From: Meiothermus sp.
GTDB lineage: Bacteria; Deinococcota; Deinococci; Deinococcales; Thermaceae
Assembly: GCF_026004115.1 (NCBI RefSeq)
Contig: NZ_BPIM01000001.1
Location: forward strand, 1-64,000
Direction: 5' to 3'
Length of the DNA: 64,000 nucleotides
Shown: in pieces, positions 1-64,000 of the stretch
How positions within the stretch are numbered: position 1 is the first letter of the stretch
How the letters are laid out: every line of letters starts with the position of its first letter
Made by a program: the position numbers and the translations under genes
Notes under the pieces: generated by a model
Database searches by the model: none
Seen by the model: only the letters and a program-made list of their open reading frames with translations
What the model was told of the DNA's origin: nothing

Positions 1-265
1 TCACGTCCCTATCGCACGTTTCCGCACGCTTCCGGTTGTTTCGGTTTCGAAACCCTTCTTTGAAGTGTATCTCGTGCAATACATCTACCTGGTGGGGATT
101 CCGCCCATTTAGCATTCCCAGAGTGGGAAAAAGTGGGGCCAAAGTGGGAGACAGTGGTAAAAAGTGGGGAATGCGTGGTACATTACTGTTCAGAACAGCA
201 CCTCCGGTGGGAAACGCTCGTGGGGAGACGGGCCCAAAAAACAAGTCTGTGCAGGAGAACACGAG
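1..265 (+). promoter_or_regulatory. mraZ upstream region (dcw operon control region)
   Basis: No convincing gene lies here. The stretch holds a 12-bp palindrome GGTTTCGAAACC at 43-54, the phased GTGG repeats annotated separately, a -10-like TACATT at 179-184, a 13-bp palindrome at 186-198 and the mraZ ribosome binding site (GGAG near 253-256). No good -35 precedes TACATT. Its expected place is occupied by the GTGG repeats, which suggests control by a DNA-binding protein there. The promoter assignment is an inference. Confidence 0.5.
123..179 (+). promoter_or_regulatory. MraZ operator: six helically phased GTGG repeats
   Basis: GTGG occurs at 123, 133, 144, 154, 164 and 175, so successive copies are 10, 11, 10, 10 and 11 bp apart. 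Four of them read TGGG. MraZ proteins of the SpoVT-AbrB fold are known to bind direct TGGG repeats with about 10-bp periodicity upstream of their own gene. Placement 90-140 bp before the mraZ start fits autoregulation of the whole dcw operon. A further TGGG at 93 is three helical turns upstream. Confidence 0.85.
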
Positions 266-700
266 ATGCCCTTCGGTGAACACCAGTATAGCCTCGATGA
301 CAAAGGCAGGGTTGTAATCCCTCAGCCTTTCCGCTCGTTTATCGAGGATGGGGTGGTGATTACCCGAGGACTCGAGGGCTGCCTTTACATGTACCCCCTG
401 CTGGCCTGGAGCAACATTGAACGCCAGTTGCAAAATGTGCCCCTGATTGACCGGGCAGCCCAGGAGCTGGTGCGCTTTTTGTACTCTGGCGCCCACAAGA
501 CCCAGATGGACAACGCCTCGAGGGTGACCATCCCCCCACCCCTGCGCAAGTTTGCCGGCCTCGAGGACACCAACGATGCGGTGGTGGTCGGCGCGCCTAC
601 CCGGTTGGAGTTGTGGAGCGAGAGCCGCTGGTGGGCCAACATCACCAAGTTTGTGGAGAACCCCACCACCCCCGAGGCCCTGCGGGGCCTGATTGGATGA
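266..700 (+). CDS. mraZ: MraZ, transcriptional regulator of the dcw cluster
   Basis: 144 residues, the usual MraZ length. Two SpoVT-AbrB-like half domains are visible, each with the family signature: DDKGRVVIP near residue 10 and MDNASRVTIP near residue 77. MraZ forms a ring-shaped oligomer that binds direct TGGG repeats and represses its own operon. The ATG at 266 is chosen because GGAG lies about 10 bases upstream and the protein then begins exactly at the conserved domain; the same frame is open further upstream to 164, but that part is not MraZ-like. It is first in a long same-strand dcw operon, with rsmH 63 bases downstream. Identification is firm. Confidence 0.95.
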   Translation: MPFGEHQYSLDDKGRVVIPQPFRSFIEDGVVITRGLEGCLYMYPLLAWSNIERQLQNVPLIDRAAQELVRFLYSGAHKTQMDNASRVTIPPPLRKFAGLEDTNDAVVVGAPTRLELWSESRWWANITKFVENPTTPEALRGLIG

Positions 701-1880
<1,180 letters not shown>

Positions 1881-1884
<4 letters not shown>

Positions 1885-3296
1885 ACCGCTTAGGAACAAG
1901 TGAACAAACCTCCCTGAGCCGGGGCTGGGTGGTGTTGCTGGCTTTTGCCGCCTTTGTGCTGGGACTGGGGTACGGTTTTTATGTGCTGTGGCACAATGCC
2001 CCCAGCCTCCCCTTGCGGCCCGTATCGGCCCGAGCGGACGCCCCTCCTTTACGCGGAAGCCTGGAAGCAGCCGACGGCACCCCGCTGGCCTTTAGCACCG
2101 AGGCGGATGCGCGCTTGTATCCCCTGGGTCTCTCAGCCACCCAGCTCATCGGCTTTGGGGAGCGCAACACCGGCAAGGGGCTCGCAGGCCTCGAGCTCGA
2201 CCTGGAAAAGCTGCTCGTCCAGGGCCAGAGCCTGCGCCTGACCCTGGATCCGCTGGTGCAGTCCATCGCTGAGCAAGCCCTGTGGAAAGGCCTAAAGGCC
2301 GCCCAGGCCGACTGGGGCTCGGTGGTGGTGATGGAAAGCAAAACCGGGCGGCTTCTGGCAGTAGCCAACGGCCCGGCCTTCGACCCCAGCGCCCCTCGAC
2401 TCAACCTCCAGCAAGACATTTCCTGGCGCAACCACGCCTTTGCGTACGCACTGGAACCCGGATCTACCATCAAACCCCTCACGGCTGCGGTGCTGATGGA
2501 GGAAAACATGGCCAGGCTTGACACCCGAGTCTATGCCCCCATGAGCCGTCGTATCGCAGGCTGGACCATCAACGATGTGGTCAAGCACCCCGAGACCCTC
2601 ACCCTGAGCGAAGTACTCAAATTCTCCTCCAATGTGGGCATCACCACCCTGGCCGAGCGGATTCCGCGTGAGACGCTGTTTAACTACTTCAAGAAGATGC
2701 ACTTCATGGATGCAGCGCTCCTGCCGCCCCTGTCCTACCAGCCCCGGATTGCTGTACAGGTTGCGGCCCCCCATGTCCGCCCGGTGCACCGCTGGGGGCC
2801 TGCCGAGTACGCCAACGCCACCTTCGGCCAGGGTTTCCTGATCACCCCCTTGCACTTAGCGGCGGCCTACAACATTTTGGCAAACGATGGGGTCTTTCGC
2901 CAGCCGATTCTGTTCGAAGGCAATACCTCCCAAATCAGCGTGGTATTCCGCCCTCAGGTAGCCCGCGAGATCCGCAAAGCTCTTACCGACGGCATCGCCG
3001 AAAATGCCAGACTCGCCGGCTATGTGCTGGGGGGCAAAACCGGCACGGCACAGGTAGTGGTGAATGGTCGCTACAGCAACAGTGTTTATGCGGCACTGTT
3101 CGCTGGCTTCATCCCATCCAATACCCCCCGCGTGACGGTGGTAGTAAACCTTTTTCACCCCAAGGGGGGGCGCATCCACGGCTCCCAGGTCGCAGCCCCT
3201 ATCTACCGGGACATTGCAGCCCGGCTCTTTGCACTCTGGGGCATTCCGCCTCAGTTGGACAACTCATTCAGCAAGGGTAAACTGGTCAACCGATGA
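1881..3296 (+). CDS. ftsI: FtsI-type class B penicillin-binding protein (transpeptidase)
   Basis: 471 residues with an N-terminal membrane anchor at about 15-35 and a C-terminal transpeptidase domain. The active-site serine is S195 in PGSTIKP (SxxK motif), followed by FSSNVG (SxN) and GGKTGTAQ (KTG). It cross-links septal peptidoglycan together with FtsW. The TTG start at 1881 is chosen for AAAGGAGCG just upstream and the TTGA overlap with ftsL; the open frame extends to 1599 only by running through ftsL. The pedestal between anchor and active serine is about 110 residues shorter than in E. coli FtsI (S307), so the usual dimerisation domain is much reduced. Confidence 0.93.
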
Positions 3297-3311
3297 GTGT
3301 TTTGTGCAGCT

Positions 3312-3326
3312 TGAGTACAATACTCA
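3312..3326 (+). promoter_or_regulatory. Possible internal promoter/operator before murF
   Basis: The 39-bp gap between ftsI and murF contains TGAGTA-CAA-TACTCA, a perfect 6-bp inverted repeat. It overlaps TACAAT at 3316-3321, a good -10 box, and GTGAGG near 3328 could be the murF ribosome binding site. No clear -35 is seen. An internal dcw promoter with an overlapping operator is plausible but unproven. Confidence 0.4.
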
Positions 3327-3335
3327 TGTGAGGCT

Positions 3336-4625
3336 ATGGTGCAGAAAAAAGGGCCGAAAGAACTCCAACCTGCGTGGGTAGCCAGCCTGACGGGTGGAAA
3401 AGCGCACGAAGGCGCTGCTGTAGCCCATGACTTGCACTGGGACTCGAGGAAAATAGCACCAGGGGTAGCCTTTTTTGCCCTGCCCGGCGCGAAAACCCAC
3501 GGGCGGGAGTTTGGCTTGCAAGCCCTGGAGGCCGGAGCGGCCTTTGTGGTCACCGACCTCGCGCACCCTGGCGCGGTACAGGTCGAGAAGCCCGAGCGGG
3601 CTTTGCTGGCAGTCGGGCGAGCTTTGCGCGACCGGTTCGGGGGGACGGTGCTGGCGGTGGGGGGTAGTTCGGGCAAAACCACCACCAAGGAGTGCCTGGC
3701 CCAGGGCCTGGGCTGGCCAGCCCCCGAGGGCAACCTGAACAACGCCCCCGGCCTCGCCCGCTTCTTTTTGCATCTGGAGGAGGGCGAGGGTGCTGTGGTG
3801 GAGCTGGGCATTGACCGGCTGCTGGAGATGGCCGAGCTCACCTACCTGGCCCGGCCCGACTTTGCCGTGCTCACCAGCCTGGGTGAGGAACACCTGGAGA
3901 GGCTGGGGAACCTGGAGAATGTGATCCGTGAGGAGAGCTGGCTCTTACAGGTGAGCGCCCTGAGGCTGTCCAGCACCCAGGCTGCCGAGATGGTGCGGCT
4001 GCCAAACCTGAAGACCTACGGCATAGGGGCCGGGGATTTTCGGGCCGAAAACCTCGAGCTCGGCCTCAACGCTAGCCGCTTCCACTTTGAAGGGCACCCG
4101 GTCGGTCTCCCCTATCCGGGTGTCGGGCCGGTGATGGGCGCGCTGGCTGCGCTGGCCGCAACCCGGATGCTGGACAAACCCCTTGCCGACACCATCGAGC
4201 GGCTGGCCGCCCTCCGGCTCCCCCCGGGGCGGATGCAGCGCTTGCAGCTGGGAGGGGTGGACTTTATCCACGACGCCTACAACTCCAATCCCTTATCCTT
4301 CCGGGCCGGGATGCAGTTCCTGCAAACCCAGCCGGGGCGCAAGTGGCTGGTGCTGGGCCGCATGGCCGAGCTCGGCGAGGAAGCCTTGAAGCACCACCTC
4401 GAGGCTGCCCGGCTGGCGGCTGCTATCAGCCCCAACCTGATTTTTGTCGGGCCATTTGCCAAGCAGCAGGCGGCTGAAGCAGGGGGCAGCGCCGTAGAGA
4501 CCGTGGAGGAGGCCGCCGAGCTTCTGGCCCGCTCGGCTGTGCCGGGCGACCTGGTATACCTGAAAGCCTCGCGCAGTGTGGGCCTGGAGCGCTTGCTCGA
4601 GCTGTGGCCCAGGGAGGAAGCATGA
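3336..4625 (+). CDS. murF: UDP-MurNAc-tripeptide--D-Ala-D-Ala ligase MurF
   Basis: 429 residues in Mur-ligase order: N-terminal UDP-binding part (WDSRKIAPGVAFFALPG near 35-51), ATP P-loop GGSSGKTTTKE at 109-119, and a C-terminal domain. The block HDAYNSNPLSFRAG matches the MurF hallmark DxYNxNPxS and separates it from MurE. It adds D-Ala-D-Ala to the UDP-MurNAc-tripeptide in the cytoplasm. No murE or ddl lies in this cluster, so those steps must be encoded elsewhere. The stop overlaps the following lipoprotein gene by ATGA. Confidence 0.92.
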   Translation: MVQKKGPKELQPAWVASLTGGKAHEGAAVAHDLHWDSRKIAPGVAFFALPGAKTHGREFGLQALEAGAAFVVTDLAHPGAVQVEKPERALLAVGRALRDRFGGTVLAVGGSSGKTTTKECLAQGLGWPAPEGNLNNAPGLARFFLHLEEGEGAVVELGIDRLLEMAELTYLARPDFAVLTSLGEEHLERLGNLENVIREESWLLQVSALRLSSTQAAEMVRLPNLKTYGIGAGDFRAENLELGLNASRFHFEGHPVGLPYPGVGPVMGALAALAATRMLDKPLADTIERLAALRLPPGRMQRLQLGGVDFIHDAYNSNPLSFRAGMQFLQTQPGRKWLVLGRMAELGEEALKHHLEAARLAAAISPNLIFVGPFAKQQAAEAGGSAVETVEEAAELLARSAVPGDLVYLKASRSVGLERLLELWPREEA

Positions 4626-5431
4626 GAGCAGGGCTGGTGGCATTCTCCTTAGGCTTAGCGGCGTGTGCACCTCAGCCACAAACCCCCCCGACCGCCGCCA
4701 CAGAAACCATCCTGATTGAAGGGGGTGTGGTGGAGGGCCGGCTGGTGCGGGCGGTCGGGCTGCAACTGGCCCTGCCCAACCCCACCCCGCTGGTCGCTCG
4801 CAGCGGCAATACCCTGCTGGCCGCCTACCCTTTTCAGTTGCTCATCTACCAGAACGGCTTCATCCAGGACAGCCTGCCCCTGCCGGGGGTGCCCATCTTT
4901 GTGCGAGCAAAACCTCTGCCCCTGGTAGGCCTGGCGGACAGGCTCTACGTACCAGGGCTCGGCACCCTCCTCTACCAAGCCAAAGACGCGCTCAACACCA
5001 GGGAGGGGGTCTACTGGCTGGATGACGAGGGGATTAGCCTCGAGCGCCGAAGGCTGGCTGAGGGGCGTTTCAACTTCCTGGCCGCCGGTGAGCGCTATGT
5101 TTACGCCTTTGGGCGCGAGGCCCTGCGCCTGCCCGACCGCATCCGGGTGCCCCTGCCGGGGAACGTGCGGGCAGCGGTGGTGCTGGAAGACCTTTATGTG
5201 CTCACCCCCGAGGGCCTGCACCGCCTGAGTTTGGAGGGGCTGCGCCTGGGCTTCCGCGCCGGAGCGTACAGGGGCCTCGAGACCGATGGGGCCTTCCTCT
5301 ATACCCTGGAGGCGGGCCGCTTGGTTACCCTGCGACTGAACCTGGATATAGCCAGCCGCTCTGCTCCCAAAGCCTGGGCACCATCTCGTCAAAACCTCGT
5401 CTCCCTTTTCGTGCCATGGGAGGTGCCATGA
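4622..5431 (+). CDS. Lipoprotein of unknown function inside the dcw operon
   Basis: 269 residues. The N-terminus (MRAGLVAFSLGLAAC) is a type II signal peptide with lipobox LAAC, so the mature protein should be lipid-anchored at residue 15. The rest is a series of short beta-strand-like repeats (LLAAYPFQLLIYQNG, DRLYVPGLGTLLYQ, RYVYAFGREAL, EDLYVLTPEGLHRL, GAFLYTLEAGRLV), reminiscent of a beta-propeller. No catalytic motif is recognised. The start is fixed by an ATGA overlap with murF, and the stop overlaps the mraY ATG, so it is translationally coupled to both. A role at the envelope, perhaps as a scaffold for septal synthesis, is only an inference from position. Confidence 0.8.
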   Translation: MRAGLVAFSLGLAACAPQPQTPPTAATETILIEGGVVEGRLVRAVGLQLALPNPTPLVARSGNTLLAAYPFQLLIYQNGFIQDSLPLPGVPIFVRAKPLPLVGLADRLYVPGLGTLLYQAKDALNTREGVYWLDDEGISLERRRLAEGRFNFLAAGERYVYAFGREALRLPDRIRVPLPGNVRAAVVLEDLYVLTPEGLHRLSLEGLRLGFRAGAYRGLETDGAFLYTLEAGRLVTLRLNLDIASRSAPKAWAPSRQNLVSLFVPWEVP

Positions 5432-6297
5432 ACAGCCTCGCCGCCGCTGCGCTCCTGAGCTGGTTCCTGGTGGGGCTCTGGATTACCCTGATGCAGTCGC
5501 TCCGCCTTGGCAAGCAGGTACGGGCCGACGGCCCCCAGAGCCACCTGGCCAAGATGGGCACCCCCAGCATGGGCGGGGTGGCTTTTTTGCTGGCTGCCGC
5601 CCTGGTGTACGGGCTCTCGGGGGGCGATAGGTGGGCTGGGCTCTGGCTTTTGGTGTTGGGCATGGCCCTCCTGGGCCTGGCCGACGACCTGGCCGGCTCA
5701 CTGCGAAGGCCCCTCAGAGCCCGCGAGAAGCTGGTAGTGCAGGTACTGATGAGCCTGGTGTTTGCCATCTGGGCAGCCCGACAGGTGCAGTACACGCCGT
5801 ATCCTGCGCTGGACGTACTGCTCTTCACCCTGGTGATCATTGCTGCCTGCAACGCTTTCAACTTTACCGACGGGGTAGATGGGCTTTTGGCCAGCGTTTC
5901 GGCGGTGATTTTGCTGCCCTTTGTGGGGCTTCCCACCGCGCAGGCTGTGGTGGGCGCTTTGCTGGGCTTCTTGTGGCACAACGCCCCCAAGGCCACGGTC
6001 TTCATGGGTGACACCGGCAGCATGGCCCTGGGGGCCCTGGTCGCAGGGCTGTTCATTCTGGAAGGCAAGATTTGGTGGCTGCCCCTGGTGGCCCTGATCC
6101 CGGTGCTGGAAGTGCTCTCGGTTTTCATCCAGGTGGCCTACTTCCGCCGCACCGGCAAGCGCTTCTTCAAGATGAGCCCCCTGCACCACCACTTCGAGCT
6201 GTCGGGCTGGCCCGAAAGCAAGGTGGTGTTTCGCTTTGTGGTGGTCACGGCCCTGTGTACAGCACTTGCAGTACACCTCTGGGGAGGCCCGGTATGA
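5428..6297 (+). CDS. mraY: Phospho-MurNAc-pentapeptide transferase MraY
   Basis: 289 residues, polytopic membrane protein with about ten hydrophobic segments. The family motifs are present: GTPSMGGVAF near the start, LADDLAG with the catalytic Asp pair, NAFNFTDGVDGL, MGDTGSMALG and PLHHHFE. It transfers phospho-MurNAc-pentapeptide to undecaprenyl phosphate to form lipid I. The ATG at 5428 is preferred over one at 5416 because GGGAGG lies between the two and the ATGA overlap with the lipoprotein gene fits the operon style. It is shorter than the E. coli enzyme (360) but complete. Confidence 0.94.
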   Translation: MNSLAAAALLSWFLVGLWITLMQSLRLGKQVRADGPQSHLAKMGTPSMGGVAFLLAAALVYGLSGGDRWAGLWLLVLGMALLGLADDLAGSLRRPLRAREKLVVQVLMSLVFAIWAARQVQYTPYPALDVLLFTLVIIAACNAFNFTDGVDGLLASVSAVILLPFVGLPTAQAVVGALLGFLWHNAPKATVFMGDTGSMALGALVAGLFILEGKIWWLPLVALIPVLEVLSVFIQVAYFRRTGKRFFKMSPLHHHFELSGWPESKVVFRFVVVTALCTALAVHLWGGPV

Positions 6298-7568
6298 GGC
6301 GGCTGGTGTATGGGCTCGGGCGCAGTGGCCTGGGGGTACTGGGCTACCTGCATCGGCACGGCCTGTCGGCCCGCTTCTACGACGACCAACTCAAACCCGA
6401 TGAAGCAGCGCAGGCCCAGGCGCTGGGGTTTGAACAGGAGCCCGACCCCACACCCGGAACCTACGATGAAGTGATAGCAGCCCCGGGCGTGCCCATCCAG
6501 CACGATCGCCTGCAAGCCCTGCGGGCGGGCGGTGCGGAGGTAATCGGGGAAGCCGAACTGGTCTACCGCCACGCCAAAACCCCGCTTATCGGCATCACGG
6601 GTACGGCAGGTAAAACCAGTTGCACCCTGTTCACCGGGCACTTTTTGCGGGCCCTGGGCTTCAAAGCCCTGGAGGGCGGCAACATTGACCCACCACTGGC
6701 CAGCGTGGTGGACGAGGCCGAGGTGGTGGCAGTGGAGATGAGCAGTTTCCAGCTCGAGCGCACCCGGCACTTCAGGCCCAGGGTGGCGGTGCTGCTGCTC
6801 CTGGGGGTAGACCACCTCGACCGCCACGGCAGCCTGGAGGCTTACCACGCCGCCAAGCTCAACTTGATCCGAAACCTCACCGCCCAGGACGCCCTGGTCT
6901 ACAATGCCAGAGATCCTAGGATCCTGGCCGCCATCGAAGGAAATCCGGCCCAGCGCTACCCCTTCGAGCCCCATAGCGACCCGCGCGAAACCAACCTGAA
7001 TGCAGCCCTGCAAGCCGCTTTGGCCTATGCCCACATCGTAGGGCGCGAACAGCCTGAGCGGGTTCTTGCGCTCGAGGCCACCTCCGCCGCCCTGGAACCC
7101 TTCCGCGCCTCGGCCCCCCGTCCCGAAGCCCGCTACGAAATTTTCGCCCGTATCGGCCAACTACAGTTCATAGACGACTCCATCGCCACCCGCCTCGACT
7201 CGGTACGCACGGCCCTGGAGGCCGCGCCCCCTCCGGTGGCCTGGGTGCTGGGAGGGGTGGATAAGGGCGCCCCGGTTGAGGAACTGCGCGAGGTGGTGGC
7301 GCGCAAGGTCAGGCTGATTCTGGCCATTGGCCGCGACGGCAGCCGGCTGGCCGCGCCCTTCAAGAACCTGGTGGAGGTGGTGGAAATCGGCGAGCCCGAT
7401 GGGCGCAAAGCCCTCGAGCAGGCCGTGGGCGAATCCCTGCGGCGGCTTGCCTCGGGCAGTGTGCTGTTGGCCCCGCTGGCCACCTCGTTCGATCAGTTCA
7501 AGGATTACAAAGAACGCTCTAAAGTATTCCGGGAAGTGGTGTTCGACATGGGAGGTATTCGTGGATAG
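6294..7568 (+). CDS. murD: UDP-MurNAc-L-alanine--D-glutamate ligase MurD
   Basis: 424 residues. The N-terminal Rossmann part begins with YGLGRSGLG. The ATP P-loop GITGTAGKTSC is at about 100-110 and ELERTRHFRPRVAVLLLLGVD follows in split form (EMSSFQLERT, VDHLDRHGS). The C-terminal domain carries DDSIATRLDSV and GGVDKGAP. It adds D-Glu to UDP-MurNAc-L-Ala. The start overlaps mraY by ATGA. The same frame is open upstream through mraY to 6072, but only because of GC-rich composition. Position between mraY and ftsW is the usual dcw order. Confidence 0.94.
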   Translation: MRRLVYGLGRSGLGVLGYLHRHGLSARFYDDQLKPDEAAQAQALGFEQEPDPTPGTYDEVIAAPGVPIQHDRLQALRAGGAEVIGEAELVYRHAKTPLIGITGTAGKTSCTLFTGHFLRALGFKALEGGNIDPPLASVVDEAEVVAVEMSSFQLERTRHFRPRVAVLLLLGVDHLDRHGSLEAYHAAKLNLIRNLTAQDALVYNARDPRILAAIEGNPAQRYPFEPHSDPRETNLNAALQAALAYAHIVGREQPERVLALEATSAALEPFRASAPRPEARYEIFARIGQLQFIDDSIATRLDSVRTALEAAPPPVAWVLGGVDKGAPVEELREVVARKVRLILAIGRDGSRLAAPFKNLVEVVEIGEPDGRKALEQAVGESLRRLASGSVLLAPLATSFDQFKDYKERSKVFREVVFDMGGIRG

Positions 7569-8673
7569 CATTCTGCTGCTGGCCCAGCTCATGCTTTTTG
7601 CCTTTTCGGCCCTGGGGGTGGCCACCTCCGACTGGATGCGGGCCGCCCCGGAGCAGCACAGCCTGGAAAACCTGCGCAATATCGCCATCTCGCTGGCCCT
7701 GATGTTGCTGGTCTCGCGCCTGCGTCCCCTCTGGGCCATCTGGGCAGCGCGACCCTTTTTCCTGCTCTCGCTTCTGCTCTTGGTTGCGAACCTCTTGGTG
7801 GGGTTTGGGCCGGGCAGTGAACGCAGGTTTATTGATCTGCCCTTCACCTCCTTTAACCTGCAAGCCTCCGAGCTGGCCAAGCTGGCGGTGGTGCTGTACC
7901 TGGCAGCTTTCTTCCACAACAAACCCACCGATTACCCCATCATAGGCCCCATCGTTGCCATCAGCCTGGTATCGGGCCTGATCATCGCCTCGCCCGACCT
8001 GGATACGGGCCTTTTCGTGCTGCTTTTATCGGGCTTTTTGCTGGTGGTAATCGGGGTTCCCTGGCGACGCCTCCTGGCCATTGGCTTCAGTGCCTGGCTT
8101 CTGGCCCTCTCGGTCTCGGGCTTGTATCTGGAGCGCTTCGAGAAAGTACGGGATCGCTTCGAGGGTTGGAGCGCCTATGTCAGCGGGCGGGTAAGCGAAC
8201 TGAGCCCGGAAGTCATCCGGGGGCCTTTGTACCAGATCACCCAGGCGCACAAGATCATCGTGAATGCGGGGCCTTTCGGGCAGGGGGTGGGGGCCCGGAT
8301 GCCCAACCTGCCCGAGTCCCACAACGACTTCGTGCTGGCCTCCATCATCTGGTCGGGGGGCTGGCTGGCGGGTTTCATGGTCTTGCTGGCCCTGTGGCTG
8401 ATACTGGCTCGAGGGCTCCAGATAGCCGCAAACCTGGAAGGTTCCAGGAGCGTGCTGGCGCTGGGCTTGACCCTGTACCTGGTTTTGCAAGCTGCCCTCA
8501 ACATTGCAGCCGTCATCGGCACTATTCCGATTGGCGGTTCCCCGCTGCCCATGGTGAGCATGGGCGGCAATTCGATGATCATGGCCGGGCTGGCCATGGG
8601 GCTTTTGCAAGCCCTCTCACGCGAGGCCTTCGCGCACAAAAAGGAAAGCGAAGTCGGGGAGGCCCAGCCGTGA
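7561..8673 (+). CDS. ftsW: SEDS-family septal glycosyltransferase FtsW
   Basis: 370 residues with about ten membrane segments. SEDS motifs are visible: ASELAKL near residue 102, the periplasmic loop GQGVGARMPNLPESHNDFVL, and the C-terminal GGSPLPMVSMGGNSM. FtsW polymerises lipid II glycan strands and works with the class B PBP encoded upstream. The GTG at 7561 is chosen because GGGAGG lies about 8 bases before it; it overlaps the murD 3' end by 8 bases. RodA is the alternative by sequence, but the dcw position argues for FtsW. Confidence 0.9.
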   Translation: MDSILLLAQLMLFAFSALGVATSDWMRAAPEQHSLENLRNIAISLALMLLVSRLRPLWAIWAARPFFLLSLLLLVANLLVGFGPGSERRFIDLPFTSFNLQASELAKLAVVLYLAAFFHNKPTDYPIIGPIVAISLVSGLIIASPDLDTGLFVLLLSGFLLVVIGVPWRRLLAIGFSAWLLALSVSGLYLERFEKVRDRFEGWSAYVSGRVSELSPEVIRGPLYQITQAHKIIVNAGPFGQGVGARMPNLPESHNDFVLASIIWSGGWLAGFMVLLALWLILARGLQIAANLEGSRSVLALGLTLYLVLQAALNIAAVIGTIPIGGSPLPMVSMGGNSMIMAGLAMGLLQALSREAFAHKKESEVGEAQP

Positions 8674-8794
8674 AAGCGTACAGGAGAGCACTACCGCAAC
8701 GCGCATGGAGGCCCTGCGCCAGCAGGCGGGTTTGGGAAAGGCCTGCAACGCTGGCTCCGCTTCGCCCTGCTCCCTGGCTCCATAAAGGAGGCAC

Positions 8795-9829
8795 ATGGTG
8801 ATCGTTACGGGCGGGGGCACCGGCGGCCACCTCTATCCGGGGCTGGCGGCGGCGAGCGCCCTGCTGGAAGCAGGCGAGCCCGTAACCTACGTGGGGGCGC
8901 TGGGTGGGATTGAAGAGCGGGTTCTGCCCGAGAGTGGCCTACCACACCACCTCATTCCTGCCGGTAAACTCTCGCGCGACGCTTTGCGCCCCAAAGAAGG
9001 AACAAAGGTACTACAGGGCCTTTGGGCCGCACGGCAGCTGGTGCGAGACTTAAGGCCCAAAGCGGTGCTCAGCATGGGGGGTTACGCGGGTTTTCCTGTG
9101 GCTTTCGTGGCCGCGCTGCAGGGGATTCCCATGATCATTCACGAGCAAAACGCCAAACTGGGCCTGGCCAACCGGATGCTGGCCCAGCTCGCCCGGCGGG
9201 TCACCCTGGCCACCCCCATAGAGCTGGCCCCTGGGCTGGCCCATAAAACCCAGGTGGTGGGCTATCCGGTGCGGGAGGAAAAACGTCCCCCAGCCGAGGC
9301 CCGAGCCGCCCTTGGGCTCGAGCCCAGCCGCCCCACCCTTCTGATTCTGGGCGGCAGCCAGGGCAGCCAGGAGCTCAATGAACAGCTGCCCGAGCGACTC
9401 TACCCACTTTTGGGCAAGTGGCAGATCCTGCACCAGTGTGGGGTGCGCTGGGAGGAAAAACTCAAAGCCCTGGAACGGCCGCACTACTTTGTGCGGGGCT
9501 ATGTGGACAGCGTGCTGGCCTGGAGTGCTGCGGACTGTGCCATCACCCGGGGCGGAGCAGGTACCCTGTCCGAGGCGGCCTACCACCAGGTACCGGTGCT
9601 GGGGGTGCCGCTGCCGCGCCACCTGGATGGGGGCGCCCAGTGGGCCAACGTAGGCTTTTATGCCGAGCGCGGCGCGGCCCGGCGACTTGAGTCCTGGGCG
9701 CAGTTTGAGGCCGAGCTTAACACTCTGCTCGACCCCTCCACGCGGGCCCAAATCCGCGATAGACTTGGGGGGTTATCGCCAGCCGGAGCAGCCGGGCGGC
9801 TGGCCCAGATCGTTTTGGAGGCAGTGTGA
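8795..9829 (+). CDS. murG: UDP-GlcNAc:lipid I N-acetylglucosaminyltransferase MurG
   Basis: 344 residues, GT28 family. Glycine-rich loop GGGTGGHLYPGLA at the N-terminus, LSMGGYAGFP and HEQNAKLGLANR in the acceptor half, GGSQGSQELNEQLP and TRGGAGTLSEAAYHQVP in the UDP-GlcNAc-binding half. It makes lipid II at the inner face of the membrane. A clear ribosome binding site AAAGGAGG (8783-8790) precedes the ATG. It follows ftsW after a 121-bp gap that holds no convincing gene, and its stop overlaps the murC GTG start. Confidence 0.95.
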   Translation: MVIVTGGGTGGHLYPGLAAASALLEAGEPVTYVGALGGIEERVLPESGLPHHLIPAGKLSRDALRPKEGTKVLQGLWAARQLVRDLRPKAVLSMGGYAGFPVAFVAALQGIPMIIHEQNAKLGLANRMLAQLARRVTLATPIELAPGLAHKTQVVGYPVREEKRPPAEARAALGLEPSRPTLLILGGSQGSQELNEQLPERLYPLLGKWQILHQCGVRWEEKLKALERPHYFVRGYVDSVLAWSAADCAITRGGAGTLSEAAYHQVPVLGVPLPRHLDGGAQWANVGFYAERGAARRLESWAQFEAELNTLLDPSTRAQIRDRLGGLSPAGAAGRLAQIVLEAV

Positions 9830-11199
9830 AGCATTATCACCTGATGGGTATTGGGGGCATTAGCATGAGCGGGCTGGCCCGCATTCTACGCAAGGACGGA
9901 CACCGGGTCAGCGGCTGCGATAGCCAGCTTTCCGACCTGACCCGCCAGCTCGAGCGCGAAGGCATCCAGGTCTACCAGGGCCATAGCCCATCGCACCTCG
10001 AGGGAGTAGAGGTGCTGGTCGCCTCCACCGCCATCAAGGACAGCGAGCCTGAACTGGCCACCGCCCACACCCTGGGCATCCCGGTCTGGCGGCGGATTCA
10101 GGTGGTGGCCGAAATCTTGCGCGGGGGTTACAGCCTGGGCGTAACCGGCTCCCACGGCAAGACCAGCACCACCTCCATGTTGGCCAGCATTTTCATTGCA
10201 GCCCAGAGCGACCCCACGGTGCTGCTCGGGGCTGAGCTGGGCCTGATTGGCGGCAGCGCCAAGGTGGGCTCCGGACGCTACCGCATTGCCGAGGTAGACG
10301 AGTCCGACCCCCTGTTTCGCTTTTTGCAGCTTGACGTGGCGGTGATCACCAACCTCGAGGCCGACCACGTGTCGCCCGACGGGCTGGCCCGCCCCAACTA
10401 CCACACCTCCTTTGAAGTACTCCAGGACGCCGTACACTCTTTTGCCAGCCGGGCCGGGCACATCATCTACAACGGCGAACCCCGCTGGCGCTTGTTGGAT
10501 CAGCTCACCCAGGGCCGCCCCCGCAGCAGCTTTGGCTTAGAGGAGGGCGACTGCCACGCCGCCAATATTGCCCTCGAGCCTTTCGGCAGCCAGTTTGAGC
10601 TGGTCTGGCAGGGCCAAACCCTGGGCAGGGTGCGCCTGCAAGTGCCCGGCGAGCACAACATCAGCAACGCCCTGGCCGCCTCGGCTGCCGCCATCGTGGC
10701 GGGGGTTCCCTTCGAGGCCATCCGGGAGGGGCTTTTGCAGTACACCGGGGCCAGCCGCCGCTTTGAAAAGGTGGGTGAACTCAACGGAGCCCTGGTTGTG
10801 GACGACTACGCCCACAACGCCACCAAACTTTTTGCTTTGCTCAAAGCGGCCCGCAACACCGGCCTGCGGGTACGGGCGGTCTTCCAGCCCCACCGCTATG
10901 GGCGCAGCGAGCAGGAGTGGCCCCTCTACGCCAAGGCCCTCGAGCAGTCCGACGAGGCCCTGATTCTCGATGTCTACAGCGCCGAGGAAACCCCCCTTAG
11001 CCTTTCCAGCGCCCAGATTGCCGGGCGCATGCTGGAACACCTGCATGCGCGGGGACACCAGGCCCGCTACGACAGTTGGGAGAACATTCTCAGCTACCTG
11101 CACCAGACCGCAACCCAGGGCGATCTGATTCTGACCATTGGGGCCGGGAGCGTCTCGAGGCTGGGGCGCCTGCTGGTAGCCCAAAAGGAGGCCGTATGA
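9826..11199 (+). CDS. murC: UDP-MurNAc--L-alanine ligase MurC
   Basis: 457 residues. The N-terminal GIGGISMSGLARIL is the MurC Rossmann loop. The P-loop GVTGSHGKTSTTSML is at about 105-119, and VDDYAHNATKL in the C-terminal domain is the family's DDYAHxP-like block. It adds L-Ala to UDP-MurNAc, the first peptide step. The GTG start overlaps the murG stop (GTGTGA), consistent with coupling. The gene sits directly before murB, as usual. Confidence 0.95.
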   Translation: MKHYHLMGIGGISMSGLARILRKDGHRVSGCDSQLSDLTRQLEREGIQVYQGHSPSHLEGVEVLVASTAIKDSEPELATAHTLGIPVWRRIQVVAEILRGGYSLGVTGSHGKTSTTSMLASIFIAAQSDPTVLLGAELGLIGGSAKVGSGRYRIAEVDESDPLFRFLQLDVAVITNLEADHVSPDGLARPNYHTSFEVLQDAVHSFASRAGHIIYNGEPRWRLLDQLTQGRPRSSFGLEEGDCHAANIALEPFGSQFELVWQGQTLGRVRLQVPGEHNISNALAASAAAIVAGVPFEAIREGLLQYTGASRRFEKVGELNGALVVDDYAHNATKLFALLKAARNTGLRVRAVFQPHRYGRSEQEWPLYAKALEQSDEALILDVYSAEETPLSLSSAQIAGRMLEHLHARGHQARYDSWENILSYLHQTATQGDLILTIGAGSVSRLGRLLVAQKEAV

Positions 11200-11257
11200 C
11201 CGGGGTCTGGTGCAGAGGGACTGGGCACAGGGAAGGCCACAGATGCGAGGTACTGCT

Positions 11258-12094
11258 GTGAAAATAGCCCGTCTGCCGCTTGCCAGGCTCACCACCATCG
11301 GGGTGGGGGGAGAGGCCGAGGTCTGGACGGTCGAAACCCTGGCCGACCTCAAAGAAGCCACCCAGGCCCCCTACCGGGTGCTGGGCAACGGCTCCAACCT
11401 GCTGGTTTCGGATGACGGTGTACCGGAGCGGGTGATCCGGCTTGCGGGCGAGTTTGCCCTGTGGAACCCCGACCTCTCGGGCTGGGTGGGGGCCGGGGCA
11501 CTGGTGCCCAGCCTGCTACAAGCCTCTGCACGGCTGGGCCTGAGCGGCCTCGAGGGCCTGCACGGCGTGCCAGCCCAGGTAGGGGGAGCGGTCAAAATGA
11601 ATGCCGGTACCCGTTTCGGCGAGATGGCCGATGCCTTGGAGGAAGTGGAGCTATTCCACGATGGCGGCTTGCATTGCTACCGGCCCTCGGAACTGGGCTT
11701 CCGGTATCGGCATTCCGAGTTGCCCGAAGGTAGCCTTGTGACAAGGGTCAAGCTCAAACTGAACCCCTCCAGCGAAGAAGCAGTGCGGGCCAGGATAGCC
11801 TTGGTAGATGCAGCCCGCAAAGGCCAGCCCAAAAGGAAAAGTGCGGGTTGCGCCTTCAAGAACCCGCCCGGCGACTCGGCAGGTCGTTTGATCGATGTGA
11901 GGGGTCTCAAAGGAACCACGGTGGGTAAAGCCATGATCAGCCTCGAGCACGGCAACTTTCTGGTGAATCTTGGAGGGGCGACCGCCGCCGAGATGTATGC
12001 CCTGATCCGCAAGGTTCAAGCCGTGCTGCCGCTGGAGGTGGAGTGGGAGATCTGGGGCGAGATTAAGCCCGCCGAAGCGGAGGTGAGCCGATGA
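11258..12094 (+). CDS. murB: UDP-N-acetylenolpyruvoylglucosamine reductase MurB (type II)
   Basis: 278 residues. FAD-binding motifs YRVLGNGSNLL and GLSGLEGLHGVPAQVGGAVKMNAG are followed by KRKSAGCAFKNPPG, with the Ser that protonates the substrate enol, and ISLEHGNF. It closely resembles the Thermus MurB enzymes, which are of the short type lacking the extra E. coli loop. The GTG at 11258 has GCGAGG about 7 bases upstream and aligns with the Thermus start; in-frame ATGs at 11210 and 11243 would give longer forms. It reduces UDP-GlcNAc-enolpyruvate to UDP-MurNAc. Confidence 0.93.
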   Translation: MKIARLPLARLTTIGVGGEAEVWTVETLADLKEATQAPYRVLGNGSNLLVSDDGVPERVIRLAGEFALWNPDLSGWVGAGALVPSLLQASARLGLSGLEGLHGVPAQVGGAVKMNAGTRFGEMADALEEVELFHDGGLHCYRPSELGFRYRHSELPEGSLVTRVKLKLNPSSEEAVRARIALVDAARKGQPKRKSAGCAFKNPPGDSAGRLIDVRGLKGTTVGKAMISLEHGNFLVNLGGATAAEMYALIRKVQAVLPLEVEWEIWGEIKPAEAEVSR

Positions 12095-12233
12095 AAATGC
12101 GCATGGCAGCCGGGGCGCGCTGGTGGGTCAGGAATGCCCGGGGCCCTTCATCCCCCGCGCTATGCCACCGCTCAATCTACGGAAGGTCAAGGTTTCCGAG
12201 CGTTGCCGGAGCACGCGCAGAAAGGTGGTGGGG

Positions 12234-12863
12234 ATGATCCGAGCGGTTCTGATTGCCTTGCTGCTGGCCTCTTTGGGGGTAGGTTCATATGTGGCGCTGC
12301 CCATCGAGCAGGTCGAAATTGTGGGCAACCAGCAGCTATCCCGGCCCGAGATCGAGCAACTGACCGGCCTAAAGCCCGGCCGCCCCTGGCTGTGGGCCTG
12401 GCCCTCTAGGCTCGAGCCCCTCAAGAAAAACCCCTGGGTCAAATCCGCTGTGCTCGAGCGCCCCGCGCCGGGCCGGTTGCGCATAGTGCTGGAAGAGCGT
12501 GCCTCCATCGCCAATCTGGTTCAGGGGCATCAGCGCTATGGCCTGAGCGTCGATGGCGTGCTGTTGCCGGGTGCGCCCACACGGGGTCCGGTGCTCGAGG
12601 GCCGGGGCGAACTCCCCATTGCCGACTTGCTTTTGCTGATGCAGACTTTTCCAGATGCCCAGCGCATCCGCTACAGCGTCGCGGGTTATCAGGTCGTAGC
12701 GCCAAACCTTAATGCTTGGGCCAGGAACGTCAGAGAGTTGCAAGATTGGGCCAAAGCCCGCAGAATAGGCAAAAGTGACGCAAGCAACCCTCTTGCGCAC
12801 CCCGGCGCTTCGCCGGAAAGCCGTATCTATGTGTATTCCTGGGGGGTGAGTGCTCGCCGATGA
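12234..12863 (+). CDS. ftsQ: FtsQ/DivIB-type division protein (POTRA domain)
   Basis: About 209 residues: one membrane segment near residues 5-22, then a POTRA-like domain opening with IEQVEIVGNQQLSRPEIEQL and containing KKNPWVKSAVLER and RPAPGRLRIVLEER, the FtsQ pattern. FtsQ links early and late divisome proteins in the periplasm. The start is uncertain. ATG 12234 has AAAGG 8 bases upstream; in-frame ATGs at 12162 and 12123 would add a basic cytoplasmic tail, which FtsQ often has, but have no visible ribosome site. The stop overlaps the ftsA start by ATGA. Confidence 0.85.
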   Translation: MIRAVLIALLLASLGVGSYVALPIEQVEIVGNQQLSRPEIEQLTGLKPGRPWLWAWPSRLEPLKKNPWVKSAVLERPAPGRLRIVLEERASIANLVQGHQRYGLSVDGVLLPGAPTRGPVLEGRGELPIADLLLLMQTFPDAQRIRYSVAGYQVVAPNLNAWARNVRELQDWAKARRIGKSDASNPLAHPGASPESRIYVYSWGVSARR

Positions 12864-14137
12864 TTCTCGTAGGTTTAGATGTAGGAACCACCAAAGTGAC
12901 TGCGGTCATCGGTGAACTGTCTTCGGATGGCATCCTGGACATCATCGGAGAAGGCACCGTTCCCTCCCATGGCCTTCGGCGCGGGGTGGTGACCAACCTC
13001 GAGCGCACCACCGAGTCCATCCGCCAGGCCATCTTCCAGGCCGAGCGGGTGGCCGGGGTCAAGGCCGAGCGGGTCTGGGTGGGCGTGGCCGGGGCCCATG
13101 TCCGCAGCGTGACCAGCCACGGCCTGGCGGCCATCCGGCGCGGCCAGCAAATTACCGTAACCGATGTCGAACGGGCCATCGAACAGGCCAAAGCCTACCC
13201 CTTCGAGGGCGACTACGAACTCATCCACGCACTGCCCCTGGAGTTCCGCGTGGACGGACAGGAGGGCATCCGCGACCCCATCGGCATGGCCGGGGTGCGC
13301 CTGGAGGTCGACGTACATCTCGTCGCGGGTAGCAAGGGCCCCCTCACCAACCTGCGCAAAGCGGTCGAAGATGCCGGCCTCGAGCTGCAGGGCATGGTTC
13401 TGCAGGCCTACGCCTCCGGGCTGGCCGTACTCTCGCCCGAGGAGCTCTCCATGACCGTGATGCTGGTGGACATCGGCGGGGGAACCACCGATGTGGCGGT
13501 GTTCCGCCAGGGGCGGTTGGCCCACTCGGCGGTCATTCCCCTGGGCGGTGACCACGTCTCGCAAGACATCGCCAAGCTGCTGCAAATTCCGGTAGAGGAA
13601 GCCGAGCGGGTGGCCAAAAAGTATGGCGCCGCCCTGCCCGAGCTGGCCGACCCCGAGCTGGTCTTGGAAGTGAGCCAGGAGGGGGCCGCACAAATCTCCT
13701 ACCAGGCCCCCGACTTAGCCCGCATCATCCGCCCGCGCCTGCGCGAGATCCTGCACCTGGCCCGCCAGAGCGTGGACGAAGCCCTGGGGCCGCTGGAAAT
13801 TACCGTGGGCAAGGTCATCGTGACCGGCGGTGCTAGCATGGTGCGCGGCCTGGAAGAACTGGCCCGCAAGCAGTTTAACCTGCCCGTGCGGCTGGGCAAG
13901 CCCCTGGGCGTGCAGGGGCTCACCGATGTGGTGGCCTCCCCGACCCATGCCACAGCGGTGGGGCTGGTTCGCCATGCCGCCAACCTGGCCGCCCAGGCGC
14001 CCCTACCCCGCGGGCACCGTCCGGGCCGTAGCAAAACCAGCCCGGCCAGCAAACCCGTTCTCAACACCGAAGGAGCAGCCAATGCTGCAAGCGGGCTGTG
14101 GGAGCGCATCAAAGGTATGTTCAAGAACTTTTTTTAG
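12860..14137 (+). CDS. ftsA: FtsA, actin-like membrane tether for FtsZ
   Basis: 425 residues of the actin/Hsp70 ATPase fold. Phosphate-1 loop GLDVGTTKVTAVIGE is at the N-terminus, the FtsA-specific 1C subdomain follows (VTSHGLAAIRRGQQITVTDV), then phosphate-2 VDIGGGTTDVAVF and adenosine motif VTGGASMVRGLEELA. The C-terminus, ERIKGMFKNFF, is a typical amphipathic membrane-targeting helix after a flexible linker. It anchors FtsZ filaments to the membrane. The start overlaps ftsQ by ATGA; ftsZ begins 61 bases downstream. Confidence 0.95.
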   Translation: MILVGLDVGTTKVTAVIGELSSDGILDIIGEGTVPSHGLRRGVVTNLERTTESIRQAIFQAERVAGVKAERVWVGVAGAHVRSVTSHGLAAIRRGQQITVTDVERAIEQAKAYPFEGDYELIHALPLEFRVDGQEGIRDPIGMAGVRLEVDVHLVAGSKGPLTNLRKAVEDAGLELQGMVLQAYASGLAVLSPEELSMTVMLVDIGGGTTDVAVFRQGRLAHSAVIPLGGDHVSQDIAKLLQIPVEEAERVAKKYGAALPELADPELVLEVSQEGAAQISYQAPDLARIIRPRLREILHLARQSVDEALGPLEITVGKVIVTGGASMVRGLEELARKQFNLPVRLGKPLGVQGLTDVVASPTHATAVGLVRHAANLAAQAPLPRGHRPGRSKTSPASKPVLNTEGAANAASGLWERIKGMFKNFF

Positions 14138-14197
14138 CGGGAGTTTCGTATCGGCTCGAAGCACTGAAGCAACCAGCAGAGGGTACCAGGAGAGATT

Positions 14198-15262
14198 ATG
14201 GGTGACGTACAAATCAAGGTAATTGGTCTCGGTGGTGCAGGCAACAACGCAGTCAATCGCATGATTGAATCGGGGCTTACCGGTGTGGAGTTTATTGCCG
14301 CCAACACCGATGCCCAGGTTCTGGCGACCAGCCTGGCCGATGTACGCATCCAGCTGGGCGACAAACTGACCCGCGGGCTGGGGGCTGGCGCCAACCCCGA
14401 GATCGGCGAGAAAGCAGCTCAGGAAGCCGAAGAGCTGGTAGGCGAATACCTCGAGGGCGCCGACATGGTCTTCATTACCGCCGGGATGGGCGGCGGTACT
14501 GGCACCGGAAGTGCCCCAGTGGTGGCGCAAATTGCCAAGAGCCTGGGGGCCCTCACGGTAGGGGTCGTCACCCGCCCCTTTTCGTGGGAGGGCCCCCGTC
14601 GCCTGCGGGCCGCCGAGGATGGCATCAAGCGCCTGCGCGAACAAGTAGACGCCATGGTGGTCATCTCCAACGACCGGCTGCTGGGTGCGCTGGACAAAAA
14701 GGTCTCGGCCAAGGATGCCTTTATGATTGCCGACCGGGTGCTCTACCACGGGGTAAAGGGCATCACCGATGTCATCAACCTGCCCGGCCAGATCAACCTC
14801 GACTTCGCTGATGTACGCACCCTGCTCACCGGCGCCGGCCAGGTCTTGATGGGCATAGGGGCGGGCCGGGGCGAAAACAAAGTGCAGGAGGCCGCCCAGT
14901 CGGCCATCCAGAGCCCCTTGCTGGACCGCTCGGTAGATGGGGCCCGTAAGCTCCTGGTCAATGTGGTGGGCGACGAGGACATCTCGCTGATGGAAGCCAG
15001 CAGCGTGGTGGAGCATATCCGCGAAGCCACCGGCATGGAAGACGTGGACGTGCTCTATGGCCTCACCTACGACAACCGGGCCCAGGACGAGATGCGCGTC
15101 ATCTTGATCGCCGCAGGCTTCAACGAGAGCGCTGTGGTGGCCAAGCCTGGGGGTCGGCCCCTTATGGACTTCCCTACCAGCAACGTGGATGTCGGCAACT
15201 TCGACATCCCCGCCTTTATCCGCTACGGTGACGGCGACTACCCCCCCAAAAGGGGCAACTGA
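14198..15262 (+). CDS. ftsZ: FtsZ, tubulin-like division GTPase
   Basis: 354 residues. GTP-binding tubulin signature [10 protein letters not shown] at 98-107, N-terminal [14 protein letters not shown], synergy loop region [13 protein letters not shown], and a C-terminal conserved peptide [10 protein letters not shown] after a short linker; this peptide binds FtsA. FtsZ polymerises into the Z-ring that recruits the divisome. AGGAGAG about 8 bases upstream supports the ATG. It is the last gene of the dcw operon. No obvious intrinsic terminator follows in the 75-bp gap to ruvC. Confidence 0.97.
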
Positions 15263-15337
15263 TTTTGCGCCAGTAGCGGATCGCTAATTGCTTATAAAGC
15301 AGTTTCGCTATCAACTATTTGCCTTCAGCTATGAGCG

Positions 15338-15832
15338 ATGGTTGTCTTAGGCATTGACCCCGGCATCACCAACCTGGGCCTGGGGGTGGTGGAGCAGGTC
15401 GGTAAGCGGGCACGGATGCTCCATGCTGAGGTGGTCAAGACGAGCCACGGTGAAACAGCACCGGCTAGGGTAGGCCGACTCTACCGGGCTGTTTACCAGG
15501 CTGCCGTCGCCTTCCGGCCCCAGGCCATCGCGGTAGAGGAGCAATATTTCTACCGGCAAAACGAACTGGCCTACAAGGTGGGCTGGGCCATGGGGGCGGT
15601 GTTTCTGGTAGCCGATCAACTCGCCATTCCGGTCTATGGCTATGGGCCGCCCAAAGTCAAACAGGCCCTGGTGGGTAATGGCCAGGCCGACAAGCACCAG
15701 GTGGCCTATATGGTACGGGCAATTTTGGGCCTAAAGACCCTCCCCAAGCCCACCCACTTAGCCGATGCGCTGGCCATCGCCCTGACCCATTGTTTTTACC
15801 ATCCGCTTGGGTCAAATAAACCGCTAAGCTGA
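15338..15832 (+). CDS. ruvC: Holliday junction resolvase RuvC
   Basis: 164 residues, standard length. Catalytic acidic residues lie in GIDPG near residue 7, AVEEQYF near 68, and HLADALAIAL near 141-150. It cleaves Holliday junctions bound by RuvAB. The ATG at 15338 gives the normal MVVLGIDPG N-terminus. There is no good ribosome binding site. It lies on the same strand as ftsZ and may be read from it or from a weak promoter in the gap. Confidence 0.94.
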   Translation: MVVLGIDPGITNLGLGVVEQVGKRARMLHAEVVKTSHGETAPARVGRLYRAVYQAAVAFRPQAIAVEEQYFYRQNELAYKVGWAMGAVFLVADQLAIPVYGYGPPKVKQALVGNGQADKHQVAYMVRAILGLKTLPKPTHLADALAIALTHCFYHPLGSNKPLS

Positions 15833-15847
15833 TGGCTTGGTTTTAGA

Positions 15848-17239
15848 ATGCAACCCGTTATGAGACGTCTTGTTTGGGTTGTGCTTATCGCAACAGTGGG
15901 AGGGCTGGGATTCTCCCAAGGTGTTCGCAGCCTGGGTATGGCAGGTCTGGTGCTGCCCGGCCCCGGCGCAGCTTACCTGAACCCGGCTTATGCGGCCTTT
16001 CCGGGGGGGCTATATGGTGCTGACCAGGGTTTTCAACTACCCATTGGGTTGTTGGGCCTGGTTTTACGGCCTGAAAGCAACCCCCTGCCCGCTCTGGGGG
16101 GTCTGTCAAACCTTACCGACGAGAATAGCCCCTTCGACCTGCTCTCCTTCTACGATCAGGTCACGCACCTGGGCGAGTTCCTGATCAACCCGGCCTCCTC
16201 GAGGGCCTTCATCAACCCCAATACGGGCTACCCCGAAATTCAAATAAAGGTCAGTGCAAGCGGTATCCAAATCACCGACTACCAGGGCAACCCCATCCAG
16301 CTCGACCTCGGCCTGGGTACCCCAACCGGTGTGGCCAGCAACAAAGGTCTTACACCGGCCCCACTCTTTCGCATACCGGTGAGCCTGGAAAACAATCTCT
16401 TCCTGGATTTTGGCCTTTTCGCGGGGGGCTTTGGCCTGGGCCTTTCGCCCAACGATAGCCTTCGCCAGGCTTTGCAGAGCGGCCAGCTCCAGCCCAGCAC
16501 CGAGTATGCCCTCAACCTGACCGGAACGGCACAAGCGGGCATCAGTGTGGGATTTGGCTATGCCACCCGGCTACCCGATGTACCCATCCCCGACTTCGGC
16601 CCGGCCAAGTTGTATGTCGGCACCCGGGGAGAGGCTTTCTACGGGCTGGCCTACCTCGAGGGCAGCTTCAGTGCGGGCGTCCAGACCGATGCCCAGGGCC
16701 AGTTCGACCCCAACCAGCCGCCGGTCTACCGGGGTAACGTGTTTTACACCATTCCCGGTAATGGTAACGGTTTTGGGGCCCGGGCCGACATCGGCGTGGT
16801 CATGGAAGCCCAGGGCACCACGGTGGGGCTGGGCATCCGCAACGCGCTGGGCTTCACCCGCTGGAGCGGTACCGAGCTGCACTGGGATGGCACCTCCAGC
16901 AACCCCATCTCGGCCCAGGGCGAGCGCAGCAGCTTTGGCTTTGTGCCTGCATTCTTCCTGAATGCCGCTACCCGGGTACCCCTCGAGGTCGGCGCTTTGA
17001 TGGTAGGAGGCGATCTGGGCTACGAGTCTGGCCTCTATGGCCGGGTGGGCGGCGAGTTCAGCCTGGGGCCCGCCCGCTTCCGGGCCGGGCTGGGCTTCGA
17101 CAACGGCTTCCGCTTTGGGTTGGGAGCGGGGTTTGTAGGACCAGGGTTCACACTAGATGCGGCCCTGACCACCCACCGCGCCCCCATTGTGGGCAACACT
17201 GTGTTTGGTATCGCCCTCAGCCTGGGCTTGGGGTTTTGA
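15848..17239 (+). CDS. Outer-membrane beta-barrel protein, PorV/TraF-like
   Basis: 463 residues. A Sec signal peptide (MRRLVWVVLIATVGGLGFSQG, counted from the second Met at 15860) is followed by GVRSLGMAGLVLPGPGAAYLNPAYAAF. That opening is typical of the TraF/PorV/FadL-like barrel families, which start with SLGMGGA...NPA. The remainder alternates short polar and hydrophobic strands rich in Gly and aromatic residues, and the chain ends in LSLGLGF, with the terminal Phe expected of an outer-membrane barrel. Function is not known. TAGAAT at 15844-15849 may be a -10 box just before the start. The next gene, a lipoprotein, begins 8 bases after its stop and is probably co-expressed. Confidence 0.75.
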   Translation: MQPVMRRLVWVVLIATVGGLGFSQGVRSLGMAGLVLPGPGAAYLNPAYAAFPGGLYGADQGFQLPIGLLGLVLRPESNPLPALGGLSNLTDENSPFDLLSFYDQVTHLGEFLINPASSRAFINPNTGYPEIQIKVSASGIQITDYQGNPIQLDLGLGTPTGVASNKGLTPAPLFRIPVSLENNLFLDFGLFAGGFGLGLSPNDSLRQALQSGQLQPSTEYALNLTGTAQAGISVGFGYATRLPDVPIPDFGPAKLYVGTRGEAFYGLAYLEGSFSAGVQTDAQGQFDPNQPPVYRGNVFYTIPGNGNGFGARADIGVVMEAQGTTVGLGIRNALGFTRWSGTELHWDGTSSNPISAQGERSSFGFVPAFFLNAATRVPLEVGALMVGGDLGYESGLYGRVGGEFSLGPARFRAGLGFDNGFRFGLGAGFVGPGFTLDAALTTHRAPIVGNTVFGIALSLGLGF

Positions 17240-17247
17240 GGTGAAAC

Positions 17248-17799
17248 ATGCCTAGACTTGCTCTTATTGCTCTAATCTTGCTGCTGGCGGCGTGCAGTGC
17301 TGCGACTCGCTATGTCATCGACGTCAATGTCCTCAGTTTTATTCCGCAAAACCAGCGTAGCATCACCATTCCTACCGGCTATTACCTGGCGGTTTACCCG
17401 GGCCTCGAGGGCCAGCTGGTACCCCTCCCCCTAAGCCTGGATATCCTCGAGCGCGGTCAGATCGCCGTTCAGGCTAGCGTAACCAATACCGGAACTTTAC
17501 CCCTAACAGGCAGCTACGAGATAAGACTGGCCCCGGAGAGCGACACCAATCTCAACGATAACAGCGGTGGGGATGTGGGCCTAGGCAGCACCAGTTTGAA
17601 TGTGGCGGCTGGACAAAGCCAGTCTATTGAGACCACCATTCAACTTAGCACCAACCAGAACAGCACCGCGTTCAATATCATTAAGTCGGGCTCTTTCCGA
17701 ATTGCCATTCGGGTCGAAGTTAACAGTAGCGGCGGCCGTTTTGATCTTACCGGCGCACGTGTAAGTGTTACCGGGCGGCCTTTTGCCGTTATTAAGTGA
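17248..17799 (+). CDS. Putative lipoprotein, beta-rich
   Basis: 183 residues. The N-terminus MPRLALIALILLLAAC is a lipoprotein signal with lipobox LAAC (Cys16). The mature part is Ser/Thr/Asn-rich and looks like an immunoglobulin-like or CARDB-type beta sandwich (AVQASVTNTGTLPLTGSYEI, ETTIQLSTNQN, GSFRIAIRVEVN). GAGGTGA precedes the ATG, and only 8 bases separate it from the upstream barrel gene, so the pair is likely an operon. Possibly a periplasmic partner of the barrel protein; no function is recognised. Confidence 0.75.
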   Translation: MPRLALIALILLLAACSAATRYVIDVNVLSFIPQNQRSITIPTGYYLAVYPGLEGQLVPLPLSLDILERGQIAVQASVTNTGTLPLTGSYEIRLAPESDTNLNDNSGGDVGLGSTSLNVAAGQSQSIETTIQLSTNQNSTAFNIIKSGSFRIAIRVEVNSSGGRFDLTGARVSVTGRPFAVIK

Positions 17800-17817
17800 A
17801 GAAAAACCGACCCTGGT

Positions 17818-18237
17818 TTACCGAGCTTCGCTCACCTGGCGTTGGGCTAGCACAATTTCCTTGGTAGGAATCCGGCTGTGGATGAACCAGAAGCCCACCA
17901 GCCCCACCCCCAATACCAGCACCTTGACCCAAACAACTGGGATAAAAAAGATGGCGCTGGTTAGGGCAAAAAAACTCAGCATGCACAGCGCGAAAATCTT
18001 AGCCCTGCGGGACATACCCAGCCCGTTGCGGTAATCCCGCACGATGGGCCCCACTTTGGGCAGGCCGAGGATCCAGTTAAGAAACCGCTGGCTGCTCCGT
18101 GAAAAAAAGTAAGCCGCCAGGATAAAAAACACCGTGGAGGGCATCCCCGGTACCACTGTGCCGACAAAGCCCAGTCCTGCAAAGAAAAAGCCCAACGATA
18201 ACCAAAGCGGACGAAGCGGATTGATGGACGGCTTCAT
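17818..18237 (-). CDS. DUF454 (YbaN-like) inner-membrane protein
   Basis: 139 residues with about four membrane segments. The opening WLSLGFFFAGLGFVGTVVPGMPST and the following FFILAAYFFSRSSQRFLNWIL match DUF454/YbaN proteins, whose function is unknown. GAGAAG upstream of the ATG at 18237 may be its ribosome site. It converges on the lipoprotein gene, with 18 bases between the two stops. Confidence 0.85.
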   Translation of the reverse strand: MKPSINPLRPLWLSLGFFFAGLGFVGTVVPGMPSTVFFILAAYFFSRSSQRFLNWILGLPKVGPIVRDYRNGLGMSRRAKIFALCMLSFFALTSAIFFIPVVWVKVLVLGVGLVGFWFIHSRIPTKEIVLAQRQVSEAR

Positions 18238-18296
18238 AACTTCTCAACAGTATGCCAAAAAACCTCTAGGGATAAATGTACCCGAACCCCTGGCCC

Positions 18297-18559
18297 AGGA
18301 TCGGTGCGTGAACCCTCGCAAACCCCAGCCAGGAGCGGTTCCCACGAATATCCCACACCACATCCTTTGGAAGCTAGGGCGTGTGGGGTAATTTACGCTG
18401 CATCGCGTGTAGCGTAAATGTGGGAAACGCAAAGGAGCACTTCAAGCGCATTGTATTGCAAAAAATGCTCGAAGGTAGGTGACCTGGCCGGGTGTTATGC
18501 CCCCTCCTAGCCTCCCCCGCTGGGGGGAAGGCGCGGTTTTACTTTGTGCACCGGCCCTG
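18297..18559. repeat. Inverted-repeat element, copy A (host family)
   Basis: This fills most of a gene-free stretch at 18238-18668. Its ends are imperfect inverted repeats (CAGGATCGGTG at 18297-18307, CACCGGCCCTG at 18549-18559). The interior matches the element at 27440-28157 in three blocks: 18305-18333, 18437-18503 and 18508-18559. The other copy has 11/11 matching ends. The part 18335-18430 is absent from that copy and is a separate insertion. No reading frame is present, so it looks like a non-autonomous (MITE-like) element or a structured intergenic repeat. Confidence 0.65.
18335..18430. repeat. 96-bp structured insertion inside repeat copy A
   Basis: Ends GCGGTTCCCAC (18335-18345) and GTGGGAAACGC (18420-18430) pair at 10 of 11 positions. 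Between them are two further perfect inverted repeats: CCCACAC/GTGTGGG (18352-18358, 18381-18387) and ATTTACGCT/AGCGTAAAT (18391-18399, 18411-18419). The strand can therefore fold as a three-way junction. The segment is missing from the related repeat at 27440, where the flanks join directly. Confidence 0.6.
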
Positions 18560-18668
18560 ACCTCTGGCCTGAAACCATACCCACGCTTGGCGGCTTCTAC
18601 ATATCCCCTCAAAAATTCATCAGCCGATGGTGGTCGGCTGATGGTTGACAGGCTTATTTCAAAGCGCC

Positions 18669-19655
18669 CTACAGCAATCCGGCCTCGCGCAGAAGTTTGA
18701 GTGCGGTATCGAGGGGCAGCTTCTCAAAGTCTACTTTGGGGCTTTTGGCAACTGCTTGATTGATGGGGAGCAAGTTAGAAGTAAGTACAATGCCCCTGGC
18801 AACCGGGTATTCGATGATTTCGCTGGCGAAGAACTGCTGGCCCTTGGGAGAAAGCAGCCACAGCAAGAAACGATTGGCCGCCGAAAGGTTCTTGTGGGTT
18901 TTGAGAATACCGGCACCCGTCACCAAGGCCAGCCCACCCACGTCTCCATCGGCAAAGTAGTAAGTTCCTATGGGTTGCCCTGACCGCATAAAGCGCTGAA
19001 TGTAGTAGTGGTTGGTTGAGCCCAGGTCAATTTCGCCCGAGCGAATGGCCTCCATCATGGCGGGGTTGGAGGCGTAGGCTTTGGGCTCGAGGGCTTTCAT
19101 GTCGCTCAACCACTGGCGGGTACGCGCCTCGCCAAACTGCGCTACCATGGCGGCAATCATGTCCTGAAAGCTGCTGTAGGTGGGTGTCCAGCCAATGCGG
19201 CCTTTGTACTGCGTCAGCTTGGGCAAGTCCATGATGCTCTTGGGCAGGTCTTCGGGCTTGACTCGGCTGGGGTTATAGGCCAGAACCCGCAGACGGATAG
19301 TCAGGGGCACCCACTGGCGGCTCGCGGGGACAAAGTTGGTGGGAATCCGGGTGATCGATTCTCCCAAACGAATGAAGAGCCCTCGCTCGGAGGCTACCCC
19401 CAGCGCCCCAGCAGTATTGGCCCAGAAAATATCGGCTGGGCTGCGGGTTCCCTCTTCCTGGAGGGCTGCCAGAATCTCCGCATCACGCCCATAACGCACA
19501 TTGACTTTGATGCCGGTCTCGGCCTCGAACTGTTTTACGAGCGGTTCTACCAGCCCTTGCCCGCGGCCCGTATAGACGGTAAGGCTTTGTTGCTGGGCCT
19601 GACCCAAACCCAACAGGGCTAGAAGTGCAATCAACAGGGCGGGGTATCTGTTCAC
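18669..19655 (-). CDS. fbpA: Iron(III) ABC transporter substrate-binding protein FbpA
   Basis: 328 residues. Sec signal peptide MNRYPALLIALLALLGLGQAQ, then LTVYTGRGQGLVEPLVKQFE, the standard opening of FbpA/AfuA ferric-binding proteins. The C-lobe contains GSTNHYYIQRF with the paired tyrosines used for Fe(III) coordination. It captures ferric ion in the periplasm for FbpB/FbpC. AGGAGG-like sequence (AGGAAGAA on the - strand) precedes the ATG, and a strong sigma-70-like promoter and a Fur-like box lie upstream. Unusually, it is separated from fbpBC by about 3 kb of decayed nitrate genes and is on the opposite strand. Confidence 0.93.
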   Translation of the reverse strand: MNRYPALLIALLALLGLGQAQQQSLTVYTGRGQGLVEPLVKQFEAETGIKVNVRYGRDAEILAALQEEGTRSPADIFWANTAGALGVASERGLFIRLGESITRIPTNFVPASRQWVPLTIRLRVLAYNPSRVKPEDLPKSIMDLPKLTQYKGRIGWTPTYSSFQDMIAAMVAQFGEARTRQWLSDMKALEPKAYASNPAMMEAIRSGEIDLGSTNHYYIQRFMRSGQPIGTYYFADGDVGGLALVTGAGILKTHKNLSAANRFLLWLLSPKGQQFFASEIIEYPVARGIVLTSNLLPINQAVAKSPKVDFEKLPLDTALKLLREAGLL

Positions 19656-19702
19656 TTTCTTCCTCCTGATTTCTTCTGAAAGCCGTTTTCGGCTCGAGGG
19701 GG

Positions 19703-19731
19703 AGTCTATTCGGGTCAGGGCTCAATGTCAA
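19703..19731 (-). promoter_or_regulatory. fbpA promoter (sigma-70 type)
   Basis: Read on the - strand, TTGACA (19731-19726) is followed after exactly 17 bases by TAGACT (19708-19703). The -10 lies 47 bases before the fbpA ATG. Both hexamers and the spacing fit the housekeeping consensus. Confidence 0.75.
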
Positions 19732-19758
19732 GTATTCCAGTCGGATTTATATACTTTT

Positions 19759-19777
19759 GATAATGGGAATCATTCGC
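19759..19777 (+). promoter_or_regulatory. Fur-like iron box between fbpA and a divergent membrane gene
   Basis: GATAATGGGAATCATTCGC matches the 19-bp E. coli Fur consensus at 15 of 19 positions. It lies 28 bp upstream of the fbpA -35 box and overlaps the presumed -35 region of the divergent gene at 19806, whose -10 (TAGACT) is at 19794-19799. The location beside an iron transporter supports iron control. The Thermaceae metalloregulator that would bind it is not in this window. Confidence 0.6.
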
Positions 19778-19805
19778 GCAGGCGCAGGCGCGGTAGACTT
19801 GAACC

Positions 19806-20255
19806 GTGAGCAGGTTTTGGACACCGCAGGTTATCCGGGCCATTGGACAAATTCTGGCCGTCTCCTATCCCTTGCTGGCGCTTTCGGCGGGGGTGCGCTC
19901 GGTCTATCAGCTTTTCTTCAAACCGGGCGTTACCGACTACTTCCCCCCTACCCTCTCGGCAGTAGCGGCAGCAATTTATCTGGTAGCGACGGTGGCTTTC
20001 GTGATACGCAAACCCTGGGCCTGGTGGGTCTCGGTGGGGGCCCTCTCGTTCGAGATGACCGGGGTGTTGGTGGTAGGCACCCTAAGTCTGGTGATGCCGG
20101 AGGTCATTGGGCGCACGGTCTGGCACGACTTTGGCATTGATTATGGCTTTCTGCCCCTGATACAGCCCCTGCTGGGCCTGGTCTGGTTGTTCTGGCCCGA
20201 AAACCGCAAGCTGTTCTTCGCCCCAAGACCCACGGCAAGCCAGCCCTCTCGCTAG
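19806..20255 (+). CDS. Conserved small membrane protein
   Basis: 149 residues with four predicted membrane helices: ILAVSYPLLALSAGVRSVYQL, AVAAAIYLVATVAFVIRK, WWVSVGALSFEMTGVLVVGTLSLV and FLPLIQPLLGLVWLFW. No motif of known function is recognised. The GTG start at 19806 lies 7 bases after TAGACT (19794-19799), so the transcript would be leaderless. Its upstream region overlaps the Fur-like box, which suggests a link with iron, although that is inference. It is divergent from fbpA. Confidence 0.7.
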   Translation: MSRFWTPQVIRAIGQILAVSYPLLALSAGVRSVYQLFFKPGVTDYFPPTLSAVAAAIYLVATVAFVIRKPWAWWVSVGALSFEMTGVLVVGTLSLVMPEVIGRTVWHDFGIDYGFLPLIQPLLGLVWLFWPENRKLFFAPRPTASQPSR

Positions 20256-20270
20256 CAGGCAGATTCACTT

Positions 20271-20510
20271 TCACCATCCCAGTCGAGTACCCAGTAGCGT
20301 GGCCCCCACCACCAGGAGCCCCAGGGCCATCTGCGTCCAGCCCACCACCTTAGCCGGCACGGGAGGCTTCTGGAAGGAAAATATCGACAAGGGCAGCAAT
20401 AGCGCCAGGGCCGCCACGCCCAGCCAGGGCACCAGCCCCACCCAGGCCCCAATCGAAAGGCCCAGCAAGGCCAGCAACTCGGCCCGGTACACGGCATGTA
20501 CATTTGCCAT
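20271..20510 (-). CDS. Small membrane protein, unknown
   Basis: 79 residues on the - strand, with three hydrophobic segments (ELLALLGLSIGAWVGLVPWL, GVAALALLLPLSIFSF, GWTQMALGLLVVGATLLG). The segment order and charged ends look like a real small membrane protein rather than an overlap artefact, and no competing gene lies opposite. No function is known. The frame can be extended to a start at 20578, but the ATG at 20510 gives the compact form. It converges on the gene ending at 20255. Confidence 0.55.
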   Translation of the reverse strand: MANVHAVYRAELLALLGLSIGAWVGLVPWLGVAALALLLPLSIFSFQKPPVPAKVVGWTQMALGLLVVGATLLGTRLGW

Positions 20511-20585
20511 TTCGCCCCGTGCGCGGCGTACCTGGGCATGCGCATAGCAGATGGAGGCTGCTGAACGGGCAAAAGCATCTGCCTT

Positions 20586-20673
20586 CCAGGGGCGTTATTG
20601 CCCTCCGCTACGCGGATAACTTCAGTCGGGTTAGTTCGTCACCAAAGGGTGAAGAACTAACCGAATCTGGTAT
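20586..20673. repeat. Truncated copy of the 434-bp inverted-repeat element, with long hairpin
   Basis: The first 37 bases are a diverged copy of the 38-bp unit repeated at 27812-27963. The end carries GAATCTGGTA, the right terminus of the element at 27703-28136. In between, GGTTAGTTC (20629-20637) and GAACTAACC (20654-20662) form a perfect 9-bp stem, continued inside by TCACC/GGTGA with a 4-base loop. The left terminus is missing. The rest of the gap 20511-20796 shows nothing recognisable. Confidence 0.65.
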
Positions 20674-20796
20674 AAAAAACAACTGGACCAGGGCCTACAT
20701 CTGGAAAGCCATCTCCCTTGAAATCTCTACTCCATCCCGTTCCATGCGGCTACGGTACTGTTCAAAAAGGCTTCGGGCCTCGGCTTCCTGGCCGCT

Positions 20797-21410
20797 TTAC
20801 CTAAGGGTTTCCAACAGGCGCAGGAGCCACTGCACGGCTGCCACAGCCTGGCCGGGGGGCTGGGGTAAGCGGGTAAAGTGAAACTGTTGCACCCCAACCA
20901 CCTGGGAGCCCGCCCAGAGGGGCAGGCAGTAACGGGGCCGCCTCTCCTGAATATGAGGGCAGGGCTCCAGGCCCGTCCGCACCCCCTGAACCCGGCCCTG
21001 CCAGACCCTGCACAGGGCCATGTGGGGACAGGCCGGCGTGGGCCTTCCGTGAACCAGGCTCTGCCCGTCCTTGAGCACCAGCCGTACGCCCGCGGCGCCG
21101 CTGAGCGCCACTGCCTGACTTAGAAGTGCCTCGAGCCCCTCGGCCTCGGCCCGCTGGCGCAGGGCCTGGGCAATGGCCCGCAGGCCATTCTCACCCAAGC
21201 GGGTCAGCACGGTGTACAGCGAAGCCGCCAGCACCGGCCCCAGCAGGTTGAGCGACTGCAACAGGGCCTGGTCATCCACGTCGGGGTCGCGGCTGGCCAG
21301 GTTCAGCACCCCAATCAGGCCCTGGGGGAGCTCGAGGGGAACCCAGCGGCGGCCCCCGAGCACCCCCATCCCCACCGACCCCGCCCTCGCAACCAGGGGC
21401 AAGGCATTTT
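20797..21410 (-). pseudogene. GAF-domain sensor fragment, DnrS-like (truncated)
   Basis: The - strand frame from about 21410 to the stop at 20797 encodes roughly 200 residues of GAF-like character: WVPLELPQGLIGVLNLASRD, LNLLGPVLAASLYTVLTRLG, GAAGVRLVLKDG, then a Cys-rich part (CPHMALC, CPHIQERRPRYC). The N-terminus is lost: at about 21377-21410 the reading passes into a cytochrome gene coded on the other strand. Thermus nitrate islands carry a GAF-type regulator gene (dnrS) divergent from narC; this fragment and its neighbour have that arrangement. The open frame continues to 21528, but that part is antisense to the cytochrome fragment. The DnrS assignment is inference. Confidence 0.55.
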
Positions 21411-21666
21411 TTTTGGGCCAGGCCCATTTCCAGAACGACGGTGCGCCCTGCATGGCCTGCCACACGGCAGGTAACTTCGGCCCCATGGGCGGGGGCAGCC
21501 TGGGGCGCGACCTCACCGACCTGCACACCCGCCTGGGCGCCGCGGGAATTCAGGGCGTACTGACCAGTATTGCCTTCCCGGTTATGCGCGAGAGCTACAA
21601 GGGCCATCCACTTACGCCAGAGGAAATTGCGGCCCTCACCGCCTTTTTTGCTCAAACTGCGGGCAA
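21377..21666 (+). pseudogene. Cytochrome c fragment, NarC-like (5'-truncated)
   Basis: The + frame reads DPALATRGKAFFLGQAHF, then CMACH, a CxxCH haem-binding motif, then [17 protein letters not shown] and [17 protein letters not shown], the C-terminal part of a class I c-type cytochrome. There is no start codon, signal peptide or N-terminal half: upstream the sequence turns into the antisense GAF fragment. Downstream it runs, in a different frame, straight into a narG fragment. The order cytochrome then narG matches Thermus narC-narG. It is a relic. Confidence 0.7.
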
Positions 21667-21669
21667 CCC

Positions 21670-22566
21670 AACCTGCCCGACATCACCCCCTGGGGCTGCC
21701 AGCGCGGGGTGAGCTATTCGTGGTATCTCTATAGCCCCATCCGGGTCAAGTACCCCTACGTGCGCGGGGCCCTGGTAGACCTGTGGCGCGAAGCCCGGGA
21801 AAAGCACCCCGACCCGGTGGAGGCCTGGAAAAGCCTGGTGAGTGACCCCGAGAAGCGCAGGCGCTGGCAGCGGACACGGGGTAAGGGCGGTTTTCGGCGC
21901 TTTAGCTGGGACGAAGCGCTGGAAATCATTGCGGCTTCGCTGGTACACACCATAAAGCAGCACGGCCCCGATCGCATTATCGGCTTCAGTCCCATTCCCG
22001 CCATGTCGCAAATTTCGTATGCGGCGGGCTCGAGGTTCCTCTCGCTCCTGGGCGGGGTGCCGATGAGCTTTTACGACTGGTACTGCGACCTGCCCAACGC
22101 TTCTCCCGAAATCTGGGGTGAGCAGACCGACGTGCACGAGGCCGCCGACTGGTACAACGCCCGCTTTATTGCGGTGGTGGGCTCCAACCTCAACATGACC
22201 CGCACCCCCGACGTGCACTACGTGGCCGAGGGGCGCTACGCCGGGGGCAAGTTTACGGTCTTTGCCCCAGACTTCAACCAGGTGGCCAAGTACGCCGACT
22301 GGTGGCTGCCGATTAACCCCGGCCAGGATGGGGCCTTCTGGATGGCGGTGAACCACGTCATCCTGAAGGAGTTCTACCTTCTGAAGCAGGTTCCCTATTT
22401 TGTGAACTACCTCAAGCGCTACACCGACAGCCCCCTGCTGGTCGAAGTGAAGGAGGGCAGGCCAGGGCGCTACCTGCGTGCGGGCCAGCTTTCGGAGTAT
22501 GCCGACCAGGAGAACGGCGAATGGAAGCTATTGGTCTGGGACCAAACGGCAAACCGCCCCGGGTAG
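21670..22566 (+). pseudogene. narG: Respiratory nitrate reductase alpha subunit fragment
   Basis: About 298 codons matching an N-terminal internal part of NarG (roughly residues 90-400 of about 1240): [80 protein letters not shown] and TRTPDVHY. These surround the molybdenum cofactor pocket. The amino end with the first Fe-S motif and the last two thirds of the protein are missing, and the frame stops at 22566 in unrelated sequence. No narH, narJ or narI follows. It lies between fbpA and fbpBC, so the island remnant interrupts the iron operon. Confidence 0.85.
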
Positions 22567-22812
22567 GCCCACATACTCTCAAATCCCGACAAAGATACTT
22601 GATTTATGAGCGCCTGCTTGCTAGCGTTGAGGGCGCGGGTGCAGGTTGACGAGGGAATCCGCAGGGCACCCCCCAAGCATGTTCAGCAGTGACCGCAAAG
22701 CCAGCCGGTTAATAGAGCCCTTTTTCGAGTGCTGTAGCGCTTCCGGCAAATGCTACATAATTGGCGGGGCCGCCCTATTCCAATGGGGTTTCCAGCCCGA
22801 AACCTGGTTTTT

Positions 22813-24381
22813 ATGGTTGCCAGTCTAAGCCGTCCCATTCCCAAACCCCTGCTGGCTGTGGCCTTGTTGGTAGGGCTGGCCGTGCTCTTACCGCTGTTGT
22901 ACCTGGTACTGCGGGCCACCCAGGCCGAGCCCGCACAACTGGTCGAGATTGTTTTGCGGCAGCGCAACCTGCAACTGCTGGGCAACACCCTGGCCTTGCT
23001 GGTCGGGGTCATTGCCCTCACCACGGCGCTGGCCCTGCCGCTGGCCTGGATTACCAGCCGTACCAACCTGCGGGGCAAGCGCCTCTGGACGGTTCTGTTG
23101 GTGCTGCCGCTGGCAGTGCCCGGCTATGTGGGGGTCTTTGGTTTTTTTGGTGCAACCGGAGCAAACGGCTGGCTAGAAGACCTGCTGGGCTTTCCCTGGC
23201 CCCGGCCCGCCGGCTACCTGGGAGCCCTGGGGGTCTTGAGCCTTTTTACCTATCCTTACCTGTTTTTGAACCTGCGGGCGGCCCTCCTGGGGTTGGATGC
23301 GGGCCTCGAGGAGTCGGCGCGCAGTCTGGGCTACCGAAACTTTGAGGTTTTCTGGCGGGTGGTACTGCCGCAGCTGCGACCTGCTTTGTATGCGGGCTGG
23401 CTGCTGATTGGCCTGCACGTGCTGGGCGACTTTGGCGTGGTCAGCCTGGTACGCTTCGAGACCTTTAGTTACGCCATTTACCTGCAATACTCGGCTTCTT
23501 TCGACCGGGTGTATGCGGCCTGGCTTTCCCTGATGCTTATTCTGCTCACAGGCAGTCTGCTCTGGCTCGAGGCTCGATTATTGAAAAACCTCTCCTTAAG
23601 CCGGGTGGGGCTGGGCAGCGCAAGGCGTCCGAACCCGGTAAAGCTGGGGCGCTGGTGGCTTCCTGCGCTGGCCCTGATGGCGGTGCCCATCGTGGGGGCC
23701 CTGCTTGTACCGCTTACCTCCATTGTGTACTGGACACTGCAGCACCCCAGCACCTACGCAAACGGCCTGGCGGGTATTCTGGAAGCCCTGCGCAACTCGG
23801 TGCAGGCCGCAGCCCCGGCAGCCCTGGTAGCGGCCTTGCTGGCGCTGCCGCTGGCCTACCTGGGGGTGCGCTATCCCAGTCGGCTCTCGAGGCTGCTCGA
23901 GCGCACCGCCTACATCGGCTACGCCACCCCTCCGCTGGCTTTCGCCCTGGCCCTGATTTTTTTCAGTCTACGGGGGGTACCCTTCTTCTATCAAACCTTG
24001 GCCCTGCTCATTCTGGCCTATGCCCTGCATTTTCTGGCCGAAGCCATCGGCCCCATCCGCAGCGCACTCTACCAGGCCCCACCCCGCCTCGAGGAGGCCG
24101 CCCGCAGCCTCGGCTATAAACCCCTGCAAGCCTTCTTCAAGGCCACCTTCCCCCTGCTGCGGCGCGGCGTACTGGCCAGCATGGCCCTGGTGTTTTTGTC
24201 GGCGGTAAAGGAACTTCCCCTCACCTTCCTGCTCGCTCCGGTGGGTTATTCTACGCTCTCGACCCGCATCTGGGGTTACACCTCCGAAGCCATGTTTGCC
24301 GAGGCTGCCCCGTATGCCCTGCTGATCGTGCTATTCTCGGCCGGTTTGGTAGGCCTCTTGCTCTTCCAGGAACGACGATGA
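22813..24381 (+). CDS. fbpB: Iron(III) ABC transporter permease FbpB (fused double domain)
   Basis: 522 residues with about twelve membrane segments in two BPD_transp_1 halves. Each half has its EAA-type loop: LEESARSLGYRNFEVFWRVV in the first and LEEAARSLGYKPLQAFFKAT in the second. This is the FbpB/SfuB layout for ferric iron uptake. The ATG at 22813 gives MVASLSRPIPKPLLA; in-frame ATGs at 22783 and 22750 are possible. TGCTACATAAT near 22751-22761 looks like an extended -10, suggesting its own promoter next to the nar relic. It overlaps fbpC by ATGA. Confidence 0.9.
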   Translation: MVASLSRPIPKPLLAVALLVGLAVLLPLLYLVLRATQAEPAQLVEIVLRQRNLQLLGNTLALLVGVIALTTALALPLAWITSRTNLRGKRLWTVLLVLPLAVPGYVGVFGFFGATGANGWLEDLLGFPWPRPAGYLGALGVLSLFTYPYLFLNLRAALLGLDAGLEESARSLGYRNFEVFWRVVLPQLRPALYAGWLLIGLHVLGDFGVVSLVRFETFSYAIYLQYSASFDRVYAAWLSLMLILLTGSLLWLEARLLKNLSLSRVGLGSARRPNPVKLGRWWLPALALMAVPIVGALLVPLTSIVYWTLQHPSTYANGLAGILEALRNSVQAAAPAALVAALLALPLAYLGVRYPSRLSRLLERTAYIGYATPPLAFALALIFFSLRGVPFFYQTLALLILAYALHFLAEAIGPIRSALYQAPPRLEEAARSLGYKPLQAFFKATFPLLRRGVLASMALVFLSAVKELPLTFLLAPVGYSTLSTRIWGYTSEAMFAEAAPYALLIVLFSAGLVGLLLFQERR

Positions 24382-25469
24382 AAACCCAACCCACCGCCCC
24401 TCCCACCGCGCGTATCGAGCCCGAAACCCCCATCCTTCGGGTAGAGGGCCTGAGCAAACGCTTTCATCCCGACTTTCCTCCGGTTGTACAGAACGTGAGT
24501 TTTACAGTCGAGCAGGGCGAAGTATTTGCCCTGCTGGGGCCTTCGGGCTGTGGTAAAACCACCACCTTGCGCCTGGTGGCAGGCTTCGAGCAAGCCGACC
24601 AGGGTCAAATCTGGCTGGACGGGCAAGATATTACCCTCAAGCCCCCAGAGGAGCGCGGCATTGGCTTTGTCTTTCAGGACTACGCCCTGTTTCCCCACCT
24701 GAGCGTATTTCAGAACGTGGCCTTCGGCCTGCGCTACTTGCGGGGCAAAGAACGGGAAGCCCGCGTGATGGAAGTGCTGGGCCTGGTGGGCCTGACCGTG
24801 TTCAAAGACCGCAAGCCCGGCGAGCTTTCGGGTGGGCAGCAGCAGCGGGTAGCTTTAGCCCGGGCCATTGCCCCCGGCCCCAAGTTGATTCTGCTGGACG
24901 AACCCTTTAGCAGCCTGGACGCCGCCTTGCGTCAATCCACCCGCGATGAGGTGCGTGCTCTTTTGAAGCAGGCCGGCATTGGGGCCATCCTGGTTACCCA
25001 CGACCAGGAAGAAGCCCTCTCCTTTGCCGACCGGCTGGCGGTGATGCGGAGCGGGCAGCTCGAGCAAACCGGCACCCCCGAAGAGGTCTACCACCACCCC
25101 CGCACCCCCTTTGTGGCCCAGTTTTTGGGGCGCACCAACCTGATACCCGGCGAGGCCCGTGGCCAGGAGGCCGAAACCCCCCTGGGGCGCATTGTGCTTG
25201 TGGAGGAAGCCCAGGGTGCCGTACTGCTCTCCCTGCGTCCCGAAGGGCTGAGCCTGGCTGCTCCCTTGGGTCACCTGGGCATAGACGGCAAGCAGATCGA
25301 AGGTACGGTGCTGGCCCGCGAGTTCAAGGGCCACGACGTAACCTACCGTATCCAGCTCGGCAGCCGTGAGCTTATCGTGCAGGAAAGCCCGGAAAGCCCC
25401 TTCTACCCTGGCGATAAGGTACGGGTGCTGGTGCGGGCCAGAGCGGTGGTGTTGGGCCGGGGAAGGTGA
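24378..25469 (+). CDS. fbpC: Iron(III) ABC transporter ATP-binding protein FbpC
   Basis: 363 residues. Walker A GPSGCGKTT at about 54-62, Q-loop FQDYALFPH, signature LSGGQQQRVALARA, Walker B LILLDEPFSSLD, H-loop VTHDQEEAL. A C-terminal TOBE-like regulatory domain follows (ILKPEG-type block SLRPEGLSLAAP). It energises FbpB for ferric import. Coupled to fbpB by ATGA, it closes the operon. Its cognate FbpA is most likely the protein encoded at 18669-19655. Confidence 0.92.
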   Translation: MKTQPTAPPTARIEPETPILRVEGLSKRFHPDFPPVVQNVSFTVEQGEVFALLGPSGCGKTTTLRLVAGFEQADQGQIWLDGQDITLKPPEERGIGFVFQDYALFPHLSVFQNVAFGLRYLRGKEREARVMEVLGLVGLTVFKDRKPGELSGGQQQRVALARAIAPGPKLILLDEPFSSLDAALRQSTRDEVRALLKQAGIGAILVTHDQEEALSFADRLAVMRSGQLEQTGTPEEVYHHPRTPFVAQFLGRTNLIPGEARGQEAETPLGRIVLVEEAQGAVLLSLRPEGLSLAAPLGHLGIDGKQIEGTVLAREFKGHDVTYRIQLGSRELIVQESPESPFYPGDKVRVLVRARAVVLGRGR

Positions 25470-25605
25470 ATGTTTACTGTCTATTGTTCACTGTATAAGG
25501 TCTATAGCCCAAAAGACCGGCCTCGCTTGCCATTAGGAGAAGTTTGGTGCAAGCGTACAGGCATCTCGCAGGCGATGGTTTGCCGCCAGGCAGCCTGCGG
25601 TTAAA

Positions 25606-26409
25606 ATGACACTCGCTTTGGCAGAACAGGCGATATCGGAAAACACAGGTCGCAGGCGCATCTTGCTCACCCTCGAGTACGACGGCACCGGGTTTGCCGG
25701 CCTGCAAACCCAGGCCCAGGGCCAGCGCACGGTGCAACAGGAGCTCGAGGCTGCCCTCAGCAAAATTCCTGGAGCAAGGCCCAAAATTTGGCCCTGTGGC
25801 CGCACCGACGCCGGCGTGCACGCGCTGGCCATGCCGGTGCACTACAACACCACCGACCGCATTCCTGTGGAGAAAATCCCCTACGCCTTGAACAGCCTAT
25901 TGCCCCCGGACATCCGGGCCCTGCGGGCCGAGGAAGTGCTGCCGGACTTCCATGCCCGCAAGAGCTGCCACTGGCGCGAGTACCGCTACCGCATCCTGCA
26001 ACGCAGAATGCCCCCAGCCCTGGAGCGGCATCGGGTCTGGTGGATTCCGCAGTCGCTCAACCTGATTCCACTGCGCCATGCCCTGGAATCGTTGGTGGGC
26101 ACCCACGACTTTCGCGCCTTTGCGGTCAAGGAGGAGCGCTCTACGGTGCGAACCATCTACCGGGCCCACCTCGAGGTCTGGCCCACCGAGGGCGGGCGGG
26201 AAATCTGGCTCGAGTTTGTGGGCTCGGGCTTTCTGCGCGGACAGGTACGCAGCATGGTGGGCACGCTGGTCGAGGTGGGGCTCGGTAAGCGGGACTCCAG
26301 TTCCATTGCCGCTTTGCTGCAAGGCGGCACCCGCAAGGATGCCGGCGCCACGGCGCCTCCGCATGGCCTGTATTTTGTGCGCGCGGGCTACCAGCCCTAC
26401 CGCCACTGA
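25606..26409 (+). CDS. truA: tRNA pseudouridine(38-40) synthase TruA
   Basis: 267 residues. Catalytic Asp68 lies in CGRTDAGVHA. The family blocks LEYDGTGFAGLQTQ near the start and FVGSGFLRGQVRSMVGTLVEVG near the end are intact. It isomerises uridines 38-40 in the tRNA anticodon arm. The N-terminal 17 residues before RRILLTLEYDG are extra compared with relatives, so the real start might be a little downstream, but no better codon is obvious. It converges on, and overlaps by 13 bases, the gene on the other strand. Confidence 0.93.
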   Translation: MTLALAEQAISENTGRRRILLTLEYDGTGFAGLQTQAQGQRTVQQELEAALSKIPGARPKIWPCGRTDAGVHALAMPVHYNTTDRIPVEKIPYALNSLLPPDIRALRAEEVLPDFHARKSCHWREYRYRILQRRMPPALERHRVWWIPQSLNLIPLRHALESLVGTHDFRAFAVKEERSTVRTIYRAHLEVWPTEGGREIWLEFVGSGFLRGQVRSMVGTLVEVGLGKRDSSSIAALLQGGTRKDAGATAPPHGLYFVRAGYQPYRH

Positions 26410-27386
26410 AGCTGGAGATAGACCCGTAGCGCCTCCACCGGGGCTCTGGACAGGTCTAGCGCCAAACGAAGCTGCTCATTCCAGCTGTAGGCCATCCCTA
26501 AAAGCAGCTTGCGCGGCTCTTGCAGCCAGGCCTGGAACCGCTCCTGAGGCAAAAAGGGGCTATTCTCGCCCAGGTAATCCCACTCGGGATTCCACCACAA
26601 GGAAATCTCAAATCGGCTTCGATCCAGGATCAGGGCCCAGGCTTCCGTATCGGCGTCACAGGGGCACTGCAGCACCCAACCCAGAGCCTGCCCCAAAGGG
26701 AGCGGCAGGGAAGCCCGGCTCCAAAAACCCCGATCCAACTGCCAGAAGACCTCTACCTCCTGGCCTTGCAACCCCACCCGGGGGTGGAGGCTCAGGGAGG
26801 GCTTAAGTTCCCCCAAACCGTTCGGTGTCTGCACGATTTCCACAAAAGTACCCAGTTGGAAGATTCCCGCGCCAGCCCCCACAAAACCCTGCCCTCCTGC
26901 CAACCCTGCCTTGGGCAAATAAGCCACTTCAAGGCCCAGCCAGGACACCTCAGATGGCCGGTAGCGGGCGAACACCCCCCACCGCCCATCCCGCCCCACC
27001 AGGGTATCGTCCCAGGGGCCGCTGTAATTGCGGCGCTTGCCCAGGCTCAAGCCAAACTCTCCCAGGTCGGCCTGGGCATAGACCTGCAGAAAGCCAAACT
27101 GCATCGCCCCCTCGTACCAGAGTCCCAGGTCTGCCAGGTACCCCACACCTTCCCAAAGCGTCTGAACCTGTAGACGAGCACCCAAAGCCAGTGCGGGCTC
27201 GAGGGGTGCGGGCTGGTTGAAGGCTCCATTCCGGCTGAGGCCAAGCTGCGCCAATCCCGAAGGCTGCAAACACACCACCTTTTCTACTGGGGCCCCACAG
27301 TCCCATGCAACCTTGTAAGCAAATTCGCTTTGCGCAAAAGCAAGCGGTAATAAAGCCATAAAGCCACTCAACAACACCACACGCAT
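26397..27386 (-). CDS. Secreted beta-barrel-like protein, unknown
   Basis: 329 residues from the ATG at 27386. A signal peptide MRVVLLSGFMALLPLAFAQS is followed by a chain of amphipathic strands rich in Trp, Tyr and Gly (YLADLGLWYEGAMQFGFLQV, GVFARYRPSEVSWLGLEVAY, LLLGMAYSWNEQLRLALDL). The end RVYLQLQWR resembles a barrel's last strand. An outer-membrane location is likely; function is unknown. The frame runs open to 27503, but the signal peptide fixes the start. TATTGT lies 6 bases before the ATG on the - strand, so the message may be nearly leaderless. The 3' end overlaps truA by 13 bases. Confidence 0.7.
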   Translation of the reverse strand: MRVVLLSGFMALLPLAFAQSEFAYKVAWDCGAPVEKVVCLQPSGLAQLGLSRNGAFNQPAPLEPALALGARLQVQTLWEGVGYLADLGLWYEGAMQFGFLQVYAQADLGEFGLSLGKRRNYSGPWDDTLVGRDGRWGVFARYRPSEVSWLGLEVAYLPKAGLAGGQGFVGAGAGIFQLGTFVEIVQTPNGLGELKPSLSLHPRVGLQGQEVEVFWQLDRGFWSRASLPLPLGQALGWVLQCPCDADTEAWALILDRSRFEISLWWNPEWDYLGENSPFLPQERFQAWLQEPRKLLLGMAYSWNEQLRLALDLSRAPVEALRVYLQLQWR

Positions 27387-27550
27387 TCCCCTACAATACA
27401 GCCCCCCAGCGCCAAACTCGGGCTGAAATCTGCACACCTCAGGGCTGGTGTGTGAACCCTCGCAAACCTCAGCCAGGTGCACTTCAAATACTTGGTGTTG
27501 CAAAAATGCTCGTAGGTAGGCGCCTGGCTGGGTGTTATGCCCCCACCCAG

Positions 27551-27669
27551 TGCACGGGTAACTTGTTTAGCGGCATGTTTTGAAGCATGTGGATTGCCCA
27601 TATTTGCGATGAGCGGCTCAGTGGGAGGTACTGAAGTGCGTACCAAATTCCTGGTTTCCAGACCACTAG
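27551..27669. repeat. 119-bp dispersed repeat, copy 1
   Basis: It aligns without gaps to 62991-63109; I count 23 differences in 120 aligned bases, about 81% identity. The ends carry a short subterminal inverted repeat (GGGTAAC at 27556-27562, GGTTTCC at 27653-27659, which is GGTTACC in the other copy). It is absent from repeat copy A at the corresponding place. No open reading frame is conserved between the copies. Confidence 0.7.
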
Positions 27670-27702
27670 CCTCCCCCGTTCGGGCAGGAAGGAGTGGTTT
27701 TA

Positions 27703-28136
27703 TACCGGATTCAAAAAGATAATCATCCAAACTAAAGATCCACCAGAGGCTATCTTTTTGAATCCTAGAGCACCCCCCTCCCGAACGGTCGGCGAAGAAA
27801 GTGTCTCCTTTCCAAGGGGCGGTATCGCCCTCCGCTACGCGGATAACTTCCAAGGGGCGGTATCGCCCTCCGCTACGCGGATAACTTCCAAGGGGCGGTA
27901 TCGCCCTCCGCTACGCGGATAACTTCCAAGGGGCGGTATCGCCCTCCGCTACGCGGATAACTTCGGCCCGGTTAGTTCGCCGCCATACAGCGCCGTACTA
28001 GGTGCGCCCACAATAGATTTTTGTGGTGACGGTTTCGGCGAAAGAAGTGGCCGGTCTTCAAAGCGGCGCAGCTTATGGGCTCCCCTTTTCGGGTAGAGCA
28101 AATTCCTAACGTTGTTGTACTTAACCGAATCTGGTA
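27703..28136. mobile_element. 434-bp MITE-like element with TTA target duplication
   Basis: Termini TACCGGATTC (27703-27712) and GAATCTGGTA (28127-28136) are inverted repeats matching at 9 of 10 positions. TTA is present on both sides (27700-27702 and 28137-28139). Copy A has the unoccupied sequence GGTTTTACTTTGTGCACC at 18535-18552. Inside are a 15-bp perfect hairpin (27707-27721 with 27751-27765), four 38-bp tandem repeats and a tail shared with 20586-20673. It encodes no transposase, so it would need one supplied in trans. Confidence 0.65.
27812..27963. repeat. Four perfect tandem copies of a 38-bp unit
   Basis: Units start at 27812, 27850, 27888 and 27926 and are identical. Each contains two small hairpins, GGGCG-gtat-CGCCC and CCGC-tac-GCGG. 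A fifth, diverged unit lies at 20586-20622, with a GU-compatible change in the first stem. There are no spacers, so this is not a CRISPR array. Confidence 0.9.
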
Positions 28137-28261
28137 TTACTTTATGCACCAGCCCTGCTGCACACCTGTACGCAATCCGCCCCCTTCTGTGAGGTTCATG
28201 CAAATGCTCAACAAAAATTCTGGGGCGTCCCAATGAGCCCCAGGGTTCAGTTCTAATTAGC

Positions 28262-29479
28262 TTACAGCCTGCTGCGCGGGTCGAGCGCATCCCGCAGGCC
28301 ATCCCCCAGATAGTTGAAGGCCAGCACTGTCAGGAAAATCATGAAACCCGGCGCCAGCGCCAACCAGGGCGCAGTAAAAATGTATTCCTGGGCCTTGGTG
28401 AGCATGTTGCCCCAGGTGGCTACCGGCGGCTGAATACCAAAGCCCAGAAAAGAGAGGGCCGCCTCGGTCAGAATGGCCCCCCCGATGGCCAGGGTAGCGT
28501 TCACAATCAGCGGGGCCAGGGTGTTGGGTACCAGGTGGCGGAACATGATGCGGGTCTCGCCGGCCCCCAGGGCCTGGGCGGCGGTGGTGAATTCTTGCTC
28601 CCGCAGGCTCAGCACCGCCCCCCGGATCAGCCGACCCGTCCCGATCCAGCCAAACAGCACGATAATGGTGATGATAATAAAGACCGAGGCCGACTCCCCA
28701 AACACACCCTGAGCCCACTGGCCCACCGCCCCCTGGGTATCGCGCAAGAGCGCCGAAAGCACCAGCAATAGCGGAAGTTCGGGGATGGTCAGCATGAAGT
28801 CCATGAAGCGCGAAATGGCGATGTCCAGATCGAGCTTACCCTGACCAAAAAGCCCCCAACCAGCAATAAACAGCACCACGCCCCAAACCAGCACCAGTCC
28901 CAGCAAAGAAAGGACATTGTTCAGGGATGCGGTACCCGCAAAAAGGGCCTGCACATTAGCGCCTGATAGTAGCCAGGCCAGATCAGCTACCAAAAACAAC
29001 AACAAGTACAGCAAGAACCAGGAAATCACCCGCCAGATGGCAAAGGGCCAGGGGCTCCAGCCGCCTGCCAGCTTGGCCAGCGGGCCGGCGTAAAAGCGTA
29101 GCGGTCTACCCGAGAAATACCCTGCAATCACCCCCAGGGTAGTTCCCAACAAGGCAGCCGCAAAAGCCGCCACAAACCCCACCAGAAGGGAGATGCGTGC
29201 GCCGTAGATGATGCGCGAAAGCACATCGCGGCCTAGCTCGTCGGTGCCCAGCCAGTGCTCCCTCGAGGGCCCCTGGAAATAGTAGTCGGCCAGGTTATCG
29301 CCTGTCGGCTGGGCGGTAGGGCTGTAGGGCGCAATCCAGGGAGCAAAAATGGCCATCAGCACCAGCAGAATAACCACCCCCAGCGAGAACATCGCGGCCT
29401 TGTGCTTGCGAAATCGTCGCCAGGCCAGAGCCCAGGTAGATTGGGATTTTTGTTTAGAAGCAGTAGCAACAGCAGCCAT
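28262..29479 (-). CDS. dppC: Peptide/nickel-type ABC permease, DppC-like, with extra membrane insert
   Basis: 405 residues from the ATG at 29479, which has AGGAG 6 bases upstream. The N-terminus (KHKAAMFSLGVVILLVLMAIFAPWIAPYSP) and GTDELGRDVLSRIIYGARISL are standard DppC/OppC. The EAA loop is REQEFTTAAQALGAGETRIMF in the C-terminal half. Between GYFSGRP and DIAISRFMDFMLTIPELPLL is an insert of about 100 residues with two more hydrophobic segments, which typical 300-residue DppC proteins lack. It pairs with the DppB-like protein encoded 7 bases upstream in the operon to import di- or oligopeptides. Substrate is not determined. Confidence 0.87.
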   Translation of the reverse strand: MAAVATASKQKSQSTWALAWRRFRKHKAAMFSLGVVILLVLMAIFAPWIAPYSPTAQPTGDNLADYYFQGPSREHWLGTDELGRDVLSRIIYGARISLLVGFVAAFAAALLGTTLGVIAGYFSGRPLRFYAGPLAKLAGGWSPWPFAIWRVISWFLLYLLLFLVADLAWLLSGANVQALFAGTASLNNVLSLLGLVLVWGVVLFIAGWGLFGQGKLDLDIAISRFMDFMLTIPELPLLLVLSALLRDTQGAVGQWAQGVFGESASVFIIITIIVLFGWIGTGRLIRGAVLSLREQEFTTAAQALGAGETRIMFRHLVPNTLAPLIVNATLAIGGAILTEAALSFLGFGIQPPVATWGNMLTKAQEYIFTAPWLALAPGFMIFLTVLAFNYLGDGLRDALDPRSRL

Positions 29480-29486
29480 AAAACTC

Positions 29487-30497
29487 CTAACTATAGCGGA
29501 TGCGGGGATCCACCACCGCATACATCAAGTCGGCCAGCAGGTTAAAGGTTGCGGTGAGCAAGGCCAGGAAGGCCAGTGCGGCCATGGCCACGTTGTAGTC
29601 TTTTTCCACCAGCGAGTCGAAAATAGCTCGGCCCATGCCCGGATAGGAGAAGATGGTCTCGGTAATGACCGCGCCCCCAAATACCCCAGGAATGGCCAGG
29701 CCCACCAGGGTTACGATGGGAATGAGGGCATTGCGCAGGGCATGCTTGTAGAGTACCACGCGCTCGCCCAAGCCTTTGGCCCGCGCGGTACGCACGTAGT
29801 CCTGGTTCAAGACCTCGAGCAAGCTCGCCCGCATATAGCGTGTCCAGGCAGCCATCTGGATGGTAGAAAGGGCCAGTACAGGCAAAACCAGCTTAAAGGC
29901 CCAATCGCCGATGAACTGCAAGAAGGTAATCTCGCCGCTTTGCACCTGCGACCACTGGAAGTCGGAGATGCTTTGCACGGGAAACTTGGGAAACCATGGC
30001 AATTGTTCGGGCAGCCACACCGCAAACACAAACAACAGCAGGATGCCCAGAAAAAAGATGGGCATGGAGAACCCCACGAACGAGAAAAAGGTGATGACAT
30101 AATCGGCCCGGCTGTACTGCCGCACTGCCGAAAATATGCCTACTGGTATAGCCACCAGCAAGGCCAGGGTCAAAGCTGCGCCCGAAAGCACCAGGGTGCG
30201 GGGCAAGCGCTGACCGAAAATAATCTGTCCCGCCGGAGAAGCGTAGGTGCGGGACTGACCAAAGTCGCCCTGCAGGGCCCGCCCAAGCCACTTGAAATAG
30301 CGGACATAAACGGGCTGATCGAGGCCATAGGCCCGGCGCAATTGTTCCAGTTGCTCGGCGGTGATGCGGGGGTTCTGCTGGCGCAGTTCGTCCAGCGGGT
30401 CTCCTGGTTGTAGGGCCAACAAAGTGAAAATGACTACGGAGGCTGCAAACAACAAAGGAATCATTTGCAGCAGTCGGCGCATCGTGTAAGCAAACAC
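29487..30497 (-). CDS. dppB: Peptide/nickel-type ABC permease, DppB-like
   Basis: 336 residues with six membrane helices. The N-terminus RRLLQMIPLLFAASVVIFTLLALQPGDPL is characteristic of DppB/OppB; the EAA loop contains VRTARAKGLGERVVLYKHAL. GTG at 30497 is taken as start; TAATATT lies just upstream on the - strand, so a leaderless start is possible, and an ATG at 30482 is the alternative. It lies 135 bases downstream of the first binding-protein gene, with a terminator-like hairpin between, and 7 bases before the DppC-like gene. Confidence 0.9.
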   Translation of the reverse strand: MFAYTMRRLLQMIPLLFAASVVIFTLLALQPGDPLDELRQQNPRITAEQLEQLRRAYGLDQPVYVRYFKWLGRALQGDFGQSRTYASPAGQIIFGQRLPRTLVLSGAALTLALLVAIPVGIFSAVRQYSRADYVITFFSFVGFSMPIFFLGILLLFVFAVWLPEQLPWFPKFPVQSISDFQWSQVQSGEITFLQFIGDWAFKLVLPVLALSTIQMAAWTRYMRASLLEVLNQDYVRTARAKGLGERVVLYKHALRNALIPIVTLVGLAIPGVFGGAVITETIFSYPGMGRAIFDSLVEKDYNVAMAALAFLALLTATFNLLADLMYAVVDPRIRYS

Positions 30498-30591
30498 ACT
30501 CCAATATTACCGCCCCATGACCTTTTTTGTATCTCCGGGCACCCATACACATATCCACCGAATGGTGGAGGGTTCGTTGAGCACTGCAAAA

Positions 30592-30612
30592 CCCCCTCCG
30601 GGTTGGAGGGGG
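30592..30612 (-). terminator. Intrinsic terminator after the first binding-protein gene
   Basis: CCCCCTCC (30592-30599) and GGAGGGGG (30605-30612) form a perfect 8-bp GC stem with a 5-base loop. On the - strand it is followed by TTTTGC. It lies 20 bases past the stop at 30633 and before dppB, so it could reduce read-through into the permease genes. A second small hairpin (TCCACC/GGTGGA, 30554-30569) follows. Confidence 0.65.
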
Positions 30613-30632
30613 CTCCACCAACTAAAGCGTCG

Positions 30633-32480
30633 TTACTTGATGGGTTGGCCGTACTTGGCCTGGTCGTAGACCTTCTGGGCCCCTCTGGACTGCCAGCCAA
30701 TCAGCCAGGGCTCAATGGTGGGGTAGGCGGAGTTAGCGAAGGTAGAAGAGGTGTAGTTGAGCAACCCTACCCGGTAAACCCGCGCATCGGACTGGAAGTA
30801 CAAAGGGATCATGGCCACTTCGCTGGCCCAGATTTCCTGCATGCGAGCGAAGATTTGCTTGCGGCGGTTCACATCAAACTCGAGCACCGCCTGGTTGCGC
30901 AGGCGATCGAACTCTTCGTTGCACCAACCGCCAAAGTTCAGGCCCCGGAAGCCATTTTCGCGGGTAGGCACATACACCACCTTGCCCTCTTCGTCCCGAC
31001 AGGCCGAGCGTACCCCATCGTCGGCCTGGCCCATACTGAAAGCGAAGTGCAAGAAGCCCGTCCAGGTGCCCTCCTGGGCCCGGGCCCGGTACTGTGCCCC
31101 CAGAACCACTGCGCTGGGCGCGTTGTTGATGCGCACCGCAATGCCTACCTGGCGGTAGTTCTCGGCCACAAACTGTTGGATACGCTCGCGCACCTGGTTG
31201 CCAGCGGTGGTGGCCCATTCGATTTCGAAGCGTACGGTTCGACCGTCTACAGTCCGTTGCAGGATGCCGTCCGGCCCAGGGCGCCAGCCCAGCTCGGCCA
31301 GCAGTTGACGGGCCCGCTCGGGGTTGTAGGGGTACTTGGTCACGTTCGGGTTGAACATGGGGTTCTGCGGCGCCACCCAGGTGTGCGAAACCGTATACAG
31401 CCCATCGAAGAAGGCTTTGGTAATGCCCTCGCGGTTCATGGCGTATATCAGGGCCTGGCGGGTCTTGACGTTGTCGAGTTGCAGATCTTTGACCCGCTGC
31501 ACATTGGTGAACTGGTTGATCTCCAGGTGTTCGAAGAAGGGCGTGGGCACCGACCAGATCTCGAAGCGGCCTGGTGCGCGGCTGGTGAGCTGCTTGCTGC
31601 GCCCCTGGTCAAAGGAGATGGAGACACTCGAGGCCGCGTCAATCCCCCCGCCCAGAATGGCCACCAAAAGCGAGTTGGTGTTCTGAATGATGCGGTAAAC
31701 CACACGCTGGACATACTTGTCCTCGCCACCGGGGGGCTTGATCCAGAAACGCGGGTTCCGCTGCATCTCGATGGTGCTGCCGGGTACCCAGCGGGTCAGG
31801 GTGAAGGGGCCCGAGTAGACCATCCGCCCACTACTCAGGTACTGTGGGTTGGAAAACTGAGTAAAGAAGTTGCGGAAAATCTCGGCCTGGCGCGCGGTAT
31901 CGGTGGTCTGAGCCGCTGCCGCTTTGGCTTTGTCCCACTCTGCTCGCATGATGTGGTTGGGAGCGTAGTAGACCTGGTTGATGTCCAGGTCGTAGAAGTA
32001 GGCCGGCTCGAGGCTCACCGTGAAGTTGCGCGCGTCGCGCACCCGCAGGGTGGCCCGGTCGAAAAAGTCTATGTTAGTAGAGGGCACCCCTTTGGTCTTG
32101 CCCATCTCGAAGTAAAGCGCCACATCCTCGGTGCTGATGGGCCGTCCGTCCGACCAGACCGCATCGGGACGGATGGTGTAATCGAGCTCGAGGCGCCGCA
32201 CCCCCGGACGCACGCTCACAAAGCGCAGGCGATTGTTCTGGGCAGTGGGCACTTCCGTCACCACCACCGGAATCACATCCAGGTCGCGGTTGGTCTGCAC
32301 AATGGGGGCAAACAAAAAGTTTTCGATCTCGAACTTGATGGACTGGTTGGAGATGGCATTAACTACGTCCCCGGCCAGCACCCGGGGCTCCTGGGCTGCC
32401 CCAATGATCAGGCTGTTGTCTTGCGGGCCAGCCAGGGCCATTCCACCTAAAACCATCAGCGCAATGAGCTTCCGTTTCAT
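30633..32480 (-). CDS. Peptide ABC transporter substrate-binding protein 1 (SBP_bac_5)
   Basis: 615 residues from the ATG at 32480, preceded by GAGGAGGAG. Signal peptide MKRKLIALMVLGGMALAGPQ, with no lipobox Cys. The family 5 solute-binding features include RLELDYTIRPDAVWSDGRPI near residue 100, GRMVYSGPFTLTRWVPGSTI, NMREG-type helix ALIYAMNREGITKAFFDGLY and a closing IPLYFQSDARVY. It is a close paralogue of the protein encoded at 32663-34537 and feeds the DppBC-like permeases downstream. Specificity cannot be read from sequence. Confidence 0.9.
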   Translation of the reverse strand: MKRKLIALMVLGGMALAGPQDNSLIIGAAQEPRVLAGDVVNAISNQSIKFEIENFLFAPIVQTNRDLDVIPVVVTEVPTAQNNRLRFVSVRPGVRRLELDYTIRPDAVWSDGRPISTEDVALYFEMGKTKGVPSTNIDFFDRATLRVRDARNFTVSLEPAYFYDLDINQVYYAPNHIMRAEWDKAKAAAAQTTDTARQAEIFRNFFTQFSNPQYLSSGRMVYSGPFTLTRWVPGSTIEMQRNPRFWIKPPGGEDKYVQRVVYRIIQNTNSLLVAILGGGIDAASSVSISFDQGRSKQLTSRAPGRFEIWSVPTPFFEHLEINQFTNVQRVKDLQLDNVKTRQALIYAMNREGITKAFFDGLYTVSHTWVAPQNPMFNPNVTKYPYNPERARQLLAELGWRPGPDGILQRTVDGRTVRFEIEWATTAGNQVRERIQQFVAENYRQVGIAVRINNAPSAVVLGAQYRARAQEGTWTGFLHFAFSMGQADDGVRSACRDEEGKVVYVPTRENGFRGLNFGGWCNEEFDRLRNQAVLEFDVNRRKQIFARMQEIWASEVAMIPLYFQSDARVYRVGLLNYTSSTFANSAYPTIEPWLIGWQSRGAQKVYDQAKYGQPIK

Positions 32481-32616
32481 CGCTCCTCCTCGTATAGCCA
32501 CTGTTTGGCTGGGCCTGATTCTATTGTCCAACGGGCGATTTGTGTACTACTTGACAAGCAATCATTATACATGTATGCGAAAGACTATTCATTGTCCTGA
32601 TCGGTTCTCTATAAAG

Positions 32617-32645
32617 GCAAAACCAGGGGATCCCCCTGGTTTTGC
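32617..32645 (-). terminator. Intrinsic terminator between the two binding-protein genes
   Basis: GCAAAACCAGGGG (32617-32629) and CCCCTGGTTTTGC (32633-32645) form a perfect 13-bp stem with a 3-base loop. On the - strand it lies 18 bases after the stop at 32663 and is followed by CTTTATAG. It would partly end transcription after the promoter-proximal binding-protein gene. Confidence 0.75.
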
Positions 32646-32662
32646 GGTTAACGAGTGGAGGG

Positions 32663-34537
32663 TTACTTGATGGCGATACCACCTGCCTGGGCCTGGTCGT
32701 GGCGCTTGGCCGCCCCACGGCTGGCCCAGCCAATCTCCCAGGCGTTCCAACCGGGGTAGCCGTTGCCACCGGAATAGGTCGAGGCTACATAGTTCACCAG
32801 ACCGTTGCGCACCACCAGGAAGTTGGAGCGGAAGCGCAAGGGCAGAGCCGGGAGTTCATCGGCCCAAATCTCCTGGGCGCGGGCGAAGAGTTGCTTGCGG
32901 CGGGCCTCGTCGAACTCGAGCACCCCCTGGCTGGTCAGGCGGTCGAACTCGTCGTTGCGCCAGTTGCCGATGTTCTGGCCGGCGTAGTTATTTTCTTTGC
33001 TGGGCACCAACTGAGCCCCGGTATTGAGGTTTTTGAACTGGAAGAGGTTGCCGTCTTCGGCCAGGCTGCTCACCCAGGCAAACATGAAGAACACCCACTT
33101 GCCTTCCTCGGCCCGCTGGATGAAGTCGTCAGCAAAGACCACCGCGCTGGGGGCGTTGGCAGTCTTGACCGCAATGCCCACCTGGCGCCACTGCTCGATG
33201 AAGAGTTGCTGGGTGCGCTCGCGGATGGCGTTGCCAGCGGTGGTTACCCAGTCGAGCTCAAAGCGCACCGTGCGGCCATCCACCGTGCGTTGCAGGATGC
33301 CGTCGGGGCCGGGCCGCCAGCCCACCTGGGCCAGCAGTTCGCGGGCGCGGGCCGGGTTGTACTCGTACTTCTTCACGTTGGGGTTGAAAAGCGGGTTGGA
33401 GGGAGCCACCCAGGTATGGGACACCGGCTCGGCCCCATCGAAGAAGGCCTGCACCCAGGCATCGCGGTTGATGGCGTGCAAGAGGGCCTGGCGGGTGCGC
33501 TTGTCGTCCAGGGTCAGGTCGCGCACCTTTTGCACGTTGGTGAACTTGTTGATATCGATGTGCTCCCAGATGGCGCCCGGAATAGCCCAGATATCGAAGC
33601 GTCCAGCAGCGCGGCTGGTGAGCTGCTTGCTGCGGGCCTGGTCGGCGGAGATGCCCACAGTCGAGGTAGCGTCGATGCCACCGCCCAGAATGGCTACCAG
33701 GAGCGAGTTGGTGTTCTGGATGATGCGGTAGATCACGCGCTGGACATAGTTATTGGCCCCACCTTGCGGAGTGATGGCATTGAAGTTGGGGTTGCGAACC
33801 AGCTCAATGGAGCTATTGGAAACCCAGCGCTGCACCCGGAAGGGGCCGCTGTAGACCATGCGTCCGGCGTTGATGGCCTGGTTGGAGCTAAACTGCTGGA
33901 AGAAGTTGCGGTACAGCTCGTTGAGGCGCTGGGCGTCGCGGTCGGGGTTGAGGGGCGCGGCAGCCGCTTTGACCTTCTCCCACTCGGGGCCCATCTTGTG
34001 CACCGGTGCATAGCCTATGGGCGAGCCGTAGGTGTCGTAGTAGTAGGCCGGCTCAAAGATAACGGTCATGTTCTGCTTATCGCGGACGCGCAGGTTGACC
34101 CGTTCCCAGTAGTCGGGGTTGTTGAGGGCCATCCCCTTGGCTTTACCCACTTCGAAGTAGAAGGCGAAGTCGTCGGTGTCCAGAGGGTCGCCATCCGACC
34201 AGCGCAGGTTGGGCTTCAGGGTAATGTCGATCTCGAGGCGACGCTTACCACCGCCAATATCGGTCACCCGCAGGCGGCGGTTGGCCAGGGTAGGCACCTC
34301 GGTAGCCAGCACAGCTTCGTTTTCGGCCCGCAGGTTTTGCACAATTAGGGGTGCGAAAAGGTAGTTCTCGATCTCCACCTTGATGGACTGGTTGGAGATC
34401 ACGTTCAAGAAATCGCCCCCCAGCACCCGCGGTTCTTGGGATGCCCCCACAACCAGGCTGTTGTCCGCCGGGCCGGCCAGGGCTGCACCGGCCACCAAAG
34501 TTAGACCCAGTGCAACAATCTTGCTGTAACGATTCAT
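32663..34537 (-). CDS. Peptide ABC transporter substrate-binding protein 2 (SBP_bac_5)
   Basis: 624 residues. Signal peptide MNRYSKIVALGLTLVAGAALAGP, with no lipobox. Same fold and many shared blocks as protein 1 (GASQEPRVLGGDFLNVISNQ, GRMVYSGPFRVQRWVSNSSI, LLHAINRDAWVQAFFDGAEP). AAAGGAGG precedes the ATG at 34537. It is the promoter-proximal gene of the operon, with a strong promoter 64 bases upstream and a terminator just after it. It is therefore probably the most abundant product, as is common for ABC binding proteins. It arose by tandem duplication with protein 1. Confidence 0.9.
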   Translation of the reverse strand: MNRYSKIVALGLTLVAGAALAGPADNSLVVGASQEPRVLGGDFLNVISNQSIKVEIENYLFAPLIVQNLRAENEAVLATEVPTLANRRLRVTDIGGGKRRLEIDITLKPNLRWSDGDPLDTDDFAFYFEVGKAKGMALNNPDYWERVNLRVRDKQNMTVIFEPAYYYDTYGSPIGYAPVHKMGPEWEKVKAAAAPLNPDRDAQRLNELYRNFFQQFSSNQAINAGRMVYSGPFRVQRWVSNSSIELVRNPNFNAITPQGGANNYVQRVIYRIIQNTNSLLVAILGGGIDATSTVGISADQARSKQLTSRAAGRFDIWAIPGAIWEHIDINKFTNVQKVRDLTLDDKRTRQALLHAINRDAWVQAFFDGAEPVSHTWVAPSNPLFNPNVKKYEYNPARARELLAQVGWRPGPDGILQRTVDGRTVRFELDWVTTAGNAIRERTQQLFIEQWRQVGIAVKTANAPSAVVFADDFIQRAEEGKWVFFMFAWVSSLAEDGNLFQFKNLNTGAQLVPSKENNYAGQNIGNWRNDEFDRLTSQGVLEFDEARRKQLFARAQEIWADELPALPLRFRSNFLVVRNGLVNYVASTYSGGNGYPGWNAWEIGWASRGAAKRHDQAQAGGIAIK

Positions 34538-34552
34538 CTAGCCTCCTTTTGG

Positions 34553-34574
34553 GATTCTGTACCTCTACAGAATC
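34553..34574 (-). promoter_or_regulatory. Leader hairpin before binding protein 2
   Basis: GATTCTGTA (34553-34561) and TACAGAATC (34566-34574) form a perfect 9-bp stem with a 4-base loop in the untranslated leader, just upstream of the ribosome binding site (34541-34548). It could stabilise the 5' end of the mRNA, or be an operator downstream of the promoter. Confidence 0.5.
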
Positions 34575-34601
34575 GTTTAACTATGGCATTTTGCCGTACC
34601 T

Positions 34602-34629
34602 ATTATAGCCATCCAGCCATGCCCGTCAA
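34602..34629 (-). promoter_or_regulatory. Promoter of the peptide transporter operon
   Basis: On the - strand, TTGACG (34629-34624), a 16-base spacer and a perfect TATAAT (34607-34602). This is the best sigma-70-type match in the window and suits a highly expressed binding-protein gene. Confidence 0.8.
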
Positions 34630-34708
34630 ATCCGACAAGGATGAGGGTTTGTGTTGCAGGCTTGAGGTTTTTTTATATCCAGGACGCAAATTCGGCCATA
34701 TATACGAA

Positions 34709-34734
34709 ATCCATCCACCAAACGGTGGATGGAT
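34709..34734 (-). terminator. Hairpin downstream of the Fe-S carrier gene, possible terminator
   Basis: ATCCATCCACC (34709-34719) and GGTGGATGGAT (34724-34734) form a perfect 11-bp stem with a 4-base loop, about 80 bases after the stop at 34814 on the - strand. The following T-run is weak (TTTCGT), so termination is only moderately supported. Apart from this hairpin and the operon promoter, the gap 34538-34813 shows nothing else. Confidence 0.45.
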
Positions 34735-34813
34735 AGGCTCGCCACAACAGCTATTTGTAATCCGAGCTACACCACAAGCATTTTGCGCGTATACAGCCGC
34801 GGGGAGATGCAAT

Positions 34814-35209
34814 CTAATGGCTGCTGCAACAGCCACCGCTTCCCTCACCATCGGGGGCTTTGGCGCCGTCGGTGCGGAAGGAATGGCCACAACCACAAGA
34901 AGATGTGGCCTGCGGGTTATTCACGCTAAATCCTCCGCCCATCAGATTTTCTACCCAGTCCACCTCGGAGCCCGCCAGCAGGGGCAGGGACATGCGATCT
35001 ACTACCAGCCGCACCCCGTACATCTCTACAGAAGTATCGCCCTCGAGCTCCCGCTCATCCACAGCCATGCCGTACTGGTAGCCGCTGCAACCGCCCGATT
35101 TGATAAACACCCGGATGGCCGCATGGGGTTTGTTGTACCGATTGAGAATCTCCTTGGCCCGCTCGGCAGCCAGGGGTGTAATGGAAAGCACGGTTTGCTC
35201 CTGAACCAC
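34814..35209 (-). CDS. erpA: A-type iron-sulfur carrier protein (ErpA/SufA family)
   Basis: 131 residues. The HesB/IscA domain has [11 protein letters not shown] with the first conserved Cys near residue 41, and SSCGCGHSF with the CxC pair near 105. These ligate the Fe-S cluster that is passed to target apoproteins. The C-terminus ends in GGCCSSH, a further Cys pair not usual in ErpA. AAAGGAGG lies 8 bases before the GTG start. It stands alone with no suf/isc genes nearby. Confidence 0.88.
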
Positions 35210-35353
35210 GAAAGACCTCCTTTTACAAGGTTAGCACGGCAGCCAGGCGAAAACGTAAGCAGGTGCACTCCAGGGTAGCCCAACGTTCAGGGTCGAAGGT
35301 ACAGAGCCCCTCGAGTTCCTTAGCGAGTTACCAGTTCACCGTAGTATGTACCC

Positions 35354-36493
35354 ATGGACATTGCCAAAGCCCAGCAAGCCTTGCAAGAAGCCCGTATCCC
35401 CGGTTGGCTGCTCTACAGCTTTCAAGGGAGCAATGTGCTGGCCCTGGAAGCCCTGGGGTTGCGGGGCCGGATGCTCAGCCGTCGCTTTGCGTATCTGATC
35501 CCCGCTCAGGGGGAACCCGTTTTGATCGTACATGCCATCGAGAAGACCAGTTTTCCCGACCTGCCCGGACAGTGGGTGGTGTTCTCGAGCTGGGAGCAAT
35601 TCTCCCGGGCGCTACAAACCCACGTTGCCCCGTTGGGGCGTATCGCCATGGAATATCACCCTGGCGGCGGCATCCCCTACCTTTCGCGCATCGATGCCGG
35701 AACCCTGGAGCTGCTGCGGGGAATGGGCCTCGAGGTGGTCTCTTCGGCAGAAATCCTCTTGCAGTTCCAGACCTGGACGCCCGCCGACCTGGCCTCCCAC
35801 AAACGAGCCGCCGCAGGCATCGCCGCAGCCCTGGAACACGCCCTGGGCTTTGTGCGGGCCCGGCTCGACCAGCCCCCTAGCGAACTCGAGGTACAGGCCG
35901 AAATTAGCAAGGTGTTCGAGGCAAAAGGTCTGGTCTTCGACCACCCCCCCATGGTGGCCTACGGCCCCAACGCCGCCAACCCGCACCACACGGTGGGGGA
36001 AAGCCGATTGGAGCGGGGACAGGTCCTATTGATCGACCTGTGGTGCAAGGAACCGGAGGGCCCCTATGCCGATGTGACCTGGATGGCCGGCTGGGAGGTA
36101 TCGGATGAGGTACACAAAGCCTGGAGCGTGGTGCGCGAAGCGCGAGATTCGGCGCTCGAGTTTTGCCGCCAAGCCCAGACCCAAAAGCGTCAGCCCAAAG
36201 GCTTCGAACTCGACCGCGCCGCCCGAGAGGTCATCGAGCAGGCTGGTCTGGGGGCCCACATTCTGCACCGCACCGGCCACCATCTGGGCTTCAGCGCCAC
36301 CCACGGCAACGGCACCCACCTCGATGACCTCGAGACCCACGATACCCGCCCCCTAATTCCCGGCCTGGGCTTCACCATCGAGCCGGGAGTCTATCCGGGT
36401 CCTTTTGGCATCCGCAGCGAAATTAACGTTTACCTGCATGCCTCCGGCCCCGAGGTAACCACTGCCATACAGACCGAAATGGAGCGGCTGTAA
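35354..36493 (+). CDS. M24-family metallopeptidase (Xaa-Pro peptidase-like)
   Basis: 379 residues: an N-terminal creatinase-like domain (about 1-150) and a C-terminal pita-bread catalytic domain. The five metal ligands can be seen: Asp in LIDLW, Asp in YADVTW, His in [10 protein letters not shown], Glu in [10 protein letters not shown] and Glu in [10 protein letters not shown]. It probably cleaves an N-terminal residue before proline, but M24 members vary in substrate. TAGTAT at 35342-35347 lies 6 bases before the ATG and there is no ribosome site, so the mRNA is probably leaderless. Confidence 0.85.
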
Positions 36494-36570
36494 AGGGTAC
36501 AGGGCTCGGGGTTTGGGTAGGTTGTTGGTCACAGTCCATCGCTTCTCGCGTTGTATGCTTTCAGGCGGTT

Positions 36571-37512
36571 ATGGAACGACCTCTAATGGTTTTTAGCGGG
36601 CAGTCCAACCTGCCCTTGGCCCAGGAAGTGGCTGACAACCTGGGGGTTCCCCTGGGCAAAAGCACCACCGAGCGCTTCGCCAACGACTGTCTTTTTGTGC
36701 GCTATGAGCAGAGCCTGCGCGAGGGCGATATTTTCATCATTCAGTCGCTCACCCCACCGGTGCAAGACCACCTGGTGGAACTTCTAATGATGATTGACGC
36801 GGCCAAGAGCAGCAGTGCAGCGCGGGTTACGGCAGTCATTCCCTACTACGCCTACGCCCGCAGCGACAAAAAAGATGCACCCCGCATCTCTATTGCCGCC
36901 CGGCTGGTGGCCGACCTGATTCAGGCGGCGGGGGCCGACCGGGTACTAACCATGACCCTCCACTCAGCCCAGGTACACGGCTTTTTCAAGGTTCCGGTAG
37001 ATCACCTGTCGGCGGAGCCGGTGATTGCCAACTACTTTGCCACCCAGGTGGACAGGCTGGAAAACGCCGTGGTGGTTGCGCCCGATGCTGGCGACATCAA
37101 GCGGGCCAGCTCGTTGGCCCGCAGACTGGCCCTGCCCATTGCCTTCATTGACAAGCAGCGCCTCTCCGACACCGAGGTAACCTCGAGGGGGCTGGTGGGC
37201 GATGTGCGCGGCAAGACCGCCCTGGTGGTAGACGACGAGGTCTCGACCGCAGGCACCCTGGTACAGGCCGCCGAATCGCTCACACAGAATGGAGCCCAGG
37301 CGGTGTACGCGGCCTTTACCCACGGGGTGTATGTGGGCCCCGCCATTGATCGAATTGAAAAAGGCCCCATTGTGGAGGTGGCCGCCACCAATACCTGTAC
37401 CTACAACGCCCGACCCAGCCCCAAAATTAAGCAACTGAGCGTGGGGCCGCTCTTTGCCGAGGCCATCTGGCGGATTCACCGAGGGGAGTCGGTCTCGAGC
37501 CTATTCACCTAA
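36571..37512 (+). CDS. prs: Ribose-phosphate pyrophosphokinase (PRPP synthetase)
   Basis: 313 residues, the normal length. [19 protein letters not shown] at the N-terminus, the flexible loop [40 protein letters not shown] and the PRPP-binding loop [12 protein letters not shown] are all present. It makes PRPP from ribose 5-phosphate and ATP for nucleotide, His and Trp synthesis. TATGCT at 36554-36559 may be a -10 box close to the start. The last codons are duplicated downstream by a 50-bp tandem repeat. Confidence 0.95.
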
Positions 37513-37602
37513 ACTTCAAGTGGTACAGGCTCGCATCTTCGATCTCGAGCCTATTCACCTGACGCTCTGTGGTACAGGCTCGCATCTTCGATCTCGAGCC
37601 TG
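37493..37602. repeat. 50-bp tandem duplication at the prs 3' end with hairpins
   Basis: A unit beginning TCTCGAGCCTATTCACCT starts at 37493 and again at 37543; a partial third copy starts at 37592. The first unit contains the last codons and stop of prs. Each unit carries CAGGCTCG...CGAGCC, for example 37575-37582 with 37595-37602, an 8-bp stem. The hairpins lie between the convergent prs and wzz-like genes and could serve both, but no T-run follows, so a terminator role is uncertain. Confidence 0.75.
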
Positions 37603-37625
37603 CTTAATCCGCGGCACAAAGTCGG

Positions 37626-38552
37626 CTATGCCCCCTTCTCGGCCCTTCGGGGCTGGATGGCCTCGGCCACAAAAGCCCACATGACACCGAACAGCAGCCC
37701 CAGAACCCCGGCCACTACGGTGAACAGCAAAGGCCTGGGGAAGCTGGGGCGAAGCGGTTCGGCGGGGGGCACCAGCACCTGTACCAGCAGGGCCTGGCTA
37801 ACCAACTGACCGATAGCCTCGGGCTGCTTCAGGAAGTCCGATAGGGTGGTAATGCGGGCCTCGAGCTGCGCAATCTGCGAGCGCAGCCGCGACTCGTCGA
37901 GGCTCAGGCTGGTGTAGGCCGGGTTGACCGTGCGGGCCGTTTGGGGGTCGGTACCGCGGGCCTCGAGGCCTGCAGCAATGGTGGCGTTGGAGGCAGCCCG
38001 ATCGGGGGCAACTTTGAGCTGAGCCTGGATGCCCTTGAGCCCATCCTGAGCAGCCCGTAGATCCAGCCGGGCTTGGGTCAGGGCCGCCCGCAGGTTGGCC
38101 TGGGCCCCTTCCAATAGGTTGCGCTCGAGGTAGGAACGGGCTACCTGCAAAATCCGTTCGGCCCGTTCCCCGGCCTCGGCAGCCGTGCCACCCTGGGCGG
38201 TCAGGAATAGCAACCCCCGCTTTTCATCAAAACGGGCCTTGTAGTAGCGGGTCGGATCATCTACCCCCAACTGGTTGGCCAGCAGCCTGGTCTGTTGCAA
38301 ATCCACAAACCCCTGGGCCAGCCCCGTCAGCGAGGGCAGGTTGTTGAGCAAGCCCTGGCTGGACTGGTTGGAGAGCGAGAGGCTCACCACCACCTGGCTG
38401 GTGTAGGTTTTGGGCCAGAGGAGGCTTGCCGCAAAAACCAGGACGGCCGTGCCCAAGGTAAGGCCGAGAATCAGGTTCCGGCGGCGCTTCAGCACTAAGT
38501 ACAGGTCACGTAGTGAAAGTTCGTCGCTCTGAGCGTAGGACTCCATATTCAC
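37626..38552 (-). CDS. Wzz-like polysaccharide chain-length determinant
   Basis: 308 residues. Two membrane segments, at about 28-47 and 275-297, flank a periplasmic helical domain with coiled-coil character (LRAALTQARLDLRAAQDGLKGIQAQL, ESRLRSQIAQLEARITTLSDFL). The opening ELSLRDLYLVLKRRRNLILG is typical of Wzz/PCP proteins. It would set the chain length of the polymer made by the neighbouring Wzy/ligase-type proteins. There is no attached kinase domain. GTG 38552 overlaps the upstream stop (GTGA); an ATG at 38546 is the alternative. Confidence 0.85.
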   Translation of the reverse strand: MNMESYAQSDELSLRDLYLVLKRRRNLILGLTLGTAVLVFAASLLWPKTYTSQVVVSLSLSNQSSQGLLNNLPSLTGLAQGFVDLQQTRLLANQLGVDDPTRYYKARFDEKRGLLFLTAQGGTAAEAGERAERILQVARSYLERNLLEGAQANLRAALTQARLDLRAAQDGLKGIQAQLKVAPDRAASNATIAAGLEARGTDPQTARTVNPAYTSLSLDESRLRSQIAQLEARITTLSDFLKQPEAIGQLVSQALLVQVLVPPAEPLRPSFPRPLLFTVVAGVLGLLFGVMWAFVAEAIQPRRAEKGA

Positions 38553-40156
38553 CTGCGCATTGTATCAGGGGCCGGTCGGAGCGCCCAGGCCACGGCGATC
38601 CAGAGAGGGTAATAGACCCCCGCGTAAAACCAGGTGTAATCAAACAGATTCATAATCAAAGCCACACTAATAACAGCCAGTACTTCCCATTGACGTAATC
38701 TCCACACCTCCCAAACTACGGCACCCCAAAGCACGAGGAACCCAAACAAGCCTAGTAGTCCCATCTCAGCCAGGAGTTGCAAGAACAAGTTGTGAGCATG
38801 GCTTGCAGCTGGCTCGAGGGCATTTATGGGACGATGTTCAGTGTAGTAGGCCTGAAACTCCCCTATGCCAATTCCTGTCAGCGCGTGGTTGAGAAATGCC
38901 TTCCAGGCAATCGCCCAAATTTCCAAGCGAGATTGGTTGTTTACATAGCCTAGATCGGTCACTGTGGCCAGGCGTTCCAAACGAGAGGGTAGTCCAAAGT
39001 ACAATACTAAGGCCACACACACACCACCTAATATCAGAGAAATATACCTCCATCTGGGGGTTAGGTGAGAAAACCAAAGCGGTGTTGCCCCTAATAACCC
39101 CAACCATGCTGCACGACTATTTGACAACGCTACCATCCCCAAACCAAACACAATTGACAGCAAGCCCAATGATCTACCGCCCAAAAGGCCAGCAAGAACC
39201 GCACCCATCACTGCACCCGCACCATAGAGATTAGGGTTCTCGGTGAGTCCGTTGATGCGCTCTCCCATCGTCGAGTATGCTTGAGCCAAACCCAAACCCA
39301 GATTGATCAAAAGCCCTACTACGATTCCCAAAGCCGGTAAAACACCGCCAGAGCGCTCTAATATGAAGCGGCTTCCAACTAGGACAAGCGCCCCAAGCAA
39401 TACCGTCCCCAACAACCATCCCGCACGTTGCCAATCGCTTCGTTCAGTCTCACTGACGGTGTATGGTGAGGGCGTTGAACCAACCTCGAGCTGAGCATAG
39501 CCAATATCAATATAGGTCCAATTGCCGCGCAGATTAGATATATCGATTGCCCTCAGCGCCTGATCTCCACGTTGGGTTTTGTAGCTAGCATATGCCCGCT
39601 TGAGGCCATTGGGAAAAGTCTCTATTTCCGCAGGAACCCCAAACTGGCCTCTTTTGGTAGTGAATATGAAATCAAAAGCAATTTCATCGCCATCGTGGCG
39701 AAAGTAAAAGCTCTGAGTATATGTCTCACCGTCTCTCAATAAGTAGGCCTGATCAGAAAGAATCTCTGTAAAATGCCTGCCCGTTACGGGATGCACTCGT
39801 GTAACTCGGTAGAATCCGTCAGACTGACTAATCGCTCGCGGCCCTCGCCCATCCTGATGATTCCAGCCGTGAAGATCATGGAGGCCGTACAGTGGAATTA
39901 GGTTGGTGGTTTGACGTTGTTCGTCTGCGTTTGCGTTTGATGGGAGTGAAGGGATTTCTAGTCTAATATCACTCGGACTCGGGCTCAGTAATTGGGATCC
40001 GGCTCCGAGCAGCACAAAGAGGGTGAAGGGCAAGACAAACCACAGCCGCTCTTTTCGAAAGATCAGAGCCAGAGCGCCCAAAAGTGCTATAACCACAGCA
40101 AACCATGCAGGTTGCACAGGCAGAAGAATGAAAGGAAGAGCCCACCAGTAACGCAT
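38549..40156 (-). CDS. O-antigen ligase/polymerase-type protein with large extracytoplasmic insert
   Basis: 535 residues. Two or three membrane segments (about 1-55) are followed by some 185 soluble residues (about 58-245), then about nine more segments with the WaaL/Wzy block EHRPINALEPAASHAHNLFLQ split across NHALTGIGIGEFQAYY and ASHAHNLFLQLLAEMGLLGL. The soluble part is beta-rich and ends WTYIDIGYAQLEVGSTPSPY, the closing pattern of jelly-roll carbohydrate-binding modules. It probably polymerises or ligates the polysaccharide outside the membrane. It is coupled to the wzz-like gene. Confidence 0.8.
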   Translation of the reverse strand: MRYWWALPFILLPVQPAWFAVVIALLGALALIFRKERLWFVLPFTLFVLLGAGSQLLSPSPSDIRLEIPSLPSNANADEQRQTTNLIPLYGLHDLHGWNHQDGRGPRAISQSDGFYRVTRVHPVTGRHFTEILSDQAYLLRDGETYTQSFYFRHDGDEIAFDFIFTTKRGQFGVPAEIETFPNGLKRAYASYKTQRGDQALRAIDISNLRGNWTYIDIGYAQLEVGSTPSPYTVSETERSDWQRAGWLLGTVLLGALVLVGSRFILERSGGVLPALGIVVGLLINLGLGLAQAYSTMGERINGLTENPNLYGAGAVMGAVLAGLLGGRSLGLLSIVFGLGMVALSNSRAAWLGLLGATPLWFSHLTPRWRYISLILGGVCVALVLYFGLPSRLERLATVTDLGYVNNQSRLEIWAIAWKAFLNHALTGIGIGEFQAYYTEHRPINALEPAASHAHNLFLQLLAEMGLLGLFGFLVLWGAVVWEVWRLRQWEVLAVISVALIMNLFDYTWFYAGVYYPLWIAVAWALRPAPDTMRR

Positions 40157-40172
40157 AATTCAGAAACTCGCT

Positions 40173-41438
40173 TCAGCGGGCTCCGAACCCCGTGAATATC
40201 GTTTTAAGGGTCTTAAACACGATGAGCATATCTAGCCACAACGAAAGGTGTTTCACGTAGTACAGGTCATAGGTGAGCTTCTCGGTGGTTTCATCGGCGC
40301 CAGCCGCGTATCCATGGTGAACCTGCGTCCAACCGGTAAGGCCAGGCTTTACGATGTGCCGATAGGGGTATAAGGGTATTTGCTTGCTGAATTGCTCGGC
40401 GAATCCGGCCTGCTCGGGTCGTGGGCCGATAATGCTCATCTCCCCACGAAGCACGTTCCAGAATAGGGGTAGCTCATCCAGGCGAAACTTTCGTAAGATG
40501 CGACCCACGCGAGTAATGCGGTCATCGCCACTTCGTGCGAAACGCGATCCCTCTTTCTCGGCATCCACCCGCATGGTGCGGAACTTGACCATCCTGAACG
40601 AGGTTCCCCTCTGGCCCACACGCTCCTGCCAAAACAGCACAGGGCCTTTTGAGTCCAGACGAACCAGCAGCGCCACCAGCAGCATTAGGGGTAGGCTAAG
40701 GGGCAACGAAAGAAGCACAGCACAGATATCTATCAAGCGCTTGATATGCGGATAGAGCGCAGGCAGGCGCCAGCCTTCCAGGAAGGCCTCGGAGTGGTGC
40801 TCGAGCGAAACCCGCCCCGTCCGCCCTTCGTACACCGCCGCCGCATGCAGCAAGGGAATGCCTCGTAAAGACTGCTCCGCGACGAAGCGCAGCCACCGAG
40901 GGTCGCTGGTGTGATAGGGATCCATCACCACCGCCTCAACCTGCACGAAGCGAGGGGTGTCTAAGATCTGCCAGTCGATACTGTCCAAACCTGGCAGAGC
41001 ATCCGCCAAGCCGCCCGGTATGACGGCCAGGCGGTAACGATTAGGCTTCTGTAGCCACAGCTGCAGGGCTTGCCAAAGAAACGCCACCATGAAAGCCCCT
41101 AGCAAATAAGTGCGGGAAAAGTACCATTTAGACAGCACCAAAACTGCTGAGGTTAACAGAAACCAAAACAGTATAGAGACGAAGGCAGTCGTCAAGAGGT
41201 CCGTCTTGGCGAAGCTCAGCACACGGCGGGACGAGAGGACCGATCCAATGTAACTGAGCACGATCAGGCCCACCATGCCATATGAATCCGCACCGATGAT
41301 CCAGAACCGATGGCTATACCAGCCTAGCAATGAACCCGCGAGCAGGCACACCACGATTCCAGCCCCGTGCCATAGCAAATCGGAAGCGGTGAACGAGCGG
41401 AAGGCTCTCGGAGCTGGAGACGGCATCAACACCTGCAT
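40173..41438 (-). CDS. Initiating sugar-phosphate transferase (WbaP/WcaJ type) 1
   Basis: 421 residues. Four N-terminal membrane segments, a cytoplasmic Rossmann-like part (about 135-230) and a C-terminal bacterial sugar transferase domain: KRLIDICAVLLSLPLSLPLM membrane hairpin, ERVGQRGTSFRMVKFRTM, KFRLDELPLFWNVLRGEMSIIGPRPE and PGLTGWTQVH. It loads the first sugar phosphate onto undecaprenyl phosphate. GAGGAGG precedes the ATG. A paralogue lies at 48433-49683 on the other strand, so the locus carries two possible initiating enzymes. Confidence 0.9.
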   Translation of the reverse strand: MQVLMPSPAPRAFRSFTASDLLWHGAGIVVCLLAGSLLGWYSHRFWIIGADSYGMVGLIVLSYIGSVLSSRRVLSFAKTDLLTTAFVSILFWFLLTSAVLVLSKWYFSRTYLLGAFMVAFLWQALQLWLQKPNRYRLAVIPGGLADALPGLDSIDWQILDTPRFVQVEAVVMDPYHTSDPRWLRFVAEQSLRGIPLLHAAAVYEGRTGRVSLEHHSEAFLEGWRLPALYPHIKRLIDICAVLLSLPLSLPLMLLVALLVRLDSKGPVLFWQERVGQRGTSFRMVKFRTMRVDAEKEGSRFARSGDDRITRVGRILRKFRLDELPLFWNVLRGEMSIIGPRPEQAGFAEQFSKQIPLYPYRHIVKPGLTGWTQVHHGYAAGADETTEKLTYDLYYVKHLSLWLDMLIVFKTLKTIFTGFGAR

Positions 41439-41445
41439 AACCTCC

Positions 41446-42549
41446 TCAGCTTACTTTCGTTTTGAGTACTTTCTCGTACACCGCTAGGGTCTTCTCGAGC
41501 ATCTGCTCGAGAGTAAAGTGGGCTTTATAGCGTGCACGCCCTGCCATCCCCATCTGCGTTCGAAGCTGTGGATTCTCAATTAATTGGGCAAGCCTGCTTC
41601 TCAAGGCGTGTACATCTCCTCTAGGAACCAGGAAGCCTGTTTCGCCATCTATCACAGCTTCGGCGACCCCGCCCACATTGCTTGCGACCACAGGTAATCC
41701 GGCCCGCATGGCCTCGAGGATGCTCAACGGGAAGCCCTCATAGTTGGAGGCCAACACGAAAATGTGTGCTTGAGCCAAGCACTCAGCCACATCTTTGCGT
41801 GCCCCTAAAAAACGAACCCGGTCACCTATACCCAGCCGAGCCGCCTGTTCTTCAGCAAGCGATTGCATAGGCCCATCTCCAATTAACTCAACCTCCCAAG
41901 GCTGTTCCTGTAGATCCGCGAGAGCCTGAAGGAGCAAGCCATGATCCTTTGGCACGGCGAAGCGGGCCACCATAGACACCCGTGGTATACCCCCCCGCCC
42001 AGGGCTGGCTTGGTGAGAGAGGTCGGGGATACCGTTGTAGACAACCTGCATCTGCCGGGGCGAGGCAACGCGGTAGCGCAAAGCAAGGTCGTGATCGTAG
42101 CGGGATACACAGATGATTTGGCCGCCAAGCCGTGCAACCAGACCCTCGGAGAGCACGGCTATAGCTTTGCGCTGCCATGATACCCCGTCAGTAAAAGCCC
42201 ATCCATGAGCGGTAAAGATTACAGGTGCCCCCTCTAATCTTGCCGCCAACCGACCTACCATCCCAGCTTTGGACGAGTGTAGATGGATCAGCTGTGGTCG
42301 CAATGATCGAATTAGCCGCTGCGCTTCTCCAATGGCCGCAAAATCCCTCTTAGGATCGAGGGGCTGCACCAGGCTGGGTAATACATGCACCCCCACACCA
42401 ATACGCCGCGATTCATCTGTGAGGAACCCCTCCTCTCCTACAGCAACGTGCAACTCAAACCGGTCACGCAAACTCCGTAGGAGTTCTAGGAGATGCATCT
42501 GAGCACCGCCTCGCTCAGCACGGGTAACTATGTATAACAGTCCCTTCAT
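41446..42549 (-). CDS. GT4-family glycosyltransferase
   Basis: 367 residues, GT-B fold. The N-terminal YIVTRAERGGAQMHLLELLRSL opening is typical of GT4 enzymes. The donor-binding half contains GDGPMQSLAEEQAARLGIGDRVRFLG and the E-x7-E block SNYEGFPLSILEAMRAGLPVVAS. It adds a sugar to the growing lipid-linked oligosaccharide; donor and acceptor are unknown. It ends 8 bases before the sugar-phosphate transferase gene start. Composition is close to that of the host genes, unlike the next gene upstream. Confidence 0.88.
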   Translation of the reverse strand: MKGLLYIVTRAERGGAQMHLLELLRSLRDRFELHVAVGEEGFLTDESRRIGVGVHVLPSLVQPLDPKRDFAAIGEAQRLIRSLRPQLIHLHSSKAGMVGRLAARLEGAPVIFTAHGWAFTDGVSWQRKAIAVLSEGLVARLGGQIICVSRYDHDLALRYRVASPRQMQVVYNGIPDLSHQASPGRGGIPRVSMVARFAVPKDHGLLLQALADLQEQPWEVELIGDGPMQSLAEEQAARLGIGDRVRFLGARKDVAECLAQAHIFVLASNYEGFPLSILEAMRAGLPVVASNVGGVAEAVIDGETGFLVPRGDVHALRSRLAQLIENPQLRTQMGMAGRARYKAHFTLEQMLEKTLAVYEKVLKTKVS

Positions 42550-42605
42550 TTTCTTAAACGACGGTCACTCTATATCATTAGCAACGGTCTACTCTATCAG
42601 GCCTT

Positions 42606-43709
42606 TTAAGGAACGAAGTGCTTGGCCTCATCGCTTCTCCCGAGTATTTGTAGATAGAGGTCTTCGTATCGATCAACAGTATGCTTAATGTCAAATTGCA
42701 TTGCCCTTATCTGTCCACGGACTGCGTATTCCCGACGAGTTTCCTGGCTAGCTAGAAGAGCGGAAATCTTTTCTGCCAACTCCCACTCATTTCCTGGTTC
42801 AAATAACAGGCCTGCATCGCCCACCACATCCTTCAACCCAGCCACTCGGCTAACCACAACTGGCACTCCAGCCGCCATAGCCTCTAGGGTAGCGATTCCG
42901 AAGCCCTCCCAGCGTGAAGGCTGGACGTAAACATCGGCAATCTTTAGTAGGTTAGGTACATCTGTTCGTCTACCTAAGAAGTGTACTCGATGGGTAACTG
43001 CCAGCTGGCTCGCAAGTTCTTGTAGCTGATCCCGCATAGGACCTTCACCTATGAGTAACAGATGGGCAGCTTCAAGATAGGGTAGGGATTTTAGCAGGGT
43101 CGCCTGATCTTTCTCCTGTTCAAGACGTCCTACTGAAACCAATAACGGTCGTTGCAAACTAGGTAGCATCTTTATATCTACGGCTTGGGCATTAACAAAG
43201 TAGGAAACCTCAATACCGTTAAGGATAGTGCATATTCTCTTCGCGATCTCCGGTAACCACTTAGATAAAGCTACAGCAGTAGCCTTACTTATAGTTACCA
43301 CAGCTCTATATCGCTTATACATCCAACGGTCTAGAACACGAAAAAGTACGGTACGCCTACGGTTGTAAGTACTATGTTCAGTCGTGATCAAGGGAACGGG
43401 GGCAAAGCTAGCCGCGCAGGCAGCCCAAAGTTGAGCAGGAAACAAGTGAACGTGAATCAAGTCGTACTTGTGGCGGAATAAGTGTTTCACCAGCGCTGGT
43501 ATCTGGAGTGGTGAATATACAGAAGTAATAGAGGAAAAGTAGAGTCTGACGCCCGACCTTTTGACCTTCTCCTCAAGTGAACTTCCCGATGCTTTCAGCA
43601 CGTATATCTCAACATCTATATTTCGCTGGCTAAGCCTAAGGGCGAGATCCGTGAGCAGAGTTTCAGCCCCAGCCAACTCTAGGGAGTTAATGACATGCAA
43701 AACCTTCAC
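42606..43709 (-). CDS. GT4-family glycosyltransferase (AT-rich island)
   Basis: 367 residues, GT-B fold. N-terminal VINSLELAGAETLLTDLALRL; donor half with GRLEQEKDQATLLKSLPYLE, GEGPMRDQLQELASQLAV and PSRWEGFGIATLEAMAAGVPVV. GTG start overlaps the stop of the upstream GT2 gene (GTGA). Base composition falls clearly here: the gene and the next three upstream are AT-rich compared with the rest of the window, a sign of horizontal origin. Sugar specificity is not known. Confidence 0.88.
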   Translation of the reverse strand: MKVLHVINSLELAGAETLLTDLALRLSQRNIDVEIYVLKASGSSLEEKVKRSGVRLYFSSITSVYSPLQIPALVKHLFRHKYDLIHVHLFPAQLWAACAASFAPVPLITTEHSTYNRRRTVLFRVLDRWMYKRYRAVVTISKATAVALSKWLPEIAKRICTILNGIEVSYFVNAQAVDIKMLPSLQRPLLVSVGRLEQEKDQATLLKSLPYLEAAHLLLIGEGPMRDQLQELASQLAVTHRVHFLGRRTDVPNLLKIADVYVQPSRWEGFGIATLEAMAAGVPVVVSRVAGLKDVVGDAGLLFEPGNEWELAEKISALLASQETRREYAVRGQIRAMQFDIKHTVDRYEDLYLQILGRSDEAKHFVP

Positions 43710-44626
43710 AAGACCCCCTTGCGCCGGTAGAGCATAAAAAGCTTATGAACGATTGATACAGGCATGTAGCTAAGTAGCCAAAGCAAGCCAGCACTGATGC
43801 TTGGCCTGAAATGCCAAGCTTTTTCGAGGTACTTTCGCGCTTCAGTTTTTTTCCGGGCAAGCAAATAATATGTGGCAGCTCCTAGAAGCTTGGCGTAGTA
43901 GAGCCTAGGATATCTGGACAAGAGTTTTATTCCAAACTCCTCGAGCGTGGTTTCTTGAAGTCGGGCGTACTCAGCGGCACGGGATATTTGGTTTTGTGGT
44001 GAGGTCAAACGTATTGGGGCATCCTCATGAACTTTTGTTATCACGGTATTCCAGGTGGGAATACCATACTGCTCGGCAATTTTCCACCACAGTATATGCT
44101 CACCACCTATCCGCACTCGGGGATATGCAAAGCCAGAGGAAATATAGTGAATACGATTTATGATTGGTACAAAATCGCCTATCACATGGCCTAGGAGGTA
44201 GTCTTCTATAGTAAGAATTCTGAACTGATCCGGGATGCTACCATTGCTATGTGCAAATTGTATGACAGGGAATATACGGGAGGTTGCTAATAAGCCCTGC
44301 AAGCACATTAATTCCTCAACTTTAAGTAAGGCGTTGGGCAACAACTCATCGTCATCATCTAAAATGACAACCCACTGGTTTGACGCCTCTCGGATCCCGC
44401 GATCGCGAGCAGGCCCCGGTCCCTGATTAGATTCTTGGCGAATGTATCTAATTTTAGGGAAGTTCTCATGTATAACCTCAGCAGTATTATCGCTGGAGGC
44501 ATCATCTACCACGATAATCTCAAGGTTTGAGTACTCCTGGCTAAGTACTGACTTTATAGCTCGGCTCACAAGATGGACCCGGTTATAAGTCGAGATTACG
44601 ACTGAGAAGCTGGCTCGGCTTTGCAT
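43706..44626 (-). CDS. GT2-family glycosyltransferase (AT-rich island)
   Basis: 306 residues. GT-A fold opening FSVVISTYNRVHLVSRAIKS, nucleotide-binding VVDDASSDNT and the DxD motif in VVILDDDDELLPN. An inverting family 2 transferase. The start is set at ATG 44626, with GAGGTGG just upstream; the frame is open to 44668, so either way it overlaps the upstream polymerase gene by more than 40 bases. The C-terminus has a hydrophobic stretch ISAGLLWLLSYMPVSIVHKLF. Low GC like its neighbours. Confidence 0.86.
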   Translation of the reverse strand: MQSRASFSVVISTYNRVHLVSRAIKSVLSQEYSNLEIIVVDDASSDNTAEVIHENFPKIRYIRQESNQGPGPARDRGIREASNQWVVILDDDDELLPNALLKVEELMCLQGLLATSRIFPVIQFAHSNGSIPDQFRILTIEDYLLGHVIGDFVPIINRIHYISSGFAYPRVRIGGEHILWWKIAEQYGIPTWNTVITKVHEDAPIRLTSPQNQISRAAEYARLQETTLEEFGIKLLSRYPRLYYAKLLGAATYYLLARKKTEARKYLEKAWHFRPSISAGLLWLLSYMPVSIVHKLFMLYRRKGVL

Positions 44627-45875
44627 TTCCCACCTCATCTTTGCTGAGTGCTCGAGCAAATAACGCATAGGGCAGTATAAAGGTGATCCACTCAGACCAC
44701 TCTGTACTTAGTGGGTGGAATAAGCCACTGAACGCGTAAAAAAAGAGTATAAAAACCGCGTTATAATACAATCCCCGCTCTACAGGATCACCCCTCTGGC
44801 GCACATGCCTAAAAAAGCTCGGGACCCAAATAAACCACCCAATTACGAGACCAGTGTAGGCAATTAGACCCATGATCCCCAAGTCAGCCCATACCTGTAA
44901 ATAAGCGTTATGGACTACAATCGGACCTTCATTGGTGTTAACTCGAGTATTGCCTATACCTGTACCCCATAGCGGATTTTGCTGAATTTGTCCCTGGGCT
45001 ACTTGCAACATTTCATAGCGTGTATGATCGGCTTCCTCGTAATTTCCCATGAGAATGGCTTCAAAAGTCTGTACCACCCGTTGGGGCAGTATTTGTCTAA
45101 CTTGCTCCTCATTATTATAGAAGATAGAGCAAAGCAATCCTAGGATTGCTAATATAATAACGATACTTATGACGCCCGCCAAAAGACGATGCCGTCGCTC
45201 AAACAGAATGATCAATGCCGAGAAAACAAATGCCAAAAACAGCAGGAGGGCCCCTGTACGGGAACTATCAAAATAAATTAGCGTTAAGGCTGCGGCTAGT
45301 AATAGAGCATAGTATACTCTTCGACGCCTTTGCAACAAGGCATATGCAGCAAGAACAATAACTAGAATGCCAACACGCCAAAGGGAGCCGGGATAGTTAA
45401 AGAATGTGCCCCACCTGTTATCCCCAGTCATAAGCTGAGCGAAGACTGGGCTAGCAGTAAGCCCGAGAATGAGCAAGATAAGATTAGAGAAAACAGCCAC
45501 TGGTATGGTGGAAATACCAATCTTAATCAAATGGGAATTTCCTAGTAAGAGAGGAAAGGCACCCAGCAAAATAATGCTGAGTTTTGCTGACTGACTCAAA
45601 CCGTAGGAAGGGTTTTCAGACGTAAAACTTACTAGTAGAACACTTGCAACCAACAATCCTGACATGAACAACGCAAAAAGCTTTATTGGTGTAACCAGTG
45701 AGTACTTAAGTCGCAACAATAGAGGCAAGGCGAGGATAAAGACTGATAAAGTAGCACCCCAGTGGATCTGGGGGTGGATGGAAACTTTAATATCGGCCGC
45801 CAGTAAGAGAAATACCCATAGTCCTATTGCCTTGTAGATGAGACTAGTGTATTTCAAGGCCCCTCTCTCTCTCAT
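44583..45875 (-). CDS. Wzy-like O-antigen polymerase (AT-rich island)
   Basis: 430 residues with about twelve hydrophobic segments. A large periplasmic loop contains NPLWGTGIGNTRVNTNEGP followed by VHNAYLQVWADLGIMGLIAY. This is the Wzy/WaaL superfamily pattern: G-G-N, then H-N-x-[FY]-L near a membrane re-entry. It probably polymerises the repeat units exported by the Wzx-like protein encoded upstream, which it overlaps by 32 bases. It is distinct from the insert-bearing ligase-type protein at 38549-40156; one may polymerise and the other ligate. Confidence 0.82.
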   Translation of the reverse strand: MRERGALKYTSLIYKAIGLWVFLLLAADIKVSIHPQIHWGATLSVFILALPLLLRLKYSLVTPIKLFALFMSGLLVASVLLVSFTSENPSYGLSQSAKLSIILLGAFPLLLGNSHLIKIGISTIPVAVFSNLILLILGLTASPVFAQLMTGDNRWGTFFNYPGSLWRVGILVIVLAAYALLQRRRRVYYALLLAAALTLIYFDSSRTGALLLFLAFVFSALIILFERRHRLLAGVISIVIILAILGLLCSIFYNNEEQVRQILPQRVVQTFEAILMGNYEEADHTRYEMLQVAQGQIQQNPLWGTGIGNTRVNTNEGPIVVHNAYLQVWADLGIMGLIAYTGLVIGWFIWVPSFFRHVRQRGDPVERGLYYNAVFILFFYAFSGLFHPLSTEWSEWITFILPYALFARALSKDEVGNAKPSQLLSRNLDL

Positions 45876-47118
45876 ACACTTTTACTAGACGAAGGTAAAA
45901 AACTAAACCAACTAGAATGAGTAGCTCCGTTATCACGATGACCCAAGACATCCCAACATGTTTGTAGGTAGGGGCTAAGAGAACAGCCCCAACAAAGTTT
46001 ACGATTCCTCCTATTAAAACGACTCTTCCTGCACCTGCTTCCAACTTTCCGGGTAATAACCTTAACATAATGATTGCAGTACTAGCTAGGTTAAGAGGAA
46101 TTGCAATGGCGAGCGTCTGCAGTGTGACCACAGCCGGCTCGTAACCGGGCCCTAAGACGAGATTAACTACTGTAGGGGCTACTATGAATATTACCCCTGC
46201 TAGGATAAAGGCAGTTAGCGTAACACTCCATATTGCTAGTTTATAGACCTTCCTCCCTTTTTGGGGGTTTAGATTGCTCAAGAAGCTTAGTCTTGGATAT
46301 AAGGCTTGTAAAATCGGTGACATTAGACTTAAAACTGCCTTATAAAGCTTTTCTGCACCACTGTAGTACCCCACTACTAAAGGGCCCGCCAAGAGGCCTA
46401 AGATAAAAGCATTTACAGAACCATAAAGGCTTTGTAGGCTCTTTAATACAAAAAGATTCCATCCCTGATAGATTAGCTCGAGAGAGGAGTTATATGAGAG
46501 CTTGACCCAACTAACTTCGCGGTATATCCAAAACAGCGGAAGAATTGTCGCAAATAAACCAGAGGTAGCTTGCAAAGCTAACGCCTTCCATCCGTCCTCA
46601 GGTTTGTTCACGAGCACAAAAACGCCTATCGTGGCGAGTAAACGTAATGTAAATTCTAGCGCCACGGGTTTCACAAGGCGTTCTACACCCTGAAAATACC
46701 AAAAGGGGCTAAACCCGAAAGCAATTGCCTGAATCAGTGCCCAGAGTAAGTAGACAAGGTGTTCTCGTAAAGTCGGAACTAGAGCTACAAAAGGTGCTAA
46801 TAGTACGAGCGAGAAGAGCAATAGAAGAAGCTTGGCGCCCAGAATACTCGAGGCTAACCGACCCAGCCTCTCTTTATCACCCCGAAACCTTGATGCCTCT
46901 CGTGTTCCCGACAAGCTAAATCCATATTCGAAAATAACTGAAAACCAAAGTGCGAATGCTTGATAAAAGGCAAGTAACCCGAAAACGTGGGGACCAAGAA
47001 CGCGAGCCAAATAGGGTAGAGTGACTAAGGGTAATATAAAACCTGTGAACTGTAGGACATAAAGTCCAACAGCATTAGCAGCGAGCGGATCTTTTAGTAA
47101 GCGACGTAAACGTGTCAA
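45844..47118 (-). CDS. Wzx-like polysaccharide flippase (AT-rich island)
   Basis: 424 residues with about twelve helices, MATE/PST superfamily. The N-terminus (NAVGLYVLQFTGFILPLVTLPYLARVLGP) is the Wzx opening, and GYYSGAEKLYKAVLSLMSPI is in the middle. It flips lipid-linked repeat units to the periplasmic face. The start is TTG at 47118 with AAGGTAA about 7 bases upstream. It is the first gene of the AT-rich run 42606-47118. The gap to the next gene (47119-47246) contains nothing recognisable. Confidence 0.85.
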   Translation of the reverse strand: MTRLRRLLKDPLAANAVGLYVLQFTGFILPLVTLPYLARVLGPHVFGLLAFYQAFALWFSVIFEYGFSLSGTREASRFRGDKERLGRLASSILGAKLLLLLFSLVLLAPFVALVPTLREHLVYLLWALIQAIAFGFSPFWYFQGVERLVKPVALEFTLRLLATIGVFVLVNKPEDGWKALALQATSGLFATILPLFWIYREVSWVKLSYNSSLELIYQGWNLFVLKSLQSLYGSVNAFILGLLAGPLVVGYYSGAEKLYKAVLSLMSPILQALYPRLSFLSNLNPQKGRKVYKLAIWSVTLTAFILAGVIFIVAPTVVNLVLGPGYEPAVVTLQTLAIAIPLNLASTAIIMLRLLPGKLEAGAGRVVLIGGIVNFVGAVLLAPTYKHVGMSWVIVITELLILVGLVFYLRLVKVYERERGLEIH

Positions 47119-47246
47119 GGTGAGTTACCTTCTCATCAACCTGCAATGCTTTAGCTTTGCATCCTCCGGAAGGATCTTAAGGTAAGAAGCATCAAGAAAG
47201 TATATAACCCCTCTTAACTCAGTACTGCATTAGTAATTATCGCTCA

Positions 47247-48023
47247 TCAAGCATGACAATCCGTTGGCGCCGATTTTAGCATTCGCCTCTGCTCACCGCA
47301 ACGCTCGAGGCTCAGCGATATGTCCTCCGGCAGCGAGACCCCTGCCTCCTGCTTGCTCGCCGGTCTCACGTCCGGCCGGGTGCGCTTAGCCAGCTCGTAG
47401 ACCGACTTGCGCTCGGTGGCGATGTGCAGGGTGTGGTAGGGTATCCTGGCCAGATTCTGCAAGGCCAGCGCAATCTGGGGGGCGATGACCTCCAGGTAGT
47501 CCTGGCTGGTGTAAAGATCGGTGTAGGCCACCGGGTAGGGCCAGGGCGAGGGGCGAAATGAGGTGCGGATCACCAGGTGGCGGGGCAAGACCCGCACCAC
47601 CTCCTCGGCGGCCAGTTTGGACAGGGCGTAGTAGTTGCGCACCGGCCCCACCGGGTCGTCTTCCCGGTAGCCGCCCCGGTCTCCCCAGAACACATAATCG
47701 GTTGAGATGTGAACAAAGTGTAGGTTGCACTTCAGGGCAGCCCGAACCAGGTTGCGGGTACCCTCCACATTCACCCTCCAGCAAAGCGCTTTCTTGGTTT
47801 CGGCCCGGGCTACATTGGTGTAGGCCGCCGCATGTACCACCACCTGGGGTTGGTAGCGCATTAGCGCCCGCTCGACACTGCACAAGTCGGTGATGTCCAG
47901 CTCCTCCCTGCCCGGCGCGATCAGGCCGGGCATCAGGCCCCGCAGGGCAGTTCCCAGTCGCCCTGTTCCGCCGGTCAGCAGGATGGGGCCAGCCTTTGGC
48001 TCTTTATGCTCGGCTTCTGGCAT
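47247..48023 (-). CDS. rmlD: dTDP-4-dehydrorhamnose reductase, RmlD-like, duplicate copy with altered C-terminus
   Basis: 258 residues. Extended SDR features: GGTGRLGTALRG nucleotide loop near residue 18, VHAAAYTNVARAE, STDYVFWGDRGGYREDD and catalytic YYALSK. It is identical to the copy at 49745-50509 up to PEDISL, then ends in a different tail (SLERCGEQRRMLKSAPTDCHA) where the normal copy has DVSRWKLQMALLESISK. The sequence identity begins at base 47313. The tail looks like a recombination junction, so the protein may be less active. It lies directly after a 3' fragment of rmlB. Confidence 0.8.
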   Translation of the reverse strand: MPEAEHKEPKAGPILLTGGTGRLGTALRGLMPGLIAPGREELDITDLCSVERALMRYQPQVVVHAAAYTNVARAETKKALCWRVNVEGTRNLVRAALKCNLHFVHISTDYVFWGDRGGYREDDPVGPVRNYYALSKLAAEEVVRVLPRHLVIRTSFRPSPWPYPVAYTDLYTSQDYLEVIAPQIALALQNLARIPYHTLHIATERKSVYELAKRTRPDVRPASKQEAGVSLPEDISLSLERCGEQRRMLKSAPTDCHA

Positions 48024-48132
48024 CTCGTCCTCAGCGCCCCTCGTACCAGGTTTGCATCAAGCTCTGGTGCTCCTTTTTGGCCCGCACCCGCTGCCACCAG
48101 GCCCGGTTCTGCACATACCACTGCACGGTTTC
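47313..48132. repeat. Long direct repeat, left copy (rmlD plus rmlB end)
   Basis: It appears identical to 49799-50618 at a constant offset of 2486 bases; all overlapping frames, including non-coding ones, translate identically in both copies. The bases flanking each end differ. It spans rmlD except its last codons, and the last codons of rmlB. Confidence 0.9.
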
Positions 48133-48340
48133 GCGCAAACCCCCACCCAGGAAGGTATATCTACGCACCCACCCCAGCGCCTCGGCCTTGGCGGGGTCTA
48201 CCGAGTAGCGGTAGTCGTGGCCGGGGCGGTCGGCAACGAATTGCTTGAGCGAAGGGGGCTTTCCCAGCGCAGCCAGGATGGCGTCGGCCACCTGCACACC
48301 AGAAATTTGTTCACGCGCTCCAAGGTTATAGGCCTCGTTC
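48031..48340 (-). pseudogene. rmlB: rmlB 3' fragment (dTDP-glucose 4,6-dehydratase remnant)
   Basis: The last about 100 codons of RmlB, from EAYNLGAREQISGVQVADAIL to QSLMQTWYEGR. The N-terminal two thirds, with the Rossmann loop and catalytic TDE and YxxxK, are missing; beyond about 48340 the sequence is unrelated. The last 100 or so bases belong to the block identical with the second copy (to 48132). The rest (48133-48340) differs by several substitutions (LAALGKPPSLKQ against LEILGKPPTLKR), so it derives from a different rmlB allele. Confidence 0.85.
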
Positions 48341-48432
48341 TTTGACTATTTCGCTTTTTATCCTCCTTATTATATTCTTCTCTTTGGTTTGGGGTTTCTC
48401 CCCTACTACAAAGTCTCATATTCCAAGATTTT

Positions 48433-49683
48433 ATGAGAAGTCTCACCCCTAGTTTGCCAGTTCCAAAAGGGTTCACCTTTCTTGCGCCACTAGCGATATT
48501 GCTTGCCTTGAGCTTTGCCAGTCTGGCAAGTATTGGCCACGCCCGGCTCTGGGAGGCTTTCACGTACCCTTCTTATGGCGGTTTGATGCTATTACTGACC
48601 ATGGCCGGCGGGTTTTCACTGTGGTTGTCCAACCGGTGGAGTCGTCACCCTCACACCAATGCCCTTTTGAGCCTACTCCTGGCAACTATACTTCCTTTCA
48701 TCTTGCTGGCTGCTCTCTTTTATGTAGCTGGCTGGGGTTATTCACGCGCCTTTTATTCTTATTTCTTTGTATTTTTGGGTTCGCTTAATTTTCTCTATCA
48801 CCTTCGTCTAATGCGCAGGCCTATGCGAATCTGTGCGGCCTCACTCGAGGTTGAAAAGATCCTTAGCAAGCTTGGGGACAGAAAGGTTTTGGTCGTTCCC
48901 ATGAACGAGGCCAATAATTGTGAAGTAGTTGTGGCAAACTTGCGAGACGAGCACGGTCTTCTACCTCCTCAAATGCTCAGCCAACTTTCGGCTCGTGGCA
49001 TAGAGGTTGTTGATGTTATAACATTTCTCGAAAGATTAACCGGGAAAGTGGATTTGAACCATTTATCTGATGAGGCAGATAAGCTACTGCGCCCAAAAGA
49101 TTACATTGGCTTGAAGCGTGTTTGGGAAACAGCAGTGGTAATCTTTACCGCCCCAATCTGGTTATTGTTGGGTTCGATAGTTGCTATAGCCATCCGGCTG
49201 GACTCGAGGGGTCCCATCTTTTACAGACAAAACAGAGTAGGTCTCTTTGGCGAAGAGTTCCAAATGTACAAGTTTCGAAGTATGTATGTTCAGTCCGAGC
49301 TAGAGAAACCCAAATTTGCCGCAGAAAATGATCCGAGGGTTACACGTGTTGGCCGCTTTATTCGCAAGTATCGCTTGGACGAAATCCCGCAGCTATGGAA
49401 CGTTGTAAAGGGAGATATGAGTTTGATTGGGCCAAGGCCTGAGCAGGTGCAATTTGTCAGGGAGTATTCGCAAACCATTCCACTTTACGAAACGCGCCAC
49501 TTCGTTCGACCTGGAATTACAGGTTGGGCTCAAGTCGTACATGGTTATACCGATGACACAGATGGTGCAATGGAAAAACTATCCTACGATTTATATTACG
49601 TAAAAAATTTTTCACTCTGGCTAGACCTGTTGGTGATTATAAAAACTTTGGCGGTAATCTTGAGGGGTTTTGGGTCGCGATGA
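48433..49683 (+). CDS. Initiating sugar-phosphate transferase (WbaP/WcaJ type) 2
   Basis: 416 residues. Four membrane segments at the N-terminus, a soluble Rossmann-like part and a C-terminal sugar transferase domain: KRVWETAVVIFTAPIWLLLG hairpin, QNRVGLFGEEFQMYKFRSM, KYRLDEIPQLWNVVKGDMSL, IGPRPEQ and PGITGWAQVVHGYTDD. Same reaction type as the protein at 40173-41438. It is the only + strand gene in this part of the locus, is AT-richer than its flanks, and sits exactly between the two rmlD copies. It was therefore probably acquired with the duplication. Confidence 0.9.
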   Translation: MRSLTPSLPVPKGFTFLAPLAILLALSFASLASIGHARLWEAFTYPSYGGLMLLLTMAGGFSLWLSNRWSRHPHTNALLSLLLATILPFILLAALFYVAGWGYSRAFYSYFFVFLGSLNFLYHLRLMRRPMRICAASLEVEKILSKLGDRKVLVVPMNEANNCEVVVANLRDEHGLLPPQMLSQLSARGIEVVDVITFLERLTGKVDLNHLSDEADKLLRPKDYIGLKRVWETAVVIFTAPIWLLLGSIVAIAIRLDSRGPIFYRQNRVGLFGEEFQMYKFRSMYVQSELEKPKFAAENDPRVTRVGRFIRKYRLDEIPQLWNVVKGDMSLIGPRPEQVQFVREYSQTIPLYETRHFVRPGITGWAQVVHGYTDDTDGAMEKLSYDLYYVKNFSLWLDLLVIIKTLAVILRGFGSR

Positions 49684-49744
49684 CAGTCCTACTGTTTTAC
49701 AAGTGCAGTCGCCCATAGATCAAGCTTGTAAAACATCGAAAGGC

Positions 49745-50509
49745 TTACTTTGAAATACTTTCCAACAGAGCCATTTGCAGCTTCCACCGGCTCACATCCA
49801 GCGATATGTCCTCCGGCAGCGAGACCCCTGCCTCCTGCTTGCTCGCCGGTCTCACGTCCGGCCGGGTGCGCTTAGCCAGCTCGTAGACCGACTTGCGCTC
49901 GGTGGCGATGTGCAGGGTGTGGTAGGGTATCCTGGCCAGATTCTGCAAGGCCAGCGCAATCTGGGGGGCGATGACCTCCAGGTAGTCCTGGCTGGTGTAA
50001 AGATCGGTGTAGGCCACCGGGTAGGGCCAGGGCGAGGGGCGAAATGAGGTGCGGATCACCAGGTGGCGGGGCAAGACCCGCACCACCTCCTCGGCGGCCA
50101 GTTTGGACAGGGCGTAGTAGTTGCGCACCGGCCCCACCGGGTCGTCTTCCCGGTAGCCGCCCCGGTCTCCCCAGAACACATAATCGGTTGAGATGTGAAC
50201 AAAGTGTAGGTTGCACTTCAGGGCAGCCCGAACCAGGTTGCGGGTACCCTCCACATTCACCCTCCAGCAAAGCGCTTTCTTGGTTTCGGCCCGGGCTACA
50301 TTGGTGTAGGCCGCCGCATGTACCACCACCTGGGGTTGGTAGCGCATTAGCGCCCGCTCGACACTGCACAAGTCGGTGATGTCCAGCTCCTCCCTGCCCG
50401 GCGCGATCAGGCCGGGCATCAGGCCCCGCAGGGCAGTTCCCAGTCGCCCTGTTCCGCCGGTCAGCAGGATGGGGCCAGCCTTTGGCTCTTTATGCTCGGC
50501 TTCTGGCAT
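49745..50509 (-). CDS. rmlD: dTDP-4-dehydrorhamnose reductase RmlD (intact copy)
   Basis: 254 residues, short for RmlD (about 290). GGTGRLGTALRG, STDYVFWGDRGGYREDD and YYALSKLAAEE are the cofactor and catalytic blocks. The C-terminus, EDISLDVSRWKLQM, matches the family ending. It reduces dTDP-4-keto-L-rhamnose to dTDP-L-rhamnose with NAD(P)H, the last step of the pathway. It follows rmlB by 7 bases on the - strand, in the rmlC-rmlB-rmlD order, so the set is probably one transcript. Confidence 0.88.
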   Translation of the reverse strand: MPEAEHKEPKAGPILLTGGTGRLGTALRGLMPGLIAPGREELDITDLCSVERALMRYQPQVVVHAAAYTNVARAETKKALCWRVNVEGTRNLVRAALKCNLHFVHISTDYVFWGDRGGYREDDPVGPVRNYYALSKLAAEEVVRVLPRHLVIRTSFRPSPWPYPVAYTDLYTSQDYLEVIAPQIALALQNLARIPYHTLHIATERKSVYELAKRTRPDVRPASKQEAGVSLPEDISLDVSRWKLQMALLESISK

Positions 50510-50618
50510 CTCGTCCTCAGCGCCCCTCGTACCAGGTTTGCATCAAGCTCTGGTGCTCCTTTTTGGCCCGCACCCGCTGCCACCAGGCCCGGTTCTGCAC
50601 ATACCACTGCACGGTTTC
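49799..50618. repeat. Long direct repeat, right copy (rmlD plus rmlB end)
   Basis: Partner of 47313-48132, about 820 bp in the same orientation. Here both genes are intact, so this is probably the ancestral copy. Confidence 0.9.
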
Positions 50619-51530
50619 ACGCAAACCCTCCCCCAAGAAGGCATACCTGCGCACCCAGCCCAGGGCCTCGGCCTTGGAGGGGTCTACCGAGTAGCGGTAG
50701 TCGTGGCCGGGGCGGTCGGCCACAAAGCGTTTGAGGGTGGGCGGTTTGCCGAGGATTTCCAGGATGGCATCGGCCACCTGTACCCCAGAAATTTGCTCGC
50801 GGGCGCCGAGGTTGTAGGCTTGGCCCGAGACCCCCCGGTGCAGCACCAGGTCAATGCCCGAGGCGTGGTCGTAGGCGTGCATGTAGTCGCGCACCGCCGA
50901 GCCATCGCCATAGAGCGGCAGGGGTTTGTCTTCCAGTGCATTGGTGATGAACAGAGGGATAATCTTCTCGGGGTACTGGTAGGGGCCGTAGGTGTTGGAA
51001 CCCCGCGTTACCACCACATCCAGGCCGTGCGAGATGCCGTGGGCAAAAACCAGGTGTTCGGCCCCGGCCTTGGAGGCCGAGTAGGGCGAGCGAGGGCGGA
51101 AGGGGTCGGCCTCGAGGGAGTGGTGGTCGGTGCCGTGGAGGTCGCCGTAGACCTCGTCGGTGGAGACCTGCAAAAAGCGTTTCACCCCTTCCTGGCGGGC
51201 GGCCTCGAGCAGCACCAGGGTACCCTCCACGTTGGTGCGCACAAAAGCGCCGGGATCCAAAAGACTGCGATCCACATGGCTCTCGGCGGCAAAGTTGAGC
51301 ACCGCATCGGCCCCCCGCAGGGCTTTGTGGGCATCGGCGGGGTTGGCAATATCACCCTGGATGAACTCAATCCGGTTCATTACGGGCTCGAGGTTTTCCA
51401 GGTTTCCCGCATAAGTCAGCTTATCCAGCACTACAATCTGCCAGTCTGGGTGGGTGCTCAGCGCATAGTGCACGTAGTTGGCCCCGATGAACCCCGCACC
51501 ACCCGTTACCACCACTCGTTTGAAGTTCAT
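50517..51530 (-). CDS. rmlB: dTDP-glucose 4,6-dehydratase RmlB (intact copy)
   Basis: 337 residues. Rossmann loop VVTGGAGFIGANYVHY at the N-terminus, NFAAESHVDRS, catalytic STDEVYG near residue 125 and YSASKAGAEHLV near 150, RGSNTYGPYQYPEKIIPLF. It converts dTDP-glucose to dTDP-4-keto-6-deoxyglucose. It is followed by rmlD and preceded by rmlC. The final 34 codons lie in the long direct repeat. Confidence 0.95.
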   Translation of the reverse strand: MNFKRVVVTGGAGFIGANYVHYALSTHPDWQIVVLDKLTYAGNLENLEPVMNRIEFIQGDIANPADAHKALRGADAVLNFAAESHVDRSLLDPGAFVRTNVEGTLVLLEAARQEGVKRFLQVSTDEVYGDLHGTDHHSLEADPFRPRSPYSASKAGAEHLVFAHGISHGLDVVVTRGSNTYGPYQYPEKIIPLFITNALEDKPLPLYGDGSAVRDYMHAYDHASGIDLVLHRGVSGQAYNLGAREQISGVQVADAILEILGKPPTLKRFVADRPGHDYRYSVDPSKAEALGWVRRYAFLGEGLRETVQWYVQNRAWWQRVRAKKEHQSLMQTWYEGR

Positions 51531-51548
51531 TGCGTTGCTCCTTGAGGT

Positions 51549-52082
51549 CTAGCCTCTGTCGTCCGCCCAAAGATGGGCGCCAAAAAAGTCCCACGGTAGG
51601 CGACCCTCGTTGGGGTCAGAGGCGTTGAACTGGTCGTTCATGACGTACATTAGCAACGCCCCCCGGTGGCCGGCCCGGTAGCCATGCGCCACCCCGGAGG
51701 GAATATACAGCAGTGCCGGAGCCTCGCCCGTCAGCAAAAAATAGCGCCGGTTGCCCTGGGTGGGGGAGTCGGCCCGCACGTCCACCAGCCAGACCAATAG
51801 CTCACCCTCCAGCACGCACCAAACCTCGTCCTGGGTGCGCTTGGGATGAATATGAAAGGCGTTGATGCGGCCCGGGACTGCCCAAGAGACCGAGATTTGC
51901 CGAGCCTCGAAGGGCGTTGGTAGCCCCTCGACCTGACCACCGGTGAGGCGCAGGTGTTCCATAAAGGCCCCCTCGAGCGAGCGATATTTCTTCAGGGGCT
52001 GGTGCACCACCCCCTCAATTGCAGGGGGAACCGGATAATTCTGGTAACTTAGGGCAGCTTGGGCTTGCTCATCGAGTTTCAT
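51549..52082 (-). CDS. rmlC: dTDP-4-dehydrorhamnose 3,5-epimerase-like protein RmlC
   Basis: 177 residues, cupin fold. The RmlC blocks are present: RINAFHIHPKRTQDEVWCVLEGEL with the active-site His, VDVRADSPTQGNRRYFLLTG, IPSGVAHGYRAG and NASDPNEGRLPWDF. It epimerises C3 and C5 of dTDP-4-keto-6-deoxyglucose. The ATG at 52082 gives MKLDEQAQ; the frame is open to 52130. TATAGGAT on the - strand, about 13 bases upstream, may be the promoter shared back to back with the divergent glycosyltransferase gene. It is somewhat diverged from classic RmlC, so other sugar epimerases are possible. Confidence 0.85.
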   Translation of the reverse strand: MKLDEQAQAALSYQNYPVPPAIEGVVHQPLKKYRSLEGAFMEHLRLTGGQVEGLPTPFEARQISVSWAVPGRINAFHIHPKRTQDEVWCVLEGELLVWLVDVRADSPTQGNRRYFLLTGEAPALLYIPSGVAHGYRAGHRGALLMYVMNDQFNASDPNEGRLPWDFFGAHLWADDRG

Positions 52083-52116
52083 TGCTGCTTTTATCCTATA
52101 GGAAGCCGGTTTGGGC

Positions 52117-52968
52117 ATGCAAAAAACCAACCCACCTTATTCTATGAGTCGAGATTTTTCCATCATTGTTATCTCCCACAACACCCAGGGCATTCTGGGT
52201 GAGTGCTTGCGGCGACTGGAAGAACACTACCCAGAAGCCGAGGTGATCGTGGCGGACTCCGCTTCCACCGACGGTAGCCCGGATTGGGTTCAGACGTACC
52301 ACCCTGCGGTGAAGGTACTGAGGCTGCCCAACCGGGGCTATGCCTTTGCCGTGAACCGCGGTCTGGAGGCCACCTCCCGCCCCTGGGTGGTGGAGATGAA
52401 CAGCGACATCTACCTGGAAAAAGGAGACCTGGAAGCCCTGCAAAAGGCCCTCCAGGAAAACCCCCAAGCGGCTCTGGCCGGCCCCACCCTGCAAACCCCA
52501 AGAGGGCATTTGCAATCCTTCGGGCTGTTTTATGCACCCAACTACTGGAAGCTGCAGCGGCCCAGGCCGGTAAGCTGGGTATCGGGCGCGCTCATCATGG
52601 CCCGTAAGAGCGCGCTGGCAAAAATCGGCGGTATGGACGAACGCTTTTTCTTCTATAACGAAGACCTCGAGTGGTGTACCCGCGCCCGCCATAAGGGCTG
52701 GCAGGTCTTGCTGGTGCCCAGGCGCGTGCTGCACCTGGGGGGAAGCTCCACCCCCAGCGACCCCCGCTTTCTGGCCGAGGGCTACCGGGGGGGGCTGCTG
52801 TACACCCGCGATTACTACCCCACCCTGCACAGCCTGCACAAAAAAGCGGTCTGGCTCGAGGCCCACCTACGGTTGCGGCTCGACGGCCAACCCATTCGCA
52901 GGGCCGGCTACCGGCTTATTCTGGACAAGCTACAGGAGGGCAGTTTGGAGGTGCCCTTCCTGCCCTGA
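52117..52968 (+). CDS. GT2-family glycosyltransferase, rhamnosyltransferase-like
   Basis: 283 residues. FSIIVISHNTQGILGECLRRL opening, VADSASTDGSPDWV, DxD-type MNSDIYLEKGDLE and the late block GMDERFFFYNEDLEWCTRARHKGW, which is typical of rhamnosyltransferases of family 2. Lying among the rml genes, it probably uses dTDP-L-rhamnose. The start is unclear: TTG 52111, ATG 52117 and ATG 52144 are all in frame and none has a good ribosome site. Divergent from rmlC. The 183-bp gap after it holds nothing recognisable. Confidence 0.85.
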   Translation: MQKTNPPYSMSRDFSIIVISHNTQGILGECLRRLEEHYPEAEVIVADSASTDGSPDWVQTYHPAVKVLRLPNRGYAFAVNRGLEATSRPWVVEMNSDIYLEKGDLEALQKALQENPQAALAGPTLQTPRGHLQSFGLFYAPNYWKLQRPRPVSWVSGALIMARKSALAKIGGMDERFFFYNEDLEWCTRARHKGWQVLLVPRRVLHLGGSSTPSDPRFLAEGYRGGLLYTRDYYPTLHSLHKKAVWLEAHLRLRLDGQPIRRAGYRLILDKLQEGSLEVPFLP

Positions 52969-53151
52969 CCAGCAGAATTAGGCCCCGGGCACGCAGGGTT
53001 CGAAGCCCCGCCAGCGCCGCGCCCCTATGGAGAAGGGCCAGCTTTGAAATAGCTTTTGGAAACCTTCATGTCCAGGGTCATAGCACATGGTCATTTTGGG
53101 GAGAACAAGGCAGGTCGCCTGGGGCCAAGATACGTGCGGTAAAGGCTCGAG

Positions 53152-54225
53152 CTAAAGCCGCACCCGGCTGCGATCGCCCAGCACCAGTTGAAGGCTGTGA
53201 CGACGGGCGTTCCCCTTGCCGTCTACCACCACCCCCTGCCCCAGAATGCTGCTGTCCAGGCGGTAGGGCAGCGCATACACCTGGGCCTCATCCATCAGGA
53301 TGGAGTACTCGATCTCGCTGGAAACCACCCTGGCGTTCTTGCCAATGGCCGTGTAGGGACCCACAAACCCATCTTCAACCAGGGCTCCGGCCCCAATGTA
53401 GGCCGGGCCGCGCACGGTGCTACGGACGATGCGGGCCCCGGCTTCCACCACCACCTCACCCACCACCTGGGCCTCCTGGAGTTCTCCCTCAATCCGGCGC
53501 ACGAGGGTCGAGAGGGCCAGCCGGTTGGCGTCGAGGAGGTCTTCGGGTTTGCCGGTATCCTTCCACCAGCCCCGCACCTGGTGGGCAATCACCTTCTGCC
53601 CGCTGTCCACCAGGCCCTGGATGGCCTCGGTAATCTCGTACTCACCCCGCCCGGAGGGCCTAAGCCCCTCAATGACGGGGTGGATGCCGGGGCTAAAGAG
53701 GTACACCCCCACCAGGGCCAGGTTGGAGGGGGGGTTCTGGGGCTTCTCCAAAAGCCGCACCACCCGGCCCTGCTCGTCCAAGACCGCCACCCCGAAGGCC
53801 CGGGGGTCGTCCACTGGGGTCAGGAGGACGATGGCTGCGGGCTGGGTCTGGCGGTACTCGGCCACCAGGTGCTTGATGCCTCCTGAAAGCAGGTTATCGC
53901 CCAGGTAGAGCACAAAGGGGCTATCGCCCAGAAAAGGCTGGGCGGTCTTGACCGCGTGGGCAATGCCCAGGGGGGCCTCCTGTACGATGTAGGTGATTCG
54001 CACGCCCCAGCTCGAGCCGTCGCCCAGGGCCGCCCGCACCTCCTCGCCGGTTTCGGGGCTCAGAACCACGCCGATGTCGCGGATACCGGCAGCCACCAGG
54101 TCTTCCAGGGCGTAAAAGAGGTTGGGCTTGCCCGCGATGGGGATGAGTTGTTTGGCCCGGGTGTGGGTAAGCGGACGCAGCCGGGTGCCTTTGCCTCCAG
54201 AAAGAACAAGACCCTTGAGTTCCAT
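53152..54225 (-). CDS. rmlA: Glucose-1-phosphate thymidylyltransferase, long form (RmlA)
   Basis: 357 residues from ATG 54225. Nucleotidyltransferase domain with LVLSGGKGTRLRPLTHTRAK at the N-terminus, VLYLGDNLLSGGI, RLLEKPQNPPSN, GRGEYEITEAIQ and GWWKDTGKPEDLLDANR. A C-terminal left-handed beta-helix of hexad-type repeats follows (VVGEVVVEAGARIVRSTVRG, PAYIGAGALVEDGFVGPYT). This is the long form common in thermophiles and actinobacteria. It makes dTDP-glucose for the rml pathway. TAAACT (54241-54236) lies just before the start. The frame is open to 54480 but that part is not related. Confidence 0.92.
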   Translation of the reverse strand: MELKGLVLSGGKGTRLRPLTHTRAKQLIPIAGKPNLFYALEDLVAAGIRDIGVVLSPETGEEVRAALGDGSSWGVRITYIVQEAPLGIAHAVKTAQPFLGDSPFVLYLGDNLLSGGIKHLVAEYRQTQPAAIVLLTPVDDPRAFGVAVLDEQGRVVRLLEKPQNPPSNLALVGVYLFSPGIHPVIEGLRPSGRGEYEITEAIQGLVDSGQKVIAHQVRGWWKDTGKPEDLLDANRLALSTLVRRIEGELQEAQVVGEVVVEAGARIVRSTVRGPAYIGAGALVEDGFVGPYTAIGKNARVVSSEIEYSILMDEAQVYALPYRLDSSILGQGVVVDGKGNARRHSLQLVLGDRSRVRL

Positions 54226-54339
54226 AACCGTGTCCAGTTTACCGGCCCGGGCGGTTCTGGAGGGCCAGCGCGCATGGTGTACAATCCGTAGAAGCTTTGA
54301 CGGTCGCTTTGCAACGTTTTGAACTTGGAGGGTAACACC

Positions 54340-55446
54340 ATGGTTCAGTCCAGCAACAGCACCAACGCTTTCCTCGAGCAGACCCCGCCCAGTTTTGTCG
54401 TTGTGGGCCAGCCGACCGAAGGGCTCAAGGCTCTGGCCGATCAGCTTCCCCAGGTGATGCAGACCCGGGGCTACCGACACGAACCGGGCGCCGAGGCGCC
54501 GCGGGCGGTGCTTAATTTCATCCAGGCCGACAAGCCCACCCCCTACCGGCGCAAGGCCCAGGCCACCATGGTGGTCTCGTTTCTGGAGCTACCCCAGATG
54601 CCCCCAGACCCCATCGGCGGGCTTTATAGCTACCTGGTGCGGGCCCTGTCCAACATGCTGGTGGTCTACGTGCCCGGCCAGGGGGCCCACTTCCTGACCC
54701 TGGAGCTTGGCCGGTACCACGAGCCCGAAGGCCCCCGCTTTGTGGAGCGGGTAGCCGAGCGCATCCACCCCATTGCCTCCTCGGTGCTGGTGGTGAACAA
54801 CCGCTTTGAACCGGGCCTCGAGCCCGAGCTCTGGCAGGGCGATGCCCTCACCCAAAGCCTGAGCGCGGCGGGCCGCAAGCTGGCCGAATGGGATCTGCTC
54901 CCGGCGGCTTTTCCCATCGAGGAAATCCTGCCCCCCGAAGACTTCCGCCACGTCAAGCGGCTGTACGGCATTGGGGGGCTTTCGTATGGCAACCTGTCGG
55001 TGCGCAAGGATGAAAAGCGCTTCTGGATGTCGGCCAGCGGGGTGGACAAGGCCAACCTGCGCGAGGTGGGGCGGGACATCCTGATGGTCACCGACTACGA
55101 CGTAGAACAAAACGCCATGCGCCTCTCGGTTCCGCCGGGGGTAGAGCCGCGCCGGGTCAGCGTGGACGCCATCGAACACTGGATGATCTACCGCGAACAC
55201 CCCCAGGTCGGGGCCATCATCCACGTGCACGCCTGGATGGAAAACATCAGCTCGACCCAGTTCAACTACCCTTGCGGCACCTACGAGTTAGCCAGCGCGG
55301 TGGCCGAAAAGGTGCGCGAGGCTCCCGACCCCAGCCGGGCGGTGGTGGGGCTCAAGAACCACGGTCTGACCATCACCGGCCACAGCCTCGAGGACATCCT
55401 GGAGCGCATCGAAGGCCGGCTTCTGCGCCAGGTGCCCATGACCTGA
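54340..55446 (+). CDS. Class II aldolase/adducin-domain protein with extra N-terminal domain
   Basis: 368 residues. The last about 180 residues are an aldolase II/adducin domain: GGLSYGNLSVRKDEKRFWMS, ASGVDKANL, GAIIHVHAWMENI with the zinc-type HxH, and GLKNHGLTITGHSLEDILER with the further His. The first about 180 residues (RGYRHEPGAEAPRAVLNFIQ, GGLYSYLVRALSNMLVVYVP) are not recognised. GGAGG lies 9 bases before ATG 54340, and TGTACAAT near 54272-54279 looks like an extended -10. Substrate unknown; it could act on a sugar phosphate of the neighbouring pathway, but it is divergent from rmlA and may be unrelated. Confidence 0.78.
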   Translation: MVQSSNSTNAFLEQTPPSFVVVGQPTEGLKALADQLPQVMQTRGYRHEPGAEAPRAVLNFIQADKPTPYRRKAQATMVVSFLELPQMPPDPIGGLYSYLVRALSNMLVVYVPGQGAHFLTLELGRYHEPEGPRFVERVAERIHPIASSVLVVNNRFEPGLEPELWQGDALTQSLSAAGRKLAEWDLLPAAFPIEEILPPEDFRHVKRLYGIGGLSYGNLSVRKDEKRFWMSASGVDKANLREVGRDILMVTDYDVEQNAMRLSVPPGVEPRRVSVDAIEHWMIYREHPQVGAIIHVHAWMENISSTQFNYPCGTYELASAVAEKVREAPDPSRAVVGLKNHGLTITGHSLEDILERIEGRLLRQVPMT

Positions 55447-55465
55447 AAGGTGCTCAGGCCTTTAT

Positions 55466-56155
55466 CTAAGGAGACGCCTCCTCTTTGGCTGCCTGGTAGT
55501 GGGCTACCTGATCACGAAACCGCTTGGCTCGAGCCCAGAGGGGCTCGGCCTGGCCTGCGAGCTGGGCCTGGAACTCCAGCGCCACCACCTTGCCGGGGGT
55601 AAAGGCCCGGCCATCGGGGTTGGGGAACAGGCTGTTGAGCAAGGCAAAGTCTTCCTCGGAGCGCCAGCCTGCCTCTTTTTTTAGCTGATCCAGGTAGCCC
55701 CACTGAAAGCGCTCCTCGCTCAGTTGTCCATTTAGGAAGCGATCCAGTAAATCCATGTACACCTGCAGCCCAACTACAGCCGGGTTTCGCACCGGTTTGC
55801 CAACGTGAACCGGCAACGACTGAAGCAGAAGGGGCTCCAAGTGGTCGGGATTAATCTTCCAGTTGTCCAGGTCGAAGAGCGGCCGGGCCTGACGGAAGAG
55901 GATCAACTGCGGGCTCTGGTGCTGAATACCCGTACGGGCCTCCACATGGTTCGAAGCCGGACGGTCTTCGGGAATGCGGATGATGCCTATGGCTACGTCC
56001 GGGCGGGGCTCCAGGTACTTCTGGACGTGTTGCATGGCTTCCAGAGTCTTGTCGGTGGTACTGGCCTTGAAAATCGCTGCCAGTTCGTGATTTTCCAAAA
56101 AGGCATCCACATCCGCGGGGGTTTTGAGCGGGAAGACTCGTTCGCGCAAGCTCAT
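55466..56155 (-). CDS. Bacilliredoxin-like (YtxJ/DUF2847) protein lacking Cys, with C-terminal helical domain
   Basis: 229 residues from ATG 56155. Residues about 20-110 follow the YtxJ/BrxC thioredoxin-like pattern (LAAIFKASTTDKTLEAMQ, PDVAIGIIRIPEDRPASNHV, TGIQHQSPQLILFRQ, FDLDNWKI). Where monothiol bacilliredoxins have HSTxCxIS, this protein has ASTTDKT, so the redox Cys is gone; there is no Cys in the chain. The C-terminal part (YMDLLDRFLNGQLSEERFQWGYL, DFALLNSLFPNPDG) is helical and resembles colicin-immunity-like proteins in pattern. Function unknown. It converges on the aldolase-like gene. Confidence 0.65.
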   Translation of the reverse strand: MSLRERVFPLKTPADVDAFLENHELAAIFKASTTDKTLEAMQHVQKYLEPRPDVAIGIIRIPEDRPASNHVEARTGIQHQSPQLILFRQARPLFDLDNWKINPDHLEPLLLQSLPVHVGKPVRNPAVVGLQVYMDLLDRFLNGQLSEERFQWGYLDQLKKEAGWRSEEDFALLNSLFPNPDGRAFTPGKVVALEFQAQLAGQAEPLWARAKRFRDQVAHYQAAKEEASP

Positions 56156-56323
56156 AGTGACATCAAGATACGCACTTCTGGCTTCCGTCTCCGTGGGACA
56201 TGTTTCGGTTTGCCAGTTGAACACAGAGTGTCGGTCAATCTTGACCCTGGGCCCTCTGTCCAGGCCAAAGTGTGACCGATAGCAAAGGTAATACTCATTC
56301 TTTACGTTACCCTGGGCTTTGGA

Positions 56324-57055
56324 ATGGAACGACTTTCTGCATCGCGGCCTCTACCCATACTGCCTGTATTCCTGACCTTGCTGCTACTGGCAAGCGCACT
56401 GGTGGGCGCTTATTTTGTCTTTCCCGGCTTCAAAGAGCGCATGGATGGGGTGTATGGCTTGCTTTCCGGCGGGAACCCACAGGTCCTGCAGGCCTGGGTA
56501 GCCGGGCTGGGCTTCTGGGGCCCCTTGAGCATCATCGGGCTGATGATTGCCCAGACCCTGGTCTCGGTGGTGCCCATGACCCTGGTGATGCTGATCTCGG
56601 TGCTGGCCTTTGGGCCGGTGGTGGGGGGTGTGCTGGGCTGGGTTGGCGCCATTATTGCCGCCATGCTGGGCTATAGCCTGGCCAGGTTGCTGGGGCCGGT
56701 GGTGGTAGATCGCTTTGTGAGCGAGAAAATCCGCCTGAAGGTGGAGGAGCAGGTCGAGCGCTACGGGCCCTGGGCCATCATTGCGCTGCGGCTGTCGTTT
56801 GTGGTACCTACCGATAGCGTGAACTTTGTGGCCGGACTGGTGCGAATGCATCCGCTCAAGTTTTTGCTGGCGACCTCGGTGGGGGCCGCCCCGGTGGCAG
56901 TGGTGGTGGCCTGGCTGGGGGCCGATTTCTCCTGCCTGGGGCCGTTCTTGCTGGTCGCCACCCTGGTGGGCCTCACGGCCCTGGGCGGCTTTATCTTCTA
57001 CGACCAGTCCCGTCTTCGGCGCAAAAATAAGGCGGGCAAGGGCGAATCAGTCTGA
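56324..57055 (+). CDS. TVP38/TMEM64 (DedA-like, SNARE-associated) membrane protein
   Basis: 243 residues with about six hydrophobic segments. The central block PMTLVMLISVLAFGPVVGGVLGWVGAIIAA, MLGYSLARLLG, ERYGPWAIIALRLSFVVPTDSVNFVAG is the VTT-domain signature (F/L-G-P-x-x-G and R-x-x-P...N). Relatives act in lipid transport or flipping and membrane homeostasis. The ATG start has no clear ribosome site. Its 3' end overlaps the convergent sirtuin gene by 9 bases. Confidence 0.85.
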   Translation: MERLSASRPLPILPVFLTLLLLASALVGAYFVFPGFKERMDGVYGLLSGGNPQVLQAWVAGLGFWGPLSIIGLMIAQTLVSVVPMTLVMLISVLAFGPVVGGVLGWVGAIIAAMLGYSLARLLGPVVVDRFVSEKIRLKVEEQVERYGPWAIIALRLSFVVPTDSVNFVAGLVRMHPLKFLLATSVGAAPVAVVVAWLGADFSCLGPFLLVATLVGLTALGGFIFYDQSRLRRKNKAGKGESV

Positions 57056-57781
57056 ATCGCCCATCAGGGCCTGCATGCCTTCCACCGCGCCCATGCGCAA
57101 GGAGCAGTCGGCCCAGCTCGAGAGCGGGGTGGGGTTGGGGTTTATTTCAATCAGGTAGGCTCCATTCAGGCTGGCCAGCCGCCCCAGGCTGGCGGCAGGC
57201 TCGACCTCGGCGCTGGTGCCCACCACCAGGGCCACCTCGGCCTGGGTAAAGGCCCGCTCGGCTTGCTCGTAGGCGCCCGGTGGCAAAAGTTCTCCAAACC
57301 AGACCACGTCCGGACGGCCCCTGGCCCCACAACCTGGACAATAGGGCGGCGGAACAAACTGAGCCGGTTCGGGGAGGGGAAACCGCTCTCCACAGCGTTC
57401 GCAGCGGCCCCGGGCGATGTTGCCGTGCAGCTCAACCAGGCGGATTGAACCGGCCCGGCTGTGCAAGCTATCCACGTTTTGTGTTGCCAAAAAAAAGCCC
57501 TCCCCCACCCGCTGCTCGAGTACCGCCAACAACACATGGGCCCGGTTGGGCTGGGCCTGCATCACGTTCTGGTAGCGCCAGGCGTACCACTCCCAGACTT
57601 TCTGTGGGTTGCGGGCATAGGCGCTGGGGGTGGCGTATTCTTCTAGGTCAAAGTCTTTCCACAGGCCAGCGGCATCGCGAAAAGTGGGAATGCCCGAGGG
57701 CTGCGAAATACCGGCCCCGGTCAGCACAGCAACCCGCCGCGCGCGGGCCAGACGCGCCTGGGCAGTGTTCAGGTTGCTCAT
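57047..57781 (-). CDS. Sir2-family NAD-dependent protein deacylase
   Basis: 244 residues. NAD-binding AVLTGAGISQPSGIPTFRDAAGLW, TQNVDSLHSRAG, catalytic His in ELHGN, zinc site CERCGERF and CPGCGARGRPDVVWFGE, and GTSAEVEPAASL. It removes acyl groups from lysines using NAD. ATG 57781 is preceded by GGAAGC, and TACACT lies 7 bases upstream, so the message is nearly leaderless; the frame extends to 57814. Confidence 0.92.
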   Translation of the reverse strand: MSNLNTAQARLARARRVAVLTGAGISQPSGIPTFRDAAGLWKDFDLEEYATPSAYARNPQKVWEWYAWRYQNVMQAQPNRAHVLLAVLEQRVGEGFFLATQNVDSLHSRAGSIRLVELHGNIARGRCERCGERFPLPEPAQFVPPPYCPGCGARGRPDVVWFGELLPPGAYEQAERAFTQAEVALVVGTSAEVEPAASLGRLASLNGAYLIEINPNPTPLSSWADCSLRMGAVEGMQALMGDSD

Positions 57782-57899
57782 GCTTCCAGTGTACGCATAG
57801 ACCCCAAACTTCATAGAATAGGGACGGGTTTAGGGGTTACAACAAGGCTCCTGTTTTTTTGGCCCTCGACCCTGTACCCTTGGCTCTCGACCTTTTCCT

Positions 57900-59372
57900 A
57901 TGCGACTTTTCACCGCCCAAGCCATGCGCGAAGCCGACCGTAAGGCGATTGACCTGGGCTATCCCAGCCTGCTCTTGATGGATGCCGCCGGTAGGCGCAC
58001 CGCCAAACGTCTGCTGCAGTACTTCGCGGGTCGCAAAATTGTGGTGCTTTGTGGCAAGGGCAACAACGGCGGCGATGGCCTGGTCGCGGCCCGCTGGCTG
58101 GCCCACTGGGGTCACGAGGTCGCGGTGTATGCTGCTGAGGGCCAGGAAGGCGATGCGGCCATGGCCCGACAAGCGCTGCAGGCCTACGGCCTGGAAATAG
58201 ATCCCCTCTCGGTCTGGGAACCCCAGCCGCACAGCGTAGTGCTGGATGCGCTGTTTGGCACCGGCCTAAAGGGGCCACTGGAAGGTTTTTACGCTCTGCT
58301 GGTGGAAAGAATCAACCAATCTGGGCTGCCCGTGGTGGCCGTGGACATGCCCTCGGGCCTCCCCTACCAACCCCATATCCGCGCCAACCTGACCGTGGCG
58401 CTGGCGGGTCTGAAAAACGAGCACCTGTTTTATCCCCACCGGACCGCCTGTGGCCGGATTTTACTCGATTCCATCGGGATGCCGCCCAGGGCTCTGGACA
58501 ACCCGCACCTGCCCGAGCTGTTATCTAGCGCGAACATGCGTGCCCTGCTGCCCACCCGCCCCGGCAACGCGCACAAAGGCTCGGTGGGGCGGGTGCTGGT
58601 GGTGGGGGGGTATCGGAGCTATACGGGTGCGCCCAGCCTGGCCGCCCTGGGGGCGTACCGAACCGGCGCCGGGCTGGTCACGGTGGCCTATCCCGCCGAC
58701 TGCGACGTAGTGCCCCCTTTGGAGGCGGTGCGGCTTCCCTTATTCGAATGGAACACCGCCAACCTGCAGATGGCCCGGGCCGAGGCGGTGGCGGTAGGGA
58801 TGGGGGCCGGGGAAGGTGGGGTGGAGGCGGCCCTGGCTGCCTTAGGGCTGGCCCGCCCCACCGTACTCGACGCGGACGCCCTGCACGAGCGGGTATTGCG
58901 GGCCTATGCCCAGTCGGGCCTGCCCAGCATCCTCACCCCCCACCCCGGCGAGGCCAGCCGGCTGCTGGGGCATTCAGCCGAGCAGATAGCCCGGTTTCCC
59001 CTCGAGGCCGCCCAGACCCTGGCCCAGCGTTACCCGGGCCTGGTGGTGGTGCTCAAAGGGGGGCCTACGGTGCTGGCCTGGACGCCCCCAGGCACTTCAG
59101 AAACCCGGCTGGCCGTCAACAGCACCGGCAACCCCCAGATGGCCACCGGCGGGATGGGCGATGTGCTGGCGGGGGTGATTGCCGCCCTTTTAGCCGCAGG
59201 CTTATCGGCCTGGGACGCCGCCCGATTGGCGGTGTATCTGCACGGGTTGGCGGGGGATCGAAGCCAGAAGCCGGGCCTCCTGGCCCACGAAGTGGCCGAG
59301 ACCCTGCCGGAAGCAGTAGAGCAGCTGCGTTCAGGCTCCGCTAGGGATTTTTGGGAGCCGGGGTACGATTAA
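57900..59372 (+). CDS. nnr: Bifunctional NAD(P)H-hydrate epimerase/ADP-dependent dehydratase (NnrE-NnrD)
   Basis: 490 residues, fusion of two repair enzymes. N-terminal epimerase (about 1-205) with LMDAAGRRTAKRLL, CGKGNNGGDGLVAARWL and DALFGTGLKGP. C-terminal dehydratase (about 210-490) with KGSVGRVLVVGGYRSYTGAP, DADALHE, LTPHPGEASRLLG, VVVLKGGPTVL and GNPQMATGGMGDVLAG. Together they repair hydrated NADH and NADPH, damage that is expected to be frequent at high temperature. No strong ribosome site. Its 3' end overlaps the convergent membrane-protein gene by 32 bases. Confidence 0.93.
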   Translation: MRLFTAQAMREADRKAIDLGYPSLLLMDAAGRRTAKRLLQYFAGRKIVVLCGKGNNGGDGLVAARWLAHWGHEVAVYAAEGQEGDAAMARQALQAYGLEIDPLSVWEPQPHSVVLDALFGTGLKGPLEGFYALLVERINQSGLPVVAVDMPSGLPYQPHIRANLTVALAGLKNEHLFYPHRTACGRILLDSIGMPPRALDNPHLPELLSSANMRALLPTRPGNAHKGSVGRVLVVGGYRSYTGAPSLAALGAYRTGAGLVTVAYPADCDVVPPLEAVRLPLFEWNTANLQMARAEAVAVGMGAGEGGVEAALAALGLARPTVLDADALHERVLRAYAQSGLPSILTPHPGEASRLLGHSAEQIARFPLEAAQTLAQRYPGLVVVLKGGPTVLAWTPPGTSETRLAVNSTGNPQMATGGMGDVLAGVIAALLAAGLSAWDAARLAVYLHGLAGDRSQKPGLLAHEVAETLPEAVEQLRSGSARDFWEPGYD

Positions 59373-60057
59373 CACCCAGCAGCAACACACTCATGGCCAG
59401 CAGCCACAGGATGTCATAGACCACAATGGACCATAGCGCCGGGGGCACACCGCCCAGCACGTAGATCACTCGAGCCAGGCTGCCCAAGACCAGCGCCCAC
59501 ACCACCCCTTGCAGGTATCGCCCGATGCGCCCCCCCGCCAGTACCGGCGTTTGCTGGACAAAAAGCAGGGTCAGGTAAAAGGCCACCCCAGCATAAATCA
59601 GTTCAATCAGGCTCAGGGGCCGGATCAGGGTAGTTAGGGCCGAAAGCAATACCCCGCCCAGCACGGCCACCAGGGCCAGGCGCTGGAAAAACCCCAGGGG
59701 ATAGAAACCATGGCCTTCCATGCGGAAAGGCAGCAGGGTGCCCATTAGCAAAAAGAGGGCCACCCCCACCAGGTAAATCACCTCACGAACGGCTTGGGTA
59801 CCGATGCCGGTGGCTACGTTGTAGGTGAATAGCAGATCGCCCACTCCCAAAAACAGCAAGCCCGCCGCCAGGCCACCCAGGGCCGGGCGAACAATGGCCG
59901 GTGAGCGGGCAGCAACCCACCCCAGTGCGTAGGCCCCAAGAAAGTTAGAGAGGCTTACTGCAAGGTTGCGAGCATAAGAGTCGCTCAGCAAACCCAACAA
60001 CCAGACCAGCCACAAAAGCCCCAGCAAAGCGTAAGTCATCATTAATAGCGTTATCAT
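59341..60057 (-). CDS. Multi-pass membrane protein, unknown
   Basis: 238 residues with about eight hydrophobic segments and short loops. It has no extended soluble domain. The layout, N-terminal helix pair followed by evenly spaced helices, resembles the 7TM/8TM sensory membrane domains fused to other signalling proteins, but here the domain stands alone. No motif is recognised. GGAAGG lies 3 bases before the ATG at 60057. It converges on nnr. The next gene on this strand ends 64 bases upstream. Confidence 0.65.
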   Translation of the reverse strand: MITLLMMTYALLGLLWLVWLLGLLSDSYARNLAVSLSNFLGAYALGWVAARSPAIVRPALGGLAAGLLFLGVGDLLFTYNVATGIGTQAVREVIYLVGVALFLLMGTLLPFRMEGHGFYPLGFFQRLALVAVLGGVLLSALTTLIRPLSLIELIYAGVAFYLTLLFVQQTPVLAGGRIGRYLQGVVWALVLGSLARVIYVLGGVPPALWSIVVYDILWLLAMSVLLLGVNRTPAPKNP

Positions 60058-60121
60058 ACGCCTTCCGTTTGTGGTTGCGTGTCAAGGCTCAAAAGCTGCC
60101 CTCGGCAAAAGCGAATCGCCG

Positions 60122-60967
60122 CTATAGCGTTGGGCGCAGCAAGCGGTCGAAAAGCGTGGCCGCGTTGGGCTCGAGGCTTTCGCTCATCCAGCGGCGCAGG
60201 GCTTTCTCCAGCGAGGCGGGGTCGTCGGTGGTATGGATACTGCGCAGGCGCTCGAGGGCCGAAGGAGCGCCGCGCCCCATGTATTCTTTGAGCACTTCCT
60301 GTGCCGCATTCCAAACTACGCTCAATCGAATGGCCCTTTGCTCCCGGTCTTCTTGCCGGGCCTGCTCGAGCAAATCGGGCGGCGCTTTGCTGGGGGCCTG
60401 CACCAGGTGCAGGTGACCCTCGCGAAACTCGGTGGGTAGCTCTCCGCCAAAAAGGCGCTTTCCTCTGGCAAAAAACCAGGCCCGCCCCACCAGGCCATCC
60501 TCCCATACCAGCGCACCGGTAAACTGCTCCTGTACCAGCGAATCCACCAGATCCGCCACCACCACACTGCTGGCAGCCACAGCGGTAATACGCAACAAAC
60601 CCTGGGTGAGGGCTACCACCGGGGGCAGATCGTCGGGTTGCAGCCGGTAGAGCGATAGGGTGCCCTGGCCAAACTCGCGCTGTAAGGCCCGGTAGGCCAC
60701 GGTGCCGCAAAGGTGGCCGTAGGTCGTCTGTCGCCAGGCCTCCAGGAGCCGCCCACGATAAAAGGCCAGCCAGCCCCGCTCTTCACCCGAAAAATGGGCC
60801 AGCGCGTAGCCGCAAAAGCTGTCTCCCAGCAGCCGCTCGACCAGTTCTGAAGTCAGCAGGCCGCCCGGCACACTCTCGGCCAGGGGATCGTGCTGGGGCA
60901 AAAAGCTCAGCAAGTAGCCCATCAGCGCAGGAGAGATGTGGTCGAGCAGACCCCGGTTCTCGCTCAC
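60122..60967 (-). CDS. Putative PATAN/DUF4388-like regulatory protein
   Basis: 281 residues from GTG 60967, which has a G-rich ribosome site. Two similar alpha/beta segments can be seen: FSGEERGWLAFYRGRLLEAW near 70 and FTGALVWEDGLVGRAWFFARGKRLFG near 170. Both have the 'short strand, xG, strand, G-x-L/I' form of DUF4388/PATAN domains that act in gliding, two-component and MglA-type systems. The C-terminus is helical (AIRLSVVWNAAQEVLKEYM). The call is by pattern only. A DUF4388 protein also lies at 62216. The gap 60968-61343 upstream holds one weak small frame and the thrB promoter. Confidence 0.55.
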   Translation of the reverse strand: MSENRGLLDHISPALMGYLLSFLPQHDPLAESVPGGLLTSELVERLLGDSFCGYALAHFSGEERGWLAFYRGRLLEAWRQTTYGHLCGTVAYRALQREFGQGTLSLYRLQPDDLPPVVALTQGLLRITAVAASSVVVADLVDSLVQEQFTGALVWEDGLVGRAWFFARGKRLFGGELPTEFREGHLHLVQAPSKAPPDLLEQARQEDREQRAIRLSVVWNAAQEVLKEYMGRGAPSALERLRSIHTTDDPASLEKALRRWMSESLEPNAATLFDRLLRPTL

Positions 60968-61194
60968 AGCCCCCCCTGCACCGATGCCTGACCCGGCGAA
61001 GATGCATAAATGCCCAATCTGCATAGGGCACGATAGCGCGCAAGAACTACAATCCACATACCGAACAAGGCCAGGCCCCCATCCTGCTTCATACCCACCA
61101 CACCCTGATATACCACTGTACATATCTCAGCCTTGGTGCCATTTGTTCGCTCACAAACATGATCAAGCAATGCGAGAAGGGCTTTAGTGCCCAT
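60964..61194 (-). CDS. Possible small gene coupled to the PATAN-like gene
   Basis: 76 codons from ATG 61194 to a stop that overlaps the GTG start of the downstream gene (GTGA). The product (MGTKALLALLDHVCERTNGT, then VYQGVVGMKQDGGLALFG) has one moderately hydrophobic stretch and no recognised family. The only support is the coupling overlap and a TACACT box at 61219-61214 on the - strand. It may be a chance frame. Confidence 0.3.
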   Translation of the reverse strand: MGTKALLALLDHVCERTNGTKAEICTVVYQGVVGMKQDGGLALFGMWIVVLARYRALCRLGIYASSPGQASVQGGL

Positions 61195-61288
61195 AATATG
61201 TTAACGGGCAGTGTACCACGTCACCCGCCGGGATTATGACTTGAGTGCGGCTCTAACACCAGCGAATCTCTGTGGCAGTTTTTGAGCA

Positions 61289-61325
61289 TTGCACAGGTTC
61301 GGCCAGAGGTTATGATGACATAACC
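61289..61325 (+). promoter_or_regulatory. thrB promoter with overlapping inverted repeat
   Basis: TTGCAC (61289-61294), a 16-base spacer and TATGAT (61311-61316) form a good sigma-70-type promoter 28 bases before thrB. GGTTATG-atga-CATAACC (61308-61314 and 61319-61325), a perfect 7-bp inverted repeat, covers the -10 and could be a repressor site. Confidence 0.6.
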
Positions 61326-61343
61326 GCCCCAGGCGGGAGAGCT

Positions 61344-62246
61344 ATGTCCGACGAAACCCTGTATGTTCAAGTTCCGGCCACCCTGGCCAACCTGGGTTCT
61401 GGCTTCGATGCCCTGGGGGTCGCCCTCGATCTATACCTCGAGGTCAGCGCCTCACCCGCTCCCAGCGACCAGTTGCACTACTCCGGCCAGGGACATGTAC
61501 CCAATACCCCCCACAACCTGATCCACCAGGGCTACCGGACTGCCTGGCAGGCCCTGGGCGAAGCCAATCCGCCTACCCTTGCGATCCAGGCCCACAACCC
61601 CATTCCGCTGGCCCGCGGGATGGGCAGCAGCTCGGCAGCTCTGGTCGCCGGAGCTGCACTGGCCGATCTGCTCTCGGGGCATCAGCTTGGCAAAGAAGGC
61701 ATATTCGCGGTCACTGCCGCCCTCGAGGGCCACCCCGACAACGTAGCGCCTGCGGTGTATGGGGGCTTTGTGGCGGCTCTGGCCGACCCCCCCCTGGCTT
61801 TGCCTCTGCCCTCCCCTAAAGGGCTGGTTTTTGTGCTGGGGGTACCGCCTTACGAGGTACCTACGCCGTTGGCCAGGTCTGCATTGCCCAAAACCATTCC
61901 CCTTGTCGATGCCGTATACAATTTGGCCCGCAGCGCACTCTGGCCCGCAGCCCTCTATTCAGGGCGTCTGGAGGCCTTGCGGGAAGCCGCAAGGGATCGC
62001 CTGCACCAGCCCTACCGGGCGCATCTGATGCCGGGCCTCGAGGCGACACTTGAACAGGTTTATGCTGCGGGTGCGCTGGCAGCTTTTGTAGGGGGGGCCG
62101 GCCCGACCCTGGCTGCACTGGCCGAAATCCACCATACAGAGGCCATTCGCGGGGCCATGCAAGGCTATGTGGGGCAAGGCTCCACCCTGGTGCTGGGGCT
62201 GGGGGAGGGTTTGCGGTGGAAGGCAGTTTCGGTACCATCCCGCTGA
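61344..62246 (+). CDS. thrB: Homoserine kinase ThrB
   Basis: 300 residues, GHMP kinase fold. VPATLANLGSGFDALGVALDL at the N-terminus, ATP loop PLARGMGSSSAALVAGA near 91-107, GHPDNVAPAVYGGF near 130, and the late FVGGAGPTLAAL. It phosphorylates homoserine on the way to threonine. ATG 61344 is preceded by GGGAGA and a good promoter; the frame is open to 61272. The 3' end overlaps the next gene by 31 bases. Confidence 0.94.
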   Translation: MSDETLYVQVPATLANLGSGFDALGVALDLYLEVSASPAPSDQLHYSGQGHVPNTPHNLIHQGYRTAWQALGEANPPTLAIQAHNPIPLARGMGSSSAALVAGAALADLLSGHQLGKEGIFAVTAALEGHPDNVAPAVYGGFVAALADPPLALPLPSPKGLVFVLGVPPYEVPTPLARSALPKTIPLVDAVYNLARSALWPAALYSGRLEALREAARDRLHQPYRAHLMPGLEATLEQVYAAGALAAFVGGAGPTLAALAEIHHTEAIRGAMQGYVGQGSTLVLGLGEGLRWKAVSVPSR

Positions 62247-62965
62247 GCGATGTCCTGGAGATGATCCACGCCAACCGTGGAACCGGGGTTTTGCACCTGG
62301 ATAGCGGCAAACTCCCCTTGCATTTGCACTTTGAGGAGGGCGAGGTGGTCGGGGGGGGCATCCTGGACTGGGAGGGCTTCGAGGCCATCTCGACCTTCCC
62401 GCTGCACCCCGAACAAGGCCACTTCAAGTTTGAAGCAGACCATGTTCAGGGCCATCCGCTGATGCCCTTCAAGGCCTTCATGGGAGAATGGGCCCGCATG
62501 AACGACCAGTGGGCCCGCTTTCGCAGTGTGCTGGACTCCCCCAGCCGGGTTCTGGAAACCCCCCGGGCGATAGAGCCTTTTGCGGTCTTTGTGGGGGGCA
62601 AAAGTGTGCGTGCTGCGGCTAAGAGCTGGGGGGTTCCACTCATCATCGCCACCGAACGGGCCTGGCGAGGGCTGCGGGAGGGCGACCTGACCAAACTGCG
62701 CAAATACGCCTGGTTTGCCCTGCGCATCCGCCACCCTTCGGCCCGCCGAACCCAGGCGGGCATCCGCGACCCCAGGGATATGACAGTATTGCTGGATGGC
62801 AGCCGCAACCTTGGCGAGCTTATACACGCTGGACTTCCCATCGCCCAGGTTCGCAACTACCTGATCCAGCGCATCAGCAGTGGAGAACTCGAGGCCCCCG
62901 GAAGGGGATGGATTCTGCGCGACCTGCTGTGGGAAATCGAGGCTGAACAGAACCCGCAGAAGTAG
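62216..62965 (+). CDS. DUF4388 (PATAN) domain protein
   Basis: 249 residues. The N-terminal about 100 residues have the DUF4388 layout: GSFGTIPLSDVLEMIHANRGTGVLHLDSG, LPLHLHFEEGEVVGG, FKFEAD. The C-terminal half includes VLLDGSRNLGELIHAGLPIAQVRNYLI and GRGWILRDLL, a winged-helix-like segment. Such proteins are regulatory parts of signalling systems in Deinococcus-Thermus and Myxococcales. The GTG start lies inside thrB and has GGGGGAGGG just upstream, so it is translationally coupled to thrB. No partner kinase is in view. Confidence 0.72.
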   Translation: MEGSFGTIPLSDVLEMIHANRGTGVLHLDSGKLPLHLHFEEGEVVGGGILDWEGFEAISTFPLHPEQGHFKFEADHVQGHPLMPFKAFMGEWARMNDQWARFRSVLDSPSRVLETPRAIEPFAVFVGGKSVRAAAKSWGVPLIIATERAWRGLREGDLTKLRKYAWFALRIRHPSARRTQAGIRDPRDMTVLLDGSRNLGELIHAGLPIAQVRNYLIQRISSGELEAPGRGWILRDLLWEIEAEQNPQK

Positions 62966-62990
62966 TCCAGAAGAAGCACCACGATTCTTG

Positions 62991-63109
62991 TGCGCGGGTA
63001 ACTTTTTTTGCGGTACGTTTTGAAACACGTTGATTGTCCAAAATTGCGATCTGCAGCCCATTGGGAGGCACTGAAGTGCATGCTGAATTCTTGGTTACCA
63101 GACCACTAG
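62991..63109. repeat. 119-bp dispersed repeat, copy 2
   Basis: Partner of 27551-27669, about 81% identical with no gaps. Subterminal GGGTAAC (62996-63002) and GGTTACC (63093-63099) form an inverted repeat. It stands alone in the 317-bp gap between the DUF4388 gene and metH. The rest of the gap has a B12-box-like string at 63151-63166 and the metH -10. Confidence 0.7.
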
Positions 63110-63269
63110 CGGTCGCAAGCGTTCTGGCCGATGAGATGAGGCCTATCTCAAGCCGGGCAACCTGCACAAACCCTGCCAGTCTCAGTGACTATCGGCAATG
63201 GGCGATCTGCTATCGGTTATGGACTTTAGACAAACCACCCTCCGCCTTTAGCTTTGGTATACCGTGTCC

Positions 63270-63275
63270 TACAAT
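63270..63275 (+). promoter_or_regulatory. metH -10 box (leaderless transcript)
   Basis: TACAAT ends 7 bases before the GTG start at 63283, and no ribosome site lies between, so transcription probably begins at or next to the start codon. The -35 region (about 63247-63252, TTTAGC) is weak. Confidence 0.5.
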
Positions 63276-63282
63276 AGCTCTT

Positions 63283-64000
63283 GTGAGTGTAAGCGCACCG
63301 CGTGACTTCTTCGCCGAGCAAGGCATCGAACCTCTGACGGCCCAGGGCTACCGGCGGGCGGCCCGGGTAGAGGCTTTCCCGTATCTGAAGGCCCTTTCGG
63401 AGCGGGTGCTGGTCTACGACGGGGCCATGGGCACGGAAATTTTCAAGTACAACCTGAGCGACGCGGATTATGGGGGCGAGCAGTATAGCGGTTGTCCTGA
63501 AATTTTGAACCGCACCCGCCCGGATGTGATCGGTGCGATACACCGCAGCTACCTCGAGGTCGGCGCGGACGTAATCGAGACCAACACCTTTGGCTGCTTG
63601 CCCCATGTGCTTTCCGAGTACGGCCTGGAGGCCGAGGCCGAAGACCTGGCCTTTGCCGCCGCCCAGATTGCCCGGGAGGCCGCTGAGGCGTACTCGAGCA
63701 AAAAGCCCCGCTTTGTGGCGGGGTCGCTGGGGCCCGGCACCAAGCTCATCTCGCTGGGGCAGATTGGCTGGGGTGAAATGTTCGAGTCCTACCGCACCGG
63801 TGCCCGGGGCCTCATACAGGGCGGGGTGGACCTGCTCATTATCGAGACCTGCCAGGACATCTTGCAGGTACGCTGCGCGGTGCTGGCCGCCCGGCAGGCC
63901 ATGCAGGACGCCGCTCGCGAGGTGCCGCTGCAGGTGCAGGTAACGTTCGAGGCCACCGGCACTCTGCTGGTCGGCACCGATGACAGCGCCGCCCTGACCG
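63283..64000 (+). CDS. metH: Cobalamin-dependent methionine synthase MetH, N-terminal part (runs off the window)
   Basis: 239 complete codons are present. The homocysteine-binding barrel is recognised by VLVYDGAMGTEIF near residue 43, CPEILNRTRPDVIGAIHRSY, GADVIETNTFG near 100, VAGSLGPGTKLISLG and LLIIETCQDILQVRCAV. This is the S-methyltransferase domain; folate, cobalamin and activation domains would lie beyond the right edge. MetH remethylates homocysteine with methyl-folate through B12. The GTG at 63283 follows TACAAT by 7 bases (leaderless). Confidence 0.93.
   Translation, partial: MSVSAPRDFFAEQGIEPLTAQGYRRAARVEAFPYLKALSERVLVYDGAMGTEIFKYNLSDADYGGEQYSGCPEILNRTRPDVIGAIHRSYLEVGADVIETNTFGCLPHVLSEYGLEAEAEDLAFAAAQIAREAAEAYSSKKPRFVAGSLGPGTKLISLGQIGWGEMFESYRTGARGLIQGGVDLLIIETCQDILQVRCAVLAARQAMQDAAREVPLQVQVTFEATGTLLVGTDDSAALT

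Follow-up and report, generated by a model that had tools for sequence, protein, structure and literature searches.

The window analysed here is a stretch of 64,000 nucleotides of Meiothermus sp. (contig NZ_BPIM01000001.1, positions 1 to 64,000), from a genome of 3.35 Mb in three contigs. At 27703-28136 it carries a modular MITE, the TACC element. The features of this locus, together with one paralogous site elsewhere in the window, are listed below.

18535-18552, plus strand: paralogous empty site in copy A of the outer repeat, reading GGTTTTACTTTGTGCACC, the two flanks with a single TTA
27430-27439, no strand: left target duplication of layer 1, CTGCACACCT, present as the single copy CTGCACACGT in the related genome G020
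27440-28157, no strand: outer mobile repeat (layer 1), with ends CAGGGCTGGTG / CACCAGCCCTG, containing all inner layers; this is the "related repeat" of the preliminary description
27551-27665, plus strand: 115-bp copy of a fourth repeat family, lying inside layer 1, with CTAG-type 4-bp flanks
27700-27702, no strand: left TTA target duplication of the TACC element, read in the sequence
27703-28136, plus strand: TACC element (layer 2), a modular MITE with four 38-bp units and a later insertion inside
27703-27712, plus strand: left terminal inverted repeat, TACCGGATTC
27707-27765, plus strand: left hairpin, with 15-bp arms at 27707-27721 and 27751-27765 (z -4.9)
27774-27805, plus strand: optional 32-bp module, missing from the 125-bp core copies in the comparison of copies
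27810-27964, plus strand: array of four 38-bp units (4.1 copies, 100% match)
27970-28126, plus strand: right hairpin, with arms at 27970-27984 and 27989-28000 plus 28124-28126, split by layer 3
28001-28121, minus strand: layer 3, a member of another family, 121 bp long, with TA as its target (TA at 27999-28000 and 28122-28123)
28127-28136, plus strand: right terminal inverted repeat, GAATCTGGTA
28137-28139, no strand: right TTA target duplication of the TACC element
28158-28167, no strand: right target duplication of layer 1, CTGCACACCT

The preliminary description of this locus had given the same borders, terminal inverted repeats, flanking TTA, 15-bp hairpin and four tandem units, and had recognised the empty site in copy A. 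All of these were confirmed. Other copies shared the borders and a target duplication, and homology did not run on past 27703 and 28136. The length of 434 bp holds for the window copy but not for the family, since this copy is a composite of four 38-bp units and a separate, later TA-flanked element of 121 bp. The first reading had overlooked the mobile nature of the target and the third element within the copy, and had not recognised the tandem units as a single module in a variable series.

Used as a query, the 434-bp copy matched about 40 other copies in the same genome, most of which begin at the same base. There were 317 occurrences of TACCRGATTC and 3 of its reversed pattern. The left end of 20 bp was counted 167 times (75 and 92 on the two strands), with 0 for its reversed-pattern control, so the TACC ends are not a product of chance. 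We read about 454 kb of sequence surrounding these ends, located 156 left ends there and paired 146 of them with a right end. The family comprises about 160 small, gene-less copies in this genome, with TACC[GA]GATTC terminal inverted repeats at both ends of the copies. The core unit, which is also the commonest copy, is about 125 bp long and consists of a terminal inverted repeat with the left hairpin, a short spacer, the right hairpin and the second terminal inverted repeat. Between the two hairpins, longer copies carry zero to five 38-bp units, each of them a double hairpin (GGGGCGGTATCGCCC + TCCGCTACGCGGA), and the 32-bp module, which in some copies holds a 40-bp module. Copy lengths form ladders with 38-bp steps (63 copies with no unit, 33 with one, 27 with two, 16 with three, 4 with four and 3 with five). 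Insertion sites fell in frames of at least 200 codons in 33% of cases, against 55% for sites 250-450 bp away (42 copies), a crude comparison in a G+C-rich genome. At the right end (28127-28139, and at other right ends) the terminus together with a TAA or TTA target reads TGGTATAA/TGGTATTA, which resembles an outward-pointing extended -10 promoter box and may be read as a putative one.

The target duplication of the family is a 3-bp TNA. The preliminary reading of TTA is correct for the window copy and too narrow as a family rule. TNA lies on both sides of 122 paired copies in this genome. Because the pairing step favoured TNA, these copies are best judged by whether N agrees: the same N was found in 94 of the 122, where chance would give about a quarter to 30%. 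The other 28 differ in N and further copies lack TNA on one side; such copies may be decayed or recombined. Among pairs from other species, whose loci were fetched by the left side alone, 95 of 115 had an exact TNA duplication.

The target of the window copy is itself a mobile repeat. The outer repeat has the perfect 10-bp duplication CTGCACACCT on both sides, and among six other copies of about 113-166 bp the duplications matched at 10/10 positions in two and at 8-9/10 in two. Copy A of this repeat contains a further inverted-repeat insert at 18337-18433 (GGTTCCCAC ... GTGGGAAAC, with AGGAGC on both sides), which is missing in copy B and probably represents another small mobile family. The fourth family nested in layer 1 is represented by another 13 copies of about 115 bp, whose flanks are CTAG-like in most cases; it has many copies per genome, and two lie in the window (27551-27665 and 62987-63098). 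Insertion sequence families have usual target-duplication lengths. Duplication of a TA target, which marks IS630/mariner-type elements, was found for the layer-3 family, with TA on each side in 19 of 20 copies with both ends. About 20 copies of this family were read in the genome (window 28001-28121; L032-L051), with ends AGTACAACAAC / GTGGGCGCACT and a TA target that is often CTAG.

Since the window copy lies inside one mobile repeat and was itself hit by another, the insertions can be ordered with the help of related species. In G020 (88% identity) the flanks are joined as TGAAATCTGCACACGTGTCTGC, with one target copy and without the outer element. In G007 (94%; 94.9% over 137 bp) the orthologous site of the window copy is empty and reads AGTGGTTCTACTTTATGCACC. 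This genome keeps the right part of the outer element without the TACC element (AGTGGTTCTACTTTATGCACCAGCCCTGCTGCAC), and the sequence further left on the contig is unrelated. At this single locus in G007, precise loss of the TACC element and never having had it look the same. Comparison over a few thousand bases gives an ordered insertion stack: neither layer in G020, the outer repeat in G007, and the outer repeat, the TACC element and the third element in the window genome. There were three steps: the outer repeat inserted with a 10-bp duplication, the TACC element entered it with a TTA duplication, and the 121-bp TA-type element then entered the right hairpin of the TACC element. Other TACC copies have gap-free empty sites in M. 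hypogaeus (for example L188, 95%; L201, 95% over 200 bp; L277, 98%). The copies are polymorphic between close relatives, with flank identities at empty sites of 94-98%. Borders, duplications, empty sites, nesting order and modularity of the TACC copies could all be read directly.

The TACC family is a MITE family: its members are short, lack a transposase gene and have terminal inverted repeats and target duplications with empty sites. The common borders of about 146 paired copies, the TNA duplications and the orthologous empty sites support non-autonomous transposition. As the preliminary description had stated for the window copy, no transposase is encoded; no gene of this kind belonging to the element itself lies between paired ends in any copy read, in this genome or in the sampled loci of relatives. 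Scans with PF13340, PF13359 and PF01609 likewise gave no gene between TACCRGATTC ends among the hits read. Long pairs of terminal inverted repeats, considered as candidates for an autonomous element, proved to be something else. At 1746185-1747527 of the genome and at L151, MITE copies are broken by complete insertion sequences, the former by one with a 380-aa transposase-like ORF and a 7-bp AATCATC duplication and the latter by an IS5-type element with a TGA duplication; L245 is two MITEs on either side of a permease gene. No autonomous element with TACC ends was found in the sampled loci of this genome or of relatives, a point against the proposed mobilisation in trans. Of the earlier proposal of a non-autonomous family moved in trans, the family and its transposition are established, and movement in trans is inferred. 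A transposase encoded elsewhere would excise the unit at its TACC[GA]GATTC ends and insert it at TNA sites by cut-and-paste chemistry, leaving a 3-bp duplication and requiring no gene of the element's own. The partner may be lost or diverged, may come from a family other than those scanned or may lie outside the stretches read.

An IS5-type insertion sequence whose transposase would also work on TACCRGATTC ends is a tentative candidate for this partner. IS5-type elements in these genomes make TGA, TAA or TTA duplications (904 bp at L151, 972 bp at L152, 920 bp at L308), and the BrickBuilt MITE of P. gingivalis has been linked to IS5 elements through its terminal inverted repeats (PMC4596501). 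However, the IS5 terminal inverted repeats that we found (GAGGCTGTCGTAAAAG, GAGACTGTC.. and GAGCCTATCC..) begin with GAG and not with TACCRGATTC, and DDE_Tnp_4 had no match in four genomes. Because of this difference in the ends, we do not assign the TACC family as an IS5-derived MITE.

The core is strongly structured (folding z -9.0 for 125 nt), and its right hairpin varies in an unusual way. Counted as distinct sequences, shared ancestry included, and not as independent events, 10 of 18 pairs of the right hairpin were changed on both sides in 29 diverse core copies, single changes were GT/TG in 59 cases and AC/CA in 74, and the same right-hairpin arms recurred around a loop that was reverse-complemented in 22 of 131 cases, reversed in 2 of 117 and complemented in 4 of 131. 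In the same 29 copies the structure as a whole scored 0.159 for covariation, compared with 0.088 for shuffles and 0.022-0.073 when the structure was slid. The two arms of one copy differ at 10.8% of positions, and arms taken from different copies at 23.1%. Exactly inverted interiors with imperfect arms were found, for example, in L193 relative to L153, L234 and L240, and in L324 relative to L110 and L376. Of five asymmetric pairs listed, four interiors counted as present in both orientations once that of L086 was dropped, an artefact arising from a fragment that has ends at either side. In 220 copies, no inversion was seen in the left hairpin, whose loop is about 29 nt long.

Selection on an RNA should leave more G-U than A-C single changes on the functional strand. 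The counts above show no such wobble excess on either strand. Co-varying arms without a G-U excess, together with an interior in both orientations, are a signature of template switching and not of RNA selection. Two studies describe arm homogenisation and spacer inversion through template switching between inverted repeats (PMC8604942, PMC8794818), and the latter proposes that the process makes and maintains RNA hairpins. We infer that template switching during replication would keep the arms of the right hairpin matched and flip its centre.

The covariation could instead go back to several founders whose hairpins differed, each of which multiplied by transposition with no arm correction. Subfamilies are indeed present (TTAGTTCGTCACC, TTGATTCGTTACC and TTCGCCGCC types), and different hairpins are found behind identical upstream sequence. 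Yet founders give no exact inversions of the interior, whereas four asymmetric interiors occur both ways, and founders would still require a process that makes matched arms. We consider this explanation doubtful. It is improbable that selection on its hairpins maintains the element as a structured RNA or a regulatory repeat and that it is not a mobile parasite. The strong hairpins and covarying arms would suit such a role, and similar pneumococcal repeats are transcribed (PMC3049150), but the wobble test disfavours RNA function as the cause of the covariation, the hairpin interior occurs inverted and copies are polymorphic among close relatives. No Rfam family matched at the gathering score, with only chance matches below threshold. 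Less probable still is an orphan family with built-in arm correction, in which transposition or repair would pass through a single-stranded hairpin stage, with arm copied from arm and the centre able to flip, so that the palindrome of the right hairpin would be made perfect again on each jump.

Taken as a whole, the locus is very probably explained by a modular MITE family that duplicates TNA and would be moved in trans, with nested insertions and a right hairpin that would be subject to template switching. Its modules are arranged in the manner of BOX, with a core of about 125 bp formed by two hairpins and, between them, zero to five 38-bp double-hairpin units, the 32-bp module and sometimes the 40-bp module. 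The copies, about 160 in one genome and hundreds more in relatives, offer natural replicates for measuring template-switch correction and hairpin flipping in bacteria. Template switching can also mimic the covariation that is commonly taken as a sign of RNA function.

The family was found in 17 of 50 Thermaceae genomes and in three of five genera, namely Meiothermus, Calidithermus and one further sister genus. There was none in the 27 genomes of g4, a large sister genus with small genomes. Carriers among the matches listed include M. hypogaeus, M. taiwanensis, M. granaticius, M. rufus, Calidithermus chliarophilus and C. roseus. The family also occurs on a plasmid of M. taiwanensis, and a plasmid of Allomeiothermus silvanus has a weak partial match. 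An exact-pattern search of the wider class added no carrier beyond Thermaceae, and matches outside the family (Zixiibacteriota, Eubacterium, D16-50, Marinilabiliaceae) were single and without the rest of the element. An identical TACC insertion with its flanks (AGCTAA ... TAAGAA) was seen in two genera (L113/L122 in G002 and L121/L125 in G013), and is either an old shared insertion or a horizontal transfer.

A literature search, which covered few subscription papers, found no paper on Meiothermus MITEs. The insertion sequences ISTth1-8 of Thermus belong to the same bacterial family as the TACC host, but they bear a transposase, which the TACC MITE lacks, and the duplications listed for them mostly have lengths other than 3 bp (PMC6352166). 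BrickBuilt of Porphyromonas gingivalis, a MITE with a 23-nt minisatellite inside (PMC4596501), resembles the TACC family in its leader, tandem array and tail, its lack of a transposase, the empty sites in other strains and one copy carrying another MITE. BrickBuilt has 19 copies, a 4-bp duplication and a terminal inverted repeat, GAGACCTTTGCA, that matches ISPg1/ISPg9 of IS5; in contrast, the TACC family has about 160 copies, a TNA duplication and no matching insertion sequence found. BOX of Streptococcus pneumoniae and S. suis is built as boxA-boxBn-boxC, with about 125 copies per genome (PMC3049150). The TACC family shares with it terminal inverted repeats, target duplications, two constant, structured ends between which the number of internal modules varies (0-n), additional modules in certain copies and insertion of copies into one another. 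Unlike BOX, it lives in a host of another phylum and its hairpin centre is also found inverted, and the likeness drawn here is one of organisation. By this comparison, the TACC family is a new family that matches in kind systems already known, BOX and BrickBuilt.
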